Positions 1-32,972 of a stretch of DNA of 32,972 nt are shown one piece after another. Origin of the DNA: a virus; the IMG/VR virus record IMGVR_UViG_3300042691_021369, positions 1 to 32,972 of that record. One strand, 5' to 3'. How positions within the stretch are numbered: the first letter of the stretch is position 1; each line of letters starts with the position of its first letter. Below the pieces are notes generated by a model, which was not told the origin of the DNA, searched no databases, and saw nothing but the letters and a program-made list of their open reading frames with translations. A program made the translations under genes and the position numbers.

Positions 1-29
1 AAGCCTGTCAAGTTAATTCCGTCTGACAT
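1..29 (-). CDS. 5' end of a truncated gene, product unknown
   Basis: Only the first nine codons lie in the window, reading MSDGINLTG from an ATG at 29. A good ribosome-binding site (AGGAGAA) sits about 6 nt upstream, and a promoter-like element lies further upstream at 86-91. Too little is present to assign a product. Confidence 0.75.
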
Positions 30-91
30 ATTATTCTCCTATAGGTTTTTATTTAAGCGGGTCTAGAACGTCCGCTCATCCATCTATTATA
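30..91 (-). promoter_or_regulatory. Promoter and leader of the leftmost gene
   Basis: A perfect -10 box (TATAAT) occupies 86-91 on the minus strand. No convincing -35 is visible. The predicted leader is about 50 nt and starts near a small GC-rich hairpin, AGCGG paired with CCGCT. It ends in an AGGAGAA ribosome-binding site. It resembles the leaders at 11956 and 25634, which also start with a hairpin. Confidence 0.55.
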
Positions 92-96
92 GCATT

Positions 97-219
97 TTAG
101 AGTCTATACTTCAGGTCGAAACAATTATCACAAACCATTATGAATTTTGTCTCTGTAGAGGTAATGCGGGTCGCATTATTCTTGCAACCCGCCACCTCGC
201 ATTTTTCTTCTTGGGACAT
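97..219 (-). CDS. 40-aa zinc-finger-like protein
   Basis: A 40-codon frame starts at ATG 219, whose last base is shared with the stop codon of the upstream gene (TAATG overlap, translational coupling). It has two cysteine pairs, C7/C12 and C34/C37, which is the pattern of a small zinc-binding knuckle. The rest is hydrophilic. No family is recognised. The overlap and the cysteine pattern support a real gene. The binding partner is unknown. Confidence 0.65.
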   Translation of the reverse strand: MSQEEKCEVAGCKNNATRITSTETKFIMVCDNCFDLKYRL

Positions 220-470
220 TACTTCTTTTTTGTAGACTTTTTGACTGTCTTCTTTGGAGCAGTCTTCTTGGCAGGGGACTTCTTAGCAGGAGCCTTCTTT
301 TCTGCTGGCTTCTTAGATGCTGCCTTCTTTGTTGTTTTCTTCACAACAACCACCTTTCTTTCAAAAGGAGATCCCTCTTGAACTAATCCATCACCATCTC
401 GATCAATGGCGTTATAGTTAAATCCTTCTACCTCAGTAGGGAATAGCCATAATTTAAACTTTTTCCACAT
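219..470 (-). CDS. Lysine-rich basic-tail protein with EF-hand-like loop
   Basis: This 83-aa protein has two parts. Residues 1-40 carry a calcium-loop-like segment, DRDGDGLVQEG at 23-33. It matches an EF-hand or dockerin loop at loop positions 1, 3, 5, 6 and 8, but has Ser instead of an acidic residue at loop position 12. Residues 41-83 are a low-complexity tail of repeated K-K-(S/A/T)-(P/A) units, like the tails of histone H1 and actinobacterial HU/Hlp proteins, and should bind DNA or RNA non-specifically. The gene overlaps the upstream small gene by 17 nt and couples to the downstream zinc-knuckle gene. The role could be DNA condensation or a virion-associated decoration. Neither is proven. 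Confidence 0.7.
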   Translation of the reverse strand: MWKKFKLWLFPTEVEGFNYNAIDRDGDGLVQEGSPFERKVVVVKKTTKKAASKKPAEKKAPAKKSPAKKTAPKKTVKKSTKKK

Positions 471-600
471 TATCTTTATCTATCTTTCTGATTATATAAT
501 CAATCACTTGTTGTGCCTTCCATTCTTCAGGAAGTTCAAGATTACGTATCTGTGTTATTATATCCCGTCGGATATTAGTATCAATGTAATCTTCCACCAT
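454..600 (-). CDS. 48-aa hypothetical protein
   Basis: ATG at 600 opens a 48-codon frame rich in charged residues (MVEDYIDTNI at the N-terminus, a predicted helix ending in IIRKIDKD). It starts just downstream of the terminator at 608-657 and overlaps the lysine-rich gene by 17 nt. No ribosome-binding site is obvious. A run of AT-rich sequence upstream (TATAAA, TAAAAT) may provide a promoter. No family is recognised. Confidence 0.55.
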   Translation of the reverse strand: MVEDYIDTNIRRDIITQIRNLELPEEWKAQQVIDYIIRKIDKDNVEKV

Positions 601-607
601 ATTATTT

Positions 608-657
608 TATCATTTATAAAATAAGGAGGCAAGACCCTTGAGCCCTGCCCCCTTATT
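608..657 (-). terminator. Rho-independent terminator after the secreted coiled-coil gene
   Basis: The arms AATAAGGAGGCA (620-631) and TGCCCCCTTATT (646-657) pair over 11 of 12 positions around a 14-nt loop. On the minus strand the stem lies just after the stop codon at 667 and is followed by a T-rich stretch. It would end transcription of the 349-aa secreted protein gene. Confidence 0.75.
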
Positions 658-666
658 AAATTTAGA

Positions 667-1716
667 CTACTTTACGAGAGTAACCTTTGCCTTTGGGTTC
701 TTTGCATTCCATTTCTTAGCGAGTGCATTGAATGCCTTCTTTAGGTCTGCCAAGGCTGCTGCATTATCCGCCTTAAGCTTAGCAATTTCTGCATCCTTAG
801 ATGCAATTGTTGCTGTGGCAGAGTCCGCTGCGACCTTTGCTGCTGCATTTGCTGCTGCGAGAGCAGTTTCTGCTGTTGCCTTAGCAGCATTTGCTGCTGC
901 AAGTTGTGTTGTAAGAGCAGTTACCTGTGCTGATAGATCAGTTACAGTAATGATCTTGACCGCTGAGGATGAAGGTGTGCTAAATCCTGTAACGGCTGTT
1001 CCCATGTCTGCTGATGCAGCATATGCAACGATTGTTACTGGGCCAGTTGCTGGGGCAACAAACTTAACTTCGGCAGTACCGAAATTTGTTAGACCAGATC
1101 CAGTTGTTACTGTATTTGTGTCTAGAGTTGCTCCATTAGCAATTGCTGAGATTGACTTTGCAGAAAGCTTGTTTCCGAATACGTCAACTGCTCCAAGTGT
1201 AACAGTTACAGATGTACCTGCTGGTGCAGCATCTACTCCCGTTAGGGTAAGAGAATTGATCTTATCTGATGTTCCTTGAACATAGTAAGTTGTTGTGGTT
1301 CCGCCATTTGTGATAGCCACTGAACCAATTGCTGTCGTTTTAGTATATACATAAAACGTTGCAGTTGTACCTGTTCCAACATTTTGCGACCATGTAGCAG
1401 CACCTGATGATGCAGTTACTGGTGCAGTTGAAGTTGCAACTGCTGGTACTACGAATGCATTTGTTGCCACTACTGAAACTACTGTTCCTGTGTCAACTGT
1501 TACAACAAACTCTACTGTGTCTGCTGTATCTACAGAGTTATCTGAAGGTACTGGCAAAGTAATAGGTGTAGTTGCTGCTGTTCCAAGGGTAGTTGCTGTA
1601 CCCGCCTTCTTTACAGAAGTAATTGACATCGGTGCAGCACTTGCAGATGTTGCAACAAGGGTGCTCATTGTCATGGCTGCAACCACGGCTAGAGCGATTT
1701 TCTTAAATGAGTTCAT
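667..1716 (-). CDS. Secreted protein with beta domains and C-terminal coiled coil
   Basis: This 349-aa protein has a clear signal peptide (Lys at 5-6, hydrophobic 7-22, likely cleavage after A27 or A28 in SASA-APM). The middle is rich in Thr, Val and Ala with alternating patterns, as in Ig-like beta domains. From about residue 255 there is an Ala/Lys heptad-rich coiled coil, ending in a Trp-containing basic tail (KKWNAKNPKAK). This layout resembles surface or secreted proteins of low-GC freshwater actinobacteria, so the gene may be host-derived or a host mimic. That comparison is from memory. The gene is a single transcription unit, with its own promoter (1717-1766) and a terminator (608-657). 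It could be an adhesin or a cell-surface modifier. Confidence 0.75.
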   Translation of the reverse strand: MNSFKKIALAVVAAMTMSTLVATSASAAPMSITSVKKAGTATTLGTAATTPITLPVPSDNSVDTADTVEFVVTVDTGTVVSVVATNAFVVPAVATSTAPVTASSGAATWSQNVGTGTTATFYVYTKTTAIGSVAITNGGTTTTYYVQGTSDKINSLTLTGVDAAPAGTSVTVTLGAVDVFGNKLSAKSISAIANGATLDTNTVTTGSGLTNFGTAEVKFVAPATGPVTIVAYAASADMGTAVTGFSTPSSSAVKIITVTDLSAQVTALTTQLAAANAAKATAETALAAANAAAKVAADSATATIASKDAEIAKLKADNAAALADLKKAFNALAKKWNAKNPKAKVTLVK

Positions 1717-1766
1717 TTAATTTATTTCTCCTTATCATATCCACCTCTTGTGAGCGTGGAATTCTA
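1717..1766 (-). promoter_or_regulatory. Promoter and leader of the secreted coiled-coil gene
   Basis: TAGAAT at 1761-1766 is a -10 candidate whose TAG is also the stop codon of the upstream gene. It is followed by a small inverted repeat (TCCAC...GTGGA), then AAGGAG about 11 nt from ATG 1716. The -35 is weak. Confidence 0.45.
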
Positions 1767-1997
1767 GTTTGTGTACGAGTTCCGCCATTGTGACGGTGAG
1801 TGATTATCCTCAATTTCGTTCTTCATATCAATGTCTTCGTACATTCGAACAACGTGCATGCATGGATCTTCTCCATCATCGAAGCCTTGCATTTCGTGTT
1901 CGGACATTGGTAGTCCGTCATGTGTGTAACATACGGGAGGGCCACACCAGCCTTTTTCTATCCCTAATGTAATCCATTCGTCAAATGTTAAATCCAT
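1764..1997 (-). CDS. Conserved hypothetical phage protein with WCGPPVC motif
   Basis: A 77-aa acidic protein with the segment GWCGPPVCYTHDG at 16-28 and a later DPCMHV. The Cys, His and Asp residues could bind a metal. I recall similar proteins from actinophages and metagenomic phages, with no assigned function. It overlaps the thioredoxin gene by 10 nt and follows it in the same unit. WCGPP is not the thioredoxin active site, because the second Cys is displaced. Confidence 0.65.
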   Translation of the reverse strand: MDLTFDEWITLGIEKGWCGPPVCYTHDGLPMSEHEMQGFDDGEDPCMHVVRMYEDIDMKNEIEDNHSPSQWRNSYTN

Positions 1998-2290
1998 TCT
2001 GCCAATTCCTTCAACAGGCGATGTTTTGGCATTGCCCCTACTAGTGTGTGGACAGGATTTCCATCCTTAAATAATACCATAGTTGGTATTGATTGTACAG
2101 AGTATTGAAGAGTTTTTTCCTGATTCTCATCAATATTTAATTTACCAACGAGTAATCCAGTCTCATTTGAGATCTCTTCTAGGATTGGGCCTACCTTTTT
2201 ACAAGGTCCACACCATTCCGCCCAGAAATCCATCAAGACTAAAGTATTACTTGAGATAACTTCATCAAAGCTTGAATCAGTTACTATCAT
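1988..2290 (-). CDS. trxA: Thioredoxin
   Basis: This 100-aa protein spans a complete thioredoxin fold with the active site WCGPCK at 26-31 and the conserved cis-Pro segment (SIPTMVLFKDG). Such proteins reduce disulfides and, in phages, can serve ribonucleotide reductase or act as polymerase processivity factors. No reductase gene is visible here. I chose ATG 2290 over an upstream in-frame start at 2314 because it makes an ATGA overlap with the stop of the preceding gene and has GGAGG 5 nt upstream. Confidence in the family is very high. Confidence 0.95.
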   Translation of the reverse strand: MIVTDSSFDEVISSNTLVLMDFWAEWCGPCKKVGPILEEISNETGLLVGKLNIDENQEKTLQYSVQSIPTMVLFKDGNPVHTLVGAMPKHRLLKELAEWI

Positions 2291-2760
2291 GCTGCCTCCA
2301 CATGGGTAGGCCAATAGTAACTACATGTATCGCAACAGGTATAACCTAATTCACGATAGTCTGAATATTCGCTATAGAAATAATATTTCTCTGGATCTTT
2401 CTCATGAAGTCTGCCCTTATGGGAGTAATGAAGCTTTTCATCTCCAAGCCACCAGGGTCTGTCTGACTCTAGGCCAATAAAGTTTTCTTCGTATATCTCA
2501 TCAAATTTTGCGTGTGTGCTATTCTTATAGCCACGAAGAATAATTTCTTTAATGATTGATTCATTATACATGAATAGCCAATCTTCGTGTCCACGCCACA
2601 TTTTTACTGCAGGATGATTAACCCATGCACCCGACTGATCATAATAACCAGCCAAAGATTTTAAAACTTGTAGATTCTCTACGCTTTGCTTAATAAGACG
2701 CTTGCGATCTAAATGCTTAGCTGTCTCAGCAAAGTCCGCCTCTGGTAAGAATGTTTGCAT
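2287..2760 (-). CDS. Pyrimidine-dimer DNA glycosylase family protein (MSMEG_6728-like)
   Basis: This 157-aa protein begins MQTFLPEADF and carries the conserved blocks LDRKRLIKQ (17-25) and HPAVKMWRGHE (49-59). They match the Pyr_excise family (T4 endonuclease V-related) as represented by MSMEG_6728 in mycobacteria. Members are expected to excise UV photoproducts from DNA, which suits a phage of sunlit water. The C-terminal part has extra Cys residues (TCCDTC) that may bind metal. The start codon lies 6 nt from a TAGAAT box with a matching TTGACG, so the message is probably leaderless. The family call is solid, but enzymatic specificity is inferred. Confidence 0.85.
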   Translation of the reverse strand: MQTFLPEADFAETAKHLDRKRLIKQSVENLQVLKSLAGYYDQSGAWVNHPAVKMWRGHEDWLFMYNESIIKEIILRGYKNSTHAKFDEIYEENFIGLESDRPWWLGDEKLHYSHKGRLHEKDPEKYYFYSEYSDYRELGYTCCDTCSYYWPTHVEAA

Positions 2761-2766
2761 AAGTAT

Positions 2767-2795
2767 ATTCTACTAAAACTATTCAGTCTCGTCAA
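2767..2795 (-). promoter_or_regulatory. Promoter for leaderless glycosylase/thioredoxin unit
   Basis: TTGACG (2790-2795), a 17-nt spacer and TAGAAT (2767-2772). Only 6 nt separate the -10 box from ATG 2760, so transcription should start at or next to the start codon. Confidence 0.75.
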
Positions 2796-3012
2796 TAGGC
2801 TTTAATTCAGACGCTGCCTCATTAAATCTATCCATAAACATCTTTACAACAAAATAAGTTGTATCCATAGAATTATTAGATAAATTCTTTATATTATCAT
2901 CTGTTCTTTGATCTTCAGGCAAGGCATTTGCCCATTTTTGAAATAATGCCTGTGCAACATCTTGAATAATTCCTTCAAGCACAGTCATGGTCTTTCCCAT
3001 TTTCTCATCCAT
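2779..3012 (-). CDS. Hypothetical protein, helical
   Basis: A 77-aa, mostly helical and charged protein. ATG 3012 has AGGAG 6 nt upstream and overlaps the protease gene by 8 nt, so the two are probably cotranslated. No motif is recognised. It could be a partner of the upstream S8 protease or an unrelated accessory protein. Confidence 0.65.
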   Translation of the reverse strand: MDEKMGKTMTVLEGIIQDVAQALFQKWANALPEDQRTDDNIKNLSNNSMDTTYFVVKMFMDRFNEAASELKPIDETE

Positions 3013-3913
3013 TGATTGCTCCTTTTACATTAATTAGTCGACCAGGTATGGTTTTACTATTTACTGAATATGATGTTTTAGATATAAGATTATACATTTC
3101 ATCATAAGTTAGATTTGGTTTTAATGACTTAATATAAATCCATTGGGCTGCTGCAACCTGTGTAGCTACAGAAGTCCCACTAGAAATACCACTCACATTA
3201 CCAACACTAATTGTCTTTACAGTTCCTTTTGCATAAAAATCTGTCAAGGCGGTGTCTACATTACTTGATGTAGCAATAGCATTTTTAAGATCTACTGCTC
3301 CAATGGCAATTGAATCTTGAATGCATGCAGGCCAGTCTATTCTGTCTTTATCCCCATTATTTCCTGTTGGAAAAAATACTGGAATATTGAGGGACTTAAG
3401 TTCATATATCATAGGTTGTAATACCTTAGAGGATGGGCAATATTGCCTGTAATATAAAAGCTTATGGTGTCCCTGAGACATAGATACAGCCTGAATATTA
3501 TATTTATCTCTGTTATCTCTTACCCAAGCCATCGCTTCCGCCACCGTATTTTCAGTAGTTGGCATCCTATAACCCTTTGAGTTATGTCCAATAATCCTAA
3601 TAAAAACTATATTCACATTTGGATTTGCAAGAGCTGCGATTGAAGCCATTTGAGTTCCATGTGTAAAACCATTACGAGAAATAATTTCATATGGCAGAAC
3701 TGCAGATCCAATTCCTTCCATGTAGTAATCTCCGTTTGGACATGAAGGCCAATCTAGTATGCAAACTTCTTGAACAATTCTTCCTTGAAAAATTGGCAAT
3801 GAAGTATCTATGGCAGTATCAATAATTGCTATAGTAGGTTTTGTTTGATCAGCATTTGCTGGCAGAATGCCAAGCATTGCTACGATAACCGCAAAGGATA
3901 TTCTCTTTATCAT
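3005..3913 (-). CDS. Secreted subtilisin-like (S8) serine protease
   Basis: This 302-aa protein has a signal peptide (residues 1-21, cleavage near NA-DQ) followed by a full S8 catalytic domain. The triad is D32 in IAIIDTAID, H85 in NGFTHGTQMAS and S248 in GISSGTSVA, and the oxyanion Asn lies in FFPTGNNGD (N185 or N186). There is no long propeptide, because the mature part starts almost at the Asp motif. It is therefore likely an active exported peptidase acting outside the cytoplasm, not a prohead protease. Possible roles are degrading surface proteins or processing the phage's own exported proteins. It has its own promoter, with 6 nt between -10 and ATG. Confidence 0.9.
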   Translation of the reverse strand: MIKRISFAVIVAMLGILPANADQTKPTIAIIDTAIDTSLPIFQGRIVQEVCILDWPSCPNGDYYMEGIGSAVLPYEIISRNGFTHGTQMASIAALANPNVNIVFIRIIGHNSKGYRMPTTENTVAEAMAWVRDNRDKYNIQAVSMSQGHHKLLYYRQYCPSSKVLQPMIYELKSLNIPVFFPTGNNGDKDRIDWPACIQDSIAIGAVDLKNAIATSSNVDTALTDFYAKGTVKTISVGNVSGISSGTSVATQVAAAQWIYIKSLKPNLTYDEMYNLISKTSYSVNSKTIPGRLINVKGAING

Positions 3914-3919
3914 GTATTG

Positions 3920-3948
3920 ATAATACTAAATAAATCTCAGTACGTCAA
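3920..3948 (-). promoter_or_regulatory. Promoter for leaderless S8 protease mRNA
   Basis: TTGACG (3943-3948), a 17-nt spacer and TATTAT (3920-3925), with 6 nt to ATG 3913. It has the same -35 and spacing as the promoter at 2767-2795. Confidence 0.75.
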
Positions 3949-3951
3949 TAA

Positions 3952-4122
3952 CTAATCTTTTTTCTTATTTGGTGAGTACCATTTACCAGCATCCATAGAT
4001 GAAGGTATATTTAATTTATTTGTTTCTAAGATTGCTTCTAAAGTAATCTTAATGTATTCCAACTCAAATTGTTGTCTCAATACTTCTAATTCAAGTATTC
4101 TGATTCTATCTGATTTTCTCAA
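3952..4122 (-). CDS. 56-aa hypothetical protein with TTG start
   Basis: A 56-codon frame from TTG 4122 overlaps the stop of the upstream gene as TTGA, the analogue of the common ATGA coupling. It encodes a helix of hydrophobic heptads (residues 1-36) and a polar tail containing DAGKWYSP. Weak purine-rich sequence (GGAAAA) precedes the start. No ATG start is available. The overlap and the composition support coding. Confidence 0.6.
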   Translation of the reverse strand: MRKSDRIRILELEVLRQQFELEYIKITLEAILETNKLNIPSSMDAGKWYSPNKKKD

Positions 4123-4472
4123 TTTTCCATTCCTTCGATATCGACAGGGGTTGGGGCTGTTGCAAGACTACCGCAGTTTGCACATTCCATATCTAAAAAG
4201 TAAGTAGCAATTTGATATTCTGAAAATATTACTTTGACATTCCAGATATTACATCCACATATACATTCATGTGTAGGAGTTCCACGAAGATCCATAGCGC
4301 TATTATAATTAGCTGGCCTTAAATCTTTAATGTCCAACTCTTCGTCCTCATCATCAAACTCTACATCGCTTCCCGAAACTACGAGAATTCTGTTCTTTTC
4401 TAGCAGGTCTCTCGCCATCCCTAGCGTTACTAGACCAAAAAGTAGGGCTGAAAGACGTGAGAGCCATTTCAT
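4119..4472 (-). CDS. Membrane-anchored or exported protein with CxCxC/CxxC zinc ribbon
   Basis: This 117-aa protein has an N-terminal hydrophobic segment (residues 7-20), an acidic linker (DEDEELD, 42-48) and a metal-binding module with C70, C72, C74, C97 and C100. The hydrophobic segment lacks a clear cleavage site, so it is probably an anchor. No family is recognised. It is driven by its own promoter with 6 nt between -10 and ATG, and couples to a TTG-started small gene. Confidence 0.7.
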   Translation of the reverse strand: MKWLSRLSALLFGLVTLGMARDLLEKNRILVVSGSDVEFDDEDEELDIKDLRPANYNSAMDLRGTPTHECICGCNIWNVKVIFSEYQIATYFLDMECANCGSLATAPTPVDIEGMEN

Positions 4473-4478
4473 AAATCT

Positions 4479-4507
4479 ATTATACTCTAGACTTCGATAA
4501 TTGTAAA
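4479..4507 (-). promoter_or_regulatory. Promoter for leaderless zinc-ribbon gene
   Basis: TTTACA (4502-4507), a 17-nt spacer and a perfect TATAAT (4479-4484), with 6 nt to ATG 4472. The whole promoter lies across the end of the upstream proteasome-like gene. Confidence 0.75.
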
Positions 4508-5053
4508 GGGAGGTCTTACCGCCATATTAAACTTAGCTGCAGCCTCTAAAGCCATGCGTACACGCTTACGTGGAGTTTTAACTAATGCTGTAGAGAACAA
4601 AGATCCTAGTGCTAACTCTTGGCCAGCACCTTCTGCCATGTATGGAACATCAACTTCTGCAACATGAAAATCACTATCCATTGTAAATATTCTTCCAGAA
4701 CCTTGTACTGCAATTATAAAGATACCGCCTTGATCTCCATCTTCAGTTCCTGAACTAAAGTTTCCGTATCCATATTCTTTAAACGCATCTTTAACAGATT
4801 CAACAAATTTTGTTTTAATAAATTTATCTAGATTTCTAAATCCAGCAGTTGGTTTATAAACAGGTGGTGTCCAATAGTACTGAAGTATTTGACCCATTCT
4901 AAAACTATCAACAAAGCCTATGCCGAATTGTCCAACCTTAAAAACTTTTGGATCTGTACGCTGAAATATTAAACCAGACTTATCATCAGATGCAGCGGCA
5001 TCTCCGCCAAGGAGGACTTTGTTCTCATTTATGAGGGCTACTATACAGGTCAT
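4487..5053 (-). CDS. Proteasome-like Ntn hydrolase with N-terminal threonine
   Basis: From ATG 5053 the 188-aa protein reads MTCIVALI, so removal of Met would expose Thr1, the nucleophile of proteasome beta subunits and HslV. Counting from that Thr, Asp17 (GGDAAAS) and Lys35 (DPKVF, matching Lys33 of beta subunits with a small insertion) are present. The chain length suits one Ntn-hydrolase domain. An in-frame start at 5107 would add 18 residues and bury the Thr. It is disfavoured because a promoter sits 7 nt upstream of 5053. The neighbours include an S8 protease and a zinc-ribbon protein. No ATPase partner is seen. It could be a peptidase or another amide-bond hydrolase. Confidence 0.75.
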   Translation of the reverse strand: MTCIVALINENKVLLGGDAAASDDKSGLIFQRTDPKVFKVGQFGIGFVDSFRMGQILQYYWTPPVYKPTAGFRNLDKFIKTKFVESVKDAFKEYGYGNFSSGTEDGDQGGIFIIAVQGSGRIFTMDSDFHVAEVDVPYMAEGAGQELALGSLFSTALVKTPRKRVRMALEAAAKFNMAVRPPFTIIEV

Positions 5054-5060
5054 ATGGACT

Positions 5061-5089
5061 AGTATACTATTTTTAAAATTCCTAGTCCA
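5061..5089 (-). promoter_or_regulatory. Promoter for leaderless proteasome-like gene
   Basis: TGGACT (5084-5089), a 17-nt spacer and TATACT (5061-5066), with 7 nt to ATG 5053. No ribosome-binding site precedes the ATG. Confidence 0.65.
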
Positions 5090-5384
5090 GCTCCTCGTGC
5101 ATTTCAATAATATTTAGCTGAACTAGGGCATTTTCTAGCTCAGATTTAACCTGAATTAGTTCCTGAATTGAGGAATAATATTTGTCCTTCCATTCAGTTA
5201 ATTCTTTCTCAAGCTGGTACATGGCTATTTTGAGGTCTTTTATTTCTAATTTAAGATGATCCTGCTCACGCTCAGCCTGCCGCCTTTTTTCCTTTTTTAC
5301 ATCCTTTATTCCAGCAACAATCGCCGTTCCCATTCCAGAAAAAACGGCGGCTAATAGGGCAATTGTAATAGAGGTATAATCCAT
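5082..5384 (-). CDS. Membrane-anchored coiled-coil protein
   Basis: A 100-aa protein with one N-terminal transmembrane segment (residues 5-26) and then a long charged coiled coil (about 30-95). The topology fits an inner-membrane spanin-like or scaffold role, but lysis genes are elsewhere, so function is open. A TATAAT box lies 9 nt upstream of ATG 5384. The stop is 28 nt before the proteasome-like start, within that gene's promoter. Confidence 0.65.
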   Translation of the reverse strand: MDYTSITIALLAAVFSGMGTAIVAGIKDVKKEKRRQAEREQDHLKLEIKDLKIAMYQLEKELTEWKDKYYSSIQELIQVKSELENALVQLNIIEMHEELD

Positions 5385-5393
5385 GATAGTCTA

Positions 5394-5399
5394 ATTATA
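5394..5399 (-). promoter_or_regulatory. -10 box for the membrane coiled-coil gene
   Basis: TATAAT on the minus strand, 9 nt from ATG 5384, implies a 5' untranslated region of 2-4 nt at most. The -35 is weak. Confidence 0.55.
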
Positions 5400-5412
5400 C
5401 CTTTAATTAAGT

Positions 5413-5649
5413 TTAAACTAATAGCTCAGATGCTGATATTTCGTTGCCAATATAACGCTTTTTTAAAACAATTTCTCGTACATGCTCAGCGCCATTAGAT
5501 CTTCCCGCCAAAATTACTACCCATCGTGGCTCAAATTTTGAATTAATGCAACTCTCGCACATCAATAAATTAATTGGCAATAAAGTAGATTTTTTTACAT
5601 CTAATTTAGCTTTAGTTTTATTGCACGAATAGCACAATATTTTTTCCAT
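5413..5649 (-). CDS. Zinc-ribbon hypothetical protein
   Basis: 78 aa with two CxxC knuckles (C6/C9 and C31/C34) forming a treble-clef or ribbon site, followed by a short beta-rich part (RWVVILAGR). It starts by TAATG overlap with the upstream gene. It is one of several small Cys-rich proteins in this genome. Function unknown. Confidence 0.65.
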   Translation of the reverse strand: MEKILCYSCNKTKAKLDVKKSTLLPINLLMCESCINSKFEPRWVVILAGRSNGAEHVREIVLKKRYIGNEISASELLV

Positions 5650-5846
5650 TAATCTGATTCCTCTACATGTGTAAAAACGATTTCATCAATAATTGAGAAC
5701 TCGTCATTTTCCATGAGTTCTTCGTACTCATGTCCATCTTTTGTATATTTAACTGTTGAAGCAAATGCGCCCATATTTTCTACTGAACCGTAACATCCTT
5801 CTGAATGAATATAAACAATGTTGATAACCTCATAGTACTCTTTCAC
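5649..5846 (-). CDS. Hypothetical acidic protein
   Basis: A 65-aa acidic protein with mixed beta/alpha pattern. It overlaps the upstream gene by 17 nt and the downstream gene by one base. No motif is recognised. Confidence 0.6.
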   Translation of the reverse strand: MKEYYEVINIVYIHSEGCYGSVENMGAFASTVKYTKDGHEYEELMENDEFSIIDEIVFTHVEESD

Positions 5847-6156
5847 TAGGTTTGCCCTCCAGCTCGCATCTTACTCCATATGATTCAATTAGTTTTTTTA
5901 CCTTGGTAACATAGTCAATTACCATTTCTTTGTCTCTTCCATCAAATTGTAAAAAATTATCTTCATATAATCTTAATGCTAAAAACTCTGGATACATAAC
6001 CACATCCATTAATAGTAAATGGGGTTTCTTAATTTCACGTATTTTTTTCTTCATTTCTTCGGTATAGAACACAGGCTTATTTGGTTCGCCAGTCCATTGA
6101 TTAATGCCGTATTTAAAATGTTCTTTTAATCGATCATTGCTTTTATCAATATACAT
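5830..6156 (-). CDS. Hypothetical protein
   Basis: A 108-aa protein. Residues 50-108 look like a compact alpha/beta domain (ALRLYEDNFLQFDGRDKE then a helix). It overlaps the WhiB gene by 11 nt and belongs to the 6665-5413 operon. The family is unknown. Its location directly after WhiB suggests co-regulation only. Confidence 0.6.
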   Translation of the reverse strand: MYIDKSNDRLKEHFKYGINQWTGEPNKPVFYTEEMKKKIREIKKPHLLLMDVVMYPEFLALRLYEDNFLQFDGRDKEMVIDYVTKVKKLIESYGVRCELEGKPSERVL

Positions 6157-6457
6157 TTTTCTTTTTCAGCCTCTTCCATACCTCTTGATTTTTATGTAAA
6201 TTCTTTGACTTATCTATAGAGCCTGCGGTTAAAAATACTCCACCCCATACTCCATATTCATCTTTTTCTATTCCCGCTTGATAACACATTGATATTACTG
6301 GGCAAGATAGACACATCTCATCAATATTCTTTGCAATATTTTGATCTGCTTCGTACTTATCATAAAACATATTGGTTTCCATATCCCTGCATACTGCAAG
6401 GTGATACCAATCAAAATCTTCTGGATCTACTCCAAGATCACTTAAAATGCTTGACAT
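6146..6457 (-). CDS. whiB: WhiB-family iron-sulfur transcription regulator
   Basis: This 103-aa protein has the four WhiB cysteines C23, C49, C52 and C58 in the spacing C-x25-C-x2-C-x5-C, followed by GVWGG at 69-73. They form the 4Fe-4S cluster site and the turn that contacts the sigma factor. A basic C-terminal tail (KKSKN-like residues) provides the DNA-binding part. WhiB proteins are restricted to actinobacteria and their phages, so this fixes the host phylum. The phage copy probably reprograms host or phage sigma-A promoters. The gene overlaps its upstream neighbour by 20 nt and shares the promoter at 6708-6737. Confidence 0.93.
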   Translation of the reverse strand: MSSILSDLGVDPEDFDWYHLAVCRDMETNMFYDKYEADQNIAKNIDEMCLSCPVISMCYQAGIEKDEYGVWGGVFLTAGSIDKSKNLHKNQEVWKRLKKKNVY

Positions 6458-6665
6458 ATTTTACGGGTAATTTCCATATCCCTTTATCATTAACGGAGAT
6501 TCTTTCTGCCGTTCCCCAAGTGTTCTTTCTGAACATGCCCTTTATGTCTAAATATCCTGAACTATTTTTTTTCCAAATTATTAAATCGTAGTTATCCCAA
6601 AACGGATCTATATTCCTTGCCTTCTTTATGAAGACTTCTACACCCTTTTCAGTTAAATTTAACAT
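6438..6665 (-). CDS. Hypothetical protein at head of whiB operon
   Basis: 75 aa, with a beta-rich pattern containing aromatic residues (WGTAERISVNDKGIWKLP). AAGGA lies about 4 nt before ATG 6665. It is the first gene of the operon that includes WhiB. No family is recognised. Confidence 0.65.
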   Translation of the reverse strand: MLNLTEKGVEVFIKKARNIDPFWDNYDLIIWKKNSSGYLDIKGMFRKNTWGTAERISVNDKGIWKLPVKYVKHFK

Positions 6666-6685
6666 GCTGTCCTTTAATACATAAA

Positions 6686-6737
6686 CCGCAGCATCCCACT
6701 AATATATATTATACAGGTTTTGCTGCGGCTATGTCAA
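6686..6737 (-). promoter_or_regulatory. Promoter with flanking inverted repeat upstream of whiB operon
   Basis: TTGACA (6732-6737), an 18-nt spacer and TATAAT (6708-6713) form a near-consensus promoter. Perfect 8-base arms CCGCAGCA (6686-6693) and TGCTGCGG (6721-6728) bracket the -10 box, with one arm in the spacer and the other in the transcribed leader. The repeat may be an operator or a weak terminator of the upstream gene. Confidence 0.75.
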
Positions 6738-6740
6738 TAG

Positions 6741-7571
6741 CTATTTGATAAAAGTTCCATCCCATATGGACTTTTGTACTTTATCTACTGGTACGCAATT
6801 TGGAACCATGCGACCATTCTTTTCCTTCATGCCTACCTGACGATATCCAGTCCAGCATGCTTTAGTTAAATTATCCCACTTGTCTTCTTCTTCATCATCT
6901 GACTCGTAGTCTTCACCATTTTCTGATTTTGCTACTGGCCAATTTACTTCATTTTTCATTGGATCGCCAACTGGAGCGGGATTCTGATTTGAGGCTTCTT
7001 CTACTGGCATTTCTGACTCAGACTCTTCGCCTTCCTCTTCCTCTTCTGGCATTTCAATCATACCCTCAATTGCTTCCATTAGGTGTTCAATTACCATTCC
7101 AAGTTGTTCTTTAGTTACTTCTGCTCTGAGAGCCTTTGTAATTTCTTCATCATCTGGAATTTCAATTACAGTATCAAATGGCTCTACTGCATCTGTTAAC
7201 ATGTCTTTAATTTCATCAATAATATCATCTTGAGTTAATGACTTTTTCATATTCTTTTCACGTTCTACAATTTTACGAGACCAAGAGAATCCTGCATCTC
7301 CGCCCCAAGCATCCCACATAATGCGACCATTAGATGGATTAGATGTATTATAGAAGTCTTTACCCTTCTTATCTACTTCATGACGGGAGAAAAATGAATA
7401 CATGCGCTTAACTGTGGAAAGGCTTAATGTTTCTCCACGAGCAAGCTGACCTGCACGAGTCCAACCTACTGCTGTACCAGCACCAGTTGCCTTACCTTGT
7501 TCTTTCCAACGAATAGCCCTCTTTGCTGCTGACTTCATTCCAGCGGTGGGACTGTATCCTTCTTTAGCCAT
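6741..7571 (-). CDS. Head-region protein, acidic middle and CVP motif C-terminus
   Basis: This 276-aa protein has three parts. Residues 1-95 are a conserved phage domain with AAKRAIRWKE, TVKRMYSFFSRHEVDKKG and GRIMWDAWGGD, which I recall next to or fused with prohead proteases and portal-region proteins. Residues 100-235 are helical and very acidic (EEEEEGEESESEMP). Residues 240-276 carry ACWTGYRQVGMKEKNG and VPNCVP, another small conserved phage module. It has AGGAGA upstream of the start and TAATG coupling with the preceding 47-aa gene. The name is uncertain; a head assembly or virion role is inferred from domain company. Confidence 0.7.
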   Translation of the reverse strand: MAKEGYSPTAGMKSAAKRAIRWKEQGKATGAGTAVGWTRAGQLARGETLSLSTVKRMYSFFSRHEVDKKGKDFYNTSNPSNGRIMWDAWGGDAGFSWSRKIVEREKNMKKSLTQDDIIDEIKDMLTDAVEPFDTVIEIPDDEEITKALRAEVTKEQLGMVIEHLMEAIEGMIEMPEEEEEGEESESEMPVEEASNQNPAPVGDPMKNEVNWPVAKSENGEDYESDDEEEDKWDNLTKACWTGYRQVGMKEKNGRMVPNCVPVDKVQKSIWDGTFIK

Positions 7572-7714
7572 TATTTCTCCTTTACGCTAATAACTTTAAC
7601 AGATTTAACTTCATCATCGATGCCAAAAATATCGTTAACATATTCTGTAGCATCTTCTTCGCTAAATGCTTCTACTTCTGCATTTATCTCAATTTTAATA
7701 TTGTAAGATTTCAT
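7571..7714 (-). CDS. 47-aa hypothetical protein
   Basis: ATG 7714 opens a 47-codon frame by TAATG overlap with the endolysin stop, and its TAA overlaps the next ATG. The pattern is beta-alpha-beta (SYNIKIEINAEVEAFSEED and so on), a common small phage fold of unknown role. Confidence 0.7.
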   Translation of the reverse strand: MKSYNIKIEINAEVEAFSEEDATEYVNDIFGIDDEVKSVKVISVKEK

Positions 7715-8307
7715 TACTTACCGCAGGTTAGGCATACACCACTAGCTGTTGCTGCTGGTTTTGCTGCGCCTCCAGTTTTAAACTTTGGACGACCAAATCC
7801 TACGATGGAAACCATTACTCCTGCTTTATTTTTCTTATAAGCACGAAGTTGTTTACAACACTCTCCACCATTTCGCTGACTTCCCTTTTTATTTGAAGAA
7901 GTGTTTCCTTCAATACACCATACGGTCCCATCTTCGTTATCTTCAATAACAATTCCGACATGAGAAATACGATCAACGCCATCTGAGGGGAAATCAAAAT
8001 AGGCAATATCTCCTGGCTCAGGATCAGCGATGTCTCCGTCAATCCAAGCGTTTGCTTTCTTGAATGCTGCCGCTCCTCCTGGTGTATATACTGTATTTGG
8101 AATCTTGACTCCTGCTTCGTTTGCACACCAATTTACAAAACTTCCACACCAAGGTTGGAAATTTGCCTTGGTGTACGCTCCGTATTTTGTCTCGTTGTCT
8201 TTTGGTCCCTCAATATATCCTACTTGAGACTTAGCAACTTGGATTAAGCGAGCAGCACTACCTTTAGGTGCTTTTGCTGTTTCTGCTGGAACTGGAAAAT
8301 CTGTCAT
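7714..8307 (-). CDS. Endolysin, CHAP-type amidase/peptidase
   Basis: This 197-aa protein has a CHAP domain covering residues 18-170. The catalytic Cys is C54 in PWCGSFVNW, His H116 in RISHVGIVI, and the acidic/Asn residues are in IEGNTSSN (E133, N135). It would cleave peptidoglycan cross-links or stem peptides during lysis. A short tail (GVCLTCGK) with two cysteines may bind metal or wall. There is no signal peptide, so release should need a holin. Candidate two-segment membrane genes lie immediately upstream (8307-8750) and at 8981-9178. Confidence 0.92.
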   Translation of the reverse strand: MTDFPVPAETAKAPKGSAARLIQVAKSQVGYIEGPKDNETKYGAYTKANFQPWCGSFVNWCANEAGVKIPNTVYTPGGAAAFKKANAWIDGDIADPEPGDIAYFDFPSDGVDRISHVGIVIEDNEDGTVWCIEGNTSSNKKGSQRNGGECCKQLRAYKKNKAGVMVSIVGFGRPKFKTGGAAKPAATASGVCLTCGK

Positions 8308-8750
8308 TATTCTTTATCCCAATCTGTGTCAACTGGCTGTTCTGCTGGCATTGAACCATCAGGCTTCTTGGCAAGACGTGCTCTTACTTCATCAAGCTCA
8401 GCGTCAAGCTTATCTTCTGACATTCTAATTTCTGATTCAAGCTTTTTATCAGCCTGAGTGTTTTTAGCATCCATCTCTTTATTATCGAGTTGTGCCTTCA
8501 TAATATCCTTAGCACCACTTTGTCCAATCAATAGACCCGCCAAAGTTCCTGTGATAAATGTTGCAACAGAACCTAATACATTGAAGAACATCTTATCATT
8601 TTCAGATTGTGCTCCAATTGGTTGTGAAACAAAAAGTAGTCCGTATAAAATTCCTACGGAAGTAAGAAATAAAATTGAACCAAGCGTGATGCCTAGAATA
8701 AATTTTAATCTTGCGTCAAGATCTTGTGGTGTTAATCTTTCTTTAGCCAT
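8307..8750 (-). CDS. Two-segment membrane protein, holin candidate
   Basis: 147 aa with transmembrane segments at 16-41 and 55-77 and a long charged helical tail (80-147). It is next to the endolysin by TAATG overlap, the usual holin position. The long coiled tail is atypical for a classic holin, so a membrane-scaffold role is possible. It overlaps the lipoprotein gene by 8 nt. Confidence 0.65.
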   Translation of the reverse strand: MAKERLTPQDLDARLKFILGITLGSILFLTSVGILYGLLFVSQPIGAQSENDKMFFNVLGSVATFITGTLAGLLIGQSGAKDIMKAQLDNKEMDAKNTQADKKLESEIRMSEDKLDAELDEVRARLAKKPDGSMPAEQPVDTDWDKE

Positions 8751-8964
8751 TATTTACCTTATTCTTTTCATATTCAGCCCAGACTTCTTCTCCAACCATA
8801 TCTCTAGAACATGTTCCTGATGCTTCACAAATTGGTGGATTGCACTCTGCATTTCCCCAATTGGCTGGATCTTGGCATGGATAACGATAAGATCCCTGAT
8901 ATCCGCATGAAGTCAGGGTTACAATTAGCATTAAGCTTACCAATGAGGCTGTTAATTTTCTCAT
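8743..8964 (-). CDS. Small lipoprotein
   Basis: 73 aa with an N-terminal hydrophobic signal and a lipobox LTSC ending at C20, so the mature protein would be a diacylglyceryl-anchored, Cys-rich peptide (Cys at 20, 30, 41, 46, 52). Similar short phage lipoproteins are known to mediate superinfection exclusion, but no such evidence exists here. It has its own -10 box 6 nt upstream. Confidence 0.75.
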   Translation of the reverse strand: MRKLTASLVSLMLIVTLTSCGYQGSYRYPCQDPANWGNAECNPPICEASGTCSRDMVGEEVWAEYEKNKVNNG

Positions 8965-8970
8965 ATGGCT

Positions 8971-8976
8971 ATTATA
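8971..8976 (-). promoter_or_regulatory. -10 box for leaderless lipoprotein gene
   Basis: TATAAT exactly 6 nt before ATG 8964. It overlaps neither neighbour's coding sequence but lies 4 nt past the upstream gene's stop. The -35 is weak (TCGAAA-like). Confidence 0.6.
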
Positions 8977-8980
8977 GCAT

Positions 8981-9178
8981 TTATTCGTCTTCTTTTCGAA
9001 GGGGTATGGTAATTAACCAAATAATGGTTGCTGCTATTGTTGCCAGCCCGACGACATCTTGGGCGGTTCCAGTAAGGGTGAGCCAAGCGATAAAAAAGCC
9101 TAAAAGGGTCCAGACCTGGGCTATGCTCTCCTTGATTGCCTCCCATATCCAATTAAAGAAACCTTTAATTATTTTCAT
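8981..9178 (-). CDS. Small membrane protein, second holin candidate
   Basis: 65 aa with two hydrophobic segments (about 21-37 and 42-60), a Trp-rich amphipathic N-terminus and a charged C-terminus (RKEDE). It is coupled to the stop of the PA14 protein gene (TAATG). Size and topology are typical of class II holins, and it is in the lysis neighbourhood. AGGAGG precedes the start. Confidence 0.65.
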   Translation of the reverse strand: MKIIKGFFNWIWEAIKESIAQVWTLLGFFIAWLTLTGTAQDVVGLATIAATIIWLITIPLRKEDE

Positions 9179-11169
9179 TATATCCTCCTAGTCATGGCTG
9201 CTGCCACAATATTTGCTGCAATAACTACTGGCACAATTACTTCCTGTGCTTTTTCTCTCTGGTCATCTGTCATATCAGATCCCCAATTTGAAATATCAAA
9301 TAGTTTTTCAAAATCTATATCTGCAATTGCTCCAATTGGGTCTGATAAAAATGCTTCTGTAGCAACTTCTGTTGTAGCATCTGCTAATGTATATGGCATA
9401 GGAGCACTAGCGTTTTCTTTTATTCTATCACCAAATTCTTCCAAAGCTTTTGCAACTGTTGGTTCTGATGCTGCTAATGCTGCTACTATTGCTAATTCTT
9501 CTGTTTTAATTCCAAGACCTTGTGCTACCGCCGCTTTTTGTTCTGGACTTAATTTAGTTAATGTATCTTTGCTTGTTAAATCTGCAATTAGGTTTGCCGT
9601 CTCTTCTGTGATAGCATTAGGTTGTGATGGTTCTTCAGAAGGTTCAGCGGGAGTTGGCTCTGGTTCAGGAGTTGGCTCTAGATCTGTATCCGATGGCTGA
9701 GGTGAAGGCTCTGGTGAAGGCTCAGGAGTGGGCTCTGGATCATCAGTTACATCTGGCTTCGGTTCATCTGTGGTATCAGAACTTGGCTCTGGAGTGGGAT
9801 CGACTGGTTCTGTTTGCTCAGGCGATGGTTCAGGAGAAGGTTCAGGCGTAAGTTCTGGAGTAGGTTCTGGCGTTGGTTGTGGTTGATTTGCCATAGCAGC
9901 AGCAATTGCTGCTTGAACTCTTTGTTGCTCTTCAAATGTCCATTGCTTAGTATATTCTTCCTGAGCATCTAAAATTGCTTCTTGCATATCAGATATAGCA
10001 GTATTATAAGTAGTTACAGATTCATTATAGTTATTTGTTGCTGTTGTCAGGTTTTGATCAGCAGTTGTTAGATTTTGTTCTGCTGCTGTAAGGTTTTGTG
10101 TAGCAGTTGTTAAGCTTGAATTGTATTGAGTTAATTTATTATTCTCAGTATTATAGTAAGAAACTTTATTATTATAAATTTCTTGGACCGTTTGCTGTTC
10201 TGACACTGCTTCATTGTATGCATCTATTTGTGATTGCGTTGCACCAGATCCATATAAAAATGTATTAAGATTACAGCTAAATCCTACTCCCCATCCTCCA
10301 GTATAATCGCATCCTGCTCCTGTCCAGCCTCCTGGAATTGCCCATCCAAGATGATAATAACCTGGGCCTCCGCCGTTATACCACCATATCTCTACATCTA
10401 AAGTTTTATCTTGACTGACGTCATAAACTGGAGAGTATTCGCTCCAGGAAGATCCTTTTTCTACCCATTCATCAATTGCAAGTTGTCCGTCTATATACAT
10501 TCTAAATCCATCATCTGTATATCCAGCAAAATAGGTACTGGTCCAATGAGAAGGAACTGTAATCTTTCCAGTAAATTTAACTATAAAATCTTCATACCTA
10601 CCACATACTGGTGGCTGCATAGAGTTTGAATTCCATACTCCAGTACATATAACTGCGTCTGGGATTGCTACTCCACCAAATCCTCTTGTAAGATAATATA
10701 CTGTATATTGTAATCCAGAATTACCAGCATTTTGAACGGCAGCCTGTGTTGTCTGAACATTTAAATTAGCTATATCTAAAACATCTTGAGCATCATTTTT
10801 GTCTTCTAATGCTAAATTAACTGTGACTGTTTGTCCATCTACTGCTGATTGAGCAGATGTTTTATTACTTGTAGCCGTATTTTTTGCAATAACTGCTGCA
10901 TCATATTCTGATTGTTTAGTGTTCTTATCTGCCTGCTTTGCATCCATATCTGCTTTTGCAGCAACTGCTGAATCATACTTACTATTTGCTATATCTATTA
11001 AAGCCTGTGTTGAAGCCTTTTCATTGAGTTTTTGAACATCCGCCTCAAGTTGTTCTATTTGTGCAGCGGCAATAGATAATGGATCGTCGCTATAAGCAGG
11101 TGTAAGAAATAGCCAACCAAACCCTAAAATGGCGGCTAAAGATAATCTCCATGCTTTTGTCCTAGTCAA
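9178..11169 (-). CDS. Secreted PA14-domain coiled-coil adhesin-like protein
   Basis: A 663-aa protein from a TTG start at 11169 (AAGGAG 7 nt upstream; no nearer ATG). Residues 1-27 are a signal peptide. Residues 30-145 form a coiled coil. Residues 152-300 form a PA14-like domain (YFAGYTDDGFRMYIDG at 213-228), a fold that often binds sugars. Residues 315-420 are a second coiled coil with repeated QNLTTA units. Residues 430-515 are a Pro/Thr/Glu linker. The remainder (520-663) is helical with a hydrophobic C-terminus. It precedes holin and lysis genes, so it could be a surface or receptor-binding protein, or an adhesin made in the infected host. Confidence 0.8.
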   Translation of the reverse strand: MTRTKAWRLSLAAILGFGWLFLTPAYSDDPLSIAAAQIEQLEADVQKLNEKASTQALIDIANSKYDSAVAAKADMDAKQADKNTKQSEYDAAVIAKNTATSNKTSAQSAVDGQTVTVNLALEDKNDAQDVLDIANLNVQTTQAAVQNAGNSGLQYTVYYLTRGFGGVAIPDAVICTGVWNSNSMQPPVCGRYEDFIVKFTGKITVPSHWTSTYFAGYTDDGFRMYIDGQLAIDEWVEKGSSWSEYSPVYDVSQDKTLDVEIWWYNGGGPGYYHLGWAIPGGWTGAGCDYTGGWGVGFSCNLNTFLYGSGATQSQIDAYNEAVSEQQTVQEIYNNKVSYYNTENNKLTQYNSSLTTATQNLTAAEQNLTTADQNLTTATNNYNESVTTYNTAISDMQEAILDAQEEYTKQWTFEEQQRVQAAIAAAMANQPQPTPEPTPELTPEPSPEPSPEQTEPVDPTPEPSSDTTDEPKPDVTDDPEPTPEPSPEPSPQPSDTDLEPTPEPEPTPAEPSEEPSQPNAITEETANLIADLTSKDTLTKLSPEQKAAVAQGLGIKTEELAIVAALAASEPTVAKALEEFGDRIKENASAPMPYTLADATTEVATEAFLSDPIGAIADIDFEKLFDISNWGSDMTDDQREKAQEVIVPVVIAANIVAAAMTRRI

Positions 11170-11179
11170 CTAATAACTC

Positions 11180-11211
11180 CTTGTTATAAATCTTATAACA
11201 AGTTAATTATA
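11180..11211 (-). promoter_or_regulatory. Promoter with palindromic leader hairpin for PA14 gene
   Basis: TATAAT (11206-11211) is followed by a perfect 10-base inverted repeat, CTTGTTATAA/TTATAACAAG (11180-11202, 3-nt spacer). Its left arm touches the AAGGAG ribosome-binding site. The repeat spans the likely transcription start. It could be an operator or a hairpin that hides the ribosome site and the TTG. Confidence 0.7.
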
Positions 11212-11219
11212 TCATTGAC

Positions 11220-11402
11220 TTACTTAGCGTTGTCTGTTTTGTAAAAGCCAGTACCTTTAAACTGAATGCCAAATGTGCCGAACTGCTTAACCATTGCAGC
11301 ACCACATTTATCACATAACTCTGTCATAGTTGATTCACTAATTGGTTTGTTAACTTCTTTAGTGTGTTCACATATGATACATTTATAATCGTAGTTTGGC
11401 AC
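11220..11402 (-). CDS. FmdB-family zinc ribbon protein
   Basis: 60 aa with MPNYDYKC, the CxxC pairs C8/C11 and C30/C33 and the tail GTGFYKTD, the FmdB/CxxC_CxxC_SSSS pattern. The start is GTG at 11402, with AGGAG 4 nt upstream. FmdB-type proteins are small putative regulators of unknown mechanism. It has a dedicated, structured leader (11403-11499). Confidence 0.85.
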   Translation of the reverse strand: MPNYDYKCIICEHTKEVNKPISESTMTELCDKCGAAMVKQFGTFGIQFKGTGFYKTDNAK

Positions 11403-11505
11403 ATCTCTCCTTAAATTTTAATGAGCAGTTTATACACATGCTCAGGTGTATCCTAAGGCGTAACTATTAGCCCGTGCCCCATCCGAATGGGACAAGACTA
11501 TTATA
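11403..11505 (-). promoter_or_regulatory. Promoter and structured 5' leader (candidate cis-regulatory RNA)
   Basis: TATAAT sits at 11500-11505, beside the hsp20 stop. The ~90-nt leader has a CCCAT/ATGGG hairpin with loop TCGG (11478-11491). It also holds a CTTAGG/CCTGAG hairpin (11441-11457) and a TGAGCA/TGCTCA hairpin (11422-11444). These last two share bases, so they cannot form together. No known riboswitch family is recognised. Confidence 0.6.
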
Positions 11506-11507
11506 CC

Positions 11508-11927
11508 TTACTTGATTTTGATTGTCTTAGGCTTTTTGTCTTCTGGTACAATTTTTTCGACTGTGACAGACAACAAACCGTTCTTTAATTCAGCACCAGT
11601 AACTTCCATATATTCACCAAGCGCAAATGTGCGGGTAAATTTACGAGCAGCAATTCCTTTATGAACTGCTTCACCAGTTTCTTCTGTAGCAACTTCTCCC
11701 TTAATAACAAGAGTTCCGTTATCTACTGTGACATCTACATCTTTTTTATCGAACCCCGCCAAAGCTAGGTCGACACGAAAGATATCATCCTCTACCTTTA
11801 CAATATTGTAAGGTGGATATGACTGATGTGATGCTGTTGTATGTACTGAATTTAGGCGATCAACCATCCCGTTGAAGCCAATAAAAAAGGGATCCTTGAA
11901 AAGGTCCCATGTATATGTTGTAACCAT
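11508..11927 (-). CDS. Small heat-shock protein Hsp20
   Basis: 139 aa with a complete alpha-crystallin domain (residues about 40-139): VDLALAGFDKKDVDV, a variable loop and GLLSVTVEK near the end, plus the C-terminal (K)IKIK segment. Small heat-shock proteins hold unfolding proteins in an ATP-independent way. Hsp20 is frequent in phages of aquatic hosts. It has AAGGAGGA 5 nt upstream and its own promoter. Confidence 0.93.
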   Translation of the reverse strand: MVTTYTWDLFKDPFFIGFNGMVDRLNSVHTTASHQSYPPYNIVKVEDDIFRVDLALAGFDKKDVDVTVDNGTLVIKGEVATEETGEAVHKGIAARKFTRTFALGEYMEVTGAELKNGLLSVTVEKIVPEDKKPKTIKIK

Positions 11928-11955
11928 TTTATTCCTCCTTTAAGCGAATAAATTA

Positions 11956-12015
11956 ATATGTGGGCCCCTTATGGCGACCCACATATATTATAGCAAATAT
12001 TTATTTACTAGTAAA
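11956..12015 (-). promoter_or_regulatory. hsp20 promoter with hairpin at the transcript start
   Basis: TTTACT (12010-12015), a 17-nt spacer and TATAAT (11987-11992). The perfect 9-base arms ATATGTGGG (11956-11964) and CCCACATAT (11978-11986) begin right after the -10 box, so the mRNA would start inside a stable hairpin. It could be an operator or a 5' stabiliser. Confidence 0.7.
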
Positions 12016-12187
12016 TTTTCTTTTTCTTATCCTGCATTTTTTGCTCATTTGCAGTTGCTGCATATAGAGCTCTTTGATGTGCTTCTGCTCTGCCCTTTGA
12101 TGGGTGGCATCCTTTTAGTTCACCTTTATCATTTACTACTGCCCAACCTTTACATCCAGCAGCACCTTGTTTAACGTCGTATGGCAT
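12008..12187 (-). CDS. Conserved phage mini-protein (GC..GWAV / GCH motif)
   Basis: 59 aa reading MPYDVKQGAAGCKGWAVVND with GCHPSKGRAEAHQRALYAA further on. I recognise this as a common small module in phage genomes, often fused to head proteins or proteases. C12, C27 and H28 may bind metal. AGGAGG precedes ATG 12187. The hsp20 promoter starts at its 3' end. Confidence 0.75.
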   Translation of the reverse strand: MPYDVKQGAAGCKGWAVVNDKGELKGCHPSKGRAEAHQRALYAATANEQKMQDKKKKIY

Positions 12188-12195
12188 ATATCCTC

Positions 12196-12510
12196 CTAAT
12201 CGTTTGGTATTTCTGGCATCTCCATAGGAAGAATGCCCATTTCTTTTGCAAGCTTAAATCCTTCTGGACTTAAATTAATTGTAGCTTCTAAATTCTCGTC
12301 ATAATCAACTTGCATATGACCATCCATATACAACTGCATCAGAGCCTTATCTACATAATTAATATGTGCTTCCCATAATTCTGGGGCAGAATCTTTAGCA
12401 GATTCATTTATAGCAAATATGAACTCTCCGCTTTCATCAACTCCAGCAATTTCTACAGCACCAATCTCGATATATCGCTCTAGTCTTTCGCTACTCTCTT
12501 GATCGTCCAT
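12196..12510 (-). CDS. Hypothetical acidic protein
   Basis: 104 aa, acidic, with a possible winged-helix-like pattern in the middle (WEAHINYVDKALMQLYMDG, then LSPEGFKLAKEMG). No family is recognised. A -10 box is 6 nt upstream of ATG 12510. It probably shares a transcript with the 59-aa gene. Confidence 0.65.
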   Translation of the reverse strand: MDDQESSERLERYIEIGAVEIAGVDESGEFIFAINESAKDSAPELWEAHINYVDKALMQLYMDGHMQVDYDENLEATINLSPEGFKLAKEMGILPMEMPEIPND

Positions 12511-12512
12511 AA

Positions 12513-12920
12513 CTATATTATACCAATTCTATTTTGATTCCTGTTGTAGGTTCGAATACAGTGACAATTAGCACATACTATATCGCATTTTGCCATTTCT
12601 TCTAGGCCTTTTTCCCTACTAATACGTGAATATATTTCACTGACGCTACCGACCTTTTCAAACTCTGGCTTATGATCAAACTGAAGCATATAATGAGGAT
12701 ACTTTTCTCCACAATCTATGCAACCAGATGCTTCTTTTATTTCCCATACTTCTCTGCGTCTACGGGCTTTACTCAGATTACTTCTTTTTAAAGTTTTTTG
12801 ATGCTGTCCATCGCCAAGATAATGGGCTATAGTTCCTTTCGAGCATTGAAGGATAGCCTGTATTTGTCTGTAGGATTTACCCTCAGACCTGAGTTGTAAA
12901 ATATTTTCTTTGAGTGTCAT
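12513..12920 (-). CDS. HNH endonuclease with N-terminal HTH
   Basis: 135 aa with an N-terminal helix-turn-helix (residues 7-36, SYRQIQAILQCSKGTI), then an HNH module: CxxC at C67/C70, FDHK with H83, and a CDIVCANCH cluster (C112, C116, C119, H120). The zinc-coordinating cysteines suggest the TreN-like or phage-packaging HNH class. It lies just after the terminase genes, the usual place of HNH nucleases that assist headful or cos packaging. A free-standing homing endonuclease is the alternative. A -10 box lies 7 nt before the start, so the message may be leaderless. Confidence 0.85.
   Translation of the reverse strand: MTLKENILQLRSEGKSYRQIQAILQCSKGTIAHYLGDGQHQKTLKRSNLSKARRRREVWEIKEASGCIDCGEKYPHYMLQFDHKPEFEKVGSVSEIYSRISREKGLEEMAKCDIVCANCHCIRTYNRNQNRIGII
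12517..12522 (-). promoter_or_regulatory. -10 box for leaderless acidic-protein gene
   Basis: TATAAT exactly 6 nt before ATG 12510, within the last codons of the upstream HNH gene (stop at 12513-12515). The -35 is weak. Confidence 0.6.
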
Positions 12921-12925
12921 TGATA

Positions 12926-13177
12926 CTATTGTAATGTACCGTCTTCGTTTTTGTCAATAGTTGACTCTACTAATTGCTGTACATATTCTGAAAAATGTTT
13001 TCTGATATTTCCTGGTGGCCTTGACCCAGAAGCCTTCCAGATTCTCTTATATTCAATTACATTTGAAAATGTAGTTGGGCACAGCATATTACCATCATAC
13101 TCTTTTAATACAGTTGGAAGCGGTACATGCTTGCCACAACATTTACATTCTTTAGCTTTATCTTGGTATATGCTCAT
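12926..13177 (-). CDS. Cys-rich hypothetical protein
   Basis: 83 aa with CKCCGKH (C11, C13, C14) and C33, a probable zinc site. It overlaps the terminase stop as ATGA and is cotranslated with it. It lies between TerL and the HNH gene, which hints at a packaging accessory role. No family is recognised. Confidence 0.65.
   Translation of the reverse strand: MSIYQDKAKECKCCGKHVPLPTVLKEYDGNMLCPTTFSNVIEYKRIWKASGSRPPGNIRKHFSEYVQQLVESTIDKNEDGTLQ
12928..12957 (-). promoter_or_regulatory. Promoter for leaderless HNH gene
   Basis: TTGACA (12952-12957), an 18-nt spacer and TACAAT (12928-12933), with 7 nt to ATG 12920. It lies within the end of the upstream gene. Confidence 0.6.
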
Positions 13178-14964
13178 ACTATTTCCATTCCCTCTATTAC
13201 TTCGGACAACTCTCTAGGCATTCTAGGCGCTCTAATAACATTCATTCTTGTAGTATCTTGATCTTCTTCTCTATCCCACCGCATAGGATCATATGTATGG
13301 ATATCTATTTCTTGATTATTATCTGGTTTTGTTCTACTAATTGCATTATATATAGACCCACAAACTGCATCCGCCAAGTCTTTAGATCCTTTTCTTGGGT
13401 GGTCTACCTTATCACGCATAATTTTTAATTGAAGTAATTCATCTATCAATAGCGGAATATGGGGACCAGATAATCTTTCTTCAAGGACTATCATAGCCAT
13501 ATCGTCATAATGCTTTTTAGCAACCGATAAAGTCTCTGTATTAATTCCATAAGTTTTTAATTGCTGCATCATATCATGTGAGTTCCAACGGTCAAATGTG
13601 CAGATACGAATTTTAAATCCAGCAGTTCTTAAAGATAAAATATAATCTTTTACTTCTGTAAAGTCTACAGATTTATCTGCAGTTGGTGTCCAGTATCTGA
13701 CAGCATCAACTTCTACAATTGGAGCTGGTTGAGAATAAGTATCAGTTACTTTTATGTTTACCCATTTCTGAACATGTGACATAGCAACAGCACAATGGTC
13801 ATGCTTCTGAGCAAGGTCTACGTGCAAGAAATATTCTTTGTCTGGATCTGGTGCAAACCACGGTTCTAGCCTTCCAAATGAATCAACTGCTATAGCCATA
13901 TTGCTAAATGACTTTTCAATCTTTTCACGAGACTTAAAGAATGCATCAATTGCTTCTGGTGGCATACAGGCAAAGCGGCTTAGAGCATCTGGCATATTCT
14001 TATAAAACTCAATCTTAAAGTCTTCAATCTTTTTTGTAGGATTTACTTCCCATGTAGGTCTCTTTAATGCATATACTTTAGGGATTTTATACGAGACAAT
14101 ATGATCTTCTTCCCACTCAACAAATATCTCATTACCCAAAGTTCCATCTGGCAAATCTTCGTCCATCTTAAGTGTCTTGCTTCTTACAATAGTTTCTTTT
14201 TCTGCAATTACAGAATCGTAAAACTTTTGAATTGGGTCATTCTTAAAACGTGGGAATGAAAGAAGAATAATCTTTCCATAGTCTGGAAAACGAGATATAA
14301 CAGATCCACGATACATGTCATAGATAGCATCAGCTGTTTTAGCTTGATCATGACCTGTTGTATTCTCTGTAGCAAAGCCAGAAATTTCATCAAGGATTAC
14401 TGCGATAACGTTGTATCCTTCGAATGCTTCTCGTTCTGAGTGTCCAGAATAAACATTTACATTTTTATTAAATCTAATTTCAGCAGCCTTCGGGTCATAC
14501 TTTCCAATAAACCATGGACTTCTTTCGATACGAGTCTTGAATCCCTTAAAGAAAACGTTGTTAGCCTGTTGTGCGTTAACCGCAATATTAATAATATCAA
14601 TTGTGTCTCCAGGCGGCTTACCATAATATGTTGCTGGATCTTTTAGGCATAGCAATAAATATACCATGTATGATACAGATATCGTTGAAGTATAATCTTT
14701 GCCAGAACCTTTACCTAATTGAGCAATAATTTCTGTGCAAGTCTGCTTAAATCTACGAGTTCCTTCTTCTTCGCCAAATAGTTTAATTAGTGTTGACTCT
14801 TTGTATATCTGTGAACCTTTTTCAATTAATGTATATTGATATTCGGAAAGTGGAGGAAGGCCGAGATAATCAGGGCTTGTAACAAATGTACGCAAATCAA
14901 CTGGTCTCTCATCAAACTCCTCTCCATCAAGGATATCGATAAGATCATTAAAATTAAGATCCAC
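13174..14964 (-). CDS. terL: Terminase large subunit
   Basis: 596 aa. The N-terminal ATPase has a Walker A QLGKGSGKD at 82-90 (Asp in place of the usual Thr/Ser after GK) and a Walker B VIAVILDE at 187-193 with catalytic E193. The C-terminal RNase H-like nuclease has Asp383 (LHVDLA), Asp458 (CTFDRW) and Asp532 (KDLADAV). The protein cuts concatemers and drives DNA into the prohead. It overlaps the small subunit gene by 11 nt. The fold and motifs are unambiguous. Confidence 0.96.
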   Translation of the reverse strand: MDLNFNDLIDILDGEEFDERPVDLRTFVTSPDYLGLPPLSEYQYTLIEKGSQIYKESTLIKLFGEEEGTRRFKQTCTEIIAQLGKGSGKDYTSTISVSYMVYLLLCLKDPATYYGKPPGDTIDIINIAVNAQQANNVFFKGFKTRIERSPWFIGKYDPKAAEIRFNKNVNVYSGHSEREAFEGYNVIAVILDEISGFATENTTGHDQAKTADAIYDMYRGSVISRFPDYGKIILLSFPRFKNDPIQKFYDSVIAEKETIVRSKTLKMDEDLPDGTLGNEIFVEWEEDHIVSYKIPKVYALKRPTWEVNPTKKIEDFKIEFYKNMPDALSRFACMPPEAIDAFFKSREKIEKSFSNMAIAVDSFGRLEPWFAPDPDKEYFLHVDLAQKHDHCAVAMSHVQKWVNIKVTDTYSQPAPIVEVDAVRYWTPTADKSVDFTEVKDYILSLRTAGFKIRICTFDRWNSHDMMQQLKTYGINTETLSVAKKHYDDMAMIVLEERLSGPHIPLLIDELLQLKIMRDKVDHPRKGSKDLADAVCGSIYNAISRTKPDNNQEIDIHTYDPMRWDREEDQDTTRMNVIRAPRMPRELSEVIEGMEIV

Positions 14965-15493
14965 TCACACCTTCTACATCTATAACAACTGGCTCAACTA
15001 TTCCAGTAATTTGTGACAAACGCTTTGCCACTTCTAATTTACACTTAGGACAGCTTGCTGTTACTTCTTTTAGAATCTTTACGAGGATATCCTGCTTCCG
15101 CTCAGTTTCCGCCAACTGCGTTGCAAGTTCTGCGTTATCTAATAGGCCAACCTCTTGAAGCATGCCAATACGCTTGCCTTCAATATCTGCAATTAGTTTT
15201 AGGGCGGTGGCTTTAATATTTAATTGCCCTGCTTGGTCTGCATCCTCTACGGTCTTCCAAGCCTCTTTAATAAGCATGGCATAGTGTTGGTCTGCCCCAG
15301 AGATGGCTTCCTTAGCCCTGTCACGGGCCGTAGAATCGTTTCTGACGACTTCTTTCCACTCGTCTATATATCCTAACACCTCTGCCCGTTTAAAACCCGT
15401 TATAGAGGCAATCTGGGTGGCAGAGTTACCCTTGAGTAATTCCCCAACAACCTTATTCATACGATCAAAATGATCAGCTAATTCAATGTCCAT
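14954..15493 (-). CDS. terS: Terminase small subunit candidate
   Basis: 179 aa. Residues 12-45 form an HTH (GNSATQIASITGFKRAEV) and residues 55-140 form a long helical, oligomerising region. A C-terminal CPKC (C148-C151) may bind zinc. Its position just before terL with overlapping frames is the strongest argument. Sequence alone would not name it. A promoter with a 10-base palindrome drives it. Confidence 0.8.
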   Translation of the reverse strand: MDIELADHFDRMNKVVGELLKGNSATQIASITGFKRAEVLGYIDEWKEVVRNDSTARDRAKEAISGADQHYAMLIKEAWKTVEDADQAGQLNIKATALKLIADIEGKRIGMLQEVGLLDNAELATQLAETERKQDILVKILKEVTASCPKCKLEVAKRLSQITGIVEPVVIDVEGVSGS

Positions 15494-15501
15494 ATATAGA
15501 T

Positions 15502-15530
15502 ATTATATTCCTAGTCGACTAAAAAATCAA
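15502..15530 (-). promoter_or_regulatory. Terminase promoter with palindrome in spacer
   Basis: TTGATT (15525-15530), a 17-nt spacer and TATAAT (15502-15507), with 8 nt to ATG 15493. The perfect palindrome TAGTCGACTA (15512-15521) lies in the spacer, ideal for a repressor or activator site. Confidence 0.7.
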
Positions 15531-15856
15531 CTGGATTTTTGCTTGGCAATCTTCAATAAGACTAAATATCCAATTAAATCGTCAATATCATTATCGCCTG
15601 GATAATCTGTACCCTTCATAAGCCTATTTAATTTATCGTCAATTCTTACATGGAGTTGCTCTCTTGGTCCCGCCTTCGAGAATATACGCACAGGGTCAAG
15701 GGCTGAATTGCCATAGGCAATATTTTTCCTTACCAACATATGTGCAATTTCATGGCAAGTTTCCCAAATTTCTTTGCCTGCTTCTGTGCCCACTGTTAGT
15801 AAATATAAGTCTTGGCATTCAAAGTTTTCTCTATCTTCAAATACTGGTTCAAGCAT
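15527..15856 (-). CDS. DUF1599-type nucleotide-modification-associated protein
   Basis: 109 aa with KNIAYGNSALDP (44-55), RIDDKLNRLMKG (71-82) and DIDDLIGYLVLL. It is the pattern of Pfam DUF1599 (nucleotide modification-associated domain), an alpha-helical MazG-related fold. A role in handling modified nucleotides is possible. It starts within the end of the nucleotidyltransferase gene (8-nt overlap). Confidence 0.75.
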   Translation of the reverse strand: MLEPVFEDRENFECQDLYLLTVGTEAGKEIWETCHEIAHMLVRKNIAYGNSALDPVRIFSKAGPREQLHVRIDDKLNRLMKGTDYPGDNDIDDLIGYLVLLKIAKQKSS

Positions 15857-16520
15857 TGTCCATCTCCTTATACAACTGTTTAAGTCCTCTTAAGGTTCCG
15901 ATATCCATATATCGTCCGCCTGGTCTTACCGCCCTAATATTAGCACTTTCATCAATCCATTCTTGAATTTGTTTTCCTGGATGATCCAGCTTAGGATCTA
16001 TGTATCTTATCATATTCTTTCGGAATAGCATAGTTCCCCACATATCTTTATAATCGCAATCTGACACCTTATCTTTAGATGAAAGTACCTTACCATCAGA
16101 ACTAACAGATACTTGTCCAACTCTACCCTTTAATTCTTCAGTACATTCCCAAATACCTAAAACTAGATCTGCTGTATTTTCTTTAAATAATTCTTTATAA
16201 ATATTTCCTGGAGCATTTAGAATATATGTATCTGGCATACCTACAAGGACCGTATCGTTGTAGTCACCTATCATAAACTTAATTGCATCGGACATAGTTG
16301 AAGGCTCACGTACAATTAATTTAATGTTCATGTCCATGTTCTGTACAATCGGAACCCATTCAGGTCTTGTCGCTACACGAACTTCATCACAAACTTCAAG
16401 CATTTGTTCTACATGCCATTGCAACAAAGATCTTTCATCTGATACTGGTAAGCAAAACTTTGGAATTCCTCCAATACGAGAAGCTTTTCCAGATGCTGGC
16501 AATACTCCAATTGTATGCAT
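15849..16520 (-). CDS. Sugar-1-phosphate nucleotidyltransferase-like protein
   Basis: 223 aa from ATG 16520. The N-terminus GVLPASGKASRIGGIPK (5-21) is the nucleotide-binding signature of the NTP_transferase family, ending with the conserved Lys21. D97 in GMPDTYI is the metal-binding Asp. The rest of the Rossmann-like domain is present. The family couples a sugar-1-phosphate to a nucleoside triphosphate. I chose this start over one at 16532 because it forms a TAATG overlap with the GT32 gene's stop. It likely supplies activated sugar to the neighbouring glycosyltransferase. The sugar itself is unknown. Confidence 0.85.
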   Translation of the reverse strand: MHTIGVLPASGKASRIGGIPKFCLPVSDERSLLQWHVEQMLEVCDEVRVATRPEWVPIVQNMDMNIKLIVREPSTMSDAIKFMIGDYNDTVLVGMPDTYILNAPGNIYKELFKENTADLVLGIWECTEELKGRVGQVSVSSDGKVLSSKDKVSDCDYKDMWGTMLFRKNMIRYIDPKLDHPGKQIQEWIDESANIRAVRPGGRYMDIGTLRGLKQLYKEMDNA

Positions 16521-17275
16521 TATTCTTTCCATTCGTGTGGGTTAAAACCATCTGGATATGAGTCATTTACTAGCGGATCTTTTTTCCATGCGACCCAACC
16601 TTCTTCCCTAGCATCTCCCCAATACAAATGAACTACATCTCTATCTAATAATCTACGAGCATCATTACCATTAAATATCTTTACTTTATTTTGTTTTAAG
16701 AAATCCATTTCCATAAGTTCTGGAGCCCACTCATTTAAATGCTTTTGATATGGCTCTACGCCAAGTTCTTTATATAATGCATCTGTAAACATCTGAACAT
16801 CTGTATAATAATGAACCATATGATTATGATTTATAATACCATTTGAGCATCTTTCAACACATAAGTCTATGGCAGATTTAAGTATTGGACTACCTTTCTT
16901 AGCCGCAATTACTTGTGTCGCAAGCCATGGGGTATCTCTTTCAATATCTAAAACTACGTCATGTTCATCTGTTAGCCAATCAGATATTGGAGCCTTACAA
17001 TGAGTATCCATATCAGCATATACCCCGCCAAATATATAAAGAATACCGAATCTCCAAAGGCCTGCCTTCATTACGCCTAATGGAAGGTTTATATAAGTGT
17101 TATAAACACTTTCTGGAAAATTAAGTCTAAAAAATTGTTCTCTATCCGCACCAGACATATATCCATGATCCCAGTCTGGATTTTGATCTTTCCATGTTTG
17201 AATACTAAATTTAGCATAGTCAGGCAATTCATCATACGAAGTTTCGTAGGTTTGCCATATAATTTTTTCTATCAT
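16520..17275 (-). CDS. GT32-type glycosyltransferase (DXD)
   Basis: 251 aa with KIIWQTY at the N-terminus, WRFGILYIFGGVYADMD (74-90, DXD = D88-M-D90) and the C-terminal DVVHLYWG-like end. This is the Gly_transf_sug/OCH1 architecture (Pfam PF04488), cytoplasmic and retaining. It is coupled by ATGA overlap to a small HTH gene and by TAATG to the nucleotidyltransferase, so the pair should act on one sugar. Possible acceptors are phage DNA bases, virion proteins or host glycans. Confidence 0.9.
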   Translation of the reverse strand: MIEKIIWQTYETSYDELPDYAKFSIQTWKDQNPDWDHGYMSGADREQFFRLNFPESVYNTYINLPLGVMKAGLWRFGILYIFGGVYADMDTHCKAPISDWLTDEHDVVLDIERDTPWLATQVIAAKKGSPILKSAIDLCVERCSNGIINHNHMVHYYTDVQMFTDALYKELGVEPYQKHLNEWAPELMEMDFLKQNKVKIFNGNDARRLLDRDVVHLYWGDAREEGWVAWKKDPLVNDSYPDGFNPHEWKE

Positions 17276-17412
17276 TTTACTAATCCGTTATCCCTTAGTG
17301 CACGATATATGGTCATAGTTGTTACGCCACATTCTTTAGCTATTTCTTCCATAGTCTTTTTTTGAACTACGTATCTACGATATAGCCACTCTTTACTCTT
17401 ATATAGTTTCAT
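17272..17412 (-). CDS. 46-aa helix-turn-helix protein
   Basis: ATG 17412 starts within the RuvC stop (ATGA) and ends at an ATGA overlap with GT32. The 46 aa include an HTH, TMEEIAKECGVTTMTIYRAL (20-39), with a basic N-terminus. It may be a small regulator, or an excised DNA-binding part of a resolvase-like protein. Confidence 0.8.
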   Translation of the reverse strand: MKLYKSKEWLYRRYVVQKKTMEEIAKECGVTTMTIYRALRDNGLVK

Positions 17413-17975
17413 CGCTCTGTAAGCACCGTATTTGAATAATGAGCAATGCCGAATGCATCTGCTACATCAAAATCATCTAATGAAAGCCCATACTTTTTAT
17501 TAAAGTAGTAAACTGTCCTTTGCTTTCTTATCTGCCTCATTTTATTTTTATACCATGAGTCAGCATATCCTGGATTTTCAAATCTAAGTTTATCTTTTTC
17601 CATCTTAGTAGGATTTTTGTTTCCTATGTATGCCTGCCAAGACGTTGGTGAAATTGTTATTACCTTAGCCCCTGTTGACATAAGCTCAGCAATTACAACT
17701 CCATAAACATATGATAATTTTATCACAGCATCTGGGGATCTGACAAGGATTGCTCCCTCTACTGCAATATAATCTGCCTTTAACTCATTTAGCATTGCAT
17801 GCATTTTAACCTTAGCATCATATATCTTTTCATATATATCAGATCCAGTAAATTCTATTTTGCCCCACTTTAATGGCTGATCGTTTTCCATAAGGCAAAA
17901 GGCAACGGAATTAGTTGAGGCATCTATGCCTAAAACCCTATGTGCTTTAGTCTTAATCAACTCACCCAATTTCAT
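17409..17975 (-). CDS. RuvC-like Holliday junction resolvase
   Basis: 188 aa with RNase H-fold acidic residues D18 in VLGIDAST, E73 in YIAVEGA, D170 and D173 in DDFDVADAFG. This is the four-acid pattern of RuvC-type resolvases, which cut four-way junctions to allow packaging and resolve recombination intermediates. It sits between a zinc-finger gene (14-nt overlap) and the small HTH gene. Confidence 0.88.
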   Translation of the reverse strand: MKLGELIKTKAHRVLGIDASTNSVAFCLMENDQPLKWGKIEFTGSDIYEKIYDAKVKMHAMLNELKADYIAVEGAILVRSPDAVIKLSYVYGVVIAELMSTGAKVITISPTSWQAYIGNKNPTKMEKDKLRFENPGYADSWYKNKMRQIRKQRTVYYFNKKYGLSLDDFDVADAFGIAHYSNTVLTER

Positions 17976-18240
17976 TGATCATCCCCAATAGTTTTGATCG
18001 CTGCTCTTGATTTACTTTTCTATTACATGATGAACATAAATTAGACTCATTGTATCTACTTAATTGAGCACCACATTTTTTACATCCTCTTTCAGCACCG
18101 TTTCGTATTGCCTTTTTCTCATAATACTTTTCCATGATACGCCTATTTGTTGCAACACGGCAGCATTCGTCTGTGCAATATTTTTGGTTATGAGTCTTTG
18201 GCTCAAACTCTTTAGAGCATTCTTTATTAGCGCAAATCAC
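17962..18240 (-). CDS. Double zinc-finger protein
   Basis: 92 aa with a first cluster CxxxxC...CxxxCC (C3, C8, C22, C26, C27) and a second CxxC...CxxC ribbon (C53, C56, C69, C72), separated by a basic helix (RRIMEKYYEKKAIRNG). It probably binds nucleic acid. It is coupled to the Cas4-like gene upstream and the RuvC gene downstream. Confidence 0.75.
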   Translation of the reverse strand: MICANKECSKEFEPKTHNQKYCTDECCRVATNRRIMEKYYEKKAIRNGAERGCKKCGAQLSRYNESNLCSSCNRKVNQEQRSKLLGMINEIG

Positions 18241-19040
18241 AGCTTTGGAACCTCATAGGCTTCTATTTGAATAGTTCCTGTTTCTCCCGCCCAGCATTCT
18301 TTACGTATTGGGCAGTTCTTACAGGCGTAGGCGGTCTTAAGGAATGGCCTCATAGGAATATCGCCATCTTTAAAATTATCATATACTTCGCACATCCATA
18401 TAAATAGATTATCTATAATCTCTTTATTCTTCTCAGTCATTTGAATAGGAATAAGAAGAAGCTCTTGTGTATTTTTATTTTCATACAAGAAGAAGGCTTC
18501 TTTAATATCCTTGAGTTTCATGTATGTTAGCAACTGAAGCATATGGTTAGCTGATGGAGACATCTCTGCCTGCCTTGTATCCCATACTTCTTGTTTAGCA
18601 GTTTTAATTTCTCCTAGGACTTTTGTACCATCCCAATCTATAACTAAGTCTATAAAGCCTCTGATTGGTGGATACTCATTTGTAATTTCAACTTCAGTTT
18701 GCACAGATCCGATCTTTGTAGTTTTAAATAAATCTGTAGCCTGCTCTTTAATTAATTTTTGAATTCTATCGTGTGCCTGTGTTCCGTATGCCATATTGGC
18801 AACTGCTTGAGCATCGTTATTATCAATAAAATATGCACCAGAGAAAGCCATATACCAATATCTTGGACAATTACCATGACCATATCCTAAGGAGCTAGGA
18901 CTAAATGACTTTTTTGTCATTTCCCCATCTGGTCTCTTAGTAGCCATGTATGCATCATCAAGCATCTTGGCAAACTCTTTTACATCAAACTTACCTTCAT
19001 ACTTTTTAAACTTTAAATTTTTAACTATATCTCTAGCCAT
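18237..19040 (-). CDS. Cas4-like PD-(D/E)XK nuclease with Fe-S cluster cysteines
   Basis: 267 aa from the chosen ATG 19040. Motifs: C58 in GNCPRYWYM, H90, D131 in GFIDLVID, E144-x-K146 in VLGEIKTAK, Q169/Y173 in QLLTYM, and three late cysteines C240, C243, C249 (CKNCPIRKEC). With C58 this forms the four-Cys iron-sulfur site seen in Cas4, AddB and RecB-family nucleases. The enzyme is expected to be a DNA exonuclease in recombination or end processing. There is no CRISPR array here. Two in-frame upstream starts exist (TTG 19073, ATG 19052), none with a clear ribosome site. Confidence 0.88.
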   Translation of the reverse strand: MARDIVKNLKFKKYEGKFDVKEFAKMLDDAYMATKRPDGEMTKKSFSPSSLGYGHGNCPRYWYMAFSGAYFIDNNDAQAVANMAYGTQAHDRIQKLIKEQATDLFKTTKIGSVQTEVEITNEYPPIRGFIDLVIDWDGTKVLGEIKTAKQEVWDTRQAEMSPSANHMLQLLTYMKLKDIKEAFFLYENKNTQELLLIPIQMTEKNKEIIDNLFIWMCEVYDNFKDGDIPMRPFLKTAYACKNCPIRKECWAGETGTIQIEAYEVPKL

Positions 19041-19368
19041 TATAACGAACGACATACTTGAGGGCATCCACAAGTTTATCTATCGACTCCTTTGCTGAAT
19101 AATATACATTCTTCTTATTGTTATTAGCGGTTCCCGCTTTATCTTTAGCAATAGTAGAATATACTGCTGCAAGCATAGAGAACTTAGTTGACATAGCCTG
19201 CAATTCTATAATTAGATTAGGAGCCTTAGCAGCAGGAACATCTGGATTCATTAGCAGTTTTACCACAATAGCCAACGCTTTATCTAAATGTTCATCCTTC
19301 ATAAATTCATGAAGGTCATTAAATTCAGTTATATCACTGATCAGTTCTAGAGTATTCTTGTCGCTCAT
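19033..19368 (-). CDS. Hypothetical helical protein
   Basis: 111 aa, predominantly helical, acidic in the N-terminal half and basic at the end. It has AAGGAG upstream of ATG 19368 inside the preceding small gene. It overlaps the Cas4-like start by 8 nt. No motif is recognised. Confidence 0.65.
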   Translation of the reverse strand: MSDKNTLELISDITEFNDLHEFMKDEHLDKALAIVVKLLMNPDVPAAKAPNLIIELQAMSTKFSMLAAVYSTIAKDKAGTANNNKKNVYYSAKESIDKLVDALKYVVRYNG

Positions 19369-19456
19369 TAAATCTCCTTGTGTAATCCATCGCCCAAAGT
19401 CCTAGTGGGTATCCTGCAATAAATCCAAGCATAAGCCCAAATAAAAATTCAATCAT
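19334..19456 (-). CDS. 40-aa membrane mini-protein
   Basis: ATG 19456 begins within the XapX stop (ATGA). The 40 aa contain one transmembrane segment (residues 3-23, FLFGLMLGFIAGYPLGLW) and a charged C-terminal tail. The gene overlaps the next by 35 nt and carries that gene's ribosome site inside it. Confidence 0.7.
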   Translation of the reverse strand: MIEFLFGLMLGFIAGYPLGLWAMDYTRRFNERQEYSRTDQ

Positions 19457-19608
19457 AACAATTTACCAATCAGTCCATATCCAAGCCATAGACCAACAAT
19501 TCCCATTACTCCCGCAAATACTGGGGGTGCTGGAACTGGTAGTTTAAATAGTGCAAATACTGCACCTACTCCTGCTCCAGTTAAAGTTGTTAACAAAATC
19601 TCTTTCAT
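19453..19608 (-). CDS. XapX-domain membrane protein
   Basis: 51 aa from ATG 19608: a Gly/Ala-rich hydrophobic hairpin with FALFKLPVPAPPVFAGVMGI, the XapX (DUF1427) signature. The domain is a small membrane protein of unknown role. Start chosen by ATGA overlap with the preceding nuclease gene; an in-frame ATG at 19647 is less likely. Two membrane peptides sit in a recombination operon, which is odd. Confidence 0.8.
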   Translation of the reverse strand: MKEILLTTLTGAGVGAVFALFKLPVPAPPVFAGVMGIVGLWLGYGLIGKLL

Positions 19609-19904
19609 TCTTCCCACTTTTCTACTAATTGTTCTAGTAATGACCATTCAATTACCGCAAGCCTCGTTTTGCTATTGTCCTTGCCAAGGATGAGTTTGAG
19701 TACTGGATACTTATCCCTACTAACTTTAAAAGTGTCTGTACAAACTTTAGCCCAAATAGCTTGCGAGATAGAGATCGACTTTTCGTACTCTTTATAATCC
19801 ACCACGAAAGATTTCCATTGTGCGTCACCCTTCTGATAATTACCACGTCCACTATTTTTTTGCTGTTTTGCACCATCTCTTTTAGCCTCAGATCTTTCCG
19901 ACAT
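19605..19904 (-). CDS. Hjc-like / PD-(D/E)XK nuclease
   Basis: 99 aa from ATG 19904. A Lys/Gly-rich N-terminus leads to NYQKGDAQWKSFVVDYKEY (23-41), with a D-x-K (D37, K39) catalytic pair, then ISISQAIWAKVCTD and a strand VLKLILG. This resembles small archaeal-type Holliday junction resolvases and phage nucleases of that fold. Identification rests on motif order only. The start gives a TGATG overlap with its upstream gene; TTG 19907 is an alternative. Confidence 0.7.
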   Translation of the reverse strand: MSERSEAKRDGAKQQKNSGRGNYQKGDAQWKSFVVDYKEYEKSISISQAIWAKVCTDTFKVSRDKYPVLKLILGKDNSKTRLAVIEWSLLEQLVEKWEE

Positions 19905-20092
19905 CAATTAACCTTAAACTGATTGTTATGACCATTTGGACATTCCCAAGCTAAAATCATAGTAGTCGGATCCCAGAAAGCTTCTTGAGCATCTTCTTTA
20001 CATTTAGAACATGGTTTAATTCCATGTATCTTTTCTAATTCAGCCTTATGAATAATCTCTGGCTTGTGAAAAAATTCATTAAGATCTGGCAT
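19904..20092 (-). CDS. Small zinc-ribbon protein
   Basis: 62 aa with CSKC (C28, C31) and CPNGH (C51, H55), a probable zinc ribbon. It overlaps the recA stop by 14 nt and is cotranscribed with recA. No specific function. Confidence 0.7.
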   Translation of the reverse strand: MPDLNEFFHKPEIIHKAELEKIHGIKPCSKCKEDAQEAFWDPTTMILAWECPNGHNNQFKVN

Positions 20093-21083
20093 TAATTTCC
20101 TCCGCCAACTTATCTACTACTTCTGGATTATCACGAAGGTACTGCACTGCTTTTGCACGTCCCTGGAGCCGTTCCCCATCCACGGTGTACCAAGCACCAC
20201 CTTTTTCCACGACCCCACACATTTCTGCAACATCAAGAGTTTCTCCGACACGATCTACACCAAGAACCTCTCCCTGGTAGTAGAAGTCATACTGTCCCGA
20301 AAGATTAGGGGGTGAGACTTTACTGTAATCAACAATCCAGTTAACTGGTCTTCCGACTCTTTGTTCGATAATTTTGTCGCCAACTTTAATGCCAGCTTTA
20401 ATAGCATTAGCCTCAGCTTCAGACGACCAGAGTTTAATGACTGTGGTAGAGAAGAACTTGACAGCCATTCCGCCCGTGGGGATGTGCGAAGCATGCATAG
20501 ATCCAAACTGATTTCGTTGTTGTGAGATGAGAACAAGTAGTGTATTTTTGTTTGCATAATTTAACATCTTGACTGCGTGGGTCATATCCTTTGCTTCAGC
20601 GCCGATTTGCTTAGTATCTTGCAAATCTTTTAATTCATTTCCATCTTTTTCAAAATAGATTGCTGGTAGAAGTGCAGAAATAGAATCTACTACAATTAAA
20701 TCTACATCTGCTTCCATTAATTTAGTTGCAACATCTACCATATCGTTTACAGTTTTGGCAGGAGAATAGATTAGTTTAGATGAATCTACTCCTAGTTGCT
20801 CTGCCCATGCTGGATCATAAGATGCTTCTGCATCAATCCATGCACAGGTCTTACCTTCTTTTTGTGCCAATGCAATCATTTGTAGGCAGAAAGAAGATTT
20901 ACCTGCTGATTTATTTCCCCAGACAAGAACCTGACGACCATATGGAAGTCCGCCACGCAATGCAAGGTTGAGTCCGATGCTAGGAGTTTCCTGCTTATGA
21001 ACTTGAACTTCTTGTGCTGACTGTACTCTGTTTCTTGTTTTTGGATCTAGTTTTGCTAATATATCATCTAATACAATTGTCAT
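20079..21083 (-). CDS. recA: RecA/UvsX-type recombinase
   Basis: 334 aa with Walker A GNKSAGKSS (56-64), AWIDAEASYDP (81-91, catalytic Glu), Walker B DLIVVDSISAL and the L2 region (NQFGSMHASHIPTGG). It would coat ssDNA and catalyse strand exchange for recombination-dependent replication and repair. The ATG start has GAAGATAA upstream (AGAAAGAAG) and TATAAT at 21108-21113. The following genes are nucleases, so this is a recombination operon. Confidence 0.95.
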   Translation of the reverse strand: MTIVLDDILAKLDPKTRNRVQSAQEVQVHKQETPSIGLNLALRGGLPYGRQVLVWGNKSAGKSSFCLQMIALAQKEGKTCAWIDAEASYDPAWAEQLGVDSSKLIYSPAKTVNDMVDVATKLMEADVDLIVVDSISALLPAIYFEKDGNELKDLQDTKQIGAEAKDMTHAVKMLNYANKNTLLVLISQQRNQFGSMHASHIPTGGMAVKFFSTTVIKLWSSEAEANAIKAGIKVGDKIIEQRVGRPVNWIVDYSKVSPPNLSGQYDFYYQGEVLGVDRVGETLDVAEMCGVVEKGGAWYTVDGERLQGRAKAVQYLRDNPEVVDKLAEEINARS

Positions 21084-21107
21084 TTATTTATCTTTCTTCT
21101 TTCTACC

Positions 21108-21113
21108 ATTATA
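21108..21113 (-). promoter_or_regulatory. -10 box upstream of recA
   Basis: TATAAT in TGGTATAATGG, 24 nt before ATG 21083, near the stop codon of the MazG-like gene. The AGAAAGAAG ribosome site lies in between. The -35 is weak. Confidence 0.5.
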
Positions 21114-21117
21114 CCAT

Positions 21118-21465
21118 TTAGAATAGGTTTCCGTGAAGACGTGGCCTCTCTTTATTTATATTAATTTTCTTTTCTAGAATTTCATCTAGGCTATGAAGAA
21201 TCTGTTCTTCATTTCTCATAGCAGCATACACATCTAGAATACGAATAATAATATCTGCTATTTCTTCAACTACCTTTTCAGAACCATGATTCTTTCTGAT
21301 TGCTTCAAGTACTTCAGTAACTTCTGAATGTACTAGAGCTAATTTATTACCGATCTTGTCGTGAGTATATTCTCCGTCCCAAAATCCTTTTTGCCTTGCT
21401 GTTTCATGTAGCAAAGCAGATAAGGCATCTAGCCCATACTCTGTAACAATTTCATTGCTGTTCAT
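21118..21465 (-). CDS. MazG-like NTP pyrophosphohydrolase
   Basis: 115 aa, all-helical. The metal-binding pattern is E48-x2-E51 (VHSEVTEVLE), then E67/E68 and D71 (VVEEIADIIIR). These residues coordinate Mg for hydrolysis of (d)NTPs or alarmones such as ppGpp. It lies between polymerase and recA in the replication cluster and starts within the end of the upstream gene (14-nt overlap). Confidence 0.85.
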   Translation of the reverse strand: MNSNEIVTEYGLDALSALLHETARQKGFWDGEYTHDKIGNKLALVHSEVTEVLEAIRKNHGSEKVVEEIADIIIRILDVYAAMRNEEQILHSLDEILEKKININKERPRLHGNLF

Positions 21466-21655
21466 TTTTATCCCTCAAACTAAATGTAAATGATGGGGGT
21501 TCCTCATCATAGCTAATAACTAATTCTTTATCTGTTTTTCCAGCATCTAAGAATTTTAGAGTTGGAACAGTTAACTTACCATATTCTTCTAAAATACCTA
21601 CAAGTATCTGATTGATGCTTACATTGGCAATAATGCCCTCGACATCATCTGTCAT
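21452..21655 (-). CDS. Hypothetical protein
   Basis: 67 aa. SINQILVGILEEYGKLTVPT suggests a helix plus short strands. ATG 21655 overlaps the polymerase stop as ATGA. No motif is recognised. It is conserved in place between polymerase and MazG-like genes. Confidence 0.65.
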   Translation of the reverse strand: MTDDVEGIIANVSINQILVGILEEYGKLTVPTLKFLDAGKTDKELVISYDEEPPSFTFSLRDKNEQQ

Positions 21656-24600
21656 TTTATTTCCTTAACGTTTAATGTTCCATCGTCTAATTTAGACAAT
21701 ATAACTTGACACTTCATTCCTTCACGCATTTTAGCCAAAGCTAATTTATACATAGTTGGGAATGCAATTACACGAGTAAGATTTTTATCTTTATCTGACA
21801 TTACAATATGCGCCATCATTTTGCCAGCTTTTGTTTTATACGGTGTAAAGTTTACCACAATGTACTCGTTGTCCGCAAGATCATACTGCTTTCTATATAA
21901 GTAATCTACGAATAAATCTTTTGAATCTGGCGCAATGTCTGATACTTTAATATACCTAGCAATTCGATTATCTCCAACTAATATGAAGTACATTTGGTTA
22001 GTTTCAATCTGCGTTTGTTCATGATGGAATAAACCAATAGATCCAGTTTCATCTACTAATTCTATTCGTGCCCACCCTGAGCCTCTCTTAATACTCTTTA
22101 CCATTCCAAACATAACGAACGATCCTAGTTCATCAAACTCTTCGATTGGTCTAGCCTGTGCTTTAATTCTTGGTGGCAAATCAATATTAAATGTTGGTAT
22201 GCCTAAGTATTCGTAGTAGTTTTCTTTCTCGTTTCCTTGACGTGCATTATCATCAAAAGCAGCCCCACCAATGGCATTGAGAGCAGAGATAGCCCTGCTG
22301 TTAATACCGCTACCTTTTTTAGACGACTTTTCAATAAACTCTGCATAATTCTTAAATGGCCTCTTTTCAATAATCTTATTTGCAATACTGTCTGAGATAA
22401 ACTTTACCTCTGCTAAGCCAAATATAATTGCATCTCCCTTTAATGAGAAATACACATCTGATTCATTAATATGAGGCAGTCTAATTTTAAGACCTAGACG
22501 CTTAGCCTCAATTAAATATTCAGTTCTTGTGTCTTTGTTGCCTTCATTTTTTAGCAACGAAAACATAAACTCAAGTGGGTAGTAATACTTGAGCCATGCT
22601 GTATAGTAAGAAAGCATAGAATATGCAACAGCGTGAGAACGGTTAAATGAATATCCTGCGTGAGCTTCGAAGTCATGCCATAGATGCTGTGCCTCTTTCT
22701 TACTAATGTGCTTTTCAGCACCAGCAATAAATTGATCTTTGAATTGATCAAATTCTTTTGCATCCTTTTTCTTTCCAATAATCTTACGAACCTTATCAGC
22801 CTCTGACCAAGTCATTCCACCTAAATGCACACAGGCCTGCATAACCTGCTCTTGATAAATAATTACACCATATGTATTTTCTGTAAATGGCTGCATAATT
22901 GAATGTACATATTTGACTGCTTCATTGCCATGCTTACGATTAATATATGAAGCACCTACAGTATTCATTGCGCCTGGTCTAACAAGAGCGTTTGAAGCAG
23001 CGAGATCTTCGAATGTATTGACTCCCATCTTCATAAGAAGATTTGTATATGGAGTTGCTTCAGCCTGAAATACACCTTTTGTATATCCTTCGCTAAGCAT
23101 TTTAAATACATCTTTATCGTCTAAAGGTATTTCAGAAAGATTAATATCTTTCTTGTGTCTAGTTTTAATTGACTGAAGAGTATCTGAAATAACAGATAAG
23201 GTCTTTAGGCCCAAAGCGTCTAGCTTTATCAGACCAATATCTGCTACTGTATCCATGTCATAAGCAACAACTGGAATTCTTCCAGAAACTTTATCCTGAG
23301 CATCTTCTCGTGATTCTACTGGAGCATATTTACGAATGTCTTCTTTTGCTACAACAACACCAGCAGCGTGTACTCCAACAGATCTAATCTTGCCACGCAA
23401 TCTTTCTGCCAGCCATGTTACTTCAGGATATTTAGCTCTGAATTCTTTTGTATTTGGAGATTCAACAAAGTCTTCAAATGTGTCTACAGACTTTAATGCT
23501 TTATTTACTTCTCCAAGTGGGACCATAAATACACGAGCAGCATCACGAACTACACCTTTATCTTTAAAATATGTAAATGTAGAAATAGATGCTACGTGCT
23601 TAAACTTTTTCTTTAAATAATCTTTAACTTCTTTACGTCGGCGGTCTTCAAAATCTGTATCAATATCAGGAAAGTCATTACGCTCAGGATTAATAAAGCG
23701 GAAAAACAATAGATCATATTTAATTGGATCTACATCTGTAATTCCAAGCGTATAGCAAACTAACGAGCCTGCTGCAGAACCACGACCTGGGCCAACCATA
23801 ATATTATTTGTCTTAGCCCAATTAATCATATCCGCTACAACTAGAAAATAGGATGCAAATTTCTTATCTTTAATTACATCTAACTCTTCCTGCAACCTGT
23901 CAGCATAGACCTTATCTTCTGCCAGACCTAGTCGTTTAAGGCCTTCTGAGGCCATCTCAGCCAGTTTCTTGTCAGCATTGGTCTTAGGGACTGGAAGCAG
24001 GTCTAGACCCTGGTAGAAGTCGTATTCTCCAATTTTAGAGGCTATCTCCATTGTATTATCGAATATATCTGTTCTATTTATACCATGCTCTTTAAAGTCC
24101 GCCTCAATTTCCTGGCGGGTTTGAATAAATAAATTATAGTCTTTAAACGATATTTTACGATCAGGATATAAGTAATCAAATCTATCCATCATATTCTTCA
24201 TTTGGCGGGACATGTCAAAGTCAGCCTCTTTGTCTACCTTTGGATTTGTAGATAAAATTAGCATGGCTTCTTCTAATATCTTATCTTCGCCTTTAGCAAA
24301 GTGTGCGTCTCCTGTTGCCACCGCCTTAATTTTTAATTCATCTGCTAATTCAAGAAGCTTTGAATTTATTTCTTTCGGGTTGTGGGATTGTACCTCCACG
24401 TAAAAATCTTCACCAAAAGTTTGTTTAAAATCTTTGAGTACAAGTTTTGCTTCTGAGAACTCCTGACGTTCAATAGCTTTACTAATAAGGCCATTGAGGC
24501 ATCCGCTAAGTACAATAATATCTTCCGCATATTCTTTTAATATCTCTCTATCAATACGTGGCTTGTGATAAAAGCCTTCATTCCAAGCAAGCTCTTGTAG

Positions 24601-24918
24601 CGTGTGGATATTGTTTAGTCCATTCTGATTTTTAGCTAACAGGATAATATGGTTATATGCCTGAATACTTTTATCTGTTTTAGATGAACGATCAAATCTA
24701 TCTGTAGGGGAAATATATGCTTCGACCCCTAGAATTGGCTTAATGCCAATTTCTTTACATGCCTTCTGCATGTCACGGTGTGATGATAATGTTCCGTGGT
24801 CTGTAATTGCTAATGCAGTTTGACCTGCATCTTTTGCTGCTTGTGCAAGTTCGGCAGGAGAATTAAGGCCATCCATCAATGAATAGTATGAATGCACATG
24901 TAAGTGTGTGAATGACAT
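21652..24918 (-). CDS. dnaE: DnaE-type DNA polymerase III alpha subunit
   Basis: 1088 aa. The PHP domain (1-210) holds likely metal ligands H6, H8, D16, H41, E66, H90, C140, D204 and H206, so proofreading exonuclease activity is plausible. The polymerase core includes MVGPGRGSAAGS (374-385) and catalytic D418/D420 in PDIDTDFE and D567 in KLDALGL. C-terminal HhH and OB-fold regions follow. The protein is the phage replicative polymerase. There is no separate proofreading subunit visible. GGCGGAG lies 6 nt before the start. Confidence 0.96.
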   Translation of the reverse strand: MSFTHLHVHSYYSLMDGLNSPAELAQAAKDAGQTALAITDHGTLSSHRDMQKACKEIGIKPILGVEAYISPTDRFDRSSKTDKSIQAYNHIILLAKNQNGLNNIHTLQELAWNEGFYHKPRIDREILKEYAEDIIVLSGCLNGLISKAIERQEFSEAKLVLKDFKQTFGEDFYVEVQSHNPKEINSKLLELADELKIKAVATGDAHFAKGEDKILEEAMLILSTNPKVDKEADFDMSRQMKNMMDRFDYLYPDRKISFKDYNLFIQTRQEIEADFKEHGINRTDIFDNTMEIASKIGEYDFYQGLDLLPVPKTNADKKLAEMASEGLKRLGLAEDKVYADRLQEELDVIKDKKFASYFLVVADMINWAKTNNIMVGPGRGSAAGSLVCYTLGITDVDPIKYDLLFFRFINPERNDFPDIDTDFEDRRRKEVKDYLKKKFKHVASISTFTYFKDKGVVRDAARVFMVPLGEVNKALKSVDTFEDFVESPNTKEFRAKYPEVTWLAERLRGKIRSVGVHAAGVVVAKEDIRKYAPVESREDAQDKVSGRIPVVAYDMDTVADIGLIKLDALGLKTLSVISDTLQSIKTRHKKDINLSEIPLDDKDVFKMLSEGYTKGVFQAEATPYTNLLMKMGVNTFEDLAASNALVRPGAMNTVGASYINRKHGNEAVKYVHSIMQPFTENTYGVIIYQEQVMQACVHLGGMTWSEADKVRKIIGKKKDAKEFDQFKDQFIAGAEKHISKKEAQHLWHDFEAHAGYSFNRSHAVAYSMLSYYTAWLKYYYPLEFMFSLLKNEGNKDTRTEYLIEAKRLGLKIRLPHINESDVYFSLKGDAIIFGLAEVKFISDSIANKIIEKRPFKNYAEFIEKSSKKGSGINSRAISALNAIGGAAFDDNARQGNEKENYYEYLGIPTFNIDLPPRIKAQARPIEEFDELGSFVMFGMVKSIKRGSGWARIELVDETGSIGLFHHEQTQIETNQMYFILVGDNRIARYIKVSDIAPDSKDLFVDYLYRKQYDLADNEYIVVNFTPYKTKAGKMMAHIVMSDKDKNLTRVIAFPTMYKLALAKMREGMKCQVILSKLDDGTLNVKEIK

Positions 24919-24942
24919 TAATTCTCCGCCTTTAACTTGATA

Positions 24943-25611
24943 TTACCAGTCTAGACTGCTACTAGTTGCTGAGTCTGACTCTGAGTTGCCACCTTCTCCG
25001 TTGAAGAAGGCTTCTTGTTCCGTATATGGAAGATCACGTACTGCTGACTCTTCAAGCTTATATAGCTCAAGAGCAGATGCATCAAATGGTGTTTCATCCT
25101 TTGCAAGAGGGATAATAGTGTAACTTGTATCCGTCTTTGTTCCTGTACGCTTGATACGCCACATGAGATTTGTAATAGATCCCATTTCGCCTGCGTATTC
25201 AATTAGTGTAGGTGTAACGGTCTTACCGCTTGAACCCTGTGAAAGAATTGCTACATATGGCTCTTCCTTGCCATCATCAACTAGCACATTGATATAGAGA
25301 CGTGAACGACCCTTCCAACCTGCCTTATAATCCTTACGATGTTGCTCACAACCATAGCACTTGCCCTGATCGTCCATTGAGCATAGAGCCTTACGGCGAT
25401 AATCTTTTGGATTTGTATGTTCGACTGCAATAAAGCCCAGTCCTAGCTTTTCATTATATGTTGGTGAATCTGGATCTAGTTCCTGAAGGAAGCGAATCTT
25501 TACACTCTCTCCGTCTTCTAGCTTTACCCAGCGACCCTTTGTTCCATCTGAACTTGCTTGTGGCTTATCCATAACTGCGTTTAAGCCTTTTAGTCCTTTT
25601 ACGATACCCAT
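24943..25611 (-). CDS. Single-stranded DNA-binding protein, gp32-like
   Basis: 222 aa. GESVKIRFLQEL starts an OB-like core. A zinc-type cluster (H65, C77, C85, C88) resembles T4 gp32. The C-terminal tail is acidic and ends in DSATSSSLDW, the hallmark of SSBs that recruit partners. It lies between primase and polymerase. It has AAAGGAG upstream and a hairpin leader. Confidence 0.85.
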   Translation of the reverse strand: MGIVKGLKGLNAVMDKPQASSDGTKGRWVKLEDGESVKIRFLQELDPDSPTYNEKLGLGFIAVEHTNPKDYRRKALCSMDDQGKCYGCEQHRKDYKAGWKGRSRLYINVLVDDGKEEPYVAILSQGSSGKTVTPTLIEYAGEMGSITNLMWRIKRTGTKTDTSYTIIPLAKDETPFDASALELYKLEESAVRDLPYTEQEAFFNGEGGNSESDSATSSSLDW

Positions 25612-25633
25612 TTATGTATTCTCCTTTGTAGTT

Positions 25634-25665
25634 GACGGTATAGATCCGTCTGTTCTTTCATTATA
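25634..25665 (-). promoter_or_regulatory. SSB promoter with short leader hairpin
   Basis: TATAAT at 25660-25665 is followed 9 nt later by a GACGG/CCGTC hairpin (25634-25650, 7-nt loop) and the AAAGGAG site. It lies just after the primase stop. The -35 is weak. Confidence 0.6.
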
Positions 25666-26664
25666 TCATGGATTCCAGGTTCTGTATTCAATGTCGGATA
25701 CAGAATTTTTGATACATGTGGCAATTTCTTCATCAGTCATGTCACCTGCATCTTTTGCATTGCTTGGATATATCTTACCATAACTATGCGATGCCCACAA
25801 GATGTCTTTATTACGAAGTTTACTAGCAATGGTCATTCCTAATTCCCGCCCAGCTTGGTCAGCATCAGTCATGATTACTATTCGAGTAAAGTATCTATTG
25901 AGCAAATTTAAATTATCGTGTGATATATGTCCACCTAAAGTGGCAACAACATTTGGAAATCCAGCCTGATGCACACGAATAGCATCAAATGTGGATTCTA
26001 CAATAATAACCTGATTGCCAATTTTCTTGGCACGGTGAATATTAAACATAGTTTTGCTGCGTGGCAAATTGGTGCTATTCTTGAATTTCTTTTCTGATAT
26101 AGATCTACCAACAAGACCTACAGGAATTCCATCTGGACTATGAACTGGAACAATTACCATACCCATATTAGATGAATAACCTAATTTAAAATGTTGCATA
26201 GATTCGTCATTTATTCCACGATGCCTAAAATATTCTTTAGCATGCAAGTTTGATTCAAGGTTATTATGAAGATCGTCTAAAGTATTCTGCGGAAATTCTA
26301 CAAAGTCTGGCTTATCCTCAAACATATCCTTGAGCACTTCATCAAAATTTTCTAGGGATTCTGATTCACGTGCAGCAATATATCTGATAGCCTCAAATTC
26401 ATTCTTCTCTAAAAGCTTTTTAACTAATTCAACTAGCGTTCCAGTTTCTCCACATGAAGGATTAAAACAGATGTACGCACCCTTTTCACGGCTTACGCTA
26501 AAACTAGATGTATGGCGATTGGCATGAAATGGACAATAGCATAGGAAATCATTACCTGTTTCTCCAACAATTTCAAGTCCTGCTGATTTAATTACGGACT
26601 TTACATGTGCTGGGGCATATGTCGTGGTATCAACTTTCCTTGAGACCATCCCTCGTATTGCCAT
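25666..26664 (-). CDS. DnaG-like primase
   Basis: 332 aa from ATG 26664. Zinc-binding ribbon C44, H47, C66, C71 (CPFH and CFNPSCG). TOPRIM acids E223 (VIIVESTFD), D267 and D269 (MTDADQAG). It makes RNA primers for the polymerase. I chose 26664 for its GAAG-type ribosome site. A start at 26715 would overlap the upstream gene much further. Confidence 0.92.
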   Translation of the reverse strand: MAIRGMVSRKVDTTTYAPAHVKSVIKSAGLEIVGETGNDFLCYCPFHANRHTSSFSVSREKGAYICFNPSCGETGTLVELVKKLLEKNEFEAIRYIAARESESLENFDEVLKDMFEDKPDFVEFPQNTLDDLHNNLESNLHAKEYFRHRGINDESMQHFKLGYSSNMGMVIVPVHSPDGIPVGLVGRSISEKKFKNSTNLPRSKTMFNIHRAKKIGNQVIIVESTFDAIRVHQAGFPNVVATLGGHISHDNLNLLNRYFTRIVIMTDADQAGRELGMTIASKLRNKDILWASHSYGKIYPSNAKDAGDMTDEEIATCIKNSVSDIEYRTWNP

Positions 26665-26891
26665 GATTTCTTCTTTCCTACGTATATTCCATGGATAGTC
26701 ATTAGGAACTTCCATGTCTCGCCTGTGAATTCTACCGAAAAGGCTGGGTCTATGTCAAGTACCCGAACATATCCTTTAGATCTCATACTCTGCACGAGAA
26801 GGCTTTCGTACTGAGCTCTTACTCTTATCATATCTGAATCATCTAAAAACTCTACATTTATTTGAAATCTTTTAATTGTTTTATGAGTCAT
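26601..26891 (-). CDS. Hypothetical protein between helicase and primase
   Basis: 96 aa, beginning KTIKRFQINVEFLDDSD and with a beta-strand-rich middle (FSVEFTGETWKFLMTIHG). It overlaps the helicase stop by 11 nt and the primase start by 64 nt in another frame, so its C-terminus (SQGKLIPRHMPQHM) encodes the primase N-terminus in another frame. Its position may mean a replisome accessory role. Confidence 0.65.
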   Translation of the reverse strand: MTHKTIKRFQINVEFLDDSDMIRVRAQYESLLVQSMRSKGYVRVLDIDPAFSVEFTGETWKFLMTIHGIYVGKKKSWQYEGWSQGKLIPRHMPQHM

Positions 26892-28122
26892 TATTCATTG
26901 TTGGCAAATTCTCATAAATTGGATTAATAACACCACGATTAATATCCCAATCAAGGTAGAAATCAAATTCATGTCCATGACGATTCTTTCGTGATACCAC
27001 TTCAATCATATTGGTTCCTGGATATCTGTGAATAGCCATAGCCATATCAGCATCGTATTCGATTGCCTTTGACCACGCTACCTGCGACATCATAGGTGGA
27101 TTATCTTGATCTGAAATATCGTCTGCGGTGGCAGCAGTAATATCAATAATTGGAATATTATTTGCTACCGCTAATAACTTAAACTCACGAGATATATTTC
27201 TATTACGCTCAACTTCAGAATTACTTCTCTTATTGTCATTGAATAACTGATGGTAATCAAGAATAACTAAGTCTGGCTTATGCTGATCAATCTTACCCTG
27301 AACAGTTGCTGGAGTGACTTCTGCTGTACCTTCATTTGATACGAGAATAAAACTATTCTTTCCTTCAAACTTTTTAGTACCCCAAGATCTGAAGTCATCA
27401 ATATTAATATCGCCCTTTGAAAGATCGCTGGCACGGAATAATCCTGAGCCAAGCATTGTATAGATACGGTCACGCATATTCTCTGGAGACATTTCTAGAG
27501 AAATTATCATAGGCTTAAACCCCTGCTCCCAAGCTTTGCATGCAAGGTAGGATGTGAACCATGTCTTACCACGTCCTGGCCATCCGATAGCAACAATTAA
27601 ATGTCCTGGAGCCATACCTGTTGGATATGCTTTATCAATAGCATCAAAACCTGTAAGTATTCCTGGACTTCCGCCCATGATTGCAGAACGCTCTTTAACT
27701 GATAGGAAATGATTTTCTGCTGATTGCAAGTCTACGACATCTAGGTCACGAACGTTATTTGTAAATTTAGAAAGGTTGGCCAATTGAGATTGCATATTTG
27801 CAAGTACTCTTGCAGCAGCATCTTCTTTAAGGGCAGACCCAGACTGAATAATTACTGACTTTAATTTATTTGTAAGATATTCATTCTTAAGCTTATCTAA
27901 ATAGTATCCAGTCTCAGCCTTTGTAGTAACTGGTTCAAAATCTTTATGGCGTTCCATGAGTACACCAACTTCTGGAACTGCTTTAAACTTATAGTAATAT
28001 GATTTTAGGCTGTTCCAAATATCTCCATGTGACGTAAATATGTCATCAACATTATCTGCAAGAAGTGTGCTGATATCCTTATTCTTGCATACTGCTGAAA
28101 TTAATTCTGCTTCTGTATTCAC
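26881..28122 (-). CDS. DnaB-like replicative helicase
   Basis: 413 aa. Walker A GWPGRGKTW (180-188), SLEM (208-211), Walker B DLVILDYHQ (284-292) and the arginine-finger segment VSRKNRHG (376-383). It unwinds the fork for the DnaE polymerase and primase. The N-terminal domain is short and probably interacts with the primase. It starts within the end of the upstream small gene (ATGA). Confidence 0.95.
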   Translation of the reverse strand: MNTEAELISAVCKNKDISTLLADNVDDIFTSHGDIWNSLKSYYYKFKAVPEVGVLMERHKDFEPVTTKAETGYYLDKLKNEYLTNKLKSVIIQSGSALKEDAAARVLANMQSQLANLSKFTNNVRDLDVVDLQSAENHFLSVKERSAIMGGSPGILTGFDAIDKAYPTGMAPGHLIVAIGWPGRGKTWFTSYLACKAWEQGFKPMIISLEMSPENMRDRIYTMLGSGLFRASDLSKGDINIDDFRSWGTKKFEGKNSFILVSNEGTAEVTPATVQGKIDQHKPDLVILDYHQLFNDNKRSNSEVERNRNISREFKLLAVANNIPIIDITAATADDISDQDNPPMMSQVAWSKAIEYDADMAMAIHRYPGTNMIEVVSRKNRHGHEFDFYLDWDINRGVINPIYENLPTMNNDS

Positions 28123-28436
28123 TCTTCGCCTTCCACCATTTTCTTTGTAGCCTCTCGCAACATGCGACGATTCTCTTTATCCTTATCAATCTCATTCTTC
28201 AAAAAATCTATGCGGTCAAAGTTGTAGAAAAAGAAATTGAGCGGATGCCCAGATTTGCTAGTCTTAAAATAATATACAAGCAGATCTTTGGCACGATCAT
28301 ATCCTACACTATCTATAACATCTTGCATAGCCCACTTCTCACGATACTTATTAAGACGTGGCTTTTTCCCATACTTCTCCCTATACAAGGTTTCGTATAG
28401 GCCCATTAAAACATAGGGCTCTTTCTCATTTGCCAC
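28119..28436 (-). CDS. Hypothetical protein before helicase
   Basis: 105 aa, basic, with a helical pattern (YREKYGKKPRLNKYREKW). Position upstream of the helicase suggests a helicase-loader or replisome factor, but no family signature is visible. It overlaps both neighbours by 4-11 nt. Confidence 0.6.
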   Translation of the reverse strand: MANEKEPYVLMGLYETLYREKYGKKPRLNKYREKWAMQDVIDSVGYDRAKDLLVYYFKTSKSGHPLNFFFYNFDRIDFLKNEIDKDKENRRMLREATKKMVEGEE

Positions 28437-28629
28437 TCTTTAATTCCTCTTCAACTTCACGAGTCTTCTGAATTAGCTTTTCTTCTACAAATTGGTAAAC
28501 ACGTTCTGTAGCTGTATCCGCATTTTCTCCATCACGAACCCAGTCTTCAACGCCAATACCAATCTTAATACTTTCATAATTACCGAGATTACGAGTAAAC
28601 GAAAGATCTACCTTAACTCTAGTTTCCAT
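28426..28629 (-). CDS. Conserved phage hypothetical protein
   Basis: 67 aa from ATG 28629 (TAATG overlap with upstream stop). A strand KVDLSFTRNLGNYESIKI leads to a helix with repeated Glu and Lys. Proteins of this kind are common in phage replication clusters. Function unknown. Confidence 0.65.
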   Translation of the reverse strand: METRVKVDLSFTRNLGNYESIKIGIGVEDWVRDGENADTATERVYQFVEEKLIQKTREVEEELKSGK

Positions 28630-29111
28630 TATTCCGCCTTCCATACAGGTACAAACGAACCGTCATTGGTCTTAGTATACAATATTGTATTGTGTTTGAG
28701 AAGAGCCTTTAATTCTGTTCTTGAAGGCAAATCTCTAATATAGCCATCGTCTAGGATAAATTGATGTATGTCCAATATGTCCGATTCGCTTAACATGAAT
28801 TTAAACCAGGAGCTTTCTGGGTTACTTATTGGGTATACTTTTTGCGGTACTTTTATTTTACCCGCCAAAATATACTCCTCTAAAGTAACCTTATGTCTAT
28901 TTAAAATCTTGCCAGCGTCTTTAATGGTATACGCATTTTCCATATTTTTTTCTACTAAAGAATAAGAATATAAAACTCTTTTTTTATCTGGATAGCACCA
29001 AGCAAATACCTCATCTCTTGCCCTAGATGCCTTAAGAACCTTATGGATCTTATCGTTTAGGAAGAAATAGAGAAACTTTTTGCGTACTGCTTGTCTCTTT
29101 CCTCTAGCCAT
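28629..29111 (-). CDS. MerR-like HTH DNA-binding protein
   Basis: 160 aa. A Lys-rich N-terminus (1-35) is followed by a central winged-helix/HTH (AYTIKDAGKILNRHKVTLEE, 59-78), resembling excisionase- or MerR-type modules that recognise DNA. The C-terminal half is helical. It may regulate the replication operon or bind origin DNA. The start overlaps the zinc-ribbon gene by 55 nt. Confidence 0.7.
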   Translation of the reverse strand: MARGKRQAVRKKFLYFFLNDKIHKVLKASRARDEVFAWCYPDKKRVLYSYSLVEKNMENAYTIKDAGKILNRHKVTLEEYILAGKIKVPQKVYPISNPESSWFKFMLSESDILDIHQFILDDGYIRDLPSRTELKALLKHNTILYTKTNDGSFVPVWKAE

Positions 29112-29245
29112 CTTCCAAACCTATTCGTGTCCTTATTAATCATCCATCGCCGTCCGCACAGGATGCAGAAAAGTTCTACGTGAAGCTTTTGAGAAAATAC
29201 TCTATCTACAAAAACTCTACCGTTACAGCGTTTACATGTCATCAT
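29057..29245 (-). CDS. Zinc-ribbon protein
   Basis: 62 aa with MTCKRC (C4, C7) and FCILC (C27, C30), a classic zinc ribbon, then a basic tail (RFGRWLEERDKQYAKS). The ATG 29245 start forms ATGA with the metallophosphoesterase stop; a second ATG at 29242 is possible. Confidence 0.75.
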   Translation of the reverse strand: MMTCKRCNGRVFVDRVFSQKLHVELFCILCGRRWMINKDTNRFGRWLEERDKQYAKSFSISS

Positions 29246-30042
29246 AATTTAAACACCTTGCCATCCACAACACATGAATAATCTGGGGCAACATGAATCA
29301 TTTGAATGTGTGGATAATCATTTACAATATGAGCGATAGCAAATCCTTTTTGCCAATCGTGATGCTGAGTATATTTCATTCCTGGACCTTTTTCATCACA
29401 CATATGTCCAATTTCATATCCACGAAGAGTTTCTCCTTCGCCATTATTTCTTAATTCATATGTAACTAAATGTGATGCAATTCTATGTGAATGTCCACGG
29501 ATTAATGAAACCTGTAGATCTTCCATGTCTTTACGAACAGATCCAGTTGCTGCAATTGAAATTCCATGATGAACATGGATGTCTCCGAAGCGGCGTCTAG
29601 GTAATTCATTATAATAAATGTATTCATAGCCCAATGAATCTAAAGACCACAATGCTTCTGGAGTTACTTGTGCTGCATATTCTGGAAGCTTCTTATCTAT
29701 GTAGTCAAAGATTCGAATATCGTGATTACCCAATGCCGAAAACAATTGTGCTTCTGGAAGCATCTCACGAGTCTTTGCATAAAAATCTCTTGCACCCTTT
29801 GCTTCATTTCGCATCATAGGTACAATTAAATCTGCGCTATCTGTTTTATGTAAATTAAGAAATTCGGCAGAGCGACCTTCTGTATATTTACTGTAACATG
29901 CCTGATCGTCTGTATCTCCAAGATAGTCGACAACATCTGGCTTAAACCATTTCATGACCTTGAACCAAAGTTCGATCATCTTGTCATCTTGATATGGGAA
30001 TTGCTGATCAGATGATAGCATCCACTTTAAATCGTTTGTCAT
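29242..30042 (-). CDS. Calcineurin-like metallophosphoesterase
   Basis: 266 aa from ATG 30042. Metal-binding motifs: D12 (SSDQQFPYQ), D43 (LGDTDD), GNHD at 105-108, HVHHG (156-160) and GHSHR (183-187). The fold resembles SbcD/Mre11-type and phage nucleases or phosphatases. It is the first gene after the terminator at 30059, so it probably starts a new transcript; AAGGTGGAG precedes the ATG. A longer in-frame start at 30069 would begin inside the terminator hairpin. Confidence 0.85.
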   Translation of the reverse strand: MTNDLKWMLSSDQQFPYQDDKMIELWFKVMKWFKPDVVDYLGDTDDQACYSKYTEGRSAEFLNLHKTDSADLIVPMMRNEAKGARDFYAKTREMLPEAQLFSALGNHDIRIFDYIDKKLPEYAAQVTPEALWSLDSLGYEYIYYNELPRRRFGDIHVHHGISIAATGSVRKDMEDLQVSLIRGHSHRIASHLVTYELRNNGEGETLRGYEIGHMCDEKGPGMKYTQHHDWQKGFAIAHIVNDYPHIQMIHVAPDYSCVVDGKVFKL

Positions 30043-30058
30043 TCTCCACCTTAATATG

Positions 30059-30107
30059 AAAAAAGTCACGAGGCCGTGACTTGAAAAGTTACAATACGAA
30101 TTGTAAC
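30059..30107 (-). terminator. Two tandem hairpin terminators
   Basis: A perfect 8-base stem AAGTCACG/CGTGACTT (30063-30082, loop AGGC) is followed on the minus strand by a T-run (30059-30064). A second perfect 8-base stem, GTTACAAT/ATTGTAAC (30088-30107), lies just before it and is followed by TTTT. Together they end the 30124-30555 transcript and separate two modules. Confidence 0.9.
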
Positions 30108-30123
30108 ATATAATCTGGATCTG

Positions 30124-30555
30124 TCAAATAGGTCTTAAGACCATTGCGACAACATCTACTGATACTGTCTTAGTACCTTTACCTTTATTTACTGCATATA
30201 TTGTTGGCGTATTAGCTTTAACTTTAGATACGCTTACAGTAATATTATCATCTGCTGTTAATGTACTTCTAATGCTTACATTTACAAATACTTTTCCGCT
30301 TGTAATTTCATCATATGTAAATTTATCTCCAAAATTAAATGGATGTGTAGCCAATTTACCTGCACCCAATTTTTCAAAAGTATGGGCAAGCGTGAAAAAT
30401 ACTGGAGTTGCAGAATTTCCATCACCATCTGTTTGATTTGCTACAGATGTCATTTGATATAGGCTATCAATATTTTGAGCAAGCTTATTTAATTTGACTG
30501 GATCTAATGGTTCCCCGTCATTAAATGTAACTACTTGGTGCTGATTGGCTGCCAT
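30124..30555 (-). CDS. Probable virion structural protein
   Basis: 143 aa with a small helical N-terminal part (DPVKLNKLAQNIDSLY), followed by a beta-rich domain (VFVNVSIRSTLTADDNITVSVSK) ending in a strand. Short beta-rich proteins at the end of a structural run are typical of tail or head decoration proteins. The stop lies 17 nt before the terminators. The assignment is by pattern and position, not by a recognised family. Confidence 0.6.
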   Translation of the reverse strand: MAANQHQVVTFNDGEPLDPVKLNKLAQNIDSLYQMTSVANQTDGDGNSATPVFFTLAHTFEKLGAGKLATHPFNFGDKFTYDEITSGKVFVNVSIRSTLTADDNITVSVSKVKANTPTIYAVNKGKGTKTVSVDVVAMVLRPI

Positions 30556-30953
30556 TATAGACTTTCTCCTATATCGTGTGCTTTTATTTCCGCCTCAGAA
30601 ACTTCAATTAGATTAGATCTATCTAGACCATATCTATTAAATATATCTGGGTCCACAATATGCCGTAGCTTATTTTGTGAAACTAAATACATTTTACCAT
30701 CGGCAATGTTTTTTATCAAGGTTCCGTCTCTAAAACCTAGTTTACCTACTAATTTAATACCAGACAATGCCGACTCAGTTGCCTTTACTGTTGTAAAGTT
30801 CCAAGATCTAGTTGCTCTTTCAGATATCAACTTATATCTTTTTCCGTCTTTAATCCAATAAGTTTCTTTATCGGTCTGGACGGCAATGCCTGATGGGAAA
30901 TTAGTCGGTTGTGAGATTACTGAGATGTTCTTCGTACTGTTGAACAGCTTCAT
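30555..30953 (-). CDS. Repeat-containing protein, possible tail or surface component
   Basis: 132 aa from ATG 30953. It has two related units, YWIKDGKRYKLISERATRSW and YLVSQNKLRHIVDPDIFNRY, each a beta-strand pair with a helix, like the short repeats in secreted actinobacterial surface proteins. A start at 31031 would overlap the coiled-coil gene by 131 nt; 30953 has AGG 6 nt upstream and overlaps 53 nt. It ends in TAATG with the next gene. Confidence 0.6.
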   Translation of the reverse strand: MKLFNSTKNISVISQPTNFPSGIAVQTDKETYWIKDGKRYKLISERATRSWNFTTVKATESALSGIKLVGKLGFRDGTLIKNIADGKMYLVSQNKLRHIVDPDIFNRYGLDRSNLIEVSEAEIKAHDIGESL

Positions 30954-31086
30954 CCTTAGCCTGCTTTTCTTCAATAAGTTTAGTAATTTCTGCCCGTAAT
31001 ACTGCAATTTGAGTTTCATAATTAGATACAATTTCTCCGATACGTTGCTGTAGGGCGGTAATTATTAGTTCCGCTTTTTCTGCCAT
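30901..31086 (-). CDS. Short coiled-coil protein
   Basis: 61 aa made almost wholly of a charged heptad-repeat helix (ALQQRIGEIVSNYETQIAVL). AGGAAA precedes ATG 31086. It overlaps the downstream gene's start by 53 nt in another frame. It may be a virion or scaffold peptide. Confidence 0.6.
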   Translation of the reverse strand: MAEKAELIITALQQRIGEIVSNYETQIAVLRAEITKLIEEKQAKDEAVQQYEEHLSNLTTD

Positions 31087-31094
31087 TTATTTTC

Positions 31095-31310
31095 CTATTC
31101 TGATTCTACTTCTGTTCTTTCTGTTAAAAGAGCAGTCTTCTTTGCAGTTGCTGCAGTAATTCTATTATTTATAGACGCAATAGATACTGTGTCTGGTGAC
31201 TCAACAGCTTGTGCCTCAATAAGATCTAACTCAGATCCATAGATAGAATATTCAATATTTCTAAGGTGCTGATCAATAATTGATAGCTTATCTTCTTTTG
31301 ATAGACTCAT
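31095..31310 (-). CDS. Hypothetical helical protein
   Basis: 71 aa, two helices (KEDKLSIIDQHLRNIEYSI and ASINNRITAATAKKTALLTE). AGGAGG precedes the ATG. It has its own promoter. No family is recognised. It precedes a second small helical gene, so both may be scaffold or tail accessory peptides. Confidence 0.6.
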   Translation of the reverse strand: MSLSKEDKLSIIDQHLRNIEYSIYGSELDLIEAQAVESPDTVSIASINNRITAATAKKTALLTERTEVESE

Positions 31311-31327
31311 AATGTCCTCCTTTTCCT

Positions 31328-31355
31328 ATTATACCACTGGGGATACTTTTTTCAA
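31328..31355 (-). promoter_or_regulatory. Promoter for the 71-aa helical protein gene
   Basis: TTGAAA (31350-31355), a 16-nt spacer and TATAAT (31328-31333). The TAA of the upstream glycosyltransferase is inside TATAAT. AGGAGG lies between the start site and ATG 31310. Confidence 0.65.
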
Positions 31356-32234
31356 AGTAAAATCTATACCAGCAAATTGCTCGTATTCCTCTAGTGTTCT
31401 TACCGAGCCCAAAGCATCTGGCCCAATTATTTTATTTTTGATTATTTCAGATAGTTTAAATTTAGATCTCATATCTAAATTCATTACTTCTTTTGGAAAA
31501 TCTTCTCCAGTTTGCCTTCTTAAGTTTTTTTCTTTTATGCTTGAATCATAATAAAGGTGATATATGTTTTGCTCTTTAGGTAATAATAAATCATATCCAT
31601 GAGTGTATAGTCTCAAAGCTATTAAAATTTCTTCCCCCCAAAAATAGATGTCTTTGTTTGGCTTAATTGAAGCTATATTTCCATTTGAGAATATTGACGC
31701 AGCAGATACAGATCTTGTAAAAATATTTTCTTGCGGATTAGCTACAGCTCTTTGATGGGGAATAAAATTATTATCTTCAAAGCTTAGCTCTTGAATAAAG
31801 TCTGTATACGATACGTGTGTTTTTTCATTTAATATGTTCAATACATTATCTTTATATTCATAAGCACCAGGATAACAAGATATAACTGGATTTAAACCTA
31901 TTTCATAATAAAAATTATAATTTTCTATTAGAGACTTGTCCCAGTTTTTTTCAAATCTGGTGTGAGAATCTATCTGCAAATAAAAATCTTCTCCATTGTA
32001 AAATTCATTTGCTAAATATCTTGAAATACCGACTCCAATATTATCTGGGGCTTTACTAATTTTAATTTTAACATTATTAAAATTTGGTATGTCTATATCA
32101 TTATTTTTATAATATGATAAATGAACTCCAAAATTAATCTGATTTTCTCCAGAACTTTTATTCATTGCATCTCTTATAGTTCTACCTAATTCATAGTCAT
32201 GATAAGCTGGAATCTGAACAAATATTGAGGACAT
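31329..32234 (-). CDS. GlcNAc-type glycosyltransferase (PF11397-like)
   Basis: 301 aa from ATG 32234. SIFVQIPAYHDYELGRTI (3-20) is the GT-A N-terminal strand with the nucleotide-sugar pocket. LQIDSHTRF (87-95) holds the DxH metal site (D89, H91) and FWGEE (198-202) the conserved acidic segment, as in Skp1-like GlcNAc transferases (GT60). It could glycosylate a virion protein or a host surface acceptor. I prefer 32234 over 32240 because it forms a TAATG overlap with the upstream stop. Confidence 0.88.
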   Translation of the reverse strand: MSSIFVQIPAYHDYELGRTIRDAMNKSSGENQINFGVHLSYYKNNDIDIPNFNNVKIKISKAPDNIGVGISRYLANEFYNGEDFYLQIDSHTRFEKNWDKSLIENYNFYYEIGLNPVISCYPGAYEYKDNVLNILNEKTHVSYTDFIQELSFEDNNFIPHQRAVANPQENIFTRSVSAASIFSNGNIASIKPNKDIYFWGEEILIALRLYTHGYDLLLPKEQNIYHLYYDSSIKEKNLRRQTGEDFPKEVMNLDMRSKFKLSEIIKNKIIGPDALGSVRTLEEYEQFAGIDFTLKKVSPVV

Positions 32235-32533
32235 TACCATTTACCTATTGGGCAGGAGGCATGCTTAACTTTTGTTTTTAATGCCATAAAGCATCCACAT
32301 TTTTTACATTGCTTAGTTAATTTTATTAACTCTGGACATTGTAGGCAAATATCATATCTACTATTAGCTACAGATTCTTCTGCACGATCATTTGGATTTA
32401 AAATATCCCATGGACGTGCATCCCTATCTTCCTGAGAATTACTGTCTTCTTGGGCTGGTAAATTTTTTGCAGCCTCTTCTAACTCTCTTTGCTTTTTTTC
32501 TTTAAACAATTCCCATTTACTTTTTTCTGTCAT
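32234..32533 (-). CDS. Cys-rich zinc-binding phage protein
   Basis: 99 aa. An acidic helical N-terminus leads to a Cys cluster, C63, C66, C76, C79, C81 and C94, within RYDICLQCPELIKLTKQC and what follows. I recall this module upstream of glycosyltransferases and structural genes in phages. The gene is coupled to both neighbours. Confidence 0.7.
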   Translation of the reverse strand: MTEKSKWELFKEKKQRELEEAAKNLPAQEDSNSQEDRDARPWDILNPNDRAEESVANSRYDICLQCPELIKLTKQCKKCGCFMALKTKVKHASCPIGKW

Positions 32534-32922
32534 TCCATTTCTCCTGGTATTACAAACTCTCCATTAATATACTTCCACCCTGGAATAATGTATTCAGCAT
32601 ATTTATTCTCTCCAGTATAGCCAACCACCTTAGCGTCTGAAAGCAATATAGAGTATACCATTTCATCACAAACTAAAGTATCTATAATCTCATTGTCTTT
32701 AATTAAATCTATATAAAAATTACCATTATTTTCTGGTGTAGGAGATTCTCTAAATTCTTGAATTGTTTCCATGAAGTCAGCAAACCACCTATCTGTAGCC
32801 ATAGTTAATACCACTTCAGAATCAATAATGAAGGCCAAAGGTTTACCGCCCTCTATATTATTGTCTATCCTATTTTGTTTTACTCCAGGAGTAGACCAGT
32901 CTACATCTTTATATATAATCAT
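32530..32922 (-). CDS. Hypothetical protein, possible virion accessory
   Basis: 130 aa, alpha/beta, with ATDRWFADFM and GWKYINGEFVIPGEME at the end. No family is recognised. A -10 box with matching -35 lies 6 nt upstream of ATG 32922, and the ATG also overlaps the upstream stop (ATGA). It can thus be made both by coupling and from its own leaderless mRNA. Confidence 0.65.
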   Translation of the reverse strand: MIIYKDVDWSTPGVKQNRIDNNIEGGKPLAFIIDSEVVLTMATDRWFADFMETIQEFRESPTPENNGNFYIDLIKDNEIIDTLVCDEMVYSILLSDAKVVGYTGENKYAEYIIPGWKYINGEFVIPGEME

Positions 32923-32972
32923 TTTAGTATTCTATCATTTCTATTTAAATCTGTAAAGGGCTTATACATAGC
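32919..32972 (-). CDS. 3' end of a truncated gene, product unknown
   Basis: The last 17 codons of an upstream gene enter from the right edge (ending DLNRNDRILK) and stop at TGA 32919-32921, overlapping the next ATG. The product is not identifiable. Confidence 0.65.
   Translation of the reverse strand, partial: AMYKPFTDLNRNDRILK
32929..32957 (-). promoter_or_regulatory. Promoter for leaderless gene at the right edge
   Basis: TTTACA (32952-32957), a 17-nt spacer and TAGAAT (32929-32934), with 6 nt to ATG 32922. The promoter lies inside the 3' end of the truncated gene. Confidence 0.7.

Follow-up and report, generated by a model that had tools for sequence, protein, structure and literature searches.

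A predicted proteasome-fold hydrolase with an N-terminal threonine encoded by an actinophage

Fuchs, Alva, and Lupas (2021) placed HslV together with the proteasome homologs BPH, AAH, CPH, PPH, RPC, and DPH in group I, and reported that no AAA+ partner co-occurred with the new homologs (PMC8665760). Within this group, AAH is most abundant in Actinobacteria, where their survey recovered neither an Actinobacteria-specific phage with AAH nor a sign of phage transfer, and PPH is a protein of ∼140 residues without helix H2 (PMC8665760). BPH is a propeptide-free homo-tetradecamer from which the start methionine is removed; its Thr1 reacts with epoxomicin, and despite this reaction the enzyme is inert on standard substrates (PMC5777263). 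Ser139 of BPH contacts Thr1 and Gly50 is the oxyanion glycine, while Td-BPH has Lys37 (PMC5777263).

The window analyzed here, the whole 32,972-nucleotide stretch of an IMG/VR virus record, is a 33-kb fragment with one proteasome-fold gene copy, whose product is a single-gene member of the proteasome/HslV/BPH superfamily and belongs to a family already known in phages. The protein matches PHROG 1040, "peptidase HslV family" (E = 1.7e-13). Pfam Proteasome, searched with the single sequence, gave E = 0.16 and 12.1 bits, below its cutoff of 22.4, and a 20S beta subunit was rejected on this score together with the lack of an alpha subunit in the window. An NCBIfam search at E = 1 returned no HslV match and only a 20S beta model (0.12, far below its cutoff), and phmmer against the PDB with the single sequence returned nothing useful. 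Because single-sequence searches were too weak, profiles were needed; a profile of 89 relatives matched the solved structures of BPH (5e-8) and HslV (7e-8) by sequence alone. An AlphaFold2 model built with the 89-member alignment (pLDDT 94.0, pTM 0.88) had BPH as its top Foldseek match, followed by HslV and 20S beta. VIA-align superposed model residues 2..188 on BPH chain residues 1..186 (Z 20.4, rmsd 2.4 Å over 169 residues), placing model residue 2 (Thr1) on BPH Thr1, and gave Z values of ∼19 for HslV and ∼18 for actinobacterial 20S beta. The initial annotation of this DNA had proposed a proteasome/HslV-type Ntn hydrolase and had set beforehand a fold without the alpha-beta-beta-alpha sandwich as refuting; the predicted model contains the sandwich, with helices H1 (51-60) and H2 (71-94, 24 residues), and the proposed identity is borne out, with BPH as the nearest structure.

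The 188-codon frame runs from ATG 5053 to 4487 (Table 1), and the protein N-terminus, MTCIVALINENKVLLGGDAAA (M-T-C-I-V-A-L), is the one initially proposed and can be read directly from the frame. Residue numbers (Thr1, Asp17, Lys35) are given in mature numbering, with the start methionine not counted. All 80 of 80 related IMG/VR loci share the ATG start with a threonine codon next to it, and together with the conserved upstream -10 element this upholds the start at 5053. A start at TTG 5107 was rejected: the in-frame extension that it would add is not conserved and runs across the conserved promoter, and in many relatives a stop ends the upstream frame after a few codons. The dN/dS values of 0.006 to 0.08 indicate strong purifying selection on the gene. 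Methionine removal leaving an N-terminal threonine, also part of the original proposal, is likewise supported; we infer that methionine aminopeptidase exposes Thr1 in the phage subunit, and mass spectrometry has shown this exposure in BPH (PMC5777263).

Table 1. Coordinates of the hydrolase gene, its predicted catalytic codons, promoter elements, and conserved neighbor
Feature	Position	Strand	Conservation or evidence
CDS, 188 aa, proteasome-fold Ntn hydrolase (PHROG 1040; most likely AAH-like, group I homolog)	4487..5053	(-)	
Thr1 codon, second codon; predicted nucleophile after Met removal	5048..5050	(-)	Thr in 89/89; aligned with BPH residue 1
Asp17 codon	5000..5002	(-)	Asp in 89/89
Lys35 codon, counterpart of proteasome Lys33 and Td-BPH Lys37	4946..4948	(-)	Lys in 89/89; profile alignment to BPH
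Extended -10 element TAGTATACT, 7 nt before ATG	5061..5069	(-)	Kept in 43/43 distinct upstream regions, C/A at one position
-35-like hexamer TGGACT	5084..5089	(-)	17-nt spacer; TGGAC-like consensus in relatives
WhiB gene, conserved neighbor and actinobacterial host marker (context only)	6146..6457	(-)	Pfam Whib 1.6e-11

The catalytic set suggested for this protein (Thr1, Asp17, and Lys35) is present, and each residue is invariant among the aligned family members. In the profile alignment to BPH, Gly50 and Ser139 of BPH are replaced by Asp48 and Ala142, and therefore the chemistry may differ from that of BPH. Asp48 stands at the position equivalent to the oxyanion-hole Gly47, and its backbone amide may still serve the oxyanion hole. 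Across the family, the oxyanion glycine is kept in 6 and the serine in 9 of the 89 members, and Arg51, within the motif SFRMGQ, is invariant in the alignment. As aligned, the family retains the triad but mostly not the accessory residues of BPH; the predicted fold, start site, and triad are based on a confident model together with the comparison of sequences.

As initially reported, a promoter lies 7 nt from the ATG: the -10 hexamer TATACT (5066-5061) ends at this distance from ATG 5053. We compared 43 distinct upstream regions from relatives with at least 70% protein identity, and every one of them carries TAGTATA(C/A)T 6 to 7 nt from the ATG along with a TGGAC-like -35, while the flanks vary. 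Promoter-like matches in the window are no commoner than in shuffles (15 found, 16.5 ± 4.3 expected), and a promoter claim from a single sequence therefore proves little. With the -10 box so near the ATG, the transcript would start at or adjacent to ATG 5053, an arrangement that points to a leaderless mRNA. Boxes of this kind stand 6 to 9 nt before the start in 10 of 57 window genes versus 5.6% of other same-strand ATGs (P ∼0.001), and these ten leaderless-class genes have a TATAAT-like hexamer at that distance without a good Shine-Dalgarno sequence (starts on the minus strand at 2760, 3913, 4472, 5053, 5384, 8964, 12510, 12920, 15493, and 32922). Because some ten window genes share it, the arrangement at 5053 is not special: it is a general habit of the phage and not a device for the hydrolase. 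The initial argument that two independent signals agree is fair, but the promoter layout that it invokes is common in this phage.

The WhiB gene, 1.1 kb upstream of the hydrolase gene, was present in all 11 long relatives searched, and the sole DNA-level relatives of the large terminase gene (13174-14964, minus strand) are ∼130-kb Streptomyces phages (e.g., Forrest, Yaboi, and TunaTartare). Since WhiB is conserved and the terminase DNA resembles only Streptomyces phages, we take the host to be an actinobacterium, probably one of freshwater habitat. A perfect consensus promoter, TTGACA-18-TATAAT (6737-6708, minus strand), stands upstream of the gene with its start at 6665, which leads into WhiB. 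Genes at 5413, 5830, 6146 (WhiB), 4119, and 3005 (subtilase) are kept in 73 to 79 of the 80 loci. The subtilase (3005-3913, minus strand; Peptidase_S8, E = 2.2e-19) has a signal-peptide-like start, occurs in 73 of 80 relatives, and is a second protease near the Ntn hydrolase gene. Directly downstream of the latter, 4119-4472 (minus strand; 76 of 80 loci) encodes a small protein for which no family match was found; it has a hydrophobic segment at its N-terminus and cysteines in the arrangement CxC...CxxC. The window also encodes an Hsp20 chaperone (11508-11927), a thioredoxin (1988-2314), and a pyrimidine-dimer DNA glycosylase (2287-2760), all on the minus strand. The initial observation that the window has no ATPase or alpha subunit was confirmed, and neither the window nor 11 relatives, which are incomplete records, yielded an AAA or AAA_2 protein above the cutoff.

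In the family tree, the lineage of the window is a separate, long-branched clade (100/100). Phages that infect hosts distant from actinobacteria also carry family members. Streptomyces has them in 11 of 247 genomes, grouping in the tree with an IMG/VR contig; a sample of 296 Actinomycetota genomes gave a match in the Streptomyces seed genome only, and alpha-proteobacteria gave a strong match in one genome, with other profile matches weak. Two Streptomyces copies adjoin a terminase gene (L093:3465-7824 and L279:5429-11224), and L279 also a portal gene, which suggests prophage carriage; because they adjoin phage packaging genes, these copies support phages as carriers of the family in Actinobacteria. 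A comparison of Streptomyces neighborhoods revealed no conserved partner gene. Distant proteasome-fold genes, annotated merely as "protease," occur in isolated Arthrobacter and Microbacterium phages (H67, H69, and H71). Our literature search found no paper on the function of the phage family members, and two papers on freshwater actinophages mention neither proteases nor HslV in the main text.

A second, diverged proteasome-fold gene, ∼25% identical and of the type found in phage DSL-LC01, lies ∼6 to 13 kb away in 5 of 30 relatives. It encodes 177 to 180 aa with a Met/Leu-Thr-Thr start (L289:7838-8371, plus strand; L290-L294) the start codon being ATG or TTG with threonine next to it, and it has Asp17 and a lysine. 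A GroES-like gene follows it in three of the five carriers.

Taken jointly, leaderless expression, methionine removal, a Thr1 nucleophile, a likely barrel, and ATP-independent selective peptidase activity during infection make up the account that we consider probable. A sigma-70-type promoter 7 nt upstream would start an mRNA with little or no leader, at or beside ATG 5053, and host deformylase and methionine aminopeptidase would then strip fMet, exposing Thr1 without a propeptide. Thr1 would act as the nucleophile, aided by Lys35 and Asp17; the subunit would probably form a homo-oligomeric barrel like that of BPH or HslV, and the barrel would act in infection as an ATP-independent, substrate-selective peptidase. 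Methionine removal, ring assembly, peptidase activity, and the infection role are what we infer here, and since BPH is inert on standard substrates, easy activity of the phage subunit should not be assumed. If active, these proteins would be small proteasome-type enzymes with neither a propeptide nor an evident ATPase, open to direct testing.

The place of HslV among the closest structures (Z ∼19), and its requirement for HslU (PMC5777263), could instead suggest a protease of the HslV type that works with an AAA+ ring of the host (ARC/Mpa, ClpX/ClpC, or other) and so degrades folded proteins of host or phage; we regard this as unlikely, given that no gene for an AAA+ partner lies nearby in the phages searched, that Fuchs et al. 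found none alongside the new homologs (PMC8665760), and that NCBIfam returned no HslV match at E = 1. Replacement of the accessory active-site residues and the invariance of Arg51 would fit a possibly monomeric protein ligase or specific processing enzyme instead of a barrel protease, and connectase shows that the fold can work as a monomeric ligase (PMC8665760). Our model, however, is without the connectase-like S3/S4 two-helix insertion and has both helix pairs, as in barrel members, and such an enzyme seems quite unlikely to us. Similarly doubtful is a function in infection as a processing enzyme or ligase, or as an ATP-free two-subunit ring, arising from the retooled site (no oxyanion Gly or Ser129 equivalent, Arg51 invariant), sometimes combined with the paralog. 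Many actinobacteria have a 20S proteasome, and the beta-type fold of the phage protein lies near actinobacterial 20S beta (Z ∼18); a binder or decoy that coassembles with the 20S proteasome of the host, if it has one, or blocks it, with catalysis secondary, is nevertheless highly improbable considering the invariance of the triad across a very diverse family and the occurrence of members in phages whose hosts are far from actinobacteria.

Compared with described systems, the ATP-independent peptidase that we favor belongs most likely to the AAH subfamily (seed WP_035979212), an assignment made by features. AAH fits because length, helices, lack of a propeptide, nearest structures, and host range agree: AAH has the compact size of group I, H1-H4, and no propeptide, like the 188-aa window protein with its Met-Thr start, and its spread over phages, Firmicutes, Bacteroidetes, alpha-proteobacteria, and Actinobacteria equals that of the window family. 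The two differ in that the 2021 survey found no AAH in actinophages (PMC8665760), whereas the window protein comes from an actinophage and the lineage of this phage as a whole carries an AAH-like gene. Membership in PPH was ruled out by the 188 residues and the 24-residue H2. BPH (PDB 5ovs, 5ovt, and 5ovu) is the best structural and profile match and shares Thr1, Asp17, and the lysine, a propeptide-free state, methionine removal (shown in BPH, predicted here), and the lack of a known AAA+ partner; it differs in its low identity (∼20%) and in having Gly50/Ser139 where the window protein has Asp48/Ala142. HslV (ClpQ) is alike in fold, size (∼175 to 188 aa), Thr1, and Asp17, but the lysine is at 35 here and not at 33, NCBIfam yields no HslV match, and no HslU/ClpX-type ATPase over the cutoff was found in the phages searched. 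The "ATP-dependent protease subunit HslV" of Actinomycetia phage DSL-LC01 also comes from an actinophage, adjoins a WhiB gene, and has Thr1, Asp17, and Lys, but it is 27% identical and on a separate branch, corresponding to the second paralog described above. PHROG 1040 proteins from Psychrobacter phage D'Alembert and Moorella phage MTATph1 differ in host and gene neighbors, and the annotation of some uses alternative starts (MTATph1), but they share full-length homology with the window protein at 38 to 40% identity, together with its Met-Thr start.
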